Positions 1-64,000 of a DNA stretch of 64,000 nt are shown here, piece by piece. Position 1 is the stretch's first letter. Every line of letters begins with the position of its first letter. Position numbers and translations under genes: made by a program. Origin of the DNA: an uncultured Selenomonadaceae bacterium (GTDB taxonomy: Bacteria > Bacillota > Negativicutes > Selenomonadales > Selenomonadaceae); contig CAJOFR010000008.1 in the NCBI GenBank assembly GCA_905234195.1, forward strand, positions 1-64,000, in the 5' to 3' direction. The notes beneath the pieces are model-generated. The model was not told the origin of the DNA, searched no databases, and worked only from the letters and a program-made list of their open reading frames with translations.

Positions 1-1737
1 ATCAGTGTTCACCGTCATCGTGTAGCCGTTCGGCGCGGAGAACGTCAAAATATTATTCGACCTGCTGACCGTGAAGTTTTCCGGCAAAATCGCCGCGTCT
101 GAATTATTTGCCATGCCCGACGTAAAATCTACGACAACATCATTTCCTTCGCCGGTGAATCGGAAATAATCTTTCGCACTGCCGCCAACAAGAGTATCAT
201 CGCCGCCGTTGCCTCCCCAAAGAGTTGTTTCACCACTGCCCGCGATAATCGAATTGCTCCCCGAATTTCCCGCAAGATAATCATTGCCCGAACTCCCCGC
301 CGCGTTCACGTTCGCAATGTAGAGATAGCTAATACCGTTGCTCCCGTCAAGCCTAATGTCGTGTGAATTTGCGTCGTGAGTTCCGTTTTGAAGATTCAGC
401 GTCCCGAATTGCGCCAAGCCGTAGTAGTCAATGCCGTCGTAGTAGGTTATGTTCGTCGCGGAGCTGTCAGCGATTTTCGCAACGTAAAGATCTGAATCGT
501 TGCCGGCGTAGAGAATTGCATCGTCGCCTGAATTTGTGTCGGTGTGGAGCTGAATTTTTTTGCCGTCCGTCATCTCGAAATAAACTTCGTAGCCGTCGCG
601 ATAAGCCTTTGAAAATCCGTTGTACAAAACCACCGCGTCGGAATTGTCCGCCATGCCCGTCACGAAGTTATTTACAAAGTCATTGCTGCCGCCGCCGTAG
701 CGGAAAAGATCTCGCGTCGAAGTGCCGACAATCAAATTATCGTAGTCGGTGCCGTCGCTGACGAAAGTCAAATATTTTTCGGCGGACTCCTTCAAAATGA
801 TAGAGCCCTCCCCAATTTTTATCGTGACGTCCTGCGCGCTCGTCGAAGTCTGATAATCGCCGGAGATTTTAAATTTGTCGCCGCCGTCGTAGCCGTAAAC
901 AGTGTCATTGCCGTCGCCGTCGGAGTATTCGATAATCGCATTGTCCGAGCCTTCCAGGAAAAGAATATCGTCGCCCGCGCCGCCGTTCACCGTGTTGTTG
1001 TCCGCGCTGATAATTATTATGTCGTTGCCCGCGTTGCCGAAAATTTTATTCGCGTCGCCATAAGAAATAATTTCATCGTCAGCGTCGTCGCCGTCGTAAC
1101 TTTCGTTGTCGCCGTGAATCGTGCTGTTCGTGTCGTAAGCAACTATTACGTCGTTGCCCGTGCCGCCAAGAATCGAATTGCCGGAAATATTTTCGCCGCT
1201 GAAAATCGTATCGTCACCGCTCCAGCCCATTATCGTGGAGTTCGACGCAAAATTTCTCATGTAGTCATTTCCCGCGCCGCCGTTCACCAAACTGCCGTCC
1301 GTCTCGTTGGTGATTGTGTCGTTGTCATTCGAGCCGCTGTTATCCGCATTGAAGGTCTTCAGCTTTTCGGCAAGTTCCGCCGCGTAATTTTGTTCGGCAA
1401 TGTCTTCGCCGGTGACCGACGAAATAAAATCCGTCGCGATTTGCAATCCAATATTGTCCGTCGTCTGCAGATACGTCGATGAAGTTTCGTGGATAGTCAC
1501 CGCCAGCGCGTCAAGGGCGGCATCTTTAATCGCGTCCTTCGTGGAAAGCCCCTCGTTCTCGTATTCTTCGACGCTGTCTTGATATTGTTCGACGCCGTTA
1601 AACAGCGCGGAAATGGCCGACACCGAAACCGCAACGGGGCTCAAAAAAGCCGCGACTATTTTATTTTCCGCATAAATTTTGTCGTAGACATCTTTGACCG
1701 CGTCCGCGATTTTATTTACAATTTTTGTGAGACTCAT
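1..1737 (-). CDS. RTX/hemolysin-type calcium-binding repeat protein (C-terminus beyond left window edge)
   Basis: Reverse-strand frame open from ATG at 1737 (MSLTKIVNKIADAVKDVYDK...) to the window edge; repeated GGxGxD-type motifs (NGGAGNDYM, LGGTGNDVI, FGNAGNDIII, NGGAGDDILFLEG); SD ggaggagaa upstream. Not in the ORF track because it runs off the edge. Confidence 0.85.
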   Translation of the reverse strand, partial: MSLTKIVNKIADAVKDVYDKIYAENKIVAAFLSPVAVSVSAISALFNGVEQYQDSVEEYENEGLSTKDAIKDAALDALAVTIHETSSTYLQTTDNIGLQIATDFISSVTGEDIAEQNYAAELAEKLKTFNADNSGSNDNDTITNETDGSLVNGGAGNDYMRNFASNSTIMGWSGDDTIFSGENISGNSILGGTGNDVIVAYDTNSTIHGDNESYDGDDADDEIISYGDANKIFGNAGNDIIIISADNNTVNGGAGDDILFLEGSDNAIIEYSDGDGNDTVYGYDGGDKFKISGDYQTSTSAQDVTIKIGEGSIILKESAEKYLTFVSDGTDYDNLIVGTSTRDLFRYGGGSNDFVNNFVTGMADNSDAVVLYNGFSKAYRDGYEVYFEMTDGKKIQLHTDTNSGDDAILYAGNDSDLYVAKIADSSATNITYYDGIDYYGLAQFGTLNLQNGTHDANSHDIRLDGSNGISYLYIANVNAAGSSGNDYLAGNSGSNSIIAGSGETTLWGGNGGDDTLVGGSAKDYFRFTGEGNDVVVDFTSGMANNSDAAILPENFTVSRSNNILTFSAPNGYTMTVNTD

Positions 1738-1821
1738 TTTAATTTCTCCTCCCCGAATAAAAATTTTCTTCCGGCTAAGAATATCACAGAAAAATTTTTC
1801 CTTCAAGGCGGTCGCATAATT

Positions 1822-1841
1822 TTTAATGAAACTTTAATGAA
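1822..1841. promoter_or_regulatory. 11-bp-spaced direct repeat TTTAATGAAAC/TTTAATGAAAA upstream of the RTX gene
   Basis: Two copies of TTTAATGAAA in direct orientation, start-to-start 11 bp, about 85-105 bp upstream of the ATG at 1737. Confidence 0.35.
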
Positions 1842-1872
1842 AAATAAAAACGCCCCGAAAAATCGGAGCGTC
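1840..1872 (-). terminator. Rho-independent terminator downstream of the histidine kinase
   Basis: Minus strand ACGCTCCG-ATTTTT-CGGGGCGT followed by TTTTATTTTTC. Confidence 0.65.
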
Positions 1873-1881
1873 GAAAATTTT

Positions 1882-3288
1882 TCAGGCGGCGGGAATAATC
1901 AGCGTGAAGGTCGTCCCTTTTTGGAGTTCGCTTTCAACTTTTATTTTAATGTCGTGCTTGTCGGCAATCCATTTCGCGATAGACAAGCCCAGCCCGTTGC
2001 CGCCGGTCTCCTCCACCAAAATTTCCGTCTCCACGCGAAAGAATCTGTCAAAAATTTTGTCGCGATTTTCCGGAGCAATACCTATTCCGGAATCAGCAAC
2101 ACTCAAAAAAATTTTGTCGCCGTCCCTAATCGACGTCACGGAAATTTTTCCGCCCTTCGGAGTGTATTTAACGGCGTTGTCCAAAAAAATTCTCAACATC
2201 TGCCGAATCATCGTCTTGTCGCCAAAAATCTGCGCGTCGTCATTCTGAATCAAACGGACGTCGTGATTTTTTACGACGCGAATCATTTTTTTCATGACGT
2301 CGCTGACAATATCGGCAAGGTTAATATTTTCCTTCTTGACCTTTTGATTCTGACGATCCGCGCGCGAAAGGAACAAAAGATTTTCCAAAAGGTTGCGCAT
2401 GTTTTCGGCTTCGGAACGAATCGCGGAAATACTTTCGTCAAGCAACTCTTTATCCTCCAGCCCGTAACGCTCAAGCACTTCGATATATCCGGCGATAACG
2501 GTGGCGGGCGTGCGCAGTTCGTGGGAGGCGTCCGAAACAAATTTCTGTTGCTTTTTAATCCCGCCTTGAAGTCTGTCAAGCATCTCGTTAAAAGTTTTCG
2601 CAAGCTCGGTGAGTTCGTCGTTCGCGGCGGGAAGTGTAATGCGCCCGTCCATTTTCCCGAAGGCAATTTCCTGCGCGTGTGTCGTCATTGTTTTTATCGG
2701 CTTGAGAATTTTTCTACTGATAAATTTTCCCGCGAAGAAGGCAAAAATTATTCCGACAAAATCCAGCGCAAACAAAAGCATCTCCAAATTTTCAAAGACG
2801 TCCGTTTTTGAAGTGATTGTCCGGAAAAAATAAAACGTACAAATTTCGCCGTTTACCTCGTAATCCATTTTGGCGCGGTAGACGAGCGCATTTTTCATCT
2901 TCGCGACGTCCATCGTGCTATCTGCAAAAAAAGGTTGGCTCCTTAATTTATTCACCTCGAAAATATCAATCGAAGGATAATTCGGATCGGTATCGAAAAT
3001 TTTTTTGCCGTCGTCCTTCACGATGCGGAGCACAACACCCGTGATAATTTTTCCGCGCAGTGAATTTAAGTCGACTTGATTTTCATTTTGCGCAAGGTGT
3101 TTGATGACGTTCGTCATGCTTACTTTGATAGTACGTTCGGCGGGAGTGTAGAGCGCATAAAAAGTTCCATACCACACGACAAAATTCACGACAAGCATCA
3201 AAATCACGAAGAACGCCGCGTAAATTAAAGTTATCTTTGTGGAAATTTTAGCGTCGTTGTAAATTTGCCGGATTTTTTCTGTGAACAT
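1882..3288 (-). CDS. HAMP-domain sensor histidine kinase
   Basis: Two TM segments, HAMP, SHELRTPATVIAGYIEVL (H-box), N-box NAVKYTPKGG, DSGIGIAPE, GNGLGLSI (G-box). Confidence 0.93.
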   Translation of the reverse strand: MFTEKIRQIYNDAKISTKITLIYAAFFVILMLVVNFVVWYGTFYALYTPAERTIKVSMTNVIKHLAQNENQVDLNSLRGKIITGVVLRIVKDDGKKIFDTDPNYPSIDIFEVNKLRSQPFFADSTMDVAKMKNALVYRAKMDYEVNGEICTFYFFRTITSKTDVFENLEMLLFALDFVGIIFAFFAGKFISRKILKPIKTMTTHAQEIAFGKMDGRITLPAANDELTELAKTFNEMLDRLQGGIKKQQKFVSDASHELRTPATVIAGYIEVLERYGLEDKELLDESISAIRSEAENMRNLLENLLFLSRADRQNQKVKKENINLADIVSDVMKKMIRVVKNHDVRLIQNDDAQIFGDKTMIRQMLRIFLDNAVKYTPKGGKISVTSIRDGDKIFLSVADSGIGIAPENRDKIFDRFFRVETEILVEETGGNGLGLSIAKWIADKHDIKIKVESELQKGTTFTLIIPAA

Positions 3289-3355
3289 AGGAACCCCCCT
3301 TTATTTTGTCGAATTATGTTTTATAAAACTTTACAACAAAACTTGGGGAATTTCA

Positions 3356-4816
3356 ATGGATAAGAGAATTATTTCCGGATTGCTCGGATACTTGACGCTG
3401 TTCACCGGCGCGGCAATGCTCCCGTCGTTTTTGTTGGCGGCGTTCACCGAAGAACTAAACGGCGCGGCAACTTTCCTGCTGTCAATTTTTTTATGCGTGG
3501 CGGTGACTTTTGAGCTGGAAAGATTCGGCGGGCTGAAGGGCAAAGATAATATCGGCGTCCGCGACGGAATTGCGATAACGAGTATCGGCTGGCTGCTCGT
3601 CTCCATTTTGGGGATGGTGCCGTATTTTGCGGGCGGCTACCTGAATTTAATCGACAGTATGGTTGAATCATTCGCGGGATTTTCCGGGACGGGCGCGACG
3701 GTTTTTGAGGACGTCGAAACTTTGCCGCGAAGTATTTTACTTTGGCGCAGTCTGTCAAATTGGGTTGGCGGCTTGGGAGTCGTCGTAATTTTCATGGCGA
3801 TTCTGTCACAGCTGGGGCGCGGCGCGATGTTTATTTTGCGCGCGGAGATGACCGGACCGACGAAGGACAGACAAATGCCGCGCATTCGTGACAACGCGAA
3901 AATGCTCTTCAAAGTTTATGTTGTGCTGACGATAATTTGTGCGGTGAGTTATTTTTTGTGCGGGCTGGAAATTTTTGCGGCGATTAATCACGCTATGACG
4001 ACTATTGCGACGGGCGGCTACGGAATTTATAACGGCACGGTCGGCGAATACGGAAATAACTACCTCGAATTTTGTATGGCGTTCTTCATGATAATTGCCA
4101 GCGGGAGTTTTGCAATGTACGCGCTTGCTTTTCGGCGCGGCGTCGGTGTGATTTTTCGCAACACCGAATTTAAAATTTATCTCTGGATAGTTTTTGTGGT
4201 GTCGGCGATAATTGCGACCGATTTAATTTTGGAGGCGGGCGACAGCATCGAGACGGCGATAAGGCGCGCGATTTTTCACGTTGCGAGCATGAGTTCGACG
4301 ACGGGTTTTGTTGCCGAAGATTTTGACTTGTGGCCTCCGGTAAGCAAAGCTTTTCTGATAATAACAATGTTTTTGGGCGGCTGTGCAGGTTCGACGGCAG
4401 GTGGCTTGAAGGTCGCGAGAATCATTTTGCTTTTCAAATTCGTCGGCGCGATTGTCAGCCAAAAACTCCACCCGCAACAGATAAACCCCGTGAAACTTAA
4501 CGGTCAAGTTATCGAAGAAAGTGTCGTCCACAATGCGGCGAAATTTTTCTTCGCGCTCGTAATGTTAGATATTTTTTTCGCGTTCGTGATGATGTTTGAC
4601 GGAATAGACTTCGTGAACAGCATTTCGGTTAGCGTGACGACAATGTCCAGCGTCGGACCCGGTTTCGGTATACAGGGCGCGACGAGTGGTTACGCGCTTT
4701 TGCCCCCGCTAAGTAAATTTTTCTTGTGCGTGTGTATGTTTTTGAGCCGCCTGGAAATTTTTACGGTGCTTGTTTTATTCACGCCGTCTTTTTGGAGGAG
4801 CCGCGACGGCTGGTGA
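3356..4816 (+). CDS. trkH: TrkH/KtrB-family potassium uptake protein
   Basis: MDKRIISGLLGYLTLFTGAAMLPS..., repeated selectivity-filter-like SGTGATVF / TTIATGGY / SSTTGF / TTMSSVGPGF segments, terminal LFTPSFWR. Confidence 0.9.
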   Translation: MDKRIISGLLGYLTLFTGAAMLPSFLLAAFTEELNGAATFLLSIFLCVAVTFELERFGGLKGKDNIGVRDGIAITSIGWLLVSILGMVPYFAGGYLNLIDSMVESFAGFSGTGATVFEDVETLPRSILLWRSLSNWVGGLGVVVIFMAILSQLGRGAMFILRAEMTGPTKDRQMPRIRDNAKMLFKVYVVLTIICAVSYFLCGLEIFAAINHAMTTIATGGYGIYNGTVGEYGNNYLEFCMAFFMIIASGSFAMYALAFRRGVGVIFRNTEFKIYLWIVFVVSAIIATDLILEAGDSIETAIRRAIFHVASMSSTTGFVAEDFDLWPPVSKAFLIITMFLGGCAGSTAGGLKVARIILLFKFVGAIVSQKLHPQQINPVKLNGQVIEESVVHNAAKFFFALVMLDIFFAFVMMFDGIDFVNSISVSVTTMSSVGPGFGIQGATSGYALLPPLSKFFLCVCMFLSRLEIFTVLVLFTPSFWRSRDGW

Positions 4817-4851
4817 TTTTAGTGGCAAGGAAAAGTGTGGAAGAGGGGAGA

Positions 4852-4938
4852 GGCCGCCCAAGGACGGGCGGCCGCCCGCATTTGGTCGCGTGATGCGACC
4901 TCTGCGGGCAGTTTTCTTTTGCTTCTTTTCTTTTGCGC
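4852..4938 (+). repeat. 87-bp intergenic multi-hairpin repeat, copy 1
   Basis: Identical over 87 bp to 23242..23328: ggccgcccaaggacgggcggccgcccgcatttggtcgcgtgatgcgacctctgcgggcagttttcttttgcttcttttcttttgcgc. Confidence 0.95.
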
Positions 4939-4978
4939 AGAAGCGATCCAAACTCTTTGGCGTGAAAACTAATTTCTA

Positions 4979-5003
4979 AAAAAAAATTGCCCACAAAGGG
5001 CGA
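4979..5003 (-). terminator. Possible rho-independent terminator of pckA
   Basis: Minus strand TCGCCC-TTTG-TGGGCAA followed by a run of T. Confidence 0.45.
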
Positions 5004-5039
5004 GTGAAAAATTTTTTTGAAAGAAAGGTTATCTACAAA

Positions 5040-6659
5040 TTAATCGAGTTGCGGACCCGCAGGAACAAGAGCTTTGCCCGCTTCGTTGTATTCGTATTTC
5101 TTGAAGTTCTTGATAAAGCGTTCGGCGAGATCCTTTGCTTTTTTGTCCCACTCTGCCGGATCTTTATAAGTGTCACGAGTGTCGAGAATCTCCGTCGCCA
5201 CTCCTTCAAGCTTAGTCGGAATTTCAAGATTGAATATCGGAATTTTTTTCGTCGGGGCGTCTTTAATCGCGCCGCCAAGAATCGCGTCGATAATGCCGCG
5301 CGTATCTTTGATGGAAATGCGTTTGCCGCTACCGTTCCAGCCGGTGTTAACGAGGTACGCCTTCGCGCCGGATTTTTCCATACGCTTTACGAGTTCTTCA
5401 GCGTATTTCGTCGGATGCAGTTCAAGGAACGCCTGCCCAAAGCACGCGCTGAAAGTCGGGGTAGGTTCAGTGATTCCGCGCTCGGTGCCGGCAAGTTTCG
5501 CGGTAAATCCGCTGAGGAAATAATATTTCGTCTGTTCCGAAGTCAAAATAGAAACCGGCGGCAAAACTCCAAAGGCGTCCGCGCTGAGGAAAATGACAGA
5601 CTTCGCGGCGGGGCCGTGACTGTCCGGACGAACGATATTTTTAATGTGATAAATCGGATAGCTGACGCGCGTATTCTCGGTAACGGATTTGTCGGCAAAA
5701 TCAATCTTGCCGTCTTTGTCGACGGTGACATTTTCCAAAAGTGCGTCGCGGCGAATCGCGTTATAAATATCGGGTTCGGATTCTTTATCAAGGTTAATAA
5801 CTTTCGCGTAGCAACCGCCCTCGAAATTGAAAACGCCGGTGTCGTCCCAGCCGTGCTCATCGTCGCCAATCAAAAGACGTTTCGGATCAGTAGAAAGAGT
5901 AGTTTTGCCGGTGCCGGAAAGTCCGAAGAAAATAGCGGTGTTTTCGCCGTTCATGTCGGTGTTCGCGGAGCAGTGCATCGCGGCGATACCCTTCAGCGGC
6001 AAGAAATAATTCATCATGCTGAAGAGACCCTTTTTCATTTCGCCGCCGTACCACGTGTTAAGAATGACTTGCTCTTTGTCGGTGATATTGAACACAGTCG
6101 CGGTTTCGGAATTGAGCCCAAGTTCTTTCCAGTTAGTGACTTTCGCTTTTGACGCATTGAAAACCACAAAGTCCGGTTCCTGGTCAAACTCCGCTTGATT
6201 CTTCGGGCGAATAAACATATTCGTGACGAAGTGCGCCTGCCAAGCAACTTCCATGATAAAACGGATCTTCATTCGGGTATCTTTGTGCGTGCCGCAGAAT
6301 CCGTCGACGACATAAAGTTTTTTGTTGGAAAGTTCCTCGACGGCAAGTTTCTTGAGAGCCTTCCAGCTTTCGACGCTACATTTCTTGTTGTCGTTTTTGT
6401 ATTCGGGCGTCGTCCACCAAATTTCTCCGGGCGCGCCTTCCTTCGTCGTGTCGTCGTAAACGATAAACTTATCCTTCGGCGAACGTCCGGTATAAATCCC
6501 CGTCATGACATTAATCGCGCCAAGTTCGGTCTCCTGTCCTTTGTCGTAGCCGGTAAGGTCGGGTTTCACCTCTTCGTTGAAAAGAACTTCGTACGTAGGA
6601 TTGTAAACAACTTCGGTCGTCCCTGTGATTCCGTATTTTGTTAAATCCATCATCGGCAT
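5040..6659 (-). CDS. pckA: Phosphoenolpyruvate carboxykinase (ATP)
   Basis: 539 aa; [18 protein letters not shown] kinase-1a, [38 protein letters not shown]. Confidence 0.97.
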
Positions 6660-6697
6660 TAAAAATCAACCTCCTAAAAATTTAATCCACCGCTGTT

Positions 6698-6726
6698 AGA
6701 ATAACGCATTTGCCGCAGATTGTCAA
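6698..6726 (-). promoter_or_regulatory. Sigma70-type promoter for pckA
   Basis: Minus strand TTGACA-(17)-TATTCT, 39 bp upstream of the pckA start; spacer ATCTGCGGCAAATGCGT. Confidence 0.7.
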
Positions 6727-6736
6727 ACCGCCTTAA

Positions 6737-9700
6737 TTATTTTTTTGACTGGTGGTAATAAGCAGATACCGTCTGATAAAATTTTTCAAGTTCGCTAAAA
6801 TTACTTTCGATTTTGCCGACAGAATAATTCGTCTCGGAAATTTCCGTGACGTCAGAAATCTGCGCGTCGTCCGTAATAAAATTATCGTCGACGAAAAATT
6901 CTTGAGCCGCCACCAATTTTGAAGGGTTGGAAATATTTTCCGTAGAGCCGACAAAAATTTCAGCCGTGTTGCCCGCGTAATTTTTCAGCACGACGGAGCC
7001 ACTGCCGATATTCACGACAAGATCATCGCCGCGCGTTAAAGTATTTTTCACGCTGCCCGAAGTGATATTGAGCGTGTCATTTTCGCCAAAGCCGTAAATC
7101 GTGTCCCTACCGTCGCCGCTCGCGTACTGATAAACGACGCTGTCGCCGCTGTTTTTAATTGTGTCGTTGCCCCTGCCGCCAACAATCGTGACGTTATCGC
7201 CGCTGTTGGTAATTTTATCGTTGCCCGCCAAAGCGTTTATCTGGTAGTCGTCGGAATTATTTGTCAGTGTATTGGCTGACGACGTGCCCTGAATAATTTT
7301 CGGCTTCTCGAATAAAATTTTGTTGCCGCCGGAATCAACAAGAGTGTATTCGACGTCGTCCGAAAGTTCTTTGAGATTGATTGAGCCGTTGCCGATATTG
7401 AAAACCAAATCGGAGCCGCTGACCGCCGAACTTTTCAAACTGCCCGAAACAATTTGAAGAGTGTCATTTTCGCCAAAGCCGGTGATAACATCTTTGCCGT
7501 TGCCGTTCGTGTAGCGGTAGACGACGGCATTCCCGCTGTTGGTGATTGTGTCGTTGCCGCCGCCGCCAATAATCGTGACGCTATCGCCGCTGTTAATAAT
7601 TCTGTCGTTGCCAAGCCCCGCGTCGATTGTCGAATAGTTTCCGTAATTATAAATTTTGTCGTTGTTCGCAAGGGCGTTGATAAAGTATCCGTCGCCGAGA
7701 TTATTTGTGAGCGTTTCAGCTTTCGACGTGCCCTGAATAATTTTCGGTCTCTCGAATAAAATTTCGTTGCCGTCCGCGTCGATAATCGTGTACTTGACGT
7801 CAATCGAAAGCCCCTTCAAAGTGACCGCGCCGCTACCGATATTAAAAGCAACGTCGCTACCGGAGGACGTCGAACTTTTTATGCTGCCCGAAGTAATTTG
7901 GAGCGTGTCATTTTCGCCAAAGCCGTAAATTAAATCTCTGCCGTCGCCGTTCGCGTATTGATAAACGATGGAACTTCCGCTGTTGTTAATCGTGTCGTTG
8001 CCCTTGCCGCCAATAATCGTGACGTTATCGCCGCTGTTAATAATTCTGTCGTTGCCGCCGCGCGCGTCGATTGTGGAGCCCGCGCTCGAACTTTTAAGCG
8101 TGTTTCTGCTGTCGGTGCCCTTGATATAATCGCCGTGAACTTTTTCGGTAAAGTCGATTGTAAAATTTTCGTCGGCGGCATTTTTCAAGGTGATTGACTC
8201 TTCGCCGATAGTGACAATCACGTCTGAATCACTCGTCGCCATGAAATAAGAGTCGCCGGAAATTTTCAGCGTGTCTTTTGCCGAAATCCCGTAAACAATG
8301 TCGTTGCCGTCGCCTTCGTCGTGTTTGATTATTTGTTCGCCGCCGTAAGCAAAGATAACGTCATCGCCCGCGCCGCCGTCTACCAAAACTTTCGCGCCGG
8401 AATTTGAAATGGTGTCGTTGCCGGCGTAAGTGGTGAGCGTCGTATTTGAATCGAAGTTCATGATAAAATCTGCGTCGGACGTCCCATTTTTCGGAGACGG
8501 ATTAAAAATTTTCCCGTTGACATTCACCGAAGGAGCGTCCACAAATTTTATGGAGCCTTCACCAAACTGCAAAGTCAAATCGTTGCCGGAAACGACGGAG
8601 CCGGTAACCGAGCCGCCAATCAAATTTACAATGTCCGTCGGGTTGTAGCCGTAAACAGTGTCATTGCCGTCGCCTTCGGAATATTCGAGGACGACGAACT
8701 TAGAATTTTTATCCAGCTCAATAATATCATCGCCCGCGCCGCCAACAATCGTGACGTTATCGCCGCTGTTGGTGATTGTGTCGTCGCCGCCTTCGCCGCT
8801 CGCCGTGACATTGTCGTCAAGATTTTCGACGCTGAAACCAATTTCGCCGCCCGCGCTCTGTTTCGCGAGGTAGCGCATAAGCATGTAGCCGCCCGCGTAG
8901 TCCGGAGCATGAACGCCCGAAACACTTTTGTAGCCGGAAGACAAACTCAAAGCCTGTTCAAGCAAAGAATAATTCCCCGCCAAAGTTTTGATATCGCTCC
9001 TGCGCTGGTCGTCGATGCCGTGAGTAAGTTCAGCGACACCCTCTTTTATCAGCGAAGGCAATGCGTAAAAATAATTTATGTTCGCTGACATGACGGCATG
9101 AGTAAATTCGTGAGCAAGCACCCTGTCAAGATAAGTTTGCCCGGAAGTCGGATCGTAACCATTTTTATTTTCGGTGTTCACGTTGCTGTAATAATCCATG
9201 TTAATTCCGAAACCGAGCCACGCCGTCGATTGGTGAGTAGTGTCGTTGACGTAATAATAGGAGACAGTCCACGCAAGAGTGCCGGCATTATTTTCGATAA
9301 AGCCAATGTTAATTACGTCCGTCGTCGCCGAAGAATTTTCAGTGAATCCAAAATTATCACCGTAAGAAAGAGAAATCAAATCGAGCGCGCCCGAAGCCCA
9401 CCAAGTATAAAGTGACTGCCACATAAATTTTTGGTTGGTCGTCAAGCTGTCGAACTCTAAATCCGTCCAGCTGTAATCGCTATTGTATTTGACGAGCTGG
9501 AAAGTCAAACCGTCCGCCACAAAATATCTGTCAGTAAAATCCGTGCGGAGTTCGCCGCTTTCCGGAACAATGTCAACAGCATTTTTGGAAGTATCGCCGC
9601 CGGCGTCCAGCCCGCTAATCGCGCCGGTGTCCTGGTTGCTCAAATCAATGCCGCAATAATTTTTTAGGAAGTCGTCCGCGCTCGCAGAATTTTTGCAATC

Positions 9701-9850
9701 GCTGACCATTTGTTCGATAACTTCTTGAATACTTTCAAAATTTGAGCAGGCTTGAATCGCCTCGTCAAGTGCTTCCGTTCCTTTTAAGGTTGTCGTATCT
9801 AGTGACGCCATGAATTTTTGTATGACGTCCTGTTGAGTGTATTCAGCCAT
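6737..9850 (-). CDS. RTX-repeat secreted protein with N-terminal HExxH zinc metallopeptidase-like domain
   Basis: 1037 aa; RVLAHEFTHAVMSANINYFYALPSLIKEGVAELTHG (HExxH plus a downstream glutamate), followed by repeated NSGDNVTIVGGxGNDTIxNSG / GDGRDxIYGFGENDTL modules. Confidence 0.85.
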   Translation of the reverse strand: MAEYTQQDVIQKFMASLDTTTLKGTEALDEAIQACSNFESIQEVIEQMVSDCKNSASADDFLKNYCGIDLSNQDTGAISGLDAGGDTSKNAVDIVPESGELRTDFTDRYFVADGLTFQLVKYNSDYSWTDLEFDSLTTNQKFMWQSLYTWWASGALDLISLSYGDNFGFTENSSATTDVINIGFIENNAGTLAWTVSYYYVNDTTHQSTAWLGFGINMDYYSNVNTENKNGYDPTSGQTYLDRVLAHEFTHAVMSANINYFYALPSLIKEGVAELTHGIDDQRRSDIKTLAGNYSLLEQALSLSSGYKSVSGVHAPDYAGGYMLMRYLAKQSAGGEIGFSVENLDDNVTASGEGGDDTITNSGDNVTIVGGAGDDIIELDKNSKFVVLEYSEGDGNDTVYGYNPTDIVNLIGGSVTGSVVSGNDLTLQFGEGSIKFVDAPSVNVNGKIFNPSPKNGTSDADFIMNFDSNTTLTTYAGNDTISNSGAKVLVDGGAGDDVIFAYGGEQIIKHDEGDGNDIVYGISAKDTLKISGDSYFMATSDSDVIVTIGEESITLKNAADENFTIDFTEKVHGDYIKGTDSRNTLKSSSAGSTIDARGGNDRIINSGDNVTIIGGKGNDTINNSGSSIVYQYANGDGRDLIYGFGENDTLQITSGSIKSSTSSGSDVAFNIGSGAVTLKGLSIDVKYTIIDADGNEILFERPKIIQGTSKAETLTNNLGDGYFINALANNDKIYNYGNYSTIDAGLGNDRIINSGDSVTIIGGGGNDTITNSGNAVVYRYTNGNGKDVITGFGENDTLQIVSGSLKSSAVSGSDLVFNIGNGSINLKELSDDVEYTLVDSGGNKILFEKPKIIQGTSSANTLTNNSDDYQINALAGNDKITNSGDNVTIVGGRGNDTIKNSGDSVVYQYASGDGRDTIYGFGENDTLNITSGSVKNTLTRGDDLVVNIGSGSVVLKNYAGNTAEIFVGSTENISNPSKLVAAQEFFVDDNFITDDAQISDVTEISETNYSVGKIESNFSELEKFYQTVSAYYHQSKK
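6950..8830 (-). repeat. Intragenic RTX-type module repeats (about 100-aa units)
   Basis: At least four NSGD(N/S)VTI(V/I)GGxG(N/D)DxI modules plus one divergent copy, each followed by a YGFGENDTL-type block; near-identical at DNA level (gccaataatcgtgacg.tatcgccgctgttaataattctgtcgttgcc recurs). Confidence 0.85.
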
Positions 9851-9897
9851 TTTTTATCACTCCTTTGACGAAAATTGACGAAAATTTTTGAGGAGGG

Positions 9898-11601
9898 TCA
9901 ATTTTTTATTTCGCGCACCAGCCAATCTCCGCGCCCATTCAAATTTAATTCGGTGTCGTGAATTTGAAAGAGCGTCGAACGATGACCGACGCTGATAATC
10001 GTCGTATTGGGTAGCTCGTCTTTTATCAGCTCGTACATTTCAATTTCGCGCGGCTCGTCCAGCGCGCTGGTCGCCTCGTCGAGGAAAATATAATCCGGCG
10101 CAGTCAACAGCACCCGCGCAAACGCAAGCCGCTGTTGTTCGCCAACCGATAAAATTCTGCTCCAATCGTCCACCGCGCCGAGTTTGTCCGTCAAATTTGG
10201 CAGGTCGACTTGTCGCAGAGTTTCTTTCAGTTTTTCGTCCGAAGGCGCATTTAATTCTGCGGCGGGGTAAATCAGCGCGCGCCGAAGTGTTCCCAGCGGC
10301 AGATAAGGTTTTTGCGGCAGGAACATCACGCGCGAATTTTCCGGCAGGGAAATTTTTCCCGAAGAGTACGCCCAAATCCCCGCCAAAGTTCTTAGCAGCG
10401 TCGACTTGCCGCAACCCGAAGCCCCCGTTACTAAAAGCGACTTGGAATTTTCCAGCGTCAAGGAAAGTTTTTTGAGGAGGTCTTTTCCATTCGGCAGGGC
10501 AATATCCAAATTTTCTATCGTCAATTTTTCTGCGGCATCTCTTTCAACGCGGCTCTTTACATTCTGAACTTGTTCGACGTGTTCCGTAAATCCGGCAAGA
10601 CGATTTATCACCGCCGCAAGACTTGCTATCGTCGAATAAGAATCCACAAAATAACTCAACGCATCCTGCACGCGACCGAACGCCGACGTTGTCTGCATGA
10701 GCCCGCCGAGCTGCATTTCGTTTTTAAAATAACGAGGCGCGGCAAGAACCAGCGGGACAATTACCGCCAGCTGCGCGTAGCCGTTCACGTAAAAATTCAA
10801 GTGCTTGGTTTTCGTCATGAGCTTGCGGAAATTATCAATGACGCTTTTAAATCTGTCGATAAAATTTTCAGACTCCGACGCCTCCCCGCGATAAAAAGCA
10901 ATGCTCTCCGAATTTTCGCGGACGCGCATCATGCTGAAACGAAAATCCGCCTCGTAACGTTGTTGGTCAAATTCCAGCCCGATTAATTTTCTGCCGACTT
11001 TGTGGACGAGCCACGTGCCCAGCCCCGAATAAATCAGCGAAAACCAAAACATGTAGCCGTAAATCACAATTTCGGTGCCGCCTAAATTTAAAGTGAACGA
11101 GCCCGATAATTCCCACAGCACGAAACTAAACGCGACGAGTGTCACGACTTGTTTTAGGAAACCGACAATTAACTGAAGTGTCAAGCCGACGAATGACGCA
11201 ATGTCTTCTGAAATACGCTGGTCCGGGTTGTCCGTCGAGTTTTGCAAATGATAATAAGTTTGTCCGCGCATCCACGAGTTCAAATATTGTTGCGTCATCC
11301 ACGTGCGCCATTTTATTTGCAGGAGCTGACGCAGGTACACCGCGTAAACCGCAATGAATATGTAACAGAAAGCCAGCCCCGTAAATTTTCCGATTAGCGG
11401 CCAAAACAAATCTTCCTGATAATTTTGCAAGGAGTTATAAAATTCATTGTACCACTGATTAATTTGCACGAGAAACCACACAGTCGCGAAGTTCAACCCG
11501 ATAACGACTGCCAGCAACCCGCGCGCCTTCCATTTTTCTTCCGAAGACCAATAGCCTTTAAACAGCGTCCAGAATCCCCGAAATAAATTTCTTTTTCCCA
11601 A
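9898..11601 (-). CDS. SbmA/BacA-like ABC transporter, fused permease and ATPase (ABC_membrane_2 / YddA type)
   Basis: TM N-half typical of SbmA/BacA/YddA (WYNEFYNSLQ, LRQLLQIKWRTWMTQQYLNSWM) then Walker A GASGCGKSTLLRTLAGIW, signature LSVGEQQRLAFARVLL, Walker B YIFLDEATSALDE. Confidence 0.9.
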   Translation of the reverse strand: MGKRNLFRGFWTLFKGYWSSEEKWKARGLLAVVIGLNFATVWFLVQINQWYNEFYNSLQNYQEDLFWPLIGKFTGLAFCYIFIAVYAVYLRQLLQIKWRTWMTQQYLNSWMRGQTYYHLQNSTDNPDQRISEDIASFVGLTLQLIVGFLKQVVTLVAFSFVLWELSGSFTLNLGGTEIVIYGYMFWFSLIYSGLGTWLVHKVGRKLIGLEFDQQRYEADFRFSMMRVRENSESIAFYRGEASESENFIDRFKSVIDNFRKLMTKTKHLNFYVNGYAQLAVIVPLVLAAPRYFKNEMQLGGLMQTTSAFGRVQDALSYFVDSYSTIASLAAVINRLAGFTEHVEQVQNVKSRVERDAAEKLTIENLDIALPNGKDLLKKLSLTLENSKSLLVTGASGCGKSTLLRTLAGIWAYSSGKISLPENSRVMFLPQKPYLPLGTLRRALIYPAAELNAPSDEKLKETLRQVDLPNLTDKLGAVDDWSRILSVGEQQRLAFARVLLTAPDYIFLDEATSALDEPREIEMYELIKDELPNTTIISVGHRSTLFQIHDTELNLNGRGDWLVREIKN

Positions 11602-11624
11602 GAAAGAGACATCTCCCCTGCCTT

Positions 11625-13298
11625 CTATTTGTTAAAGATAACTTCGCATTCAAACATTCTGTTCCACGGATTTTTCACTTTGAAACCGCGCAGATATTTA
11701 AACGACGGCAAATTTTTTTCGGCAAACTCATTCATCAAACGGGTGCTTTCATTTTCGGCGAAGGCACGTTGCTCGGAATTTTTAAAGTCGTAGTAGCAAG
11801 ACGGGTCGTTAAATTTTTCTACGAGTTCGTTGCCGACAATCGTGCGGACATTCGCCTGATAAGCCCAGTCGTCGAGATAACGGACGGACAAAAGTTTATT
11901 TTTCGCCTCCTCCTTCATATGGCGGGAAAGAATACCCGTAGCGAGAGCAAAGCCCGTCGAATTGGTTGCCGTGTTCCAGCCGGAATAACTCTGCAGTTTG
12001 TAAAGCAAATCTTTTTCCTGCAGAAGTTTCATGAGCGAATTATCGGAGCCGTTGGTGAAAGTAATATCCGCCACCCCGACGCGATAACCTTCCTTTATAT
12101 TTTTATCGACGAGTTCCGCAAAATGTTTAGTACCTTTTCGCGGTTGAGAGTCCGGAACAATATTTTTTCCATTCGGATAGTTGTTGTGCCCCCAAAAACT
12201 TTCGCCGTTCGGATCCGTGTGGACGAGCAAGACAAAATCTGCGCGCTTGGGCGAAGGAATAATCATGCCGCCCGTGATTCTTACGGCGTCCCTAATCGAA
12301 TTGCCTATGTGTTCGTCGGAAAAAGGCGGAACTGTGTCCGCGCCCGTGCCTTCGTTGTATTGGACATTCACGAAGGGAATATCTCCGCTCAACTCATTTA
12401 CCGCGCGCGTGAACAGCAACAAATTAAATTCGTCGATACCGGCAAGCGATTGCACTTTGACTTTTGAAAAATCGCTCCGGTCAATGTATTTAAGGAGCTT
12501 GCGATTTTCCCTGTGCGTCTGACTAAGCGGCGCATTGTCGTCGCGCCCGATAACCAGGTAGTCAATAATTCCGTCGCGGGCAAAATCTACAAGCCTTGTT
12601 GTCATGGAAAAATTTTTGTCGCGGCGTGAAAACCAGTCGTTCAAAATTTCTTCGGGAATATTTTTTTCGTAGTAGTCCAGCTGATAAAGTTCGTCGTCGT
12701 TGAGAGTATCAATCTCCTGCTTATCCAAAAGCAACGTGTACGTGAAAATATCCGCACCGTATTTCGCGTAGTACTCCGGCTCTTCAATATCGCCGACAGT
12801 TCCATGAATAGGCGTGCGCATCAGCGAACCGAAGATATAAATTTTCATGTCCGGATTATTTTCGCGCAGATTTTTAAAACGTTCGACGCGAGAATCCAAA
12901 ACCTCTTGAGAAAATTCATGCTTGCGCGAGGGAATCAATCCGCCGTACAGCATGGAATCCGAAGCAATGACCGCCGCTTTAGCCGAAGACGCATTTTTTT
13001 CGAGCCACGCCCAAAGTTTTTCGGGGTGCTCTTGAGAATTTTCGACGCCCAACAATTCTTTAGGCGGCAAAATAATTTCGTAGTCGAGTTGCCCGACAAT
13101 TTCTGCGGTCTGTTTAAAAGAAACAGGTCTATCGTCGTGCGGCACGAAGATAATTTTTTCAGCGGCGGCAGCGACCGGTTTTGCAAAGTCTAATAAAAAA
13201 ATCAGCGTCATTAAAATTGACAGCAGAAAAATTTTTTGCAAAGCAAACAGCTCCCAAATTTTTTCTAGGATAATAACACACTTCAAATATTTGCGCAA
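11625..13298 (-). CDS. DUF4127 family exported protein
   Basis: N-terminal signal-like segment then KIIFVPHDDRPVSFKQTAEIVGQLDYEIILPPKELLG and SDSMLYGGLIPSRKH typical of DUF4127. The exact start is uncertain. Confidence 0.82.
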   Translation of the reverse strand: MRKYLKCVIILEKIWELFALQKIFLLSILMTLIFLLDFAKPVAAAAEKIIFVPHDDRPVSFKQTAEIVGQLDYEIILPPKELLGVENSQEHPEKLWAWLEKNASSAKAAVIASDSMLYGGLIPSRKHEFSQEVLDSRVERFKNLRENNPDMKIYIFGSLMRTPIHGTVGDIEEPEYYAKYGADIFTYTLLLDKQEIDTLNDDELYQLDYYEKNIPEEILNDWFSRRDKNFSMTTRLVDFARDGIIDYLVIGRDDNAPLSQTHRENRKLLKYIDRSDFSKVKVQSLAGIDEFNLLLFTRAVNELSGDIPFVNVQYNEGTGADTVPPFSDEHIGNSIRDAVRITGGMIIPSPKRADFVLLVHTDPNGESFWGHNNYPNGKNIVPDSQPRKGTKHFAELVDKNIKEGYRVGVADITFTNGSDNSLMKLLQEKDLLYKLQSYSGWNTATNSTGFALATGILSRHMKEEAKNKLLSVRYLDDWAYQANVRTIVGNELVEKFNDPSCYYDFKNSEQRAFAENESTRLMNEFAEKNLPSFKYLRGFKVKNPWNRMFECEVIFNK

Positions 13299-13334
13299 AC
13301 TTTATTAAAAAAATTTTTCATGAAAAATTTTTTG

Positions 13335-13363
13335 CGAAAAAAAATAGGTCGTCAAAACGACCT
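13335..13363 (-). terminator. Rho-independent terminator of ubiX
   Basis: Minus strand AGGTCGT-TTTG-ACGACCT followed by ATTTTTTTT. Confidence 0.75.
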
Positions 13364-13373
13364 TTCCAGCGTC

Positions 13374-13445
13374 AAGGGATAAGAGATAAGGGATAAGATT
13401 TTTTCTCTTAAAACTTTCCCCTTATCACTTACCCCTTACCACTTA
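13374..13445 (-). repeat. GGGATAAG-type short repeat array with inverted arms starting in the ubiX stop codon
   Basis: Minus strand TAAGTGGTAAGGGGTAAGTGATAAGGGG...CTTATCCCTTATCTCTTATCCCTT; the TAA stop is the first three bases. Confidence 0.8.
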
Positions 13446-14024
13446 AATGTTGTTCATTTTTCTGCCTTGCCATTCTTTCAATTCGGCGGGCAAATCAAAT
13501 TGCATTAAAATCTTGTTGATAAGATGGTTAATGTGCGATTCAATTGACATATCCGTGTTGTAGAAAGTCATGACCGGCGGCATGATAATCACTCCCAAAT
13601 CGGCAAGCTCCTTCATGTTTCTGAGGTGAACTTTGCTGAAAGGCATTTCACGCGGCACCAATACTAACTTTCGGTGTTCTTTAATGCAAACGTCCGCTGC
13701 GCGCAGTAGTAAATTGTCACTGTAACCATGAATAATTCCCGCAACAGTTTTCATCGTGCAGGGAACTATCACCATTCCTTCGACGATAAAACTTCCACTT
13801 GCTATCGACGCGTCCATTTCGTGCACATTGTAGACGACATCGGCAAGCCGGCTGATGCTGTAGACATCAAAATTAGTTTCGTCGCGAATTGCCAGTGAGC
13901 CTCCGTCGGTGATAATTAGGTGAGTCTCAACATCGTCAAATTTTTTTAGCCGCTGTAGAAGCTCCACCGCTATGACAATTCCGCTCGCGCCTGTTATTCC
14001 GATAATCAGCCGCATAAAAATCAC
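13443..14024 (-). CDS. ubiX: UbiX-family flavin prenyltransferase
   Basis: MRLIIGITGASGIVIAVELLQRL, PCTMKTVAGIIHGYSDNLLLRAADVCIKEHRKLVLVPREMPFS. True start probably 14015. Confidence 0.9.
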   Translation of the reverse strand: MIFMRLIIGITGASGIVIAVELLQRLKKFDDVETHLIITDGGSLAIRDETNFDVYSISRLADVVYNVHEMDASIASGSFIVEGMVIVPCTMKTVAGIIHGYSDNLLLRAADVCIKEHRKLVLVPREMPFSKVHLRNMKELADLGVIIMPPVMTFYNTDMSIESHINHLINKILMQFDLPAELKEWQGRKMNNI

Positions 14025-14081
14025 CCCCGATTTATTTTTGCTAAGACCGCCTTCAACCTCCTATTGGCCTCCTGACAAAAT

Positions 14082-14744
14082 TTAACCGATCCTAACTGTG
14101 TGAATAATTTTGAAGCCGCGCCCTTCGAGTTGCGATTTAATCTCGTCGAATTTATTCGCAATGTCTTCAAAACGGATAACCAAACTGTAAGTCTTTTCGC
14201 TTTGCTTGCAAGTAATTAAGCTGTCCAGATTTATTCCGTTGTCCCTGAAAACTTTTGCAACCTCCGCGATAACTCCGACCTTGTTATCCACTTCAACAGT
14301 CATGCGAATTTTTCCGCCGCTCGGCAAACCCATGACCTCTATGAAAGTTTTTAAAATATCCGTCGCCGTGATAATCCCAACGACAGTCCCGACTTGAGAC
14401 ACGACCGGCAACCCGCCGACTTTGTTCTGATACATAATCAACGCCGCCTCTTCAATCGTCGCGTCTTCGTTCACGGTGATAACCTTCCTCTGCATTATAT
14501 CACGAACGCTGAGTTTGTCGAGAAGTGAGCGAATTTCAAATTTAGAAAGCGACGTCGCCGGCGAAGGAGCCACGCGCATAACATCTCTGTCGCTCAAATA
14601 TCCGACAAGTTTCCCGCCGTCAACGATAATCATTCTGTGGAATTTATGTTTCTTCATCATTCTGTCGACTTCCCCAATGGTCGCGTCGCTCGTCATGGTA
14701 ACAGGGTGCTTTGTCATTCTTTCAGCTACAAACAAACTTTCCAA
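14082..14744 (-). CDS. Tandem CBS domain + ACT domain protein (AcuB-like)
   Basis: MTKHPVTMTSDATIGEVDRMMKKHKFHRMIIVDGGKLVGYLSDRDVM; second CBS MQRKVITVNEDATIEEAALIMYQNKVGGLPVV; C-terminal ACT-like VDNKVGVIAEVAKVFRDNGINLDSL. Confidence 0.88.
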   Translation of the reverse strand: MESLFVAERMTKHPVTMTSDATIGEVDRMMKKHKFHRMIIVDGGKLVGYLSDRDVMRVAPSPATSLSKFEIRSLLDKLSVRDIMQRKVITVNEDATIEEAALIMYQNKVGGLPVVSQVGTVVGIITATDILKTFIEVMGLPSGGKIRMTVEVDNKVGVIAEVAKVFRDNGINLDSLITCKQSEKTYSLVIRFEDIANKFDEIKSQLEGRGFKIIHTVRIG

Positions 14745-14844
14745 CCTCCCTTCAAAAAAAATTCTCCCGCCATTTTATAAGCTAATTTTAACTTTTTATT
14801 CCGCTATTGTCACGCTTTATTTTTCATTTCCCCAAAAAAATTTT

Positions 14845-15939
14845 TCAAACGTCGCTCTTAGTCCGGTTGCAGTCCGCACAAAGAATCTGACAATTTTCCG
14901 CAACAGTCCGCCCGCCCCTGCTCCAGGGTTTAATGTGATCCGCTTGCATGTCCTTCAGCTCAAAATGACGCCCGCACTTCGCGCAAGTCTTCCCCTGCCG
15001 ATTGTACACCGCCTCCCTTATTTTACCACTAAACTGACGAATACTCAAATGCTGCTCCTTCCCGTCAAACAAGTATTCGTAAATCCCCCGCGTGTTCGTA
15101 ATATCTTCGTCGTCAATCAAATCTTGAATGCGCTTTTCCATTTCGTCGGCGTCGTAATTAATTCCCTCGTACTTGTTATAAAAAATCCCCCACTCCTGAC
15201 CTTTCATGGAAGGACGATAAACTTTAAACGTAACCTTCACCCACTCCATGACGTGACTAAAATATAACCACAGCTCATTACAATTTGTTTCGTGCTGGTG
15301 TTCCGCCATGTACTGTTCAATTTTTTTGCCTTGCTTGTCGCAAATCCAACGCAACGCCGCCTCCAAAAAATCCTGCCTGTTCGCCGAGCCCTTCAAATAT
15401 TTTTTGTAGTCCTTCACAATGACTTCGCCATTATTTTTGCTGAAACATTTCTTCGCCGCGTTTAACCACGTGCCCGGCAATATCGCGTTGCGCAACTCCT
15501 GCGCGTTCAGCTCCGTGCCCGGCGTATTCAAAACTTTAAACCACTCCAAAGTTTCCTTGTCCGTGCCTTCGCAAACACAAACCCACAATTTATAATCCAG
15601 TATCTGATTTTTATCCCCCTCCGTCAAATTTCTGAAGCTGAAATAGTCAATCGAATATTCGTTGTTGACGTATTGGCAAATGCTTATCGTGCGCTGCTGC
15701 CCGTCCAAAAGTTCAAACGTCCCGTCATTTTTTCTAATCCAGTACATCGCCCCCAGCGGCAAACTTTTTTGCACGCTCTGTATGACCGCCTCGCGTCTCT
15801 TGCCGCTGTAAATAAATTCGCGCTGATACGGCGGACGAATGTTCAGCTTGCCGCCATATCCAAAGCAACCTTCCTCCGCGCTGTCGATATACCCTTCAAC
15901 TACCTCGCGAACTGAAATTTCTTTGAGTTCATACTTCAT
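14845..15939 (-). CDS. DUF262 domain + C-terminal HNH endonuclease
   Basis: N-terminal RPPYQREFIYSGKRREAVIQSVQKSLPLGAMYW and LLDGQQRTISICQYV (DUF262 motif); C-terminal CAKCGRHFELKDMQADHIKPWSRGGRTVAENCQILCADCNRTKSD (HNH). Confidence 0.93.
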   Translation of the reverse strand: MKYELKEISVREVVEGYIDSAEEGCFGYGGKLNIRPPYQREFIYSGKRREAVIQSVQKSLPLGAMYWIRKNDGTFELLDGQQRTISICQYVNNEYSIDYFSFRNLTEGDKNQILDYKLWVCVCEGTDKETLEWFKVLNTPGTELNAQELRNAILPGTWLNAAKKCFSKNNGEVIVKDYKKYLKGSANRQDFLEAALRWICDKQGKKIEQYMAEHQHETNCNELWLYFSHVMEWVKVTFKVYRPSMKGQEWGIFYNKYEGINYDADEMEKRIQDLIDDEDITNTRGIYEYLFDGKEQHLSIRQFSGKIREAVYNRQGKTCAKCGRHFELKDMQADHIKPWSRGGRTVAENCQILCADCNRTKSDV

Positions 15940-16238
15940 TTGCTTTCCCCTCTTTCCGCATAAATCAACACCTCATCGCTTTTAATTTCCGCCAAAAATT
16001 TTTTATCTGAACTGCTCCCCGTTACAACATCAACGTGGCAATCTAATTTTTCTTCTAAATCCAAAATAAATGAAAAATATTGTAGCCCGCGCAAATTTCC
16101 GCGCTCAATCAAAAAATCAACGTCGCTTTCTTCGTCAGCTTCGCCGCGAGCGTACGAACCAAACAGCGAAATTTTTTTCACGCCGTATTTTTTTGCGATA
16201 GGCAAAACTTTTTCGCGTATCTGCTCAATCGTGTACAT
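15936..16238 (-). CDS. MNT/MntA-type minimal nucleotidyltransferase
   Basis: KKISLFGSYARGEADEESDVDFLIERG, i.e. GS-X10-DXD motif; 100 aa; overlaps neighbours on both sides. Confidence 0.92.
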   Translation of the reverse strand: MYTIEQIREKVLPIAKKYGVKKISLFGSYARGEADEESDVDFLIERGNLRGLQYFSFILDLEEKLDCHVDVVTGSSSDKKFLAEIKSDEVLIYAERGESK

Positions 16239-17283
16239 CTTCTTGCCTCCGCCGAATTAAAAGCCGCTTAAAAATATTTTTGCCGTTAATCTGCGGCGCA
16301 AATAAATCGTATTTGCTGTCTTTCCCGTGATTAGCACAGCCGACAATTTCAAACTGATTCGGATTATATTTATCGAGGAAAGTAATCGGCACGCCCATGA
16401 CGCCAAAATAATCGCAGGGTATTTCCGCAGTCTTTGAAACTTCTATCGCGTCGTAGTTGTCATATTTCGGATATTTTTCCGGAGAATAATTGAACACCAA
16501 AAATATTTCTTCCTGCAATTTTTTCAGCGGGATATTCGTAAACCACGTGACGTTTCTAAATTTCACGAGTCCTTTTTCTGAATCGTAAACACCTTCCGCA
16601 AAAATTTTGTAATTACCCTTCGGCAAACTGAAATACGCATTTCCGTGAGCAAAACCGTAACCAAGCCACAATTTATTTTTCATAATCAACGGAAAAATTT
16701 CTTTGTAAGTTATCGCGTTAAAAGGAGCGACGATAACAAATTTTTTATCGTACTTCATCAGCTGGGCGACGTATTCGCGAAACAAACTGAAGGGCGGGTT
16801 CGTCACGACGACATCTGCCTCTTTCAAAATCTCGATACATTCCGCCGAACGAAAATCCCCGTTGCCTTTCAGCGGCGTGATAATTTCGGGATGCCCTTCG
16901 ATAAATTGCTTGACATCGAGTAAATCTTCGCGCCCGTCGCCATTCCAATCCTTCAGCTCGGAAATTTCAACCTTGTAAGCAATTTCGTTTCGCGGACGCG
17001 AATAAAATTCCTCCATGCCCGGCAAAACAAGTTCGTTGCCGGAAATCGGGGAGCCGGAATAACAAGTGGCGATTAATTTTTTCAGCTCAAGCGCGTTAAA
17101 ATTCATGGCGAAATACTTAAAAAAATCGCTCTCGTAAGGATCGTCGCAGTTGCAGAGAATAATTTTGCCGCGAAAAAATTTTCGATAATCTTCGTGACGC
17201 AGTTCGCGCTCAATGGTGTAGAACTCGTCCTTCTTCGCGCGCGCCGCCGAATTTAAATTTCTATTGCCCGCCAAAAAAATCAC
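16225..17283 (-). CDS. EcoRI-family adenine-specific DNA methyltransferase
   Basis: AKKDEFYTIERELRHEDYRKFFRGKIILCNCDDPYESDFFKYFAMNF, DVVVTNPPFSLFREYVAQLM (motif IV NPPF), FGVMGVPITFLDKYNPNQFEIVG. GTG start at 17283; start uncertain. Confidence 0.9.
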   Translation of the reverse strand: MIFLAGNRNLNSAARAKKDEFYTIERELRHEDYRKFFRGKIILCNCDDPYESDFFKYFAMNFNALELKKLIATCYSGSPISGNELVLPGMEEFYSRPRNEIAYKVEISELKDWNGDGREDLLDVKQFIEGHPEIITPLKGNGDFRSAECIEILKEADVVVTNPPFSLFREYVAQLMKYDKKFVIVAPFNAITYKEIFPLIMKNKLWLGYGFAHGNAYFSLPKGNYKIFAEGVYDSEKGLVKFRNVTWFTNIPLKKLQEEIFLVFNYSPEKYPKYDNYDAIEVSKTAEIPCDYFGVMGVPITFLDKYNPNQFEIVGCANHGKDSKYDLFAPQINGKNIFKRLLIRRRQEDVHD

Positions 17284-17340
17284 CGTCCAAAAATTTTTTT
17301 CAGTTTACCAAAGCCGAAAAATTTTGTAAAGGTACAAAGG

Positions 17341-17369
17341 TTGACTAGCGGCGTGCTTTTTATTATTAT
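17341..17369 (+). promoter_or_regulatory. Sigma70-type promoter for pcrA
   Basis: TTGACT-(17)-TATTAT just upstream of pcrA. Confidence 0.6.
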
Positions 17370-17392
17370 TTAGGGAATAGGGAGGGAATGAC

Positions 17393-21704
<4,312 letters not shown>

Positions 21705-23234
21705 ATGGCGGAAACTTTTGCTTTTGTCAACGAAATATTTTCCTTCGTGGTGCCGCTGTCGGATTTTTTTTGGGACTTCCCGAAAAATTTTGAGTGGTAT
21801 AAAAATATTCCGGTACTGGGAAATTTTTCGCTGGCGTTAATCTGTATCGTTGGCGGAGGAATTTATTTCACGGTCATGACGCGGGGAATACAATTCACGT
21901 ACTTTGTGAAAAGCTTGCGGGAATTGGCGAAAAGCGGCAATGAAAAGACGGGGATTTCGCCGCTGTCGTCGTTGCTGTTGAGTTCGGCAATGCGAATAGG
22001 TCCGGGCAACATGCTCGGCGTAATGGGCGCAATATCCGTCGGCGGCGCGGGCTCACTTTTTTGGATGTGGGTATCGGCTTGCTTTGCAATGGCAATGGCT
22101 TTCGCGGAATCAACTCTTGCCCAAATTTTTAAGGAGAAAAAAGACGACGAGTTTATCGGCGGACTTCCTTTCTACGGGCAAAAACTTTTGGGCGGCGTAA
22201 AATTCGTCGGGGTTTCTCTCTCGCTCCTCTACGTAACCTACGCGATGTTTAACCTTCCCGCGCAAGGCTACAACGTGATTTCGACAATCGAACAAATTGG
22301 AGCAACTGTCACCGGCGGCAAAATTTCCGGCGATATTTTTTCCGGAGTCGTCGCGATAATTTTATTGCTTGTCACGACGACCGTTGCTTTTGGCGGCATG
22401 AAAAGAGCCGTCAATTTAGTTAACAAACTCGTACCGTTCATGGCGATAACATATTTTTTTATTGTCGTCTTCCTCGTGATAAGCCACTTTGAGCTGATAC
22501 CGTTTTTCTTCCGCGCGGTTTTGGTGGGCGCGTTTTCGCCTGAATCAATTTTGGGCGGCTCCTTCGGCGTCATGCTCATGCAGGGCGTCAAGCGCGGGCT
22601 TATGTCGAACGAGGCAGGGCAGGGCACAATCACAATGGCGGCGGCTTGCTCGAACGCAAAACACCCCTGTGAACAGGGATTGGTACAAGCAATCGGAGTT
22701 TTTATAGACACGATTGTAATTTGCACGTGCAGCGGCTTCGTTGTGGTGATGTCCTTTCTTTGGATGGGCGTGGACGAACAAGCCTGGCTTGCGTCGGGAA
22801 TGTTGACGAGGTTTTTGACTTCCGCGCAAGCACTCGCGCCCGCCGGCTTTGAAAATTTCGTTGCATCTTTCTTTGCACTCTGCGTTGGTCTTTTCTCGTT
22901 CACGACTTTAATTGGGCTGATAAGTTTTTCGGAAGTTAGTATAAACATTATTTCGCGCGAAAAAAATGTTATTAATGCTGTTCGTGTAATCGGAATATTT
23001 TTTGCGGCTTTCGGAATTATTTGCGCGCTTGCGAAAATAAATCTCGGCAACATATGGGCGATAGGTGACTTGACGAATATTTTGATGATTTTCGCGAATT
23101 TGCCGCTTTTGGTTATTGGCACGAAGTATATTTTGCGGGCGACGCGTCACTACAAAATTCACGGCGGCAAGGATTTTAATTCAAGTGTTATCGGCTGGAA
23201 AAATAAATCTCTTTATTGGGATGATTTTAAGTGA
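21705..23234 (+). CDS. Sodium:alanine/glycine symporter, AGCS family
   Basis: Multi-TM; RIGPGNMLGVMGAISVGGAGSLFWMWVSA, VKRGLMSNEAGQGTITMAAAC. Confidence 0.93.
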   Translation: MAETFAFVNEIFSFVVPLSDFFWDFPKNFEWYKNIPVLGNFSLALICIVGGGIYFTVMTRGIQFTYFVKSLRELAKSGNEKTGISPLSSLLLSSAMRIGPGNMLGVMGAISVGGAGSLFWMWVSACFAMAMAFAESTLAQIFKEKKDDEFIGGLPFYGQKLLGGVKFVGVSLSLLYVTYAMFNLPAQGYNVISTIEQIGATVTGGKISGDIFSGVVAIILLLVTTTVAFGGMKRAVNLVNKLVPFMAITYFFIVVFLVISHFELIPFFFRAVLVGAFSPESILGGSFGVMLMQGVKRGLMSNEAGQGTITMAAACSNAKHPCEQGLVQAIGVFIDTIVICTCSGFVVVMSFLWMGVDEQAWLASGMLTRFLTSAQALAPAGFENFVASFFALCVGLFSFTTLIGLISFSEVSINIISREKNVINAVRVIGIFFAAFGIICALAKINLGNIWAIGDLTNILMIFANLPLLVIGTKYILRATRHYKIHGGKDFNSSVIGWKNKSLYWDDFK

Positions 23235-23241
23235 AGGGAGT

Positions 23242-23328
23242 GGCCGCCCAAGGACGGGCGGCCGCCCGCATTTGGTCGCGTGATGCGACCTCTGCGGGCA
23301 GTTTTCTTTTGCTTCTTTTCTTTTGCGC
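23242..23328 (+). repeat. 87-bp intergenic multi-hairpin repeat, copy 2 (further 3' palindromic arm to about 23351)
   Basis: Identical to 4852..4938; here followed by caaaagaaaagaa, completing a 13-bp stem TTCTTTTCTTTTG/CAAAAGAAAAGAA around loop CGC. Confidence 0.95.
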
Positions 23329-23382
23329 CAAAAGAAAAGAAAGAAAAGAAGATTCTAGATTTAAAGAGGGGAAAAATTTCTA

Positions 23383-23411
23383 TTTCCATTTTAGAATAAA
23401 TCTGCTATAAT
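23383..23411 (+). promoter_or_regulatory. Sigma70-type promoter for the amino-acid ABC genes
   Basis: TTTCCA-(17)-TATAAT. Confidence 0.6.
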
Positions 23412-23460
23412 GTGCGCGACTGTTTTTTGTTCAAAACATTTTACGAAAGGAAGTTTGTTT

Positions 23461-24288
23461 GTGGTGAAAAAGTTTTTCCTGTTGGTAATTCTGCTGGTCA
23501 CGATGGTTTTGACAGGATGCGGCGGAGGCGCGGATAATAAACCCGCCGCCGATAAGCCCGCCGAAACTCCCGAAGCAAAGAAAATTGTCGTGGGTCTCGA
23601 TGACGAATATCCGCCGATGGGCTTTAAAGATGAGAATAACCAAATTATCGGGTTCGACGTGGATCTCGCGAAAGAGGCGGCTAAACGTCTCGGCACCGAA
23701 GTCGAATTTAAGGCTATCGATTGGAACAGCAAAGAGGCCGAATTAAAATCCGGACGCATTGATGTCCTCTGGAACGGTCTCGATATTACCGAAGAACGCA
23801 AACAAAATATGCTCTTCAGCGATCCTTACATGGATAACCGCCAAATTGTTTTCGTTCGCAAGGGTGAGGATCAGGGTATCGCCGCTGAATCTGACTTGGC
23901 GGGAAAATCTATCGGCACTCAGGCCGGCTCCACCGCCGAAAATTATATCACCGGCAACAGCGCACTGAAAGACAGCTTTAAAGATTTTAAAACTTACGGA
24001 GATTATATCAGCGCGTTCATGGATTTGGAAAACGGCCGCCTCGACGCGGTTATTTGTGACGAAATTGTCGGTCGCTACTATATTTCCAAACACCCCGAAA
24101 AACTCGACGGGCTTGACGTGACTGTTGGTCCTGTCAGCGAATTTGGTATCGCCTTCGCAAAAGAAAATACCGAGCTGCGCGACAAAGTCCAAAAGGCTTT
24201 CGACGAGATTGTTGCCGACGGCACCGCGAAGAAAATTTCCGAGCAGTGGTTTGAAAAAGATTTAATCAAAGCCAAAAATGCTCAATGA
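23461..24288 (+). CDS. Amino-acid ABC transporter substrate-binding lipoprotein
   Basis: GTG start with aaaggaag SD; lipobox VLTGC; KIVVGLDDEYPPMGFKDENNQIIGFDVDLAKEAAKRLG (SBP_bac_3). Confidence 0.92.
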   Translation: MVKKFFLLVILLVTMVLTGCGGGADNKPAADKPAETPEAKKIVVGLDDEYPPMGFKDENNQIIGFDVDLAKEAAKRLGTEVEFKAIDWNSKEAELKSGRIDVLWNGLDITEERKQNMLFSDPYMDNRQIVFVRKGEDQGIAAESDLAGKSIGTQAGSTAENYITGNSALKDSFKDFKTYGDYISAFMDLENGRLDAVICDEIVGRYYISKHPEKLDGLDVTVGPVSEFGIAFAKENTELRDKVQKAFDEIVADGTAKKISEQWFEKDLIKAKNAQ

Positions 24289-24319
24289 AAATTTTTTTAG
24301 TCACCGGTAAGGAATTTTA

Positions 24320-24964
24320 ATGGAAAGACTTTTTAACATGACGCTCCTGATAATGGAGGGAGCGGAAGTCACGCTGACAATTTTCCTCGTGACTTTGGCG
24401 TTAAGTTTGCCAATAGGTGGGCTGGCGGCTCTGGGAAGAATCTCCGGCTTTGCCCCGCTGCGTTACCTAATGGAATTTTACGTCTGGATAATGCGCGGCA
24501 CCCCGTTAATGTTGCAACTCCTGTTCGTCTACTTCGCGTTGCCCATGTTCGGAATAATGTTGCCGGATATCGTGGCGGCGTTGCTGGCGTTCACGCTGAA
24601 CTACGCGGCGTACTTCGCAGAAATTTTCCGCGCGGGCATCCAGGCAATACCAAAAGGACAGTACGAGGCGTCGCAGGCTCTGGGCCTGAAACATTGGCAG
24701 ATGATGCGATATATAATTTTTCCACAAGTTTTGCGCGTGGTCTTGCCGCCAATCTCAAACGAAACAATAAATTTAGTGAAAGATACGTCACTGATTTATA
24801 TCCTGGCAATGAATGACTTGTTGCGGGTGGCGCGGACAATCGTACAGCGTGAATTTGACATGACGCCTTTCGTTATCGCGGGAATATTTTATTTGGTAAT
24901 GACTGCGTTTCTAACGTGGGTGTTCAAAAAATTGGAGCAACGCTACGGATCTTACGAAACTTGA
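24320..24964 (+). CDS. Amino-acid ABC transporter permease (His/Glu/Gln type)
   Basis: MRGTPLMLQLLFVYFALP, ALTLNYAAYFAEIFRAGIQAIPKGQYEASQALGL EAA loop. Confidence 0.93.
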   Translation: MERLFNMTLLIMEGAEVTLTIFLVTLALSLPIGGLAALGRISGFAPLRYLMEFYVWIMRGTPLMLQLLFVYFALPMFGIMLPDIVAALLAFTLNYAAYFAEIFRAGIQAIPKGQYEASQALGLKHWQMMRYIIFPQVLRVVLPPISNETINLVKDTSLIYILAMNDLLRVARTIVQREFDMTPFVIAGIFYLVMTAFLTWVFKKLEQRYGSYET

Positions 24965-24996
24965 TAAAAAAATTTATGAAGAAGAGGAGGCTTGAA

Positions 24997-25416
24997 GTGG
25001 TGAAAAAAATATTGTTGAGTCTCCTCGTTTTCATGTTCATGATTTCAACGGGCGAGGCGGCAAATTTGGCGAACAGGGCGGAAATTCAAAGTATCCGCTA
25101 CGATTACGGCGCGGGCACCGTCAGAATTATTCTCGACCTTACGAAAAAAATCGACTACCAAGAAACCAGCGCGGAAAATCCTTCGCGCTCTGTCATCTAT
25201 ATAAAAAATGCGTGGATTGATTCCGACGACGAGATTGAAGAAAAATTGGAGTCGACGGCGGCAAAACGAATGACTATTCGGCAAGTTAATCAGAACACCG
25301 TAGTTTTTACGGTGGAAACGATGGCGGCGATACATGTTTTCGGGCGCGAAGGCGGACCCAGCGGCTATCGTCTTTTTATCGACGTGGGCAATGCGCCTTT
25401 TCAAAAAACTGTTTAG
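24997..25416 (+). CDS. Secreted stand-alone AMIN-domain protein
   Basis: GTG start after gaggagg SD; signal peptide MVKKILLSLLVFMFMISTGEA; AMIN-like IQSIRYDYGAGTVRIILDLTKKIDYQ; paralogous to the N-terminus of the next gene. Confidence 0.8.
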   Translation: MVKKILLSLLVFMFMISTGEAANLANRAEIQSIRYDYGAGTVRIILDLTKKIDYQETSAENPSRSVIYIKNAWIDSDDEIEEKLESTAAKRMTIRQVNQNTVVFTVETMAAIHVFGREGGPSGYRLFIDVGNAPFQKTV

Positions 25417-25470
25417 CGCGTCGTTCGTTTCGTGAATCGGAAAATGTCTAACAAAAAAAGGAGGCTCAGG

Positions 25471-27168
25471 ATGGTTAAAAAAATATTGCTAGGTCTCCTT
25501 ATTTTTGTTTTCATGACTTCGATAGGCGAGGCTGCAAATTCTTCAAACCCTTCGGAAATTCAGAATTTAAGATACAGCTACGGCTCCGGCACTGTCAGAA
25601 TTGTTTTGGATATGACGCAGAAAGTTGAGTACGAAGAAAACAGCGCGGAAAATCCTTCGCGGTCTATAATCGATATAAAAAATTCCCTGCTCAATCCGAA
25701 CATTCAAAACGAAGTTGAATTGAAGTCGACCGCCGCGAAAAATCTCAAGATTGAACAGCGTAACTCTTCGACAGTCCGGCTTACTGTCGAAACTATGGCC
25801 GGGGTAAAAATTTTTTGGCTAAGCAATGAAGGCGGCGGCTATCGTCTTGTTATCGACGTGGGCAACGCGCCTTTCAAAGTCAATCCCGATTTGAACAACG
25901 ATTCACAGCAGAAAATTACCGACGTCGAAAATAAAAATCCTCCCGCCACCAAAAAAGATCCTTCGACGGAAATTCCGATAACGATTGACCCGCCGAGCAC
26001 GAGCGACCCGATTGAAAATATTTCTATTCCAAAAGGCAACGAGATAAAAATTTCAGCAACGCCCGAAATTCAAAACGTAAGGTACAGCGATACCCCGAAT
26101 GCGTTTAGGATTGTGTTGGACGTCACCGAAAAAGTGGATATTAAAACTTTCACGCTGAAGAATCCTGCGCGCACTGTCTTCGATATAAAAAATGTCAGGA
26201 TCGCAGGAGAAATTGACGACAGAGTAAAATGGTCGAAGAAAGAAAAAGCTGAACGCGAAATTAAACCGAAGTCCGATGCCGTCAAAAAAATTCGTCTTTC
26301 GCCGTTTGATAAGTCAACTACTCGTCTTGTCGTGGAAACTTCAAATTCGTTGAAGTTCGCTTGGCTGGAGGGCGGACCCAGCGGCTATCGTCTTGTTATC
26401 GACGTCGACAAGCCCGCTAAAAAAGAAAAGTCGAAGGATAAAAAAGAGCAGAAGACTAACGAAAAAGAAAAGGACAAGGACAAAAATACTTCCGACGACA
26501 AAAAAGATAAGCCCGCAAAAGATGACAGCACGCCCAAAGATTTAAGGGAAGATCTGAATAAAATCACCGCGCTCACGAATAAAACTATCGTCATAGATCC
26601 CGGGCACGGCGGCGGAGATTCGGGCGCGATTGGTCCGACGGGTGTCATGGAAAAAAATGTGACTCTTCGTGTTTCGTTGAAGCTGGAAAAACTTTTGCAG
26701 GACGAAGGCGCGATTGTGATTATGACTCGCCGCGTCGACAAAGCTGTTGCGCCTTCCGGTGACAAGGCGTCCGCTATCGAAGAACTTCAGTCGCGTTGCG
26801 CCGTCGCGAACATAAACAAGGCAGATATTTTCATTTCGGTTCACGCTGACAGTTTCACGAGACCGGACGCGAAGGGCACGACGGGTTATTATTACTCGAA
26901 GACCGAAGGACAGGCGTCGATAAAGCTGGCGGATTTTATTCGCAAAAATATCTGCGCGCTGCCCGGCAGGACAAGTCGCGGGACGAAACCTTGTAATTTT
27001 TACGTCGTCCGCAATACGGATATGCCCGCCACTCTGATTGAGCTTGCGTTTATCTCGAATCCCGAAGAGGAACAGTTTATGAACTCGGACGAAGGCGTTG
27101 AGCAACTTGCGCTGGCGATTTTCGACGGGATTGAAGATTATTTCGGCTGGGCTGAAAATAACAAATGA
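25471..27168 (+). CDS. N-acetylmuramoyl-L-alanine amidase with two N-terminal AMIN domains
   Basis: Signal peptide, two AMIN-like modules, K/D-rich linker, Amidase_3 (VIDPGHGGGDSGAIGPTGVMEKNVTLRVSLKL, ISVHADSF, NTDMPATLIELAFISNPEEEQFM). Confidence 0.93.
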   Translation: MVKKILLGLLIFVFMTSIGEAANSSNPSEIQNLRYSYGSGTVRIVLDMTQKVEYEENSAENPSRSIIDIKNSLLNPNIQNEVELKSTAAKNLKIEQRNSSTVRLTVETMAGVKIFWLSNEGGGYRLVIDVGNAPFKVNPDLNNDSQQKITDVENKNPPATKKDPSTEIPITIDPPSTSDPIENISIPKGNEIKISATPEIQNVRYSDTPNAFRIVLDVTEKVDIKTFTLKNPARTVFDIKNVRIAGEIDDRVKWSKKEKAEREIKPKSDAVKKIRLSPFDKSTTRLVVETSNSLKFAWLEGGPSGYRLVIDVDKPAKKEKSKDKKEQKTNEKEKDKDKNTSDDKKDKPAKDDSTPKDLREDLNKITALTNKTIVIDPGHGGGDSGAIGPTGVMEKNVTLRVSLKLEKLLQDEGAIVIMTRRVDKAVAPSGDKASAIEELQSRCAVANINKADIFISVHADSFTRPDAKGTTGYYYSKTEGQASIKLADFIRKNICALPGRTSRGTKPCNFYVVRNTDMPATLIELAFISNPEEEQFMNSDEGVEQLALAIFDGIEDYFGWAENNK

Positions 27169-27183
27169 ATTTTTGAAAACAAA

Positions 27184-28254
<1,071 letters not shown>

Positions 28255-28275
28255 AATTTCTTGAAAGAAAAAATA

Positions 28276-28290
28276 AAAATTCAGAAAATA
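28276..28290. promoter_or_regulatory. Putative CodY-box upstream of codY
   Basis: AAAATTCAGAAAATA, 12/15 match to the CodY consensus AATTTTCWGAAAATT, about 80 bp upstream of the codY ATG. Confidence 0.35.
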
Positions 28291-28371
28291 ATACTTTCAT
28301 TTATCAAAAAGTTGTGGTAGTATTACAAAAGCAGGTGATGCGGGAGAAAAAATTTGAAAGGGAGTTTTTAA

Positions 28372-29148
28372 ATGGCGACACTGTTAGAGAAGACAAGGAA
28401 AATTAACAAATTACTGCAGAGGTCGGAGAATGTTGAGTACGACGGCATATCAAAAATCTTGAGCAACATTCTTGACGCGAACGTTTACATCATGGACAAG
28501 AAGGGGGATATTCGCGGCTACGCTTTCACGGATAATTTTGAGTGCGAACTCATGATTGATAAAGTTATCCGCAAGGGAAAATTTCCGAAGCAGTATGTTC
28601 GCTGGCTGAACAGCTTGGACGAAACGCAACCCAATCGCAGGACGAAGAGCGGGCATTGCGCCTATGACGAAAAGTGCGAATGCGAATTTAACGGAAAAAA
28701 TACGACGATTGTCCCGATTTTTGGAGTCGGGCGAAGAATCGGCACGCTGATAATCGCGCGCTATGACGAAGACTTCACGGACGATGACTTGTTGCTTGCC
28801 GAATACGGCGCGACTGTCGTGGGCATGGAGATGTTGCGCGACCACACGGAGAAAGTTGAGATTGAGGCGCGGAAGAAAGCTACCGTGCAAATTGCGCTGG
28901 CAACGTTGAGTTATTCGGAGGCGGAAGCGGCGATTAATATTCTCGGCGAACTCGACGGAAATGAAGGGCTCCTCGTCGCGTCGAAAATCGCTGACCGCGT
29001 CGGGATAACGCGCTCGGTTATTGTAAATGCTCTTAGGAAATTTGAATCTGCCGGCGTCATTGAATCCAAGTCTCTCGGCATGAAGGGCACCTACATAAAA
29101 GTTTTGAACGAGTACCTTATGGACGAAGTGCAAAAACTTCGCAGATAA
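28372..29148 (+). CDS. codY: GTP-sensing pleiotropic transcriptional repressor CodY
   Basis: LLEKTRKINKLLQRSENVEYDGISKILSNILDANVYIMDKKG; C-terminal wHTH VASKIADRVGITRSVIVNALRKFESAGVIESKSLGMKGTYIKVLN. Confidence 0.97.
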   Translation: MATLLEKTRKINKLLQRSENVEYDGISKILSNILDANVYIMDKKGDIRGYAFTDNFECELMIDKVIRKGKFPKQYVRWLNSLDETQPNRRTKSGHCAYDEKCECEFNGKNTTIVPIFGVGRRIGTLIIARYDEDFTDDDLLLAEYGATVVGMEMLRDHTEKVEIEARKKATVQIALATLSYSEAEAAINILGELDGNEGLLVASKIADRVGITRSVIVNALRKFESAGVIESKSLGMKGTYIKVLNEYLMDEVQKLRR

Positions 29149-29171
29149 AAAATAAAAATGGAGAGGTTAAC

Positions 29172-29789
29172 ATGAAAGTTTTGATTATTAACGGCTCACC
29201 GCACTCGAAAGGAAATGTTGCCGTTGCTTTGAACGAAATGATTAAAGTTTTCGACGCGGAAGGCGTTGAGCATAAACTTGTTCACGTCGGAAATAAAGTC
29301 GTGCGCGGCTGCATTGCGTGCAATAATTGTTTTAAAATCGGGCGTTGCGTTTTTGACGACGTGGTTAATGAAGTTGCGCCGATGTTCGAGGCGGCGGACG
29401 GGCTTGTTGTCGGCACGCCGGTTTATTATGCTTCGGCGAATGGCACGTTGATTTCTTTCTTGGACAGACTTTTTTTCAGCACGCCTTTCGACAAAAGAAT
29501 GAAGGTCGGCGCGGGCGTTGTCGTTGCTCGGCGCGGAGGCACCACCGCCACTTTCGACGAGGTCAATAAATATTTTGCGATTAGTAACATGCCGATTGCG
29601 TCAAGCCAATATTGGAATAACGTTTTCGGGCTTGCGCAGGGCGATGCGAATCAAGACGCCGAAGGACTTCAGACGATGCGGACGCTTGCGAAAAATATGA
29701 CGTTCTTGATGAAGAGTATCGCGCTCGGCAAAGAAAAGTTTGGCTTGCCCGAAAAAGAGCAACAAGTTTTTACGCACTTCATTCGGTAA
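29172..29789 (+). CDS. Flavodoxin-like NAD(P)H-dependent FMN reductase family protein
   Basis: MKVLIINGSPHSKGNVAVALNEM, GCIACNNCFKIGRCVFDD, GTPVYYASANG. Confidence 0.88.
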   Translation: MKVLIINGSPHSKGNVAVALNEMIKVFDAEGVEHKLVHVGNKVVRGCIACNNCFKIGRCVFDDVVNEVAPMFEAADGLVVGTPVYYASANGTLISFLDRLFFSTPFDKRMKVGAGVVVARRGGTTATFDEVNKYFAISNMPIASSQYWNNVFGLAQGDANQDAEGLQTMRTLAKNMTFLMKSIALGKEKFGLPEKEQQVFTHFIR

Positions 29790-29795
29790 AATTTT

Positions 29796-30848
29796 ATGAG
29801 GTGCATTCAACCGAGTTACTTTAAAAATTTTAGCTGTGACGGGGAAATTTGCGGCTGTCGTTGTTGTAGAGATTGGCGGATTGTCGTCGACGACGACACC
29901 TACAAAAATTTTGAGACCCTTGCCGAAAATGAGCGCGAAGAAATTTTTTCAAAACTTGAGTGGGTTCGCGACGAAAATTCCGGCGTCGAGGTCATGGTTT
30001 TGAAATTGCGCGAAGACGGTCGTTGCTCCTTCCTTGACGACGATTCTCTTTGCAAGCTCCAAAAAAATCACGGCGAAAATTTTTTGACGGCGATTTGTCA
30101 AAGTTTTCCGCGCGTGACTTACAAGCTTGACGAGGAAAATTTTTTCCAGGCGATGACGATTACCTGCCCGCTTGCCGCGAATTTGATTCTCTTTCCGATT
30201 GAGCCGATAACTTTTGAGGAGGTTCACGAGGTCAGCGCGCGCGCGATTATCAGTTTCAAAAAAAAGTTGGCGCGCCCCGCCGAAGAAGTTTTCAAAATTC
30301 AAATGGACGCGGTGAAAATTTTGCAGGACAGAAATTTTTCGATAAACCGCCGGCTGAAAAACCTTTGCAAATTTTTTTACGGGGAAGATTTTCCGGACGC
30401 CGACTTTAATTTGGAGAGGCACGCCGAAGTTATCGTGGAGATTTTCAGCAAAACTTACGGGAAGATTTTAAACGAACAGCAGGCGGCGCATTTGCGAAAA
30501 AATTATTTAAGTTACCGCGACGAGATTTTAAAGCAGGTTCACGAAAATTTTAGTCACATGTTTGAAAATTATTTGGTCAACGAAATTTTTGTGCGCTGTT
30601 ATCCTTTCGCCTTCAGCGACGACGAATTTCATAATTGCAAAATTTTCGTGACGGCGTTCAAAATTTTGGAGTTCTCCCTTGTTTTGACGGTTGTCGCGAA
30701 AAAAAGGTTGAATGTCGGCGATGTCACGACGCTGATTTATTCGGTGAACGATATGTTAGACCACAGTCGCGGCGGCATGGACGAGATAATCGAGTTTGCC
30801 ACGAATTGCGACGCGAAAAATTTTGCCGCTTGTATTCTTGAAGATTGA
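29796..30848 (+). CDS. FliB-like flagellin lysine-N-methylase family protein
   Basis: IQPSYFKNFSCDGEICGCRCCRDWRIVVDDDTYKNF and CSFLDDDSLCKLQKNHGENFLTAICQSFPR cysteine pattern of the FliB/YkgJ-like family. Confidence 0.75.
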   Translation: MRCIQPSYFKNFSCDGEICGCRCCRDWRIVVDDDTYKNFETLAENEREEIFSKLEWVRDENSGVEVMVLKLREDGRCSFLDDDSLCKLQKNHGENFLTAICQSFPRVTYKLDEENFFQAMTITCPLAANLILFPIEPITFEEVHEVSARAIISFKKKLARPAEEVFKIQMDAVKILQDRNFSINRRLKNLCKFFYGEDFPDADFNLERHAEVIVEIFSKTYGKILNEQQAAHLRKNYLSYRDEILKQVHENFSHMFENYLVNEIFVRCYPFAFSDDEFHNCKIFVTAFKILEFSLVLTVVAKKRLNVGDVTTLIYSVNDMLDHSRGGMDEIIEFATNCDAKNFAACILED

Positions 30849-30875
30849 CGGAAACATTTTTGGCGAGGTGAGATT

Positions 30876-31190
30876 ATGCTCCGTAAAAAAATTATCACCG
30901 GTCTTGCCATTGCGCTCGTTTTGGTGACGGGCTTTTGGCTTTACCGAATCAGCGCGAATGAAGATATTGTCGAATCTTACGAAGCCAAGCAACTGCCTTC
31001 GCGCAGCAAAATAGGTGCGCTGGACAAATTTTGGCAGAGCTACACCGGTGGCACGCGCCGCGCGCCCGTGAATTTTCGCGAAGCCCAAGCCGCCAGAGAG
31101 GGTATCAGCTCCGCGTATCGCTGGATGTTTTTTATGGACGCCGCGATTTTGGTTGCCGCAGGGGTTGTGTTTTTCAAGGTCAAGAAATAA
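30876..31190 (+). CDS. Small hypothetical protein with N- and C-terminal TM segments
   Basis: 104 aa, TM at both ends; gaggtg SD; unidirectional with neighbours. Confidence 0.7.
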   Translation: MLRKKIITGLAIALVLVTGFWLYRISANEDIVESYEAKQLPSRSKIGALDKFWQSYTGGTRRAPVNFREAQAAREGISSAYRWMFFMDAAILVAAGVVFFKVKK

Positions 31191-31202
31191 AACGTCAACG
31201 AT

Positions 31203-31247
31203 AAAAGGCATATCAACGAAAAATTTTTTAATCGTTGGTGTGCTTTT
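31203..31247 (+). terminator. Stem-loop / probable terminator upstream of addA
   Basis: AAAAGGCATATCAACGA-loop-TCGTTGGTGTGCTTTT with G-U pairs and one bulge. Confidence 0.5.
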
Positions 31248-31280
31248 CTGTTTCACGAAAAATTTTTGAGAGGTGATTTG

Positions 31281-34200
31281 ATGAATTGGACTTCGGAACA
31301 GAAAAAAGCTATTGACAGCCGAGAAAAAAATTTGCTTGTCGCCGCCGCCGCCGGTTCCGGAAAAACTGCCGTGCTTGTTGAGCGGATAACGCAAATGGTT
31401 GTTGAAGATAATTTCGACGTCGATAAAATGTTGATTGTCACTTTCACGAACGCCGCCGCGCAGGAAATGCGTTCGCGGATTCATAAATCTATCGCCGAAA
31501 AACTTGCCACTGCCGACGATTATGACTTGAGTGCACGGCTTGAAAGGCAGTCGATTCTTTTGAACGGCGCGTCGATAATGACTTTTCATGCGTTCTGCCT
31601 TTCGGTTTTGCGGCGGCATTTTTCAAAAATAGATCTTGAGCCGAATTTTCGGGAGGGCAACGAGCAGGAACTGAAACTTTTGCAGCAGGAGGTTATCAAG
31701 GAGCTTTTTGAGAGCAAATACGCCGCGCAGGACAAGGATTTTATAAAGTTCGCGGAAAATTTTGGCGGCGATGCTCACGGCGATTCGGATCTGCACGAAT
31801 TAATTATCGCCCTGTACGATTTTTCGCAGAGCCGCCCTTATCCTGACGAGTGGCTGAATTCTCTTGCGGAGATTTACGAAAATCCGGACGCCGCGAAGAT
31901 TGAGGGTGACGAGTCGTGGCTGGATTTTGTTATTGATTTTTCGGAGGCGCAGGCGAAAAATATTATCGATACTTGCCGCGAAGAGTGTATCGCCGCGAAA
32001 AATATTGCCGATGAAATTTCGCTGACTTATAAAATTAAAATCGGGGAGAAAAATTTTGAGGACGACTTGCGGATTTTTAACGGACTGCATGCCGCGAAAA
32101 ATTTTTGGGACAAACTTCGCGAAAAACTTCGTGAAAAAATCAGTCTTTCCAGATTCGATGCCACAAGAAAATTTCCCGATAACTTGATTGAAATTAAAAA
32201 TCGCTTACAAAAAATTCGCGAAGGTTACAAGAAACGCCTGGAAAATCTGCAAAAATTTGTTAGGGGCTCGAAAAGCGAACTCGTTGCCGAAATGAAAAAC
32301 CTTGCGCCTTCCGTCCGTCAGCTCGCGAAAGTCACGATTGATTTTGAAAAAGCATTCGCCGCCGCGAAACGGGAGCGAAATATTATTGACTTCGACGACA
32401 TGGAGCACCTTGCGCTGAAAATTTTCAACGTCGACAGCCACGTTGCCGCGACCTACCGCGAAAAATTTCAAGTCATCATGGTTGACGAGTACCAGGACAC
32501 GAACGGCGTGCAGGAGGAGATTATCGGGAAAATCGTCGGCAGGAACAATTTTTTTGCCGTCGGTGACGTGAAACAATCGATTTATCGTTTTCGCAACGCC
32601 GACCCCGAAATTTTTTTGCAGAAGTACAAGAGTTATCCCGCGCACGACGAGAGCGAACGCATCGACCTTTCCAAAAATTTTCGCTCCCGCCGTCAGGTTG
32701 TCGACGCCGTGAATTTTATTTTTCGCCACCTTATGACTGAAGCCGCGACGGAAATTGATTACAACAAGGAGGCGGAACTTAATTTCGGCGCGACGAACGA
32801 TTATCCCGCAGACAAAAATATTTTCGACGAGAACGCGGAATTTTATGCAATAGATCTCAAGAAAGAGACGAAAAAAAATCGGGACGAAGATGACGACGAG
32901 GAGGAAGACGACGACGCCGAAGAGCTGGACAATCTTGGGCTTGAGATTCAATTAATCGCCGAAAGAATTAATTCGATGATTCACGCCGAAAAAAAAGTTT
33001 GGGACAGTCAGAAAAAAATTTATCGCCCGCTTGAGTTTCGGGACATTGTAATTTTGGTTCGTGCGATTGACGGAAAAGCCACAAAAATTATTGACGTACT
33101 TCAGAAAAATCAAATTCCCGCGTACGCAGTCGACAAGGGCGGTTATTTTCAGGCTCCCGAAGTTCAAACGATTTTGAGTTTGCTTAGCGTGCTGGACAAC
33201 GCGCGGCAGGATATTCCCCTTGCCGTCGTCATGCTCAGCCCGATTGGCGGATTCAGCGCGGAGGATTTGGCGCAGCTTAGAATCGGCAACAGAAAGGCGG
33301 ATTTGTACACTTTGATTAGCGAAAATGTCCCCGCAGATCTCGTCGCGAAGTGCAAAAAGTTTTTAATTAAAATCAATCTTTGGCGTGAAAGGGCTCGTCA
33401 AGTCAGCGTGCCCGAACTTTTGAGCGCGATTTATCGTGAAACAGGCTACTACGATTATTTTGGCAGGACGCCCGAAGGGAAAATTCCGCAGGCAAATTTG
33501 CGCGTGCTGATTGACCGCGCCGCTGAATACGAGTCGACGGCTTTTCGCGGGCTGTCGAGATTTATTCAGTTTATCAAAAAAATTCGGGATCGCGGAAATG
33601 ATCTTTCTGCGGCGCGCACTCTCGGCGAAAATGAAAACGTCGTCCGTATAATGACGATTCACAAGAGTAAGGGGCTTGAATTTCCCGTCGTTTTCGTCGC
33701 GCAGCTCGGCAAAAGATTCAACACGAAGGACATTAACGGCAAGCTCGTTATCCACCGCAAACTTGGCGTCGGGATTTTTCGGACGGAGATGACGGCGAAG
33801 GGCGCGGCGAACATTCCGACTTTTGCGCGGGAGATTATCCGGCGCAAGGCTAAACTCGAAATGCTGGCGGAGGAACTGCGGATTTTGTACGTGGCTTTCA
33901 CTCGCGCGCGCGAAAAATTAATTTTGGTCGGCACTATCGACAACCGGAAATTCCTTGATTCAAATTTCGCCCATGAAAAAATTTCGACGTACGATATTCA
34001 AAATGTTACACGCCCGATTGATTGGCTGTTCATGGCGAAAGATTTTGCCGCTGACGTCATTAATTTTAAAATCGTCGATAAATTTGAGATTAACCTGCCG
34101 AAAATTGAAGAACTTGTTCCGGAAATTATGAATGACGCGGAAATTTTTGAGACCGTCGAAAAAATTCCGCCGTCGCCTCTGCAAAATATCCCCGCGAAAC

Positions 34201-34874
34201 TTTCAGTCACCGAACTGAAACGCCGCATTGCCGAAGAAGATTTTCAGGTTGAAGATTTTATTTTGACGGCGGAAAGTAAATCCGACAAGCCGGAAATTTA
34301 TCGCCGCCCGAATTTTTTGCAGAAAGTCGAGATGACCGGCGCGGAGTTCGGGACGATTATGCACAGCGTCATGCAACATTTGGATTTGCGCGGAAAACTT
34401 GACAGTCGCGGGATTTCTGCGCAGATTGATAAAATGATCGACGACAAAATTTTGACGGACGAACAGAGCCGCGCCGTCAAGAAAAATATCAGCCGAATAG
34501 AAAAATTTTTTGCGGGCGAACTCGGTCAAAAAATTCTCAACGCCGAAGAAATTTACCGCGAACTGCCGTTCAGCCACTACATAGACGCGGAAAAAATCGG
34601 CGGCGGAAAGATTTTCACGGGTGCCGCCGGCGAAAAAATTTTTATTCAAGGAATTATTGATTTGCTTTTTAAAGATACGGCTAGCGGAAAATGGATTCTG
34701 CTTGATTATAAAACCGACAGGAATAATTCTGACGAACATTTTCGCAGGGAGTACCGCGAGCAAATTAATTTTTATGTCCGCGCCGTCGAAACGCTGGTCG
34801 GCTTGAAAATCAGCGAGAAGTATCTTTATTTGCTGACCGTCGGGCGGCTGATTGACATGAGGGAAAATTTATGA
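31281..34874 (+). CDS. addA: AddA subunit of AddAB helicase-nuclease
   Basis: MNWTSEQKKAIDSREKNLLVAAAAGSGKTAVLVERI, VDEYQDTNGVQEEI, MTIHKSKGLEFPVVF, C-terminal nuclease ILLDYKTDR. Confidence 0.95.
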   Translation: MNWTSEQKKAIDSREKNLLVAAAAGSGKTAVLVERITQMVVEDNFDVDKMLIVTFTNAAAQEMRSRIHKSIAEKLATADDYDLSARLERQSILLNGASIMTFHAFCLSVLRRHFSKIDLEPNFREGNEQELKLLQQEVIKELFESKYAAQDKDFIKFAENFGGDAHGDSDLHELIIALYDFSQSRPYPDEWLNSLAEIYENPDAAKIEGDESWLDFVIDFSEAQAKNIIDTCREECIAAKNIADEISLTYKIKIGEKNFEDDLRIFNGLHAAKNFWDKLREKLREKISLSRFDATRKFPDNLIEIKNRLQKIREGYKKRLENLQKFVRGSKSELVAEMKNLAPSVRQLAKVTIDFEKAFAAAKRERNIIDFDDMEHLALKIFNVDSHVAATYREKFQVIMVDEYQDTNGVQEEIIGKIVGRNNFFAVGDVKQSIYRFRNADPEIFLQKYKSYPAHDESERIDLSKNFRSRRQVVDAVNFIFRHLMTEAATEIDYNKEAELNFGATNDYPADKNIFDENAEFYAIDLKKETKKNRDEDDDEEEDDDAEELDNLGLEIQLIAERINSMIHAEKKVWDSQKKIYRPLEFRDIVILVRAIDGKATKIIDVLQKNQIPAYAVDKGGYFQAPEVQTILSLLSVLDNARQDIPLAVVMLSPIGGFSAEDLAQLRIGNRKADLYTLISENVPADLVAKCKKFLIKINLWRERARQVSVPELLSAIYRETGYYDYFGRTPEGKIPQANLRVLIDRAAEYESTAFRGLSRFIQFIKKIRDRGNDLSAARTLGENENVVRIMTIHKSKGLEFPVVFVAQLGKRFNTKDINGKLVIHRKLGVGIFRTEMTAKGAANIPTFAREIIRRKAKLEMLAEELRILYVAFTRAREKLILVGTIDNRKFLDSNFAHEKISTYDIQNVTRPIDWLFMAKDFAADVINFKIVDKFEINLPKIEELVPEIMNDAEIFETVEKIPPSPLQNIPAKLSVTELKRRIAEEDFQVEDFILTAESKSDKPEIYRRPNFLQKVEMTGAEFGTIMHSVMQHLDLRGKLDSRGISAQIDKMIDDKILTDEQSRAVKKNISRIEKFFAGELGQKILNAEEIYRELPFSHYIDAEKIGGGKIFTGAAGEKIFIQGIIDLLFKDTASGKWILLDYKTDRNNSDEHFRREYREQINFYVRAVETLVGLKISEKYLYLLTVGRLIDMRENL

Positions 34875-35482
34875 AAGAGGAAAATTTTAAAGCTACACTC
34901 GAAAAAATGCGCACCGCTATCAATGAGCGGGACTACGAGAAATTAATTCAGCACGTCGACGTGAAAAAATTTTTGGACGAGGGTTATGACGAGGCGACGG
35001 ATGAGCTTGCCAATCGTTGCGCGGAGTTTCACGAACTTTATCCGCACGATTTATTTTTCAAGTTCGGTTCGCGAATTTTGCGTTTCTACAACGATAAATT
35101 TCGCGGCGTGCATTTGGGATTTGTCACGCGCGTCATGAATGCCTACTTCGACAAAAATTTGACGCCGCCGAAAAATTTTGCCGCCAATCCGATAAATTTT
35201 TCTACCGTCGAGCTGTCGAAACTTTTGCGGGCTTTGTCTTCGGAAATAAAAAAAATTCACGTCGAAAATGATCGCGCCGTCGCTGAAATAAAAATTTCCG
35301 GCGATAATTCTTTCTACGGAAAAATTTTTGGCGCGCTGGATTTTAAATTTGAGTTCGTCGAAAATTCTGCGGGCGTCTGGAAACTAAAAAGAATCGTGAA
35401 CTTGCGCGAATTGGTGCCGCCGGTTTTGGACATGGCGGAAAGATTTTGGCCCAGCGATTGGGATTTGGGGATAAAATTGTGA
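34871..35482 (+). CDS. Hypothetical protein, translationally coupled between addA and tlyA
   Basis: 203 aa; 4-nt ATGA/GTGA-type overlaps with both neighbours. Confidence 0.8.
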   Translation: MKEENFKATLEKMRTAINERDYEKLIQHVDVKKFLDEGYDEATDELANRCAEFHELYPHDLFFKFGSRILRFYNDKFRGVHLGFVTRVMNAYFDKNLTPPKNFAANPINFSTVELSKLLRALSSEIKKIHVENDRAVAEIKISGDNSFYGKIFGALDFKFEFVENSAGVWKLKRIVNLRELVPPVLDMAERFWPSDWDLGIKL

Positions 35483-36294
35483 GCAACAAGGAAAGAATTG
35501 ATATTTTGCTCGTCGAGAAAAATTTTTTCGACAGCCGCGCCCGTGCGAAGTCGATGATTATGATGGGAAAAATTCTCGTCGACAATCAGAAAATCGAAAA
35601 GGCGGGCACTCTTGTTTCACGCGACGCGGAAATTAAAATTCTCGGTGAGGAGATGCCTTTCGTGAGTCGCGGCGGATTCAAATTGCGGAAGGCTCTTGAA
35701 GTTTTTCAGCTGGACTTGCGCGGGAAAATCGCGGCGGATGTTGGCGCGTCGACCGGCGGTTTCACGGACTGCATGTTACAAAACGGCGCGAAAAAAGTTT
35801 ACGCGATTGACGTCGGCTACGGACAACTTGCGTGGAAACTTCGGCAGGATAGCCGCGTTATAAATCTTGAGCGGACGAACATTCGCAACGTCACGCGCGA
35901 AATGATTCCCGACGTTTTAAATTTTGCGTCGATTGACGTGGCGTTTATTTCGCTTGACAAAGTTCTCCCCGTCGTTTTTAATTTGTTGGACGATTCGGGC
36001 GAAGTCGCCGCGCTGATTAAGCCGCAGTTCGAGGCGGGGCGCGAACACGTCGGCAAAAAAGGCGTCGTCAAGGATAAAAAAATTCACGCCGAAGTTATCG
36101 AACGCGTTTTGACTTTCGCGAGGAGTTTGGATTTTAAAATTTGCGGCTTAGATTTTTCGCCGATTAAAGGTCCCGAAGGCAATATCGAATATCTTGCGCA
36201 CCTGTCGAAAAATTTTAGCGCGCCGGATTTCGATTTAAAAAATATTTTCGCGATTGTCAATTCAGCACACGATGAATTAGGGGTTAGAGATTAG
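35479..36294 (+). CDS. tlyA: TlyA-family RNA 2'-O-methyltransferase (S4 + FtsJ domains)
   Basis: GTG start; S4 [31 protein letters not shown]; Fts[32 protein letters not shown]. Confidence 0.94.
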
Positions 36295-36305
36295 AGATTA
36301 GGAGG
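36277..36305 (+). repeat. GATTAG-type short tandem array supplying the tlyA stop codon
   Basis: ttaggggttagagattagagattaggagg; TAG stop at 36292-36294 lies inside the repeat. Confidence 0.75.
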
Positions 36306-36314
36306 AGAAAATTT

Positions 36315-37982
36315 ATGTTGACTGACGTTGAGATTGCTCAACAGGCAAAAATCCAAAACATCACGGCAATTGCCGAAAGACTCGGCTTGACTGCCGACGA
36401 CCTGGAACTTTACGGGAAGTTTAAGGCGAAAATTTCTAAGGAGGTTTGGCGGCGCGTCGAAAAAAATCCGAACGGGAAATTAATTTTGATGACGGCGATA
36501 ACTCCAACTCCCGCCGGCGAAGGCAAAACTACCACGTCGATTGGGCTCGCTGATGCCTTCCACAAACTCGGCAAAAAAGTTTGCGTCGCTCTTCGTGAAC
36601 CAAGTCTCGGTCCCTGTTTCGGGATTAAGGGCGGCGCGGCGGGCGGCGGCTACGCGCAGGTTGTGCCGATGGAGGATATTAATTTGCACTTCACCGGAGA
36701 TTTTCACGCGCTGACGACTGCGCACAATCTCCTTGCCGCCGTTTTGGACAATCACTTGCAGCAGGGCAACGAGCTTAAAATTGACGTGCGTCGCGTCGTT
36801 TGGAAAAGAGTTTTGGATTTGAACGACCGCGCCTTGAGAAATATTGTCGTGGGGCTCGGCGGGAAGGCGAACGGCGTGCCGCGCGAAACAGGTTTTGATA
36901 TAACTGTTGCGTCCGAAATGATGGCGATTCTCTGTTTGGCGGAAGACCTTGCCGATTTGAAAAATCGTCTCGGCAAAATTGTTGTCGCTTACGATTTTGA
37001 GGGCAAGCCGATTATCGCTGACGACTTGAAGGTTACGGGCTCGCTGACTTTGCTTTTGAAGGACGCGATTAAACCGAATTTGGTGCAGACTTTGGAAGGG
37101 ACGCCCGCTTTGATTCACGGCGGACCTTTCGCGAACATTGCGCACGGCTGCAACTCTGTCACCGCCACAAAGTACGCGCTGAAACTTGCTGATATTGTCG
37201 TGACGGAGGCGGGTTTCGGCGCGGATCTCGGCGCGGAAAAATTTTTGGATATTAAATGCAGATTTAGCGGCTTGAGACCGGACGCGGTTGTTATCGTTGC
37301 GACAATTCGCGCGCTGAAAATGCACGGCGGCGTTGCGAAAAATAATCTCGCTGAACCGAACGTCGACGCGCTGAAAATCGGGCTGGAGAATCTGGAAAAG
37401 CATATCGAAAATATTTTGGGCTTCGGGTTGCCGCCGGTCGTCGCGCTGAATGCTTTTCCGACTGACACCGACGAAGAATTTCAGCTCGTCAAGAATTTTT
37501 GCGCGGAGAAAAATATTCGTTTCGCGCAGTCAAAAGTTTTTGCGGAAGGCGGCGCGGGCGGCATTGAACTTGCGCGGGCGGTCGAGTCTGCTTTTGCGGA
37601 GCCGACGAATTTTAAATTCACCTACGACGAAAATCAGAGCGTCAAGGAGAAAATTTTTGCCGTCGCCACGAAAATTTACGGCGCGGACGGGGTGAACTAC
37701 TTGCCCGCCGCCGAAAAACAAATTGCCGAAATTGAAAGGCTTGGTTTTAAAAATTTGCCGATATGCGTCGCGAAAACGCAGTACTCACTTTCGGACGACG
37801 CCGCGAAAATTGGACGCCCGAAAAATTTTTCGGTGACTGTTCGCGAAGTAAAAATTTCTGCCGGCGCGGGGTTTATCGTCGTGCTTTTGGGAAATATTTT
37901 GACGATGCCGGGTTTGCCGAAAAGACCTGCCGCTGAAAAAATTGACATCACTCCCGACGGAATTATCAGCGGGCTTTTCTGA
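36315..37982 (+). CDS. fhs: Formate--tetrahydrofolate ligase
   Basis: [70 protein letters not shown]. Confidence 0.98.
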
Positions 37983-38057
37983 ACGAGGACTCTTAAAAAT
38001 TTTGGGCGAAAAAAATCCGCCGCAGGGATTAAAATTTTTTCTTGTGGCGGAAAAATT

Positions 38058-38459
38058 TTATTTGGTGTTGTTAGAATTTCTGTCGGGCGGTGCCATTATG
38101 TTGCCGTCAGAATCTCTCGGCGGCTCCGGACGATTTTTGTTATCGCTGTCGGAATTTCTACTGGGCGGCGCAATTACATTGCCGTTTTCATCTTTTTGAA
38201 GTTGGGGACGATTTTTCTTGTCGGTTTTGCCGTCGGAATTATTCCTGTCGGGCGGCGGCATCGGGTTGCCGTTTTCGTCCTTCGGGGGCTCCGGCGGGTT
38301 TTGCCTGTTCCTCGTTTTCTGCGAAGTTTTATCGACTGTATCTTGAGCTACTTTAATTTCCTTCGTGGATTTCGCATCGACGACGCTGATATTGCCCGCG
38401 AAAATTCCGAAGGCAAACGCACCAATCAAAGCACCGGTTAAAACTTTTTTCAATTTCAT
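38058..38459 (-). CDS. Secreted proline-rich protein with three tandem PPxDxxGNxMxPPxRN repeats
   Basis: Signal peptide MKLKKVLTGALIGAFAFGIFAGNISVVDA; repeats NPPEPPKDENGNPMPPPDRN, NRPQLQKDENGNVIAPPSRN, NRPEPPRDSDGNIMAPPDRN. Confidence 0.8.
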   Translation of the reverse strand: MKLKKVLTGALIGAFAFGIFAGNISVVDAKSTKEIKVAQDTVDKTSQKTRNRQNPPEPPKDENGNPMPPPDRNNSDGKTDKKNRPQLQKDENGNVIAPPSRNSDSDNKNRPEPPRDSDGNIMAPPDRNSNNTK

Positions 38460-38537
38460 TTTTAAAAATCTCCTTTGAAGAATTTGGGCGCATTTTACGC
38501 CGCAAAAAAATTTTTGTCAATCCCATTAAGATTAGAA

Positions 38538-38581
38538 TTTCATTAAAAATTTTTATACTTTCATTGAAAATTCATTAAAAA
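38538..38581. promoter_or_regulatory. Three TTTCATT(A/G)AAA direct repeats (21- and 11-bp spacing)
   Basis: CATT cores at 38541, 38562, 38573, all in the same orientation. Confidence 0.35.
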
Positions 38582-38668
38582 TTTTCTGCAAATTTTAAAG
38601 GAAATTTTTTAGCAAAGTAGAATAGGAAAATTAAAATTTGAGAGGTCGGAAGGATTTTTGATTGGAGC

Positions 38669-40045
38669 GTGTTGGAATTGGCGATTAACACTTCGGGTTT
38701 TGGTTCGTATGATATTCGCGGAATTTATCCCGAAAGCATAAATCAGGAGCTTGCGTATCGTGTCGGCAGAGTTTTCCCCGAACTTTTCGACGCAAAAAAA
38801 GTTGTCGTCGGGCATGATATTCGTCTTTCCGGTCCGACACTTTTTGACGCCTTGACGCGCGGGCTGACTGAAGCCGGTTGCGACGTTTACGATGTCGGGC
38901 AATGCGGCACGGAGATGATTTATTTTGCGGCGGGCGCGAATAATTTTGACGGCGGGATTATGATTACTGCCTCCCACAACCCGAAAGAGTACAACGGCAT
39001 GAAGTTCGTCAAAAAGGGCGTGCATCCCGTTTCACCGAAAACCGGGCTCCTCGATATAAAAGCCGCCGTCGAAAATGAAAACCGCGATTGGTCTTTCAAA
39101 AAGGCGACGGGTTCGATTTACAAGATTGATATTCTTCACGACTATATCAAGCGGCTTTTGTCGTACGTCGACGAAAAAAATCTGCGCCCGCTGAAAGTTG
39201 TCATGAACACCGGAAACGGCTCGGCAGGTCCGATTATCAACGAGATTGAAAAATTTTTGCCCTTCGAGTTCGTGAAGGTCTACAACAACGCAAATGGTTT
39301 CTTCCCGAACGGCGTCCCGAATCCCCTCCTTCAAGATGCGCGCGCGGAAACTTCGCGGGCTGTCGTCGAGAGCGGCGCGAATTGCGGGATTGCTTTTGAC
39401 GGCGATTTCGATCGTTGTTTCCTCTTCGACGAAAAGGGCGGCTTTATCGAAGGCTGTTACATGGTCGGTTTTCTCGCGGAGGCTTTCCTGAAAAAAAATC
39501 GCGGCGAAAAAATTGTCTACGACCCGCGTGCCACGTGGAATACGATTGATATTGTCGAAAGTCACGGCGGAACACCCATTGTTTGTCGTTCCGGTCACTC
39601 CTACATGAAAGACGTTCTGCGCGCGGAAAATGCGATTTACGGCGGCGAAATGGCATCGCATCATTATTTCAGAGATTTTTATTTTTGCGACAGCGGAATG
39701 ATTCCGTGGCTGTTGATTCTTGAGCTTTTGAGCAAGACCGATAAAAAACTTTCGCAGATTATGGGCGAAAGGATTGAGAAATTTCCTGTGTCCGGCGAAA
39801 TTAATACAAAAGTTTCCGGCGTCGACAAAGTCAAAGAGATTATGGCGAAGGTCGAAGAAATTTACGGCAAACGCGGCGAAGTCAGCAAGATTGACGGGTT
39901 GAGCGTTGAGTTTTCGGATTGGCGTTTTAATCTGCGCGGCTCGCAGACTGAACCTTATATTAGACTGAATGTAGAATCGCGCGGCGATAAAATTTTAATG
40001 GAAAATAAAAGAGATGAACTTCTTGCGATTATTCGCGCTCAATAG
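38669..40045 (+). CDS. Phosphomannomutase/phosphoglucomutase (alpha-D-phosphohexomutase)
   Basis: FGSYDIRGIYPESINQELAYRVG, ITASHNPKEYNGMKFV, AFDGDFDRCFLFDE, LRGSQTEPYIRLNVE. Confidence 0.95.
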   Translation: MLELAINTSGFGSYDIRGIYPESINQELAYRVGRVFPELFDAKKVVVGHDIRLSGPTLFDALTRGLTEAGCDVYDVGQCGTEMIYFAAGANNFDGGIMITASHNPKEYNGMKFVKKGVHPVSPKTGLLDIKAAVENENRDWSFKKATGSIYKIDILHDYIKRLLSYVDEKNLRPLKVVMNTGNGSAGPIINEIEKFLPFEFVKVYNNANGFFPNGVPNPLLQDARAETSRAVVESGANCGIAFDGDFDRCFLFDEKGGFIEGCYMVGFLAEAFLKKNRGEKIVYDPRATWNTIDIVESHGGTPIVCRSGHSYMKDVLRAENAIYGGEMASHHYFRDFYFCDSGMIPWLLILELLSKTDKKLSQIMGERIEKFPVSGEINTKVSGVDKVKEIMAKVEEIYGKRGEVSKIDGLSVEFSDWRFNLRGSQTEPYIRLNVESRGDKILMENKRDELLAIIRAQ

Positions 40046-40075
40046 TGGATAGGGATTAGAATTTCTCCTAAACCC
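40043..40075 (+). repeat. GGGATTAG-type element beginning in the hexomutase stop codon
   Basis: TAGTGGATAGGGATTAGaatttctcCTAAACCCC with imperfect inverted arms. Confidence 0.6.
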
Positions 40076-40125
40076 CGGCAACTAGAGAGCGTGTTAAATA
40101 AATTTTACCAGAGGGGGATTTTTTA

Positions 40126-41742
40126 ATGAAGAGCAAAACCGTTGTCAACCTTCCGTCTTTAATCAGCGATTACTACACTCTCGCACCGGATCCGGAAAAC
40201 AAAACTCAAGGCGTGGCGTTCGGCACGTCCGGTCACAGAGGAAGTTCAAAGCTGCACAGTTTTAACGAACAGCACATACTCGCCATCGCGCAGGCGGTCT
40301 ACGAATACCGCACCGCTGAAAAGATTCAAGGACCGCTTTACATTGGCGCGGACACCCACGCCCTTTCTGAACCCGCGTTGCGTTCTTGCGTCGAAGTTTT
40401 GGCGGCGAACGGCGTCGATATTATTTTGCAGGAAGATTTTAAACCCGTGCCGACTCCCGTCGTCAGCCGCATTATCCTCGCGCACAACTACGAGCGCAAA
40501 GAGGCTAAACAGGCGGACGGTATTGTTATCACGCCGAGCCATAATCCTCCTACCGACGGCGGAATTAAGTATGACCCGACGACAGGCGGCCCCGCCTCCG
40601 CTGAAACCACAAAGATAATTCAGAATCGCGCCAACGAAATTATCAAAGAGGGCGTCGACAAAGTTGTTAAGCGCGTCCCGTTTGAACGCGCCGTCAAAAT
40701 GGATAACGTCCACTTCATGGATTACATGCGCCCCTACGTCGAGGCACTCGGCAGGGTTATCGACATGGACGCGGTTGCTAATTCCGGCTTGAACGTCGGC
40801 GCGGATCCTCTCGGCGGCTCCGGTATCTTCTATTGGGATCTGATTAACGAAGTCTACAAAATTAAAAAGCCCATTAACGTCGTCAACCCCAATATCGATT
40901 ATACTTTCTCGTTTATGCCTCCTGACCACGACGGCAAAATTCGTATGGACTGCTCGTCGCCTTTCGCAATGGCAAACCTTATCGCGCTGAAAGATCAGTA
41001 CGATATTGCGTTCGGCAATGACACTGACTACGACCGTCACGGAATTGTTACTCCGCAGGGGCTCATGAATCCGAATCATTATCTCGCCGTCGCAATAAAA
41101 TATCTGTTCACAAATCGCCCGAACTGGAGCAAAGACGCAATGGTCGGTAAAACTCTGGTCTCAAGTTCTCTTATCGACAAAGTCGCGGCTGATATCGGGC
41201 GCAAACTCTGCGAAGTTCCCGTCGGCTTTAAATGGTTCGTCGACGGTCTGTTCGATGGCTCTATGGGCTTCGGCGGCGAAGAATCTGCGGGCGCGTCCTT
41301 CCTCTGCAAAGATGCAAGCGTTTGGACGACGGATAAAGACGGAATTATCATGGACTTGCTCGCCGTCGAAATTACCGCGAAGACCGGCAAGAATCCTTCC
41401 GAACACCACAAAGAACTTACTGACAAGTTCGGAGAATTTTTCTACGCGCGCAAAGATACCCCCGCCACTCCCGAACAAAAAGCCGCGCTCGGAAAACTTT
41501 CGCCCGAAAATCTTAAGGCTGATACCCTCGCCGGCGCACCTATCACCGGCAAATTCACGAAGGCTCCCGGCAACGGCGCATCTATCGGCGGCTTGAAAGT
41601 CGTCACCGATAAAGGCTGGTTCGCGGCGCGTCCTTCCGGCACAGAAGATATGTGCAAAGTTTACGCTGAAAGTTTCGTTAGCGCAGACCACCTCAAGCAA
41701 ATTCAGAAAGAAGCTCAAGATATCGTCGCCTCCGTTGTGTGA
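40126..41742 (+). CDS. pgm: Phosphoglucomutase, alpha-D-glucose phosphate-specific
   Basis: [79 protein letters not shown]. Confidence 0.97.
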
Positions 41743-41797
41743 TAAAATTTTTTAGGCACATTCGTCCTCTATTTGTTCACATGAAGGGAGGAACGCA

Positions 41798-41944
41798 GTG
41801 ACGGATGATATATGGACTTTTTTGAGTCATGCTGTGACTTTGATTACGGCGTGTAAATACTCGTGGAGTGCGTTTAAAATACTGCGCGAATGGTTTAAGA
41901 TTTACAAAAAAAGTTCCCATAAACAACGACGCAAGTTAAAATGA
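41798..41944 (+). CDS. Small basic protein, 48 aa (VTDDIWTFLSHAVTLITACKYSWSAFKILREWFKIYKKSSHKQRRKLK)
   Basis: Strong SD (aagggagg) 8 nt before GTG; hydrophobic centre and basic C-terminus. Below the ORF-track size cut-off. Confidence 0.5.
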   Translation: MTDDIWTFLSHAVTLITACKYSWSAFKILREWFKIYKKSSHKQRRKLK

Positions 41945-41953
41945 GTCGTTGTT
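41922..41953 (+). other. 9-bp perfect stem-loop spanning the end of the 48-aa ORF
   Basis: AACAACGAC-(14 nt)-GTCGTTGTT; no following T-tract. Confidence 0.7.
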
Positions 41954-41976
41954 GTATCTGCTGACACTGCTAAGCG

Positions 41977-42129
41977 ATGAAAATCGGAATTGTGTTTATA
42001 GTCGTCTTCACCTTGTGTGTCGTTTTCGGCAATGTTGTTGAAAATTGGTGGGATTGGCTCGCCGGATTGGTTTTCGGCTTGTCAATCTACCAGGTAGCAC
42101 CAAAATTCCTTGAATACTTGCGACGTTAA
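41977..42129 (+). CDS. Small putative membrane protein, 50 aa (MKIGIVFIVVFTLCVVFGNVVENWWDWLAGLVFGLSIYQVAPKFLEYLRR)
   Basis: Two hydrophobic segments, in a 424-bp intergenic gap; weak SD. Confidence 0.4.
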   Translation: MKIGIVFIVVFTLCVVFGNVVENWWDWLAGLVFGLSIYQVAPKFLEYLRR

Positions 42130-42166
42130 AAATTTTTCTTTCAAATACGAAAGGAGTAAAAAAGCT

Positions 42167-43639
42167 ATGGCGTTGACTTTAAAATCCGGTTTTAGTTTCG
42201 ATTATGATAATCTTTTCGGCGAAGGTAAAGTTACTCAAGCCGACCTCGATTTTTACGCGGAAGATCTGAAAAAAGCTCACGAAGCTATGAAAGTTATGCG
42301 CAAGGATGGTTTCATTAAGGCTCACCTTTCCAAAGACGGCGCGCCCGAAAAAGTTTACTTCTCCAAACTCCCCTACGTCACCGAAGAAAACGGCAAACTC
42401 AATCTTAATTCGCCGGAGAGTATCAAAAAATTGCACGAGTTCACCGAACACCTGCGCAATAATATCGACACGGTCGTTTCGCTCGGCATCGGCGGCTCTT
42501 TTCTCGGCAACAAAGTGCTGTTCGATATTTTCTGCGGAGAATTTTGGAACACGTGGTCTAAGGAACAGCGCAAGGGCTTGCCGAAAGTTTATTTCAGCGG
42601 GCAGAATATTGACCCGCGCCGCACCGGCGACATAATCAATCACATTAAGGCAATGGCGGCAGTCACGAAGTCCCACGAAAACCGCAAGTACAAAGTCTGC
42701 TTGATTTGTATTTCAAAATCCGGCGGCACGCTCGACACAATGAGTAACTTTATGGTTATGTACGACGCCTTGACGAAATGCGAAGACGTCGAAGTCGAAG
42801 TCGTGGCGGTCACCGATCCGAACATGGAAAAGAAAACTCTGCTCAAGCAACTCGCCGTCGATAAGGGCTGGCCTACTTTTGCAGTGCCCGACGGCGTCGG
42901 CGGAAGGTTTACGGTTTTCTGCGAAGTCGGTCTTTCTACGGCTGCGGTTATCGGAATGGACATTGAAAAATTCCTCGAAGGCGCGAAGGCTATGGACGAG
43001 GCTTGCCAAAACGAAAATCTCTTTGAAAATCCGGCAATGCTCAACGCGGCTCTGAAGTTCGCGGCGTCTGAAAAACACGGGCGCAATATCGAAGTCATGA
43101 TGCCTTACGGCGATTATCTCAAGTCCCTTTCCGAATGGTATATTCAGCTTTTGGCGGAGTCTCTCGGCAAACAATTCGATAAGGAAGGCAAGGAAGTTTG
43201 CTACGGTCGTACGCCGCTCGTCGCTGTCGGTACGACGGATATGCATTCGCAAACCCAACAGCACCAGGAAGGCGCGCTCGATAAAGTCGTTCAGTTCATT
43301 AAGGTTGAAAAGTGGGCTGACGATTTGACGATTCCGAACGTCTTCCCTGAATTTAAAAAGCTTGCAGATATTTCCGGCGTGACAATGAGTGAGGCACTGG
43401 AAGTTGCTCGCCAATCTAATGCGGACGCTCTGAAGTCCAACAAACGCTTTAACGCCTGCTTCACCTTGCCCGAACTGAATGAATTCCATCTCGGCGAACT
43501 CATGTACCTTTTGGCAATGTCCGTTGCTTACGAAGGAGAACTTTCCAACGTCGACGCTTTCAATCAGCCCGGCGTTGAGGCTTACAAGCGCATCATGGGT
43601 CCGAAACTCCAGGAAGTCAGAAAAGCTAAGGGCGTGTAA
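42167..43639 (+). CDS. pgi: Glucose-6-phosphate isomerase
   Basis: VVSLGIGGSFLGNKVLFDIF, ISKSGGTLDTMSNFMVMYDAL, DMHSQTQQHQEGALDKVVQFI. Confidence 0.95.
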   Translation: MALTLKSGFSFDYDNLFGEGKVTQADLDFYAEDLKKAHEAMKVMRKDGFIKAHLSKDGAPEKVYFSKLPYVTEENGKLNLNSPESIKKLHEFTEHLRNNIDTVVSLGIGGSFLGNKVLFDIFCGEFWNTWSKEQRKGLPKVYFSGQNIDPRRTGDIINHIKAMAAVTKSHENRKYKVCLICISKSGGTLDTMSNFMVMYDALTKCEDVEVEVVAVTDPNMEKKTLLKQLAVDKGWPTFAVPDGVGGRFTVFCEVGLSTAAVIGMDIEKFLEGAKAMDEACQNENLFENPAMLNAALKFAASEKHGRNIEVMMPYGDYLKSLSEWYIQLLAESLGKQFDKEGKEVCYGRTPLVAVGTTDMHSQTQQHQEGALDKVVQFIKVEKWADDLTIPNVFPEFKKLADISGVTMSEALEVARQSNADALKSNKRFNACFTLPELNEFHLGELMYLLAMSVAYEGELSNVDAFNQPGVEAYKRIMGPKLQEVRKAKGV

Positions 43640-43684
43640 TTTTCAAAATGATTTTGCAGGAACGCATCATTAAATAGATTTTTT

Positions 43685-43716
43685 GACCGGCGAAAAAATT
43701 TGCCGGTCTTTTTTGT
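43685..43716 (+). terminator. Rho-independent terminator of pgi
   Basis: GACCGGC-gaaaaaattt-GCCGGTC-TTTTTT. Confidence 0.9.
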
Positions 43717-43777
43717 TGCGCGGAAAGGGAATATGTGATAAATTATCAGCGAAAAAATTTTGGAAAGGAAGTTTGTT

Positions 43778-44869
43778 TTGGCTAAAAGGAAAACCATTCC
43801 CGCGATCTCCATCATAATCCCAATGTACAACACGGAAAAATATATCAGCGAGTGTCTTGAAAGTATCCTTGCACAGACTTTTGAGAACTATGAAGTTATT
43901 GTGGTTGACGATTGTTCAACGGATAATAGCGCGGCGATTGTTGAAAGTTATATTCCAAAATTCAGAAGGGGGGGGGTAGACAGACTGAATCTGCTCAAAT
44001 TGAAAGTTAATTCAGGCGGTGCCGGCAAGCCCAGAAATAAAGGGTTGCGCTTTGCTTTGGGCGAATACGTTTTTTTCATGGACAGCGATGACTCGATGAT
44101 GCGCGACGGGTTTGAAAAACTCTACCGCGCCGCCGAAAAATATGACGCCGATGTTATCCACTGTGACAAATGCTATCAAACTGAAGATGAAAATATTCCC
44201 ACAGATAAATCTACCCTTAAAGAAAGGGTAAGGAATGCTGAAATTATTTCATCTCCCACTTATATGCCGGATGATCCGGTTGAGCGGGTGAAAAAATTTA
44301 TGGAATGTAAGTTCAGTTGGGAGCCATGGAATCATCTTATTCGTCGGACTTTGTTGATTGAAAACGACATTAAATTTTCTAACTTGAGTATTGTGGACGA
44401 TTCGCTGTTCAGTTTTTTTGTGATGTGCATGGCGGAAAAAATTATTTGTTTGCCGGAAGCTTTTTACATTTGGAGGAATAGGACGGATTCAAATAGCCGC
44501 GAAATTCTCGACGTTGCGAAAACTGTGCATCGCAGAGCCGGAGATATTTTTAAGCTGATAAACCACCTTGAAAAATTTTGTAACGAATTTGAACCTTTCA
44601 AAGAAAATATGGAATATAGATACGCGATTTTTGACTTTTTCAGAGAAGTGGGCGGGAATCCTCAAATGCTGGAGCTTTATTCAAAAATTCCTGCTCATTT
44701 GCTCGACGGGCTTGTTCGCAAAGAAATTGAACAGATTGAAGAAAAAGACGCATTGACCGCTTTTCTTTTTAGTAAAATGATCGCTCTCAACTTGGGAATT
44801 TTGCAACTTCAAGGTTATATTCAGCAAATGCAAACGCAGAATCAAAAAACTAATGAAAATATTTTTTAA
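43778..44869 (+). CDS. Family 2 glycosyltransferase with in-frame G9 tract
   Basis: TTG start with ggaaaggaag SD; AISIIIPMYNTEKYISECLESILAQTFENYEVIVVDDCSTDNS, FFMDSDDSMM. Confidence 0.93.
   Translation: MAKRKTIPAISIIIPMYNTEKYISECLESILAQTFENYEVIVVDDCSTDNSAAIVESYIPKFRRGGVDRLNLLKLKVNSGGAGKPRNKGLRFALGEYVFFMDSDDSMMRDGFEKLYRAAEKYDADVIHCDKCYQTEDENIPTDKSTLKERVRNAEIISSPTYMPDDPVERVKKFMECKFSWEPWNHLIRRTLLIENDIKFSNLSIVDDSLFSFFVMCMAEKIICLPEAFYIWRNRTDSNSREILDVAKTVHRRAGDIFKLINHLEKFCNEFEPFKENMEYRYAIFDFFREVGGNPQMLELYSKIPAHLLDGLVRKEIEQIEEKDALTAFLFSKMIALNLGILQLQGYIQQMQTQNQKTNENIF
43968..43976 (+). repeat. Poly-G (G9) homopolymer inside the glycosyltransferase ORF
   Basis: ttcagaaGGGGGGGGGtagacagactg; the tandem paralogue has ttcagagtgagcggcgtggac here. 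Confidence 0.95.
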
Positions 44870-44887
44870 CGACAAGGAGAATATGTT

Positions 44888-46009
44888 TTGGCTAACAAGA
44901 AAAATATTCCTGCAGTTTCTGTTATAATCCCAATGTACAATATGGAAAAATATATCGATGAATGTCTCGACAGCGTGCTTGGACAAACTTTTGAGGACTA
45001 CGAAGTTATTGTGGTTGACGATTGCTCGACGGATAACAGCGCGGCAATTGTTGAAAGTTATATTCCTAAATTCAGAGTGAGCGGCGTGGACAGGCTCCGG
45101 CTTGTAAAATCTCCGGCAAATTCCGGCGGGCGTCCGGGTGTGCCGAGAAATGTCGGTATGAGACTTTCGCACGGGGAATATCTGATGTTCGTGGACAGCG
45201 ACGACGCAATTACAAAGAGCGCGCTCAAAGAACTTTACAAGGTTGCAAAAGATTTCGACGCCGAAGTTGTGCACTGCGAAAAATTTTTGTCGACTCAAGA
45301 CGAAACTCTTTCGGGGCATAAAGGTTTTCAAGTGATGGCAATGAAAAAAACCGATTTCGTTACGAAACCGACGCTCTTCACTGAAAATCTTGCCGAGCGC
45401 GTGAAAATTTTCAGTTCAGATAAATTTGATTGGAGCTCCTACACAAATTTTGTGCGCAGGGATTTTGTAATGCAGAATGATTTAGAATTCCCCGACTATA
45501 AAGTTTGTGAAGACTCGGTGTTTTCTCTGTACCTGTTGTGCCTGGCAAAAAATTTTGTGCTCACTCCAACTGTCCATTACGTTTATCGAGACAGGCAAGA
45601 CTCCGCGACAAAACCAAATCAATTGTCCGCCGAAGAAAGATTTCACAGATGGGGAGAGTTTTTCTTTCGCGGGATAACTCTTTTGGATAAATTCCTGGAC
45701 AGATTTGCTTTCTTCCGCGAAAATATCGCCTACAAGTACGCGATTTACGATTTGCTGATGAAAACTAACAGCGGTCCCCTCCTCGACGTTTATTCTAAAA
45801 TTCCTTCGGGGCAACTCGACAAATTAATTTCGTGGGAACTTTCAAAAGTCGAAGATAAAACGCCGCTGACGACTTTCTTTTTCAGCAGAATGAATATCTT
45901 TAATTTGAACGTCGTGCGACTTCAAGGTAGTCTTCGTCAAGAGCACTCGAAAGTTAAGCAATTAGAGGAACAGATCCAACAGCTGCAAATCCAACAACTC
46001 CAAAAATAA
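44888..46009 (+). CDS. Family 2 glycosyltransferase, tandem paralogue
   Basis: TTG start; AVSVIIPMYNMEKYIDECLDSVLGQTFEDYEVIVVDDCSTDNSAAIVESYIPKF nearly identical to the preceding protein. Confidence 0.93.
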   Translation: MANKKNIPAVSVIIPMYNMEKYIDECLDSVLGQTFEDYEVIVVDDCSTDNSAAIVESYIPKFRVSGVDRLRLVKSPANSGGRPGVPRNVGMRLSHGEYLMFVDSDDAITKSALKELYKVAKDFDAEVVHCEKFLSTQDETLSGHKGFQVMAMKKTDFVTKPTLFTENLAERVKIFSSDKFDWSSYTNFVRRDFVMQNDLEFPDYKVCEDSVFSLYLLCLAKNFVLTPTVHYVYRDRQDSATKPNQLSAEERFHRWGEFFFRGITLLDKFLDRFAFFRENIAYKYAIYDLLMKTNSGPLLDVYSKIPSGQLDKLISWELSKVEDKTPLTTFFFSRMNIFNLNVVRLQGSLRQEHSKVKQLEEQIQQLQIQQLQK

Positions 46010-46016
46010 TTTTAAT

Positions 46017-46050
46017 CCGACCGACTAAAATGTTGCCGGTCATTTTTTTA
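46017..46050 (+). terminator. Probable terminator of the glycosyltransferase pair
   Basis: GACCG...CGGTC followed by ATTTTTTTA. Confidence 0.5.
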
Positions 46051-46051
46051 C

Positions 46052-46080
46052 TTGACATAAAATTTCATTGCGCCTATACT
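46052..46080 (+). promoter_or_regulatory. Sigma70-type promoter
   Basis: TTGACA-(17)-TATACT, 55 bp upstream of the 46136 ORF. Confidence 0.75.
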
Positions 46081-46135
46081 TAAAACGTTTGATTGACATT
46101 TAAAAAATTTTATTTCTTCAATAGGAGAAGACAGA

Positions 46136-46708
46136 ATGTATTTGGCAGCAGTTTTAGAAATTTTGAGTTTGATACTTTCCAGAATTTTGCCGGTGGAACT
46201 TTCTTTCGAGAATGGCTTAATAGAAAACCTTCAAGTCATAGTCTTAATAGCGGGCGCAATTTTCAGCTTGAGTTTGTTTTTTCAGACAAGGGACGCACGA
46301 TTAAAATGGTTCCAAATTTTTTGCGCGGCGGCATTTTTGCTGGTCACCTTCCGCGAATTGAGCTGGGGAAGAGTATTTTTCCCTATAGCCCAAGAAAATT
46401 TCGGTCCGGTCTTCGTCGACATGAAGGACTACCATTTCAGAATGCAAGTTTATTTTTTTATCGCGGTTTACGGAGCGGCGATGTTGTTTATACTTTTTAA
46501 ATTTATCCCCGTCAAAAAATTCCTGCAGTGTAAATTTCCGACAAAAATTTTCGCGGTGCTGATTGTTGCTATCGTTTGCCAATACTTGGGCAAGCACGGA
46601 TATTTTTTAGACAGAACGACGGGGCAAATGTTTGAGGAGCTTAACGAGCTGATTGCTTATTCTTGTTTCCCTGCGATATGCCTGCACTACCACAAAAATT
46701 TTAAATGA
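46136..46708 (+). CDS. Hypothetical polytopic membrane protein
   Basis: 190 aa with about five hydrophobic segments, aggagaag SD, downstream of the promoter. Confidence 0.8.
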   Translation: MYLAAVLEILSLILSRILPVELSFENGLIENLQVIVLIAGAIFSLSLFFQTRDARLKWFQIFCAAAFLLVTFRELSWGRVFFPIAQENFGPVFVDMKDYHFRMQVYFFIAVYGAAMLFILFKFIPVKKFLQCKFPTKIFAVLIVAIVCQYLGKHGYFLDRTTGQMFEELNELIAYSCFPAICLHYHKNFK

Positions 46709-46724
46709 ATGGAGGATAATACCT

Positions 46725-47738
46725 TTGGAAAAATTTTTCGACAGAATAAAAATCGCGGCATTGATATTTTTTGTCTGCGCGGGTTTCGGGATTTTTTATT
46801 GGCAGATTAAGCCGGTACAATCTGAACAAGTCGCGAATTGGGGAATGGCGGACGCGAAAGAAATTAATGTAAACTCCAAAGTCGGCGGGCGCGTGATTCA
46901 AATTTTGGCGGCGGAGGGTGACGCAGTCAGACAAGGACAGCTTTTGGCGAGAATCGACAGCGAATTTCAGGAGCCGCAACAGCGTCAGGCACAGGCCGCT
47001 ATCGCCGCGCAGGTCGCCCAACTTCAACAGCTGATTATCTCCTCGAACGAAGCCGAAGGAACTTTGAACGCCGCACTTCAGAACGCGCAGGCTCAACTGA
47101 AACGCGCCGAAACTTCTATGAGACTTGCCGAGAAAAATGAATTGCGCTTCCGCGAACTGCTGAACCAATCCGCTATCGCCGAACAAACCTACGACACCTA
47201 CAAAATGCAACTCGAAGATTCTCAAGCCGCCTACAATGCCGCCCTTGCCAACGTCGAAAGCGCGCGGGTTGCCCTGCTCAAAAACGAGGAGAACCGCGCC
47301 GCGCAGGACGCCTCACGTCAGCAAATTGAGTCGCTCAAAAGTCAACTCGAAAGCGTCAATTTGAATATCAAGGAGACGGAAATTTTGGCTCCCTTCGACG
47401 GAATTATTACGAAAAAATATGTGGAGGAAGGCGCGCTGATTTCAAGCAGTGTTCCCCTTTTTTCGATTCAAGACCCGAAAAATAATTGGGTTGACTTCAA
47501 AATTAAGGAGACTGAAATTAATAACTACAAGGTCGGCGAAAAATTTGATCTCACCGGACGCAACGGCACGCTGAAAATTTCTGGCACCGTCGAAAGTATT
47601 CGACGCAAGGCGGATTTTGCGACGCAGAAGGCTACTTCGGAACGCGGCGACACGGATATTATCGCCTTCAATGTAAAAATTCGCACGGACAGCGAAAATG
47701 TTTGGCCGGGCATGAGATTTACTATCGATGAAAAATGA
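46725..47738 (+). CDS. HlyD-family periplasmic adaptor / membrane fusion protein
   Basis: TTG start with ggagg SD; N-terminal TM, VNSKVGGRVIQILAAEGDAVRQGQLLARID, long coiled coil, APFDGIITKKYVEEGALISSSVPLFSI. Confidence 0.92.
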   Translation: MEKFFDRIKIAALIFFVCAGFGIFYWQIKPVQSEQVANWGMADAKEINVNSKVGGRVIQILAAEGDAVRQGQLLARIDSEFQEPQQRQAQAAIAAQVAQLQQLIISSNEAEGTLNAALQNAQAQLKRAETSMRLAEKNELRFRELLNQSAIAEQTYDTYKMQLEDSQAAYNAALANVESARVALLKNEENRAAQDASRQQIESLKSQLESVNLNIKETEILAPFDGIITKKYVEEGALISSSVPLFSIQDPKNNWVDFKIKETEINNYKVGEKFDLTGRNGTLKISGTVESIRRKADFATQKATSERGDTDIIAFNVKIRTDSENVWPGMRFTIDEK

Positions 47739-48873
47739 AATTACTCAAATCATAAACGGGCGGCGCGTCCTGCTGATTTTAATTTTTTTGCCGTTAATTT
47801 ACACGCTCTGTTTCATGACGATGTTTGCAAAAAATTTGCTGACTGAAGTGCCGATTATCGTCGTGAACCTGGACGACGGGACGCGCGGGCAAAAAATTCT
47901 GCGCGATTTATTAGATACACCCGAAGTAAAAATTATTTCAGTCGAAGATACGGCGGCAGATATTGATAAAAAAATTTTGGAGCTCGACGCGATTGGCGCG
48001 GCTGTCATCCCAAAAGATTTTTCACAAAAAATTTCTCGCGGAGAAAGTGTTTCGATTGAGCTGATTACCGACAACACGAATACGCTTTTGAGCAGCGTCG
48101 TTTCACGGGCGGTGCAGTCTGTCGTTTCGGCGAACAGCACGGAAATTTTAATCGACACGCGAATTTCCGCCGGCTGGAGTATTCAACAAGCGGAGAGTTC
48201 TTTTTTCAATTCGAGCACGAGAGTTTTTTATAACCCGACGTCCGGCTACACGGATTTTTTCATGACGATGATTATTCCGCACGCAGTACAAATTGCGATA
48301 GTCTTTTCTATTGCGCCGGCGATTGCCGAAGAAAGAATTTCCCGCCGCCGTGATTTTTTGGAGAAGCCGTTTAAAGTTCTCGGTACGAAACTTTTGGTTT
48401 ATACCTTGTTTTCAACTTCGGTGGTGGCGATTTGTCTTTCGATTGGAATAAAATTTTTCGGGATGGTTTGTCGCGGAGATTTTTTCGCGATCGTTGCGAT
48501 TTTGACGGCGTTTATTTTCGCGATGACTGCAGTTGCGATTTGCGCGGGCGCGTGGAACGAAGTCCCCTACAAGGCGACGCTCTGCGCGGTGGTGTATATT
48601 ATGCCGTCGATTTTATTTACCGGCGCGCTTTGGCCGCGATATTCTATGGACAGTTTCAGCTTGTTCCTGTCGTATATCATGCCCATTGGTTACGCGTCGA
48701 ACGACCTGCGCGATCTATTTTTGAAAGGTACGGCTATAAATTTGGAAGGTCACTTGGCAATTTTGATTTGTTTTGGAATGATTTTTTTCACCGCAAGTTT
48801 AATTGGCGTGAAGTTTACGGGGGGTTGCGAAGATGTTGGAGATAATCCGCCGCGAAACACTCTTTCTGATTAA
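47728..48873 (+). CDS. ABC-2 type permease (YbhS/YbhR-like)
   Basis: N-terminal TM, extracytoplasmic domain VPIIVVNLDDGTRGQKILRDLLDTPEV, C-terminal TM bundle. Confidence 0.87.
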   Translation: MKNEITQIINGRRVLLILIFLPLIYTLCFMTMFAKNLLTEVPIIVVNLDDGTRGQKILRDLLDTPEVKIISVEDTAADIDKKILELDAIGAAVIPKDFSQKISRGESVSIELITDNTNTLLSSVVSRAVQSVVSANSTEILIDTRISAGWSIQQAESSFFNSSTRVFYNPTSGYTDFFMTMIIPHAVQIAIVFSIAPAIAEERISRRRDFLEKPFKVLGTKLLVYTLFSTSVVAICLSIGIKFFGMVCRGDFFAIVAILTAFIFAMTAVAICAGAWNEVPYKATLCAVVYIMPSILFTGALWPRYSMDSFSLFLSYIMPIGYASNDLRDLFLKGTAINLEGHLAILICFGMIFFTASLIGVKFTGGCEDVGDNPPRNTLSD

Positions 48874-49996
48874 CGAACGGCGAATGATTTTGATCGCGCT
48901 TTTGACCGCGTCGAGCGCGTATATTTTGTTGTTCGGAAATTTATACAAGGAAAGACTTGTGCAAAATATTCCGGTGGCTGTCTGCGATTTGGACGGCTCG
49001 GCTTTGAGCAGGGAATTTACCCGGACGATTGCGGACACAGCACAATTTTCTTTCGTGGGCTACTTGTCGAGCGAAGTCGAGGCGGTAAAACTTTTGGAGC
49101 GGGGAGATGTTGCGATTGTTGCAGTCATACCCGAAAACTTTTCCCAAAATTTTTATACGCAACAGCCGACTGAAATTGCCATCCTGCAGGACGGCACGAA
49201 CATTGCACAGCTAAATTATTCGCAGTCGCCGATTAATCATATCGTAGGAAATTTCACCGTGCAGTACAATCAGCAGGCGGCGGTCGCAAATTCGACGGCG
49301 GGAATTTCGTCCGCGCCCATGTCGACAAGTTCGAGGACGATAGGCAACAGCGTGCAGGGCTACTTAGAATTTTATACTTACGGAATAGTTTTGACGGTGG
49401 CGCACGCGGGAATAATGATGGCGTTCGGGATGTCGGTATTCGAGGACAAAAAAAATTCCGCGCTCTTCAAAAAATTTGGCGCGGTGAAATTAATTTTGAC
49501 TAAGGAAATTTTTTATCTCGTGTTGAGTCTGTCTTCTGTGGCAATCGCGATAACAATGCTCGTGGTGTGTTTCGACGTAGTGTTTCGCGCAGAAATTTGG
49601 CAAATGTTTTTAATCAGCTCGGCACTTTTATTTGTCGCGGAAAATCTTGCGGGGTTGCTGGGAAATTTTTTCAAAAAATTTTTCTCGCTCGCACAATGCG
49701 TGCTGTTTTACTCGTTGCCTGCGGTTTTAACGGTGGGTTACGTTTGGCCCGAACACGGAATGCCCCCAACGATGAGATTTTTGGCGGCAATCCAGCCCAT
49801 GCACTACGCGCTTTCAGATTTTCGGCGGCTTGCGCTGACGGGCGTCGATAAAATTTATTGGCAACACGTAGGAATTTTATTAGCCTTCGGAATTTGTTTC
49901 ATGATTTTATTTTTTGCCCAGTCGAAGAAAATTTTAAACTCTGATGACAATTCCGAGCTTGTCCCAAAAACTTGCGACGACCAGCCACAAACTTAA
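48833..49996 (+). CDS. ABC-2 type permease (YbhS/YbhR-like), second
   Basis: IPVAVCDLDGSALSREFTRTIADTAQFSFVGYL and C-terminal TM bundle; 41-nt overlap with the preceding gene. Confidence 0.87.
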   Translation: MLEIIRRETLFLINERRMILIALLTASSAYILLFGNLYKERLVQNIPVAVCDLDGSALSREFTRTIADTAQFSFVGYLSSEVEAVKLLERGDVAIVAVIPENFSQNFYTQQPTEIAILQDGTNIAQLNYSQSPINHIVGNFTVQYNQQAAVANSTAGISSAPMSTSSRTIGNSVQGYLEFYTYGIVLTVAHAGIMMAFGMSVFEDKKNSALFKKFGAVKLILTKEIFYLVLSLSSVAIAITMLVVCFDVVFRAEIWQMFLISSALLFVAENLAGLLGNFFKKFFSLAQCVLFYSLPAVLTVGYVWPEHGMPPTMRFLAAIQPMHYALSDFRRLALTGVDKIYWQHVGILLAFGICFMILFFAQSKKILNSDDNSELVPKTCDDQPQT

Positions 49997-51043
49997 CCAC
50001 GCCAAACAAAAAATTGTTGCGCTGAATTCCACGCTGACAAAGCCGTAGACTGTTTCTTGCCACAGCCAACCGTAAAATCCCGCCCCTTCAACTTGCAATG
50101 TCCACAGAAAAATTAGCGCGAAGTTCGACGCCAAAAAAAATAGTAGCGGATTTTTTCCGAGTGAGCTAATCGCTTGGAAGAAATTTTTTGTTTTCGGGGC
50201 GCGCTCGAACAAAAATAACAGCCCTGCCAACAAAATTATCGCGCCGCCGGAAGTTATCAGCGCGAACGGTGCCGTCCAAAGTTTTTTCGCGATTATGTCG
50301 ACGAAACTCCACAGCCCGCCCACAAAAAAAATTCCCGCGCCGGAAGAAATTAACGACGAGATTTTTTTCCGCAGAGGCAGACCGCCAATTAAAATCCTTC
50401 CCGCGAAAAATCCGAACAGCATCGACGCCGCGCTTGCAACCGTGCCGTAAAGTCCTTCGGGGTCGTTCGTCGGCGCGTAGAGATGTTCCGCGCCGAAAAT
50501 TAAATCCAATGCGTGGCTGATATTTTTTCCTTCGACAAAGGGCGCGTCCGGTGAATAGGCGTGAAAGCCCAGCGACGACAAAATTAACAGCACGAACGCC
50601 GCCGCTAAAATTTTCGCGTCAGTTTTCAAGACCTGCACGAAAAAAATTCCCAGCGCGTACGTCAGCGCAAGCCGCTGTAAAATTCCAAAGAATCTCATGT
50701 GTTCGACGGCACCCGCGAAAAAATCCGCGCCCGTGAAATTTTCCCACAAGACGTACGCAAAAATAGACGGCAATTCGTTAAATAAAATCCCGATTAAAAA
50801 TAATAGTCCTGCGCGCCGAAAAATTTTTCTCAAGGAAGTTTTTTTGCGGCTGATTGAAACCGCTGACGACGCGCCCATTGCGAAGACAAAGCCCGGAAAT
50901 GCCAGGTCGGCGAAGGTTATCCCTTCCCACTGCGCGTGCTGAAACAGCAGGTAAATTTCTCCGGGCGGCGAGTCGACGAAAATCATCACCGCTACCGCCA
51001 GCCCGCGCAGGACGTCAAGCGAAAAAATTCTTTCTTTGTTCAT
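49934..51043 (-). CDS. Acyltransferase-like membrane protein (heparan-alpha-glucosaminide N-acetyltransferase / DUF5009-like)
   Basis: RIFSLDVLRGLAVAVMIFVDSPPG...HAQWEGITFADLAFPGFVFAMGASSAVSISRK; 10+ hydrophobic segments. Confidence 0.82.
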   Translation of the reverse strand: MNKERIFSLDVLRGLAVAVMIFVDSPPGEIYLLFQHAQWEGITFADLAFPGFVFAMGASSAVSISRKKTSLRKIFRRAGLLFLIGILFNELPSIFAYVLWENFTGADFFAGAVEHMRFFGILQRLALTYALGIFFVQVLKTDAKILAAAFVLLILSSLGFHAYSPDAPFVEGKNISHALDLIFGAEHLYAPTNDPEGLYGTVASAASMLFGFFAGRILIGGLPLRKKISSLISSGAGIFFVGGLWSFVDIIAKKLWTAPFALITSGGAIILLAGLLFLFERAPKTKNFFQAISSLGKNPLLFFLASNFALIFLWTLQVEGAGFYGWLWQETVYGFVSVEFSATIFCLAWLSLWLVVASFWDKLGIVIRV

Positions 51044-52110
51044 TAATTTTGTTCACTCAATCTCTTCGACCGGTCTGCGGTAATCAGCGCGGAAATAATT
51101 TCGTCAAGGTCGCCGTTCAAAACGCTGTCGAGTTTGTGGAGCGTCAAGCCGATTCGGTGATCCGTCACTCTCCCCTGCGGAAAATTATACGTCCTGATTC
51201 TTTCACTGCGGTCGCCGCTGCCGACTTGATTTTTTCTGTCGGCGGCAATCGCCTCCGCCTGTTCGCGGACGGCTAAATCTTTCACGCGGGCACGAAGGAC
51301 GCGCATAGCCCTTTCCTTATTTTTGAGTTGGGATTTTTCGTCTTGACACTGCACGACAATCCCGCTGGGCAAGTGAGTAATTCTAATCGCAGTCTCGGTT
51401 TTGTTGACGTACTGCCCGCCCGCGCCGCTCGCGCAATAAGTGTCAATGCGAAGGTCTGCGGGATTAATTTCGACGTCGACTTCTTCGGCCTCCGGCAAAA
51501 CTGCAACGGTAACCGCGCTCGTGTGAATCCTGCCGCTCGATTCGGTGACGGGCACGCGCTGAACGCGATGGGTTCCGCTCTCGTACTTCAGTTTGCTGTA
51601 AGCCCCCGCGCCGTCGACGGTGAAAGAAATTTCCTTAAAGCCGCCAATCGTCGTGGGATTTGAATCAACAATATCGACACGCCAACCTTGCCGCTCGGCG
51701 TAACGCGTGTACATTCTGAAGAGGTCGCCGGCAAAAAGTGCGGCCTCCTCCCCGCCGACGCCCCCGCGAATTTCCACGATAACATTTTTCTCGTCGTTGG
51801 GGTCGCGCGGCAAAAGTAAAATCGGCAATTCGTAATCCAATTCGGCTTTGGATTTTTTCAGCTCGGCAAGTTCTTCGGCTGCCAGGCTTTTTAATTCGTC
51901 ATCCTCCGCAGTTTCGATTAAGGTTTTGTCTTCGTCGATTTGCGCGAGGATTTTTTTGTAGGCGCGGAATTTTTGAACAATGGGTTCCAGAGTCGAAAGC
52001 TCCCGCGTCAATTTTGTAAACCTTTCCACGTCCGCGACGATAGAGGGGTTGCCGAGTTGTGATTCTATTTCTCGAAATCTATCTTCAACTTTTTGTAACT
52101 TGTCCAGCAA
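51043..52110 (-). CDS. prfA: Peptide chain release factor 1
   Basis: [47 protein letters not shown] (GGQ loop). Confidence 0.97.
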
Positions 52111-52147
52111 AAAAATCTTCCTTTCAAAAATTTTGTGATTTACCGGA

Positions 52148-52176
52148 AGTTTAGCAGAGAAAAATTTTTTTGTAAA
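52148..52176 (-). promoter_or_regulatory. Sigma70-type promoter for prfA
   Basis: Minus strand TTTACA-(17)-TAAACT. Confidence 0.55.
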
Positions 52177-52210
52177 GGCAACGAATAATTTTACCTGAGC
52201 CGGAAAAAAT

Positions 52211-52239
52211 TTGACGCGGTTTGCTCAATCGGGTACAAT
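52211..52239 (+). promoter_or_regulatory. Sigma70-type promoter for recO
   Basis: TTGACG-(17)-TACAAT. Confidence 0.65.
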
Positions 52240-52271
52240 GCTTCAAAAATAATTGCTTGAGGGAAATTTTG

Positions 52272-53030
52272 ATGGACACTTTTAAAATCGAAGGGATTGT
52301 TTTGCAGACGACGGACTTTGGCGACGCAAACAGGGTCGTCACGATTTTTTCGCGGGAGTTCGGAAAATTGGAGGCGAATGCTTACGGTTGCCGGCGTGCG
52401 CGAAATCCGATGTCCGGCGCGATGCAAATGTTCAATCACATTTCGGCGGAAGTCACTCAAGGTTTGAAGGTCGACACGATTCGCGACGCTGATATTATTC
52501 ATTTTTACGGGAATTTGACGGCGGACATTGACAGGCTTGCGTACGCCGCCCTTTTTTTTGAGATTGTCAACAAGATGACTCTGCCCAAGCTCCCCGAAAT
52601 AAATATTTTCAATCTGATTCTGAAGGCGTTGCCTGCGCTGAACGAGAGGAACCCCGAAATTGCCGCGCTCATTGCGTCTTGTCAGTTCATGGAGTTTAGC
52701 GGCATCCAGCTGAATTTTGAAAGGTGCGTTCACTGCGGAAACGAGATTGTCGGCGATGCGGTGTTGAGTTTCGCGGACGGCGGCGCGGTCTGCAAAAATT
52801 GTCTTGAGCCTTCGGAAAATTTTTTGAGCTACCCCGAAAATCTGCGGCTGACCTTTCAAGAAATTTTGATGTTCGATTGGAAAAAGGAAAGTCGTACAAA
52901 TTTTAATCTGCGGCAAATTCGTTTGGCGGAGAAAATTTTTTTGGCTTACGTTCATTCGATTATCGGCAAGGAATTAAACGCGGTGAATTTTATTCGGCAA
53001 CTGAAGTCTGTGGAAATTACCCGCGCTTGA
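52272..53030 (+). CDS. recO: DNA repair protein RecO
   Basis: KIEGIVLQTTDFGDANRVVTIFSREFGKLEANAYGCRRARNP; CVHCG...CKNC zinc motif. Confidence 0.93.
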   Translation: MDTFKIEGIVLQTTDFGDANRVVTIFSREFGKLEANAYGCRRARNPMSGAMQMFNHISAEVTQGLKVDTIRDADIIHFYGNLTADIDRLAYAALFFEIVNKMTLPKLPEINIFNLILKALPALNERNPEIAALIASCQFMEFSGIQLNFERCVHCGNEIVGDAVLSFADGGAVCKNCLEPSENFLSYPENLRLTFQEILMFDWKKESRTNFNLRQIRLAEKIFLAYVHSIIGKELNAVNFIRQLKSVEITRA

Positions 53031-53055
53031 CGCCTTCGCAAGAAACTGTTAGACT
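53027..53055 (+). promoter_or_regulatory. Sigma70-type promoter for rplI overlapping the recO stop codon
   Basis: TTGACG-(17)-TAGACT; the recO TGA stop (53028-53030) lies within the -35 hexamer. Confidence 0.6.
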
Positions 53056-53105
53056 ATCAGCGGAAGAAATTTTCGTTATCCTGTTTGAAAGGAAGTATTT
53101 TTAAT

Positions 53106-53552
53106 ATGAAAGTTATTTTGCAGGAAGATGTTAAAAAAGTCGGCGCGAAAGGTGATATTGTCGAGGTGGCGGACGGCTACGGGCGCAATTATCTTTTGCC
53201 GCGCAAGCTCGCCGTCGAAGCGAACGTCGCCAATCTCCACACCGCGAAGACCAACGCCGAAAATAAGGCTCGCCGTGCACAGCAGGAGGCTGACGAGGCA
53301 AAACTTCTCGGCGCGCAGCTCGAAAAAATCAGCGTGCGCATCCCGATTAAAATCGGCAAGGACGGAAAACTTTTCGGCTCGGTAGGCGGCGGCGATGTCG
53401 CTAAGGCTCTCAAAAAGGATCGCAATTTGAATATCGACAAGCGCAAAATTTCCATCTCGGAAGAAGTCACGGGCATTGGCACTTACGAGGCGGTTATTAA
53501 ACTTCACGCCGAAACCGTCATTAAAATGAAAGTCGAAGTCGTCGAGGCTTAA
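53106..53552 (+). CDS. rplI: 50S ribosomal protein L9
   Basis: MKVILQEDVKKVGAKGDIVEVADGYGRNYLLPRKLAVEA. Confidence 0.98.
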   Translation: MKVILQEDVKKVGAKGDIVEVADGYGRNYLLPRKLAVEANVANLHTAKTNAENKARRAQQEADEAKLLGAQLEKISVRIPIKIGKDGKLFGSVGGGDVAKALKKDRNLNIDKRKISISEEVTGIGTYEAVIKLHAETVIKMKVEVVEA

Positions 53553-53555
53553 ATC

Positions 53556-55700
53556 GTGTTCAAAAAATTATTCGGCGCAATCAGGCGCACATTCGGCGGC
53601 AAAAAAAATATCGCCGTGCAAGTTCGCAACGAAACAGAAATTGACCGCGAAATTTCCGCGCTGTATTCAATCGTCGTCGACGCGATGGGCTCTGACAGGT
53701 TGGTTTTGCAGGCAGGGAAAATGGACGCGCTCCGCTATCTTCGTTCGAGCGACCCGGGCGAAAGAATTTTGGCGTTGCGCAGAATTTTGGAGGAGAACCC
53801 AACTTTAAATCCCCCGCCTTCAAAATCTGAAATCCCTGCGGAAATTATTCGCCTGTCCGAACTTTTGGCGGACATGATAGCGCGGCGGCAGGTCGAAGAT
53901 AAAATCGACAGGAAGGTTTCGGAAAAACTTGAGCACGATCATCAGGAATATATCAAGGATATTCGTTTGCAGATTCTGAAAGACGAAAAGCCCGATTCTG
54001 AAACTCCCTACGAGGCGAAAAAACGTGAGTACTTTGAAAAATTGGAAGAGGTCGAGCTGACTCAATCGGTCATGGAACTTTTGCGCCCGAAGTCCCTTGA
54101 GGATATTGTCGGGCAGGAGCGCGCCGTTAAATCTCTGCGCGCGAAACTTGCGTCACCGTATCCGCAACATTTAATTTTGTACGGACCGCCCGGCGTCGGG
54201 AAAACTACGGCGGCGCGGCTTGTGCTTGAGTCGGTAAAAACTTTGGCGACAAGCCCGTTTGATTCGGACGCGCCTTTTGTGGAGACGGACGGCACAACTT
54301 TACGCTGGGATCCGCGCGACATGACTAATCCCTTGCTCGGCTCCGTCCACGACCCGATTTATCAGGGCGCGCAGAAATCTCTTGCCGAAAGCGGTGTCCC
54401 CGAACCAAAACCCGGTCTTGTCACCGACGCGCACGGCGGAATTTTATTTATCGACGAGATTGGCGAAATGGATATTATGTTGCAAAATAAGTTGCTGAAG
54501 GTTTTGGAGGACAAGCGCGCGTTTTTTGAGTCCGCCTACTACGATCCGAGTGACGAGCGCGTCCCGCCGTATGTCAAGATGCTTTTCGAGAACGGCGCGC
54601 CGGCGGATTTCGTTTTGATTGGAGCGACGACCCGCGATTCAAGTTCGATAAACCCTGCGTTGCGTTCGCGCTGTGCTGAAATTTATTTTGAGCCGCTGAC
54701 TCCCGCGCACATTATCGAGATTGTGAAGAACGCCGCCGAAAAATTGGACGTCGACCTTGAAGAGGGCGTCCCCGAAATTATCAGCGAATACACAATCGAA
54801 GGGCGCAAGGCGATTAATATTTTGGCCGATGCTTACAGTCTCGCGTTGCAGGACGAAGAAAACGAAATTCAGCACGAAGACGGCAAGCCCTATAATCCCG
54901 ACGATTTTCCGCGCGAAAAAATTAAAAAGCAACACATTTACGAAGTCGCGCAGGTCAGCAGGCTCTTTCAGTACGTCACGAAGAAGGCTTCGGCGAAACC
55001 GGCAGTCGGTCATATTTTCGGGCTGGGCGTTAGCGGCTTTATCGGCTCGGTTATCGAAATTGAGGCGGTTGTTTTTCCGGCGGCGGAAAAGGGAAAAGGC
55101 ACGATTCGTTTTAACGAAACTGCCGGCTCTATGGCGAAAGATTCCGTGTTTAATGCGGCGTCGGTCTTGCGGCGCGTGACAGGCAAAGATATTCACGATT
55201 ACGACGTACACATAAACGTTATCGGCGGCGGGAATATCGACGGACCCAGCGCGGGCACGGCTATCTTGTCAGTTTTAATCAGCGCGGTTACCGGAAAAAA
55301 GATTCGTCAAGATGTCGCGGTTACCGGCGAAATTTCCATTCAAGGCAGAGTTCGTCCGGTAGGCGGTGTTTTTGAGAAGGCTTACGGCGCGAAACAGGCG
55401 GGCATTAAATCTCTTGTTATCCCGAAGGAAAATTCCAAAGACATTCCGCGTTGGCATCTCGGCTTGAAAATTCATCCGGTGGAGACGGCGGAAGAGGCTT
55501 TCAAGTGGATTTTTGAAGAGGAGATAAATTTTGTCGAAGACGAAGTAAAAAAAGAGGAACCCGCGCCAAAACGCAAGAGGGCTCCGAAAAAAATTCAGCT
55601 CGAAAAAAAATCTTCGGACGCCGCCGAAAAAATTATCGAGGACATTGCCTCGACTACGGTCAGCTCCGAAGAACTACAAATGCTTATCGACAAGGAGTAA
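53556..55700 (+). CDS. lonC: LonC-like ATP-dependent protease (AAA + Lon-type protease domain)
   Basis: GTG start; LILYGPPGVGKTTAARLVLES, GGILFIDEIGEMD, C-terminal GPSAGTAILSVLISAVTGKKIRQDVAVTGEISIQGRVRPVGGVFEKAYGAKQAG. Confidence 0.93.
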   Translation: MFKKLFGAIRRTFGGKKNIAVQVRNETEIDREISALYSIVVDAMGSDRLVLQAGKMDALRYLRSSDPGERILALRRILEENPTLNPPPSKSEIPAEIIRLSELLADMIARRQVEDKIDRKVSEKLEHDHQEYIKDIRLQILKDEKPDSETPYEAKKREYFEKLEEVELTQSVMELLRPKSLEDIVGQERAVKSLRAKLASPYPQHLILYGPPGVGKTTAARLVLESVKTLATSPFDSDAPFVETDGTTLRWDPRDMTNPLLGSVHDPIYQGAQKSLAESGVPEPKPGLVTDAHGGILFIDEIGEMDIMLQNKLLKVLEDKRAFFESAYYDPSDERVPPYVKMLFENGAPADFVLIGATTRDSSSINPALRSRCAEIYFEPLTPAHIIEIVKNAAEKLDVDLEEGVPEIISEYTIEGRKAINILADAYSLALQDEENEIQHEDGKPYNPDDFPREKIKKQHIYEVAQVSRLFQYVTKKASAKPAVGHIFGLGVSGFIGSVIEIEAVVFPAAEKGKGTIRFNETAGSMAKDSVFNAASVLRRVTGKDIHDYDVHINVIGGGNIDGPSAGTAILSVLISAVTGKKIRQDVAVTGEISIQGRVRPVGGVFEKAYGAKQAGIKSLVIPKENSKDIPRWHLGLKIHPVETAEEAFKWIFEEEINFVEDEVKKEEPAPKRKRAPKKIQLEKKSSDAAEKIIEDIASTTVSSEELQMLIDKE

Positions 55701-55761
55701 GCGGTAAGGGATAAGTGGTGAGGGATAAGACTTTCTTTCCCTTTTCCCCTTATCCCTCTCA
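55698..55761. repeat. GGGATAAG-type array filling the lonC/rpe convergent intergenic region
   Basis: TAAGCGGTAAGGGATAAGTGGTGAGGGATAAG...CCCCTTATCCCTCTCA; begins in the lonC TAA and runs into the rpe TGA. Confidence 0.85.
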
Positions 55762-56427
55762 ATGATGGTGGGAGATTTCGGTGCCGCGAATGGCTTTAAT
55801 CGCTGCCGCAACATCTTCCGCGCCGTAAATCGCAGAACCCGCAACCAAAACATTCGCGCCCGCCTCACGAACAAGCACGGAAGTTTCAGCGTTAATCCCG
55901 CCGTCAACTTCGATATCGCATTCGGTTTCCATTTCTTCAATCATGTGATAAAGCATGTGAATTTTACCGAGCATGGACTCGATAAATTTTTGCCCGCCGT
56001 AGCCGGGATTGACGGTCATTATCAAAACCATTTCTACATCTTCGATAAGCTCTTCGACCATAGAAAGAGAAGTGCCCGGATTTATGGCGACGCCCGCCTT
56101 GCAACCGCACTCGTGTATTTGCTGAATGACGCGGTGAGCATGGCGCGCGGCCTCCGCGTGAAAAGTGATAATGTCGGCTCCGGCGTCGGCAAAACTTTTT
56201 ATTTGAGTTTCGGGGTGCTCCGTCATCAAGTGCACGTCAAAAACGGCGTCGGAAAATTTTCTGAGACACTTCACCACAGGAGAACCGAGAGTGATATTCG
56301 GCACAAAAGTCCCGTCCATGACGTCAATGTGAATGTATTCAGCTCCGGCGTCGGTGACTTTTTTTATCTCGTCCGCCAAATGAGCAAAGTCCGCCGACAA
56401 AATCGACGGCGCAATAATCGTTGCCAT
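55759..56427 (-). CDS. rpe: Ribulose-phosphate 3-epimerase
   Basis: IAPSILSADFAHLADEIKKVTDAGAEYIHIDVMDGTFVPNITLG, MTVNPGYGGQKFI, EVDGGIN. Confidence 0.97.
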   Translation of the reverse strand: MATIIAPSILSADFAHLADEIKKVTDAGAEYIHIDVMDGTFVPNITLGSPVVKCLRKFSDAVFDVHLMTEHPETQIKSFADAGADIITFHAEAARHAHRVIQQIHECGCKAGVAINPGTSLSMVEELIEDVEMVLIMTVNPGYGGQKFIESMLGKIHMLYHMIEEMETECDIEVDGGINAETSVLVREAGANVLVAGSAIYGAEDVAAAIKAIRGTEISHHH

Positions 56428-56460
56428 GAAAAAAATTCCTCCTCGAATAATTCTCCTTGA

Positions 56461-56489
56461 AGTTTATGACATTTGCCGAAAGTTGTCAA
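56461..56489 (-). promoter_or_regulatory. Sigma70-type promoter for rpe
   Basis: Minus strand TTGACA-(17)-TAAACT; spacer ACTTTCGGCAAATGTCA. Confidence 0.7.
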
Positions 56490-56524
56490 CGCAAAAAATT
56501 TTTTATGGAAGGAAGGCGCGTAAT

Positions 56525-56932
56525 TTGAAAATAAATTTTGTTTGCTGGGGAAATATTTGCCGCTCGCCTATGGCTGAATTTGTCATGAAACGTTTGATTG
56601 ACGAGGCGGGCTTGTCCGAAAAAATTTTTGTTGCGTCTTCGGGCTGTCATGCGTCCGTCGGCACGCCTATCGCCGGCGGCACCTGCCACGAACTCAAAAA
56701 GCACAACATCCCTTTTAATTATCGCACGTCGAAACAACTTGAGCGGGCGGACTACAAAAATTTTGATTACATTATCGGAATGGACGCCGGCAACGTTCGC
56801 GACATAAAAAAAATTTTCGGGGGCGACCCCGATAAAAAAGTTTTCTTGATGATGAATTTTGTCGGCGAAAACCGCGACGTCGACGACCCGTATATTACCG
56901 ACGACTACGCGACGACTTTTGCGGACGTCTGA
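56525..56932 (+). CDS. Low-molecular-weight protein-tyrosine phosphatase
   Basis: TTG start with ggaagg SD; NFVCWGNICRSPMAEFVMKRLI; DDPYITDDY. Confidence 0.88.
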   Translation: MKINFVCWGNICRSPMAEFVMKRLIDEAGLSEKIFVASSGCHASVGTPIAGGTCHELKKHNIPFNYRTSKQLERADYKNFDYIIGMDAGNVRDIKKIFGGDPDKKVFLMMNFVGENRDVDDPYITDDYATTFADV

Positions 56933-56978
56933 CGCGGCTGCAACGCCCTGTTAAAAATTTTGAAGTGATTATTTTTTT

Positions 56979-56989
56979 TCTAATCCCTA
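56979..56989 (-). repeat. TAGGGATTAG element forming the copA stop codon
   Basis: Minus strand gct TAGGGATTAG AAAAAAAA; TAG stop at 56989-56987. Confidence 0.55.
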
Positions 56990-59572
56990 AGCTCTAACAA
57001 GTTCGTAACCGGCGTCGTCAATGACCTTCGCAAAATCGTCAAGGGAAATTTCTTTCGTCGAAGTAATCGCCGCGCTGTTGTTTTCAAGGCTGACTTCGAC
57101 GTCGGTGACGCCGTCCATTTTCGCAAGCGCGTCGTGAACGTGTTTAACGCAGTGTTTGCACATCATGCCATCGATTTTCAGATTAGTTTTCAAATTTGTT
57201 ACCTCCTCAAAATTTATCGCGTCGAGATTTTCAATTTTGACCTGCGCGGAAATTTTTTGAGCCGTCGAATTTTCAGCGCGTTCGACCTTGAAAAATTTCA
57301 ACCTAAGCGCATTCAAAACGACACACACACTTGACATACTCATAGCCGCCGCGCCAATCATCGGCGAAAGTTTCCAGCCGAACGCCGGATAAAAAACGCC
57401 CGCCGCCAACGGAATGCAAACGACGTTGTAGAAAAACGCCCAAAATAAATTTTCCTTGATATTTTTCATGACCGCCTTGCTCAACCGAATCGCGCTGACC
57501 GCGTCCAACAAATCATTGCGAACAAGAACGGCGTCCGCGCTTTCAATCGCAACATCTGTGCCCGCGCCAATCGCCATGCCCAAATCAGCCTTTACGAGAG
57601 CCGGCGCGTCGTTTATCCCGTCGCCGATCATCGCAACTTTTTTTCCGGCGGCTTGCAGTTTAGAAATTTCGTCCGCCTTGCCTTCGGGCAGAACTTCCGC
57701 GACAAAATTTTCAATCCCGATTTTTTCGGCAATATTTTTCGCCGCACCGCTATTATCCCCCGTCAACATGACGACGTCAATACCCAAATGCTTAAAATTT
57801 TCGACGGCGACGACGGAATTTTTTTTCTCGACGTCAGCGGCGGCGATAATCCCCAAAATTTTTTTATCGCTTGCAAAAATGATCGGCGTCTTACCTTCGT
57901 CCGCAAGGGAAATAATTTTTTCGTGAACCGCGTCGAGATTGAAACCCAGCTCCGCCAAAAATTTTTCGTTCCCTCCGTAATAATTCACGCCGGAAATTTC
58001 CGCCTTGACGCCCCTGCCGAAAATCGCCGCGAAATTTTTCATCTCCTGCGGCGAAATTTTTTTGTCTTCGGCGAATTTAACAACGGCTTCGGCTAAAGGG
58101 TGTTCGCTTTTTGTTTCGAGACCGGCGGCAATTTTTATCAGCTCCTGCGCGTCGCCGCCGAAAGTCACCACGTCCGTGACGAAAGGTTTGCCCTCAGTAA
58201 GCGTGCCCGTTTTGTCGACGACGACCGTGTTAATTTCGTGCGCCGTCTCCAGAGCCTCGCCGGACTTAATCAAAATTCCATGTTCCGCGCCCTTGCCCGT
58301 GCCAACCATAATCGCAACCGGCGTGGCAAGCCCCAGCGCGCAGGGACAACTTATCACGAGAATAGAAATCGAAATCGAGAAAGCAAACTCAATCGTCGCG
58401 CCGCTAATCAGCCAAAAAATTCCCGCCGCAACCGAAATAAAAATCACCGCCGGCACAAAAATCCCCGCGATTTTATCGGCAGTCTTGGCAATCGGAGCCT
58501 TGCTCGCGCTCGCCTCCTCGACGAGAGAAATAATTTTGCTGATTGTCGTATCGCCGCCGACTTTTTCCGCGCGAAACTTCAGAAAGCCGCTCTTGTTAAT
58601 CGTTCCACTCGTGACTTTGTCGCCGACAGTTTTGTTGACGGGAAGACTCTCGCCGGTTATCGCGGACTCGTCGACGGAAGTTTCACCCTCGATAACAATT
58701 CCGTCCGCCGCAAAACTTTCGCCCGGTCGAATCAAAATTTCATCGCCGATAATCAATTCTTCGACGGGGATATTAATTTCGACACCGCCGCGCAAAACGT
58801 TCGCGGTTTTCGGCGCAAGATTAATCAGAGACTCAACGGCTTTGGTAGTGCTGCCCTTCGCGCGCGCCTCGAAAAATTTCCCGACGGTGATTAAAGTTAC
58901 AATCATGCCCGCCGATTCAAAATAGAGGTTGCGGCTGTATTCGTCGACAACATAAAAATCGCCATGCCCCAGCCCCTGCCCGATTCTGATTAGCGCGAAC
59001 GCCCCGAACGCCGCCGCCGCCATTGAGCCGAGACCAACCAAGCTGTCCATGTTCGGCGCGCCGCGAAAAAGATTTTTAAAGCCGTTGACGTAATATTTTC
59101 GGTTGAGGTACATAATCGGCAGGACAAGCAAAAACTGTACGAAAGCGAACGTCACGGAATTTTCGCGCCCGTCAAAAATTTCAGCGACGATTTTTGGAAC
59201 GGGCAGCCCGAAAATTTCCGCGAACATCGAATGCATCGCAATGTAAATCGTCGGTATCAAAAAAAATATCGACCACGCGAGCCGAGTTTTCATTTCGGAA
59301 ATCTCAACGTCGATCGTCCGCGTAGCCGAATTTTTTTGAGCAGAAGTTTTTTGAGCCGGAGAATTTTTCAGCGACGCGCCATAGCCCGCGTTTATGACGG
59401 CGTCAATAATTTTTTCGCTTGAGATACTTGCGTCGTGTTTAACCTGCATGCTGTTAGTCAAAAGGTTGACGCTGACATTATCCGCGCCGACAATTTTCGC
59501 GACGGCTTTTTCCACGCGCGCACTGCACGCCGAGCAACTCATTCCGGTTACATTATAAATTTCCTTCGTCAA
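56987..59572 (-). CDS. copA: Copper-translocating P1B-type ATPase with HMA domains at both termini
   Basis: N-terminal GMSCSACSARVEKA, CPC motif ISCPCALGLATPVAIMVGTG, DKTGTLTEGKP, MIGDGINDAPAL, C-terminal DGMMCKHCVKHVHDAL. Confidence 0.95.
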   Translation of the reverse strand: MTKEIYNVTGMSCSACSARVEKAVAKIVGADNVSVNLLTNSMQVKHDASISSEKIIDAVINAGYGASLKNSPAQKTSAQKNSATRTIDVEISEMKTRLAWSIFFLIPTIYIAMHSMFAEIFGLPVPKIVAEIFDGRENSVTFAFVQFLLVLPIMYLNRKYYVNGFKNLFRGAPNMDSLVGLGSMAAAAFGAFALIRIGQGLGHGDFYVVDEYSRNLYFESAGMIVTLITVGKFFEARAKGSTTKAVESLINLAPKTANVLRGGVEINIPVEELIIGDEILIRPGESFAADGIVIEGETSVDESAITGESLPVNKTVGDKVTSGTINKSGFLKFRAEKVGGDTTISKIISLVEEASASKAPIAKTADKIAGIFVPAVIFISVAAGIFWLISGATIEFAFSISISILVISCPCALGLATPVAIMVGTGKGAEHGILIKSGEALETAHEINTVVVDKTGTLTEGKPFVTDVVTFGGDAQELIKIAAGLETKSEHPLAEAVVKFAEDKKISPQEMKNFAAIFGRGVKAEISGVNYYGGNEKFLAELGFNLDAVHEKIISLADEGKTPIIFASDKKILGIIAAADVEKKNSVVAVENFKHLGIDVVMLTGDNSGAAKNIAEKIGIENFVAEVLPEGKADEISKLQAAGKKVAMIGDGINDAPALVKADLGMAIGAGTDVAIESADAVLVRNDLLDAVSAIRLSKAVMKNIKENLFWAFFYNVVCIPLAAGVFYPAFGWKLSPMIGAAAMSMSSVCVVLNALRLKFFKVERAENSTAQKISAQVKIENLDAINFEEVTNLKTNLKIDGMMCKHCVKHVHDALAKMDGVTDVEVSLENNSAAITSTKEISLDDFAKVIDDAGYELVRA

Positions 59573-59679
59573 AAAAAATCAATCCCAACCGTCTTTAACT
59601 ATAAAAATATGTCCGCCTTTTCCGTCCGAATTTCTTTCAACCCTGTCGAGAATTTTACCGGCAGCCTCCTCAACTTTGT

Positions 59680-60270
59680 TTATTTTTTTTTATTCTTCTT
59701 TTCGGCGTCCTTACTCTTTTTTTCGGCGTCCTTTATGCTCTTTTCGACGGCGGCGTCAAACTTTTTGTAAAAATCTTCGCAAGCTTTTTTATAGCCCTTA
59801 GCATCTTTTTTAATATCCCCGCTCTGCGTCGTGAGCACGTACATTAAATTGCCGTCTTGCGCGTTCTGAATCTCGAAGAAAAATTGAACCTTCTTGATAT
59901 TATTTGCGGTCGTCACCGTAACGAAAGCGTCCGCATATTTTTTTACGTGCTCGCCATAAACTTTGCGCGCCTCCGCGTCAGACAAAACAGTTATGTCGAC
60001 GCCGGTTTCTTTCCGAATGTTCGCCGCGATCTCTTCGTAAGGAATCACATAACAGCGGGCGACGTTGCCAGCCTCGAACATTATTTGCGTGAGTTCATCG
60101 CGGGTAGGCTCGGCGTCTTCAGTTTTGTAGTGCATAGGCAACGCAACGGCAAGACGTTTAACCGCGCTGATATTCGCGTCTTCGGTTATGTCCTCCTTGA
60201 ACGCCGCAAAAGCAGCAGTCGTCGTAAAAAGACAAGCGGCAATTATCAACAGACTAAAAAATTTTTTCAC
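59680..60270 (-). CDS. Secreted hypothetical protein with Lys-rich C-terminal tail
   Basis: Signal peptide MKKFFSLLIIAACLFTTTAAFA; KDAEKKSKDAEKKNKKK tail. Confidence 0.75.
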   Translation of the reverse strand: MKKFFSLLIIAACLFTTTAAFAAFKEDITEDANISAVKRLAVALPMHYKTEDAEPTRDELTQIMFEAGNVARCYVIPYEEIAANIRKETGVDITVLSDAEARKVYGEHVKKYADAFVTVTTANNIKKVQFFFEIQNAQDGNLMYVLTTQSGDIKKDAKGYKKACEDFYKKFDAAVEKSIKDAEKKSKDAEKKNKKK

Positions 60271-60273
60271 AAC

Positions 60274-60960
60274 TCAATCCTCCAAACATCTGTAAACAAA
60301 AGCGGCAATCGCGGCACCAACCAACGGACCAATTATGAACACCGGCAGACAATCGAGGGGACCGCCATTGCCGGCAGACGCCATGACTACCGCCGGACCA
60401 AAACTGCGCGCAGGATTAACCGAAGTGCCGGTCAGCCCGATACCGAGAATGTGGACGCCGACCAAAGTCAAACCGATTATCAGCCCGCCAAAGGAGCCGT
60501 GTTTCGCCTTATCGGAAGTGACACCCAAAATATTTATCACAAAGATAAACGTCAGGACAATCTCAACCATAAGCCCGGCAACTGAACTGCCATGAACGCC
60601 GGCAAGTCCGTTTGTGCCGAGCCCGCCCGTCATATCGGGGACGTCGCCCGCAATAAAAATCGTCGCCAAAATTTCCGCACCAATCCACGCGCCTATACAT
60701 TGCGCGATAACGTAGTAGACGAAATCTTTTGTGGTCATTCTGCCGCTTAAAAGCACGCCCAAAGATACGGCGGGATTAATGTGACAGCCGGAAATATTTC
60801 CGATTGAATAAGCCATCGCCACAATCGACAGCCCAAAAGCAAACGCCGTCAAAATGTAGCCGCTGCCCAACACAGCATCACAGCCGACGAGCATTGCGGT
60901 GCCACAGCCGAGCACGACCAAAACCATTGTGCCGATACATTCAGCAACATACTTTTTCAT
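60274..60960 (-). CDS. Aquaporin / MIP family channel
   Basis: GTMVLVVLGCGTAML, SGCHINPAVSLG (NPA 1), GTSVNPARSFGPAV (NPA 2). Confidence 0.95.
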   Translation of the reverse strand: MKKYVAECIGTMVLVVLGCGTAMLVGCDAVLGSGYILTAFAFGLSIVAMAYSIGNISGCHINPAVSLGVLLSGRMTTKDFVYYVIAQCIGAWIGAEILATIFIAGDVPDMTGGLGTNGLAGVHGSSVAGLMVEIVLTFIFVINILGVTSDKAKHGSFGGLIIGLTLVGVHILGIGLTGTSVNPARSFGPAVVMASAGNGGPLDCLPVFIIGPLVGAAIAAFVYRCLED

Positions 60961-60985
60961 AAAAAACCAACCTCTTTTAAAAAAT

Positions 60986-61876
60986 TTATTCTATCAAGTT
61001 GTGATTTTTAAGAGCAGTTTTAAGTTTTTCCAAATTCGCCGGTTCAATCTCACTCAAAGGCATCCTAAGCCCGCCGACGTTCCAGCCCATCAATTTCATC
61101 GCGGCTTTAACGGGAATCGGATTGACTTCACAGAAAAGCGCGTCGATTAAATCATTGTAATCCACTTGAAGTTTCGCCGCAACTTCCGCTTTTCCTTCAA
61201 AGAAAAGTTGACACATTAAGTGAGTGTCCTTCGGCGCGACGTTCGACAAAACGGAAATGACGCCCTTGCCGCCGAGCGAAAGTATCGGGATAATTTGATC
61301 GTCGTTGCCGGAATAAATATCCAGCTCGTCACCGCAGGCTTTACGCGTGCGCAGGATAGACGACAAATCCCCGTTCGCCTCCTTCGTGGCGACAATGTTG
61401 GGGTGTTTGGAAAGTTTAACGTAAGTTTCGGGCTTGATATTGACGCCGGTGCGCGAAGGTACATTGTAAATAATCATCGGGATATTCACGTTGTCGGCAA
61501 TTTTCGTGTAGTGAGCAACTAGCCCGTTTTGCGTGCACTTGTTGTAATACGGCGTGACCAAAAGCAGAGCGTCCGCGCCGACTTTTTCCGCGTACTGTGA
61601 AAGTTGAATGGCGTAGCGCGTATCATTCGAGCCGGTTCCCGCGACGACGGGCACACGCTTTTTCACGTGGTCGACGGCAAATTTTATCGCCGCCTTGTGT
61701 TCTTCGTCGCTAAGTGTCGCAGATTCACCGGTGGTACCCGTGATAACAATCGCGTCCGTTCCGTTTTTAATTTGGTCGTCGATAATCCTGCCGAGCTCCG
61801 CGAAATTAATTTTGTCCTCTGAATCAAACGGCGTAACAATCGCCACGCCCGCGCCCGTAAAAATTGTCTTCTTCAT
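60986..61876 (-). CDS. dapA: 4-hydroxy-tetrahydrodipicolinate synthase
   Basis: GAGVAIVTPFDSEDKINFAELGRIIDDQI, GTTGESATLSDEEH, YNVPSRTGVNI, VATKEANGDLS. Confidence 0.96.
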   Translation of the reverse strand: MKKTIFTGAGVAIVTPFDSEDKINFAELGRIIDDQIKNGTDAIVITGTTGESATLSDEEHKAAIKFAVDHVKKRVPVVAGTGSNDTRYAIQLSQYAEKVGADALLLVTPYYNKCTQNGLVAHYTKIADNVNIPMIIYNVPSRTGVNIKPETYVKLSKHPNIVATKEANGDLSSILRTRKACGDELDIYSGNDDQIIPILSLGGKGVISVLSNVAPKDTHLMCQLFFEGKAEVAAKLQVDYNDLIDALFCEVNPIPVKAAMKLMGWNVGGLRMPLSEIEPANLEKLKTALKNHNLIE

Positions 61877-61900
61877 AAAAATCCTCCTAAAAAATTTTTT

Positions 61901-63655
61901 TTAAAGTCCGCCTGTGGTTCTCGCAGTCCAAACGTCAAAAGCGTACTGGTTGATATTGTCTTCGACGGAGCCGGGCTGAATTATTCCGCTGTAGCCCTGC
62001 GAATTACGGAAATGGAAAGGTTCGCCGGGCGCGTCGCTCCAAATGTGGTAGTCCACGTAAACCGTGATATTGCCCATTGCTTTAATCTTCACGTCGTAAG
62101 AGCGATAGTTGGGGTTGAAATTAAAAGTGTCAGTCAAAGCATAAGCGTCAAGCCCGCTCGTGTAGGTGCCCACGTAAAATTCAGGGGACAGGCGATTGAA
62201 ATTTGAATTGTTAAAATTCGCGGGCGGCGTGTTGTCAAAATTCGCGGGCGGCGCGGCGGGAAGTGTTTCATTTTTCGCGGCAAGATTTTCGCGCTTGACT
62301 TCGTTGGAATTTTTGTCATAGTAAATTATCGCGGTGACTTCGTCGTCGTCGTTGTATTCTTTCGTGAAGCCGTGATAATTAAATCCCTTGTCATTAATCT
62401 CAATCTTGTCGCCGCCCGTGCCGTAATATTCTTGACCGGTTTCGCGGCGTTTTTCGTCGTGCTTGTAACGACATTCAGCCGCGCCGAGTTTCGACGCCGT
62501 GACGAGATTATTTTCTTTGCCGTAGAAGACCATTTTGGAAAGGTTGCCGAAATTATCGCGCTCGTACTCAATTTTTACGACGTTATCGCCGAATAAATTT
62601 TTGCTCAACGCAATGGGCGAGTCGTCCGTCGCGAAAGAGGCAATGGAAGAAATCCAGCCCTCCGGCGTGTAACCAAATTCAAACGAGGCAATATTTCCCC
62701 AATCCTTTATGCCTTCAGCCTGCTCGTCCTTGCCGAGAAAAGAAATTTTTTTGACGCGGTCGGTGCCGCCCTCGTAAGTGTAGCGGGTGATCGCCGCCGC
62801 GCTCATCGACGTCAAAGATTTATCCAGCTCCAAACTCACGCTGCCTTTGTCCTTTAACATGTCGTCCGTGCCGAAATGTTTTACTTCGACGACGCGCCCT
62901 TTATCGTCAAGCTTGAAAGTTGTCTTCGCGATGCCGTTATCCGCAAGTTTCAGCGCGCCGTCTTTGCCGAGATTGGAAATTTCCGTCAGCGTATCAAAAT
63001 TTTTGTCGTACTTCAGTTGAAGTTCGTATTCACCGCTACTTGAAGTCACGCGGTTGCCGCCCTCGTCCGCGAAAGCAATTTTCGTCAAGTCACCTTTGTC
63101 GTCGTAAGTGAAAAACATCTGCGAATATCCGCGAAGAAGATTCGACTGGTTGCCCTCGTTGTCGTAGAGATAAGCGACCGCCGGATTTTTTCCGTCCTCG
63201 TTAATTTTGTAGCCGATTGTGTAAGCGTAATAGTAGCCGGGCGTCGCCGCCATGCGCGAATTTTTGAAGTTGTACCGCCTTTGGTTGTTCGTGTATTCGA
63301 CGGTGACGGCAGAAAAACTGTAGCGTCTGCCCAAAGTGTCCTGCCAATTGATGCTGATTGGACTGCCGCCCTGCATCGCCGTAATTTTGCTAAGCTGATT
63401 ATTTTCGTTGAAGTCAACTTTATAGACGACGCCCAAAATTTGCGCTTGCTCGTCGTTTAGCTTGTTCCGCACGAGAAAAATTCCGTTCGGTTGCATTTTT
63501 AAATCGCCGTAGTAACCCGGACTCTGCAAAGTTTCAAACTCAAGGCTTGCGGAATTTGAATCACCGGAACTTGAATCAGAGTCGCCGCCACAGCCCGCAA
63601 CAATCAGCGTGCAAAAAATTATCAGAAATATTTTCAGCGGGAAAGGTTTTTTCAT
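61901..63655 (-). CDS. Large lipoprotein with degenerate YD/RHS-like repeats
   Basis: Lipobox LIVAGCGGD; repeated YD..GdlTkI / YEGGTDRVKKISFLG / YERDNFGNLSKMVFYG segments. Confidence 0.75.
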   Translation of the reverse strand: MKKPFPLKIFLIIFCTLIVAGCGGDSDSSSGDSNSASLEFETLQSPGYYGDLKMQPNGIFLVRNKLNDEQAQILGVVYKVDFNENNQLSKITAMQGGSPISINWQDTLGRRYSFSAVTVEYTNNQRRYNFKNSRMAATPGYYYAYTIGYKINEDGKNPAVAYLYDNEGNQSNLLRGYSQMFFTYDDKGDLTKIAFADEGGNRVTSSSGEYELQLKYDKNFDTLTEISNLGKDGALKLADNGIAKTTFKLDDKGRVVEVKHFGTDDMLKDKGSVSLELDKSLTSMSAAAITRYTYEGGTDRVKKISFLGKDEQAEGIKDWGNIASFEFGYTPEGWISSIASFATDDSPIALSKNLFGDNVVKIEYERDNFGNLSKMVFYGKENNLVTASKLGAAECRYKHDEKRRETGQEYYGTGGDKIEINDKGFNYHGFTKEYNDDDEVTAIIYYDKNSNEVKRENLAAKNETLPAAPPANFDNTPPANFNNSNFNRLSPEFYVGTYTSGLDAYALTDTFNFNPNYRSYDVKIKAMGNITVYVDYHIWSDAPGEPFHFRNSQGYSGIIQPGSVEDNINQYAFDVWTARTTGGL

Positions 63656-63664
63656 GGTAATCTC

Positions 63665-64000
63665 CTATCTCGAATTGTAGTCGACTTTTTTCGCCGGCGT
63701 CAAGGTTTCAAGTTTCGCGTTGACGAATGGAAAAATTGCCGCCGCCGTGACTTCGTGGTTGTTGAGGAAAGCCGAATGCCACGCCTTAGGTACGACACAC
63801 AGCCGAGAATTTTGAATCATTTGGTGCGCCGCCAATACCGTGACAACGGGTGCGTGATCATCTTCGTCGCCGACAACCAAAAGCACGGGACATTTTATTT
63901 TGCTGAAAGTTTCTTCGCCGACAGCCATCTTACTCCAAAAATTCATATACGTGTCACAAAATTCCTGCCAACGTTCCGGCTCCGGCATGATAGTCTTTTC
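63665..64000 (-). CDS. Alpha/beta hydrolase, C-terminal part (N-terminus beyond right window edge)
   Basis: KIKCPVLLVVGDEDDHAPVVTVLAAHQMIQNSRLCVVPKAWHSAFLNNHEVTAAAIFPFV; frame open to the window edge. Confidence 0.8.
   Translation of the reverse strand, partial: EKTIMPEPERWQEFCDTYMNFWSKMAVGEETFSKIKCPVLLVVGDEDDHAPVVTVLAAHQMIQNSRLCVVPKAWHSAFLNNHEVTAAAIFPFVNAKLETLTPAKKVDYNSR

Follow-up and report, generated by a model that had tools for sequence, protein, structure and literature searches.

A proposed Type II-like restriction-modification operon with a probable orphan MntA-family gene in a Selenomonadaceae bacterium, and candidate recognition-switch arrays in its relatives

Among the described systems closest to the locus analysed here, Type II restriction-modification (R-M) systems are recognised by a methylase gene with an intact catalytic motif and an adjacent, co-conserved nuclease gene; R.EcoRI has the PD-(D/E)XK fold. 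GmrSD-type Type IV nucleases combine a GmrSD_N domain with a His-Me/HNH nuclease domain and attack modified DNA on their own, with no cognate methylase gene. The Type VII toxin is recognised as an HEPN protein with an RX4HXY motif encoded next to a minimal nucleotidyltransferase, and in the HepT/MntA module the nucleotidyltransferase MntA adenylylates the toxin HepT, for which its GSX10DXD motif is required (PMC7641770).

The window (the whole 64,000-nucleotide stretch of DNA that was analysed, from an uncultured Selenomonadaceae bacterium) combines elements of these systems in three overlapping genes, for an EcoRI-family methylase (M), a minimal nucleotidyltransferase (MNT) and a DUF262-HNH nuclease (R). 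We propose that they represent a two-gene Type II-like R-M operon together with an orphan MntA antitoxin that has lost its HepT, a reading that we consider quite likely. M would mark host DNA as N6-methyladenine, and R would cut DNA that does not carry this mark, its DUF262 domain probably gating the HNH cut through NTP. MNT would be the harmless half that remains of a toxin-antitoxin module acquired earlier, the HepT toxin gene having been lost, and would have no role in restriction.

The methylase-nuclease pair

The three minus-strand open reading frames, their coordinates and their 14-nt and 4-nt overlaps are exactly as described in an earlier sequence-only reading of this DNA, the housekeeping genes that it placed on either side are present, and Pfam profiles match all of the families that it named (PF13651 methylase, GSX10DXD nucleotidyltransferase and GmrSD_N (DUF262)-HNH). 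Gene content, gene order and families are observed directly, as are the co-occurrence of M and R, the changing content of the slot between them and the absence of HepT. The features are as follows.

14082-14744, minus strand: CBS-ACT gene, neighbour
14845..15939, minus strand: putative restriction endonuclease (R), DUF262/GmrSD_N plus HNH, 364 aa; PADLOC REase_II PDLC03418, E 1.2e-113, residues 6-363
14851..14985, minus strand: HNH nuclease domain of R; PF01844, E 5.5e-14, residues 319-363
15478..15840, minus strand: GmrSD_N (DUF262, ParB/Srx-like NTPase) domain of R; PF03235, E 1.1e-17, residues 34-154
15936..15939, minus strand: overlap of MNT stop and R start, 4 nt (ATGA), read from the sequence
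15936..16238, minus strand: MntA-family minimal nucleotidyltransferase (MNT), apparent orphan, 100 aa; NTP_transf_2/Polbeta, E 1e-12/3e-14 (PF01909/PF18765)
16116..16160, minus strand: GSX10DXD active-site motif of MNT, residues 27-41 (GS27...D39xD41), read from the sequence
16225..16238, minus strand: overlap of M stop and MNT start, 14 nt (ATGTACACGATTGA), read from the sequence
16225..17283, minus strand: EcoRI-type N6-adenine DNA methyltransferase (M), 352 aa; PF13651, E 5.9e-127; PADLOC MTase_II PDLC03297, E 2.9e-109
16264..16341, minus strand: variable module at the C-terminus of M, about residues 315-340; part duplicated as alternative cassettes in relatives
16546..16659, minus strand: variable segment in the middle of M, about residues 209-246, a candidate for target recognition; diverged between three same-genome copies with a near-identical scaffold
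16789..16800, minus strand: catalytic NPPF motif of M, residues 162-165; columns N162-F165 invariant in 35 homologues
17214..17215, minus strand: position of a 12-nt in-frame deletion in M, from alignment of its DNA with that of the C4 and C26 paralogues
17393-19684, plus strand: pcrA-like helicase, neighbour

The pair formed by M and R is found again in some 35 species from several phyla, and also on plasmids, with no MNT between the two genes. M lies directly 5' of R, usually touching or overlapping it, in nearly all of the 37 R-encoding loci found in GTDB (Bacteroidota, Clostridia, Alphaproteobacteria, Verrucomicrobia and others), and in every one whose contig extends far enough to show it, the plasmid copies are annotated in the same way, and PADLOC Type II models match both window proteins over their full length, all of which bears out the earlier suggestion of a modification and restriction pair. 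The catalytic motif of the window M is intact, and the adjoining nuclease gene is co-conserved with the methylase in relatives and on plasmids. We therefore regard M and R as a widespread pair of a known kind and class it as Type II-like, a label chosen because R has a GmrSD/BrxU-like domain make-up yet adjoins a cognate methylase, and one that is neutral as to whether R reads sites or marks. A search that covered mostly the freely accessible literature found no papers on the M-R family. At five loci (L208 in genome G073, L009, L025, L097 and L121) two family methylase genes stand in tandem, or nearly so, 5' of a single nuclease gene.

R retains all of the family-invariant residues, namely DGQQR (79-83), C319/C322/C350/C354, D334-H335, N349 and N358. 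Structural searches with Foldseek returned weak matches to BrxU (7p9k), ParB domains and the HNH nuclease 4h9d, none with E below 0.001, and phmmer against the PDB returned HNH-domain matches only. R thus has both domains of a GmrSD-type Type IV nuclease (PF03235 and PF01844), together with a co-conserved methylase gene that such nucleases are defined as being without. As its DUF262 and HNH-fold logic is the same as that of GmrSD and BrxU, R might instead be modification-dependent (Type IV, GmrSD-like) or modification-stimulated (SspE-like), with M supplying the mark that it reads, and relatives that pair one R with an M apparently changing its recognition module would fit a fixed-site nuclease poorly. 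We nevertheless think this unlikely, as the pairing of M with R is close across phyla, the full-length match is to the PADLOC Type II REase model and not to its Type IV models, and the cutting of host DNA bearing its own mark would be suicidal unless gated.

M is listed with a GTG start, and an in-frame TTG nine bases further on is a possible alternative. Foldseek gave weak Rossmann-MTase matches only, none at E below 0.001, and phmmer against the PDB gave no meaningful homologue. The window genome holds two more methylase copies without a nuclease, one intact at C4:70958-72043 (L044) and one frameshifted at C26:29767-30860 (L045). The scaffold of the three copies is nearly identical and their central and C-terminal segments are sharply diverged, a pattern that would be expected if recognition modules had been exchanged between copies by domain movement (PMC3077401), and we infer that these two variable segments set the specificity of the methylase. 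Residues 294-347 of the window M share 61% identity with the final cassette of an array found on an IMG/VR contig (L250), against 36% for the remainder of that protein.

The window M is also without four residues (QIED) after the DEFYT motif. This absence is unique among 74 distinct homologous N-termini, the other 73 of which keep the spacing of the region, and it removes an Asp from a column that is more than 90% conserved; the frameshifted C26 paralogue has a deletion at the same site. These two deletions speak against the proposed operon, since the window M may be impaired and an active R would be expected to kill a cell that has no working M. The loss of conserved residues from M, the frameshift at C26 and the decay of a related MNT-R arrangement in species G018 would all suit a locus that is decaying and inactive in the window strain. 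This we hold to be doubtful, since all three reading frames are open, R keeps every invariant residue and the second M-type gene, at C4, is intact.

The slot between methylase and nuclease

MNT carries the GSX10DXD active-site motif and falls in the PADLOC candidate family PDC-S09; against the NCBIfam MntA antitoxin model it scores 49.9 bits, below the cut-off of 60. Its closest relatives in the genus, at 72% to about 59% identity, are mostly encoded 5' of HepT-like HEPN genes, among them relatives at 65-72% identity that adjoin such genes. No HEPN reading frame with RX4HXY adjoins MNT in the operon, and the lack of an HEPN gene noted in the earlier reading extends to the window's own assembly, throughout which PF01934 has no match; as the assembly is 88% complete, a distant HepT could be missing from it. 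The same genome encodes two other MNTs, both distant relatives of the one in the slot, one of which adjoins a PF08780 partner. In three Bacteroidales loci (L015, L020 and L032) an MNT gene lies 5' of a methylase belonging to this R-M family, followed by an HEPN gene in L020 and not in L032.

The content of the slot was surveyed in 49 loci where a single contig carries M and R in order; the genus or its MAGs contribute 43 of these. In 26 of these, less than about 225 nt separate M and R, with no recognised cargo, and in 17 the slot holds toxin-antitoxin-type genes. An MNT-family gene is present in seven, all from the genus, and is accompanied by HepT in three. The cargo of these 17 slots, and of two others, is as follows.

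MNT alone: the window, L112
MNT plus HepT: L126, L205, L221
Fic plus MNT: L134
MNT/NTase_sub_bind modules plus Fic: L127
DUF4258 plus YgiT/YokU-like zinc protein: L038, L122, L124, L203
YgiT-like alone: L121
Fic alone: L106, L117, L214
both of these kinds: L095, L103
RelE-like gene, outside the 17: L133
Rpn-like gene, recognised by eye, outside the 17: L216

In a sister species, the orthologous locus (L038/L211) has the same CBS-ACT neighbour and an R that is 75% identical over the first 168 residues, and its slot holds the DUF4258 and YgiT-like pair in place of MNT. The M-R slot in this Selenomonadaceae genus thus appears to be a landing site for interchangeable small toxin-antitoxin modules.

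Some further genes in and around the slots were also recorded. Between M and R of L005 (7690-7910) and L038 (1260-1370) there is an antisense reading frame whose short hydrophobic product (MDTIITFLIGVASSVVANYVYGKLQRLFKK in L005) resembles a type I toxin and has no Pfam match. Rpn/PD-(D/E)XK transposase-like genes were recognised by eye at L216:4122-4982, in a copy with an in-frame IEQGIELG repeat, and 3' of the C4 methylase (L044:6098-6355).

The sequence-only reading had made MNT a third core component of an undescribed three-gene system, and this part of it is not supported. Across the 37 GTDB relatives no MNT separates M from R, the trio is not co-conserved, and the slots of the remaining surveyed loci contain other cargo or none. 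As a general arrangement, the three-gene system is rejected by synteny in GTDB contigs, on plasmids, in the genus and in the family. Because the slot in the genus accepts interchangeable toxin-antitoxin cargo, MNT is most likely an orphan antitoxin. In a tree of the MNTs the exact position of the window protein is not resolved; the HepT-less slot MNT of G026 (L112) groups with a HepT-bearing slot MNT (support 99/95), from which it follows that HepT loss has occurred in this setting.

Against the orphan antitoxin reading, the intact MNT gene, with its active site retained and its tight overlap with the genes on either side, goes beyond what a mere relic would require. Furthermore, a HepT-less MNT directly before R recurs in G026, where it is intact, and in G018, where it is decayed, and one also lies before R in G038. 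In G018 the decayed remnant of MNT and nuclease (L225:6951-7490) lies before the gene that also flanks the intact L112 locus in G026. These features, with HepT-less MNTs in the M-R slot of three species and a decayed fourth case, would suit a domesticated MntA that was kept after toxin loss as a regulator, adenylylating R (or M) and thereby tuning restriction, as the sequence-only reading had proposed. Such a role seems rather improbable to us, as most same-family M-R pairs do without an MNT and the slot accepts unrelated toxin-antitoxin cargo equally well. HepT-less MNTs are also equally common away from R-M genes, making up 3 of 7 in the slot (counting L220) and 4 of 15 elsewhere in the genus (Fisher p 0.63), and we reject a special retention of HepT-less MNTs in the slot, there being no excess over elsewhere.

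Orphan antitoxins that act in trans are known in general, and same-family HepT/MntA modules are common in sister species, so that the orphan MNT might protect in trans against the HepT of modules arriving on mobile elements. The location of the gene inside an R-M operon would then be explained only as history, and we consider such an anti-addiction role very unlikely. An orphan antitoxin left by a lost HepT/MntA module is the reading that we retain, and with it a candidate new three-part defence system gives way to an R-M operon with a probable toxin-antitoxin landing site in its middle, the cargo of which bears on how selfish modules stack.

Arrays of alternative C-termini in relatives

In about nine related loci the methylase is followed by extra copies of its C-terminal module. 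The C-terminus of the window M is single and is not accompanied by a repeat tract, and the junction pattern described below has no match in the window genome (G000), unlike the orthologous locus of the sister species (L211/L038), which carries an array. The arrays are located as follows.

L202:4299-6064: G092
L209:2241-3960: G141, a single-contig genome
L083:505-1951: G042
L138:4275-5310: G035
L211:1-534 and L038: G013
L022:1-536: Petrimonas
L249, L250, L253: IMG/VR contigs

Nearly every module starts with TGT-AAC/AAT/AGC-GGN (Cys-Asn/Ser-Gly), and the TAA or TAG that ends the preceding module is embedded in this start, one frame back. The shift from module to module is +1 at all nine steps measured, in eight loci; in the L251 contig two modules are fused in one frame. 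Just 5' of the modules lie repeat tracts, namely (GACA)32, (AACGG)21, (CACCGGA)4, (CTCAG)12, (ACAG)20 and A11 or A9, with T9 and (ACAG)4 in L253; the L211 contig begins too late to show one. No repeat unit is a multiple of three, and slippage therefore changes the frame.

The frames in which the modules would have to be reached are kept open. Across nine segments there are no stops in the off-frame needed to reach the next module, whereas the frame with no such task contains 35, giving a combined probability of about 10^-11.7 by synonymous resampling, in which the segments are treated as independent and some cassettes are related. In the five loci checked (5/5), every one of the three frames is open from the repeat up to the first junction. 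At present the methylase frame leads into module 1 in three loci (L202, L209, L253), into module 2 in two (L083, L249) and into module 3 in L250. Within-strain variation in the tracts was not seen in these assemblies, which are mostly from short reads and give unreliable tract lengths, and in L138 the tract adjoins a run of N.

The junction pattern is found in 5 of 189 family genomes, with no matches to the reversed control pattern, and no cassette arrays were found outside the family in a phylum sample of 399 genomes. Beyond the family, arrays occur in Petrimonas (Bacteroidota) and on several IMG/VR contigs; there are none on plasmids, where the cassette query matched one place per record.

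The arrays are probably three-way specificity switches, in which repeat slippage chooses the recognition end. More fully, the repeat would set the frame and the three frames would lead to three intact target-recognition modules, so that one M could have three specificities beside a single R whose own specificity comes from M or ignores that module, the window copy being a single-module relative. We believe this model, drawn from comparison of the loci, to be likely. A search, again mostly of freely accessible literature, found no report of a three-frame recognition switch. If the model is true, one repeat tract choosing among three recognition ends would yield three methylomes from a single gene by slippage, and an unchanged nuclease beside a switching methylase raises the question of where nuclease specificity comes from. 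The recognition arrays of the relatives could thus matter more than the trio in the window, and are the part worth following.

Comparison with known systems

The operon resembles Type II R-M systems of the M.EcoRI family (PF13651; PDLC03297/PDLC03418) in its adjacent and co-oriented M and R, its EcoRI-family methylase and its full-length Type II REase match, and differs from them in that R is a DUF262-HNH protein and M and R are separated by an MNT gene. With GmrSD, BrxU and SspE (DUF262 with DUF1524 or HNH) R shares the DUF262 NTPase-like domain, DGQQR and an HNH-fold nuclease, whereas it is paired with a cognate methylase and consists of one short polypeptide carrying a PF01844 HNH and a Cys4 cluster. 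MNT belongs to the same family as the antitoxin of Type VII HepT/MntA (PMC7641770), with the GSX10DXD motif and with genus relatives encoded 5' of HepT, but has no HepT either adjoining it or elsewhere in the assembly.

Toxin-type accessory genes are also found in R-M operons with embedded toxins, with PrrC or RloC within and RhuM-like or Fic/Doc-like genes beside them (PMC3710099); here, in contrast, the operons are two-gene and Type II-like, and many different toxin-antitoxin modules occur in the same slot. Finally, the movement of recognition domains between methylases (PMC3077401) has its likeness in the modules described here, and in C-terminal phase variation (PMC5320596) and hsdS/mod phase variation, as in the arrays, a gene has a simple repeat close to its 3' end that shifts the frame and the C-terminus. 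The arrays differ from these in that a Type II-like methylase carries, behind one repeat, three homologous recognition-module cassettes, each in a frame of its own.
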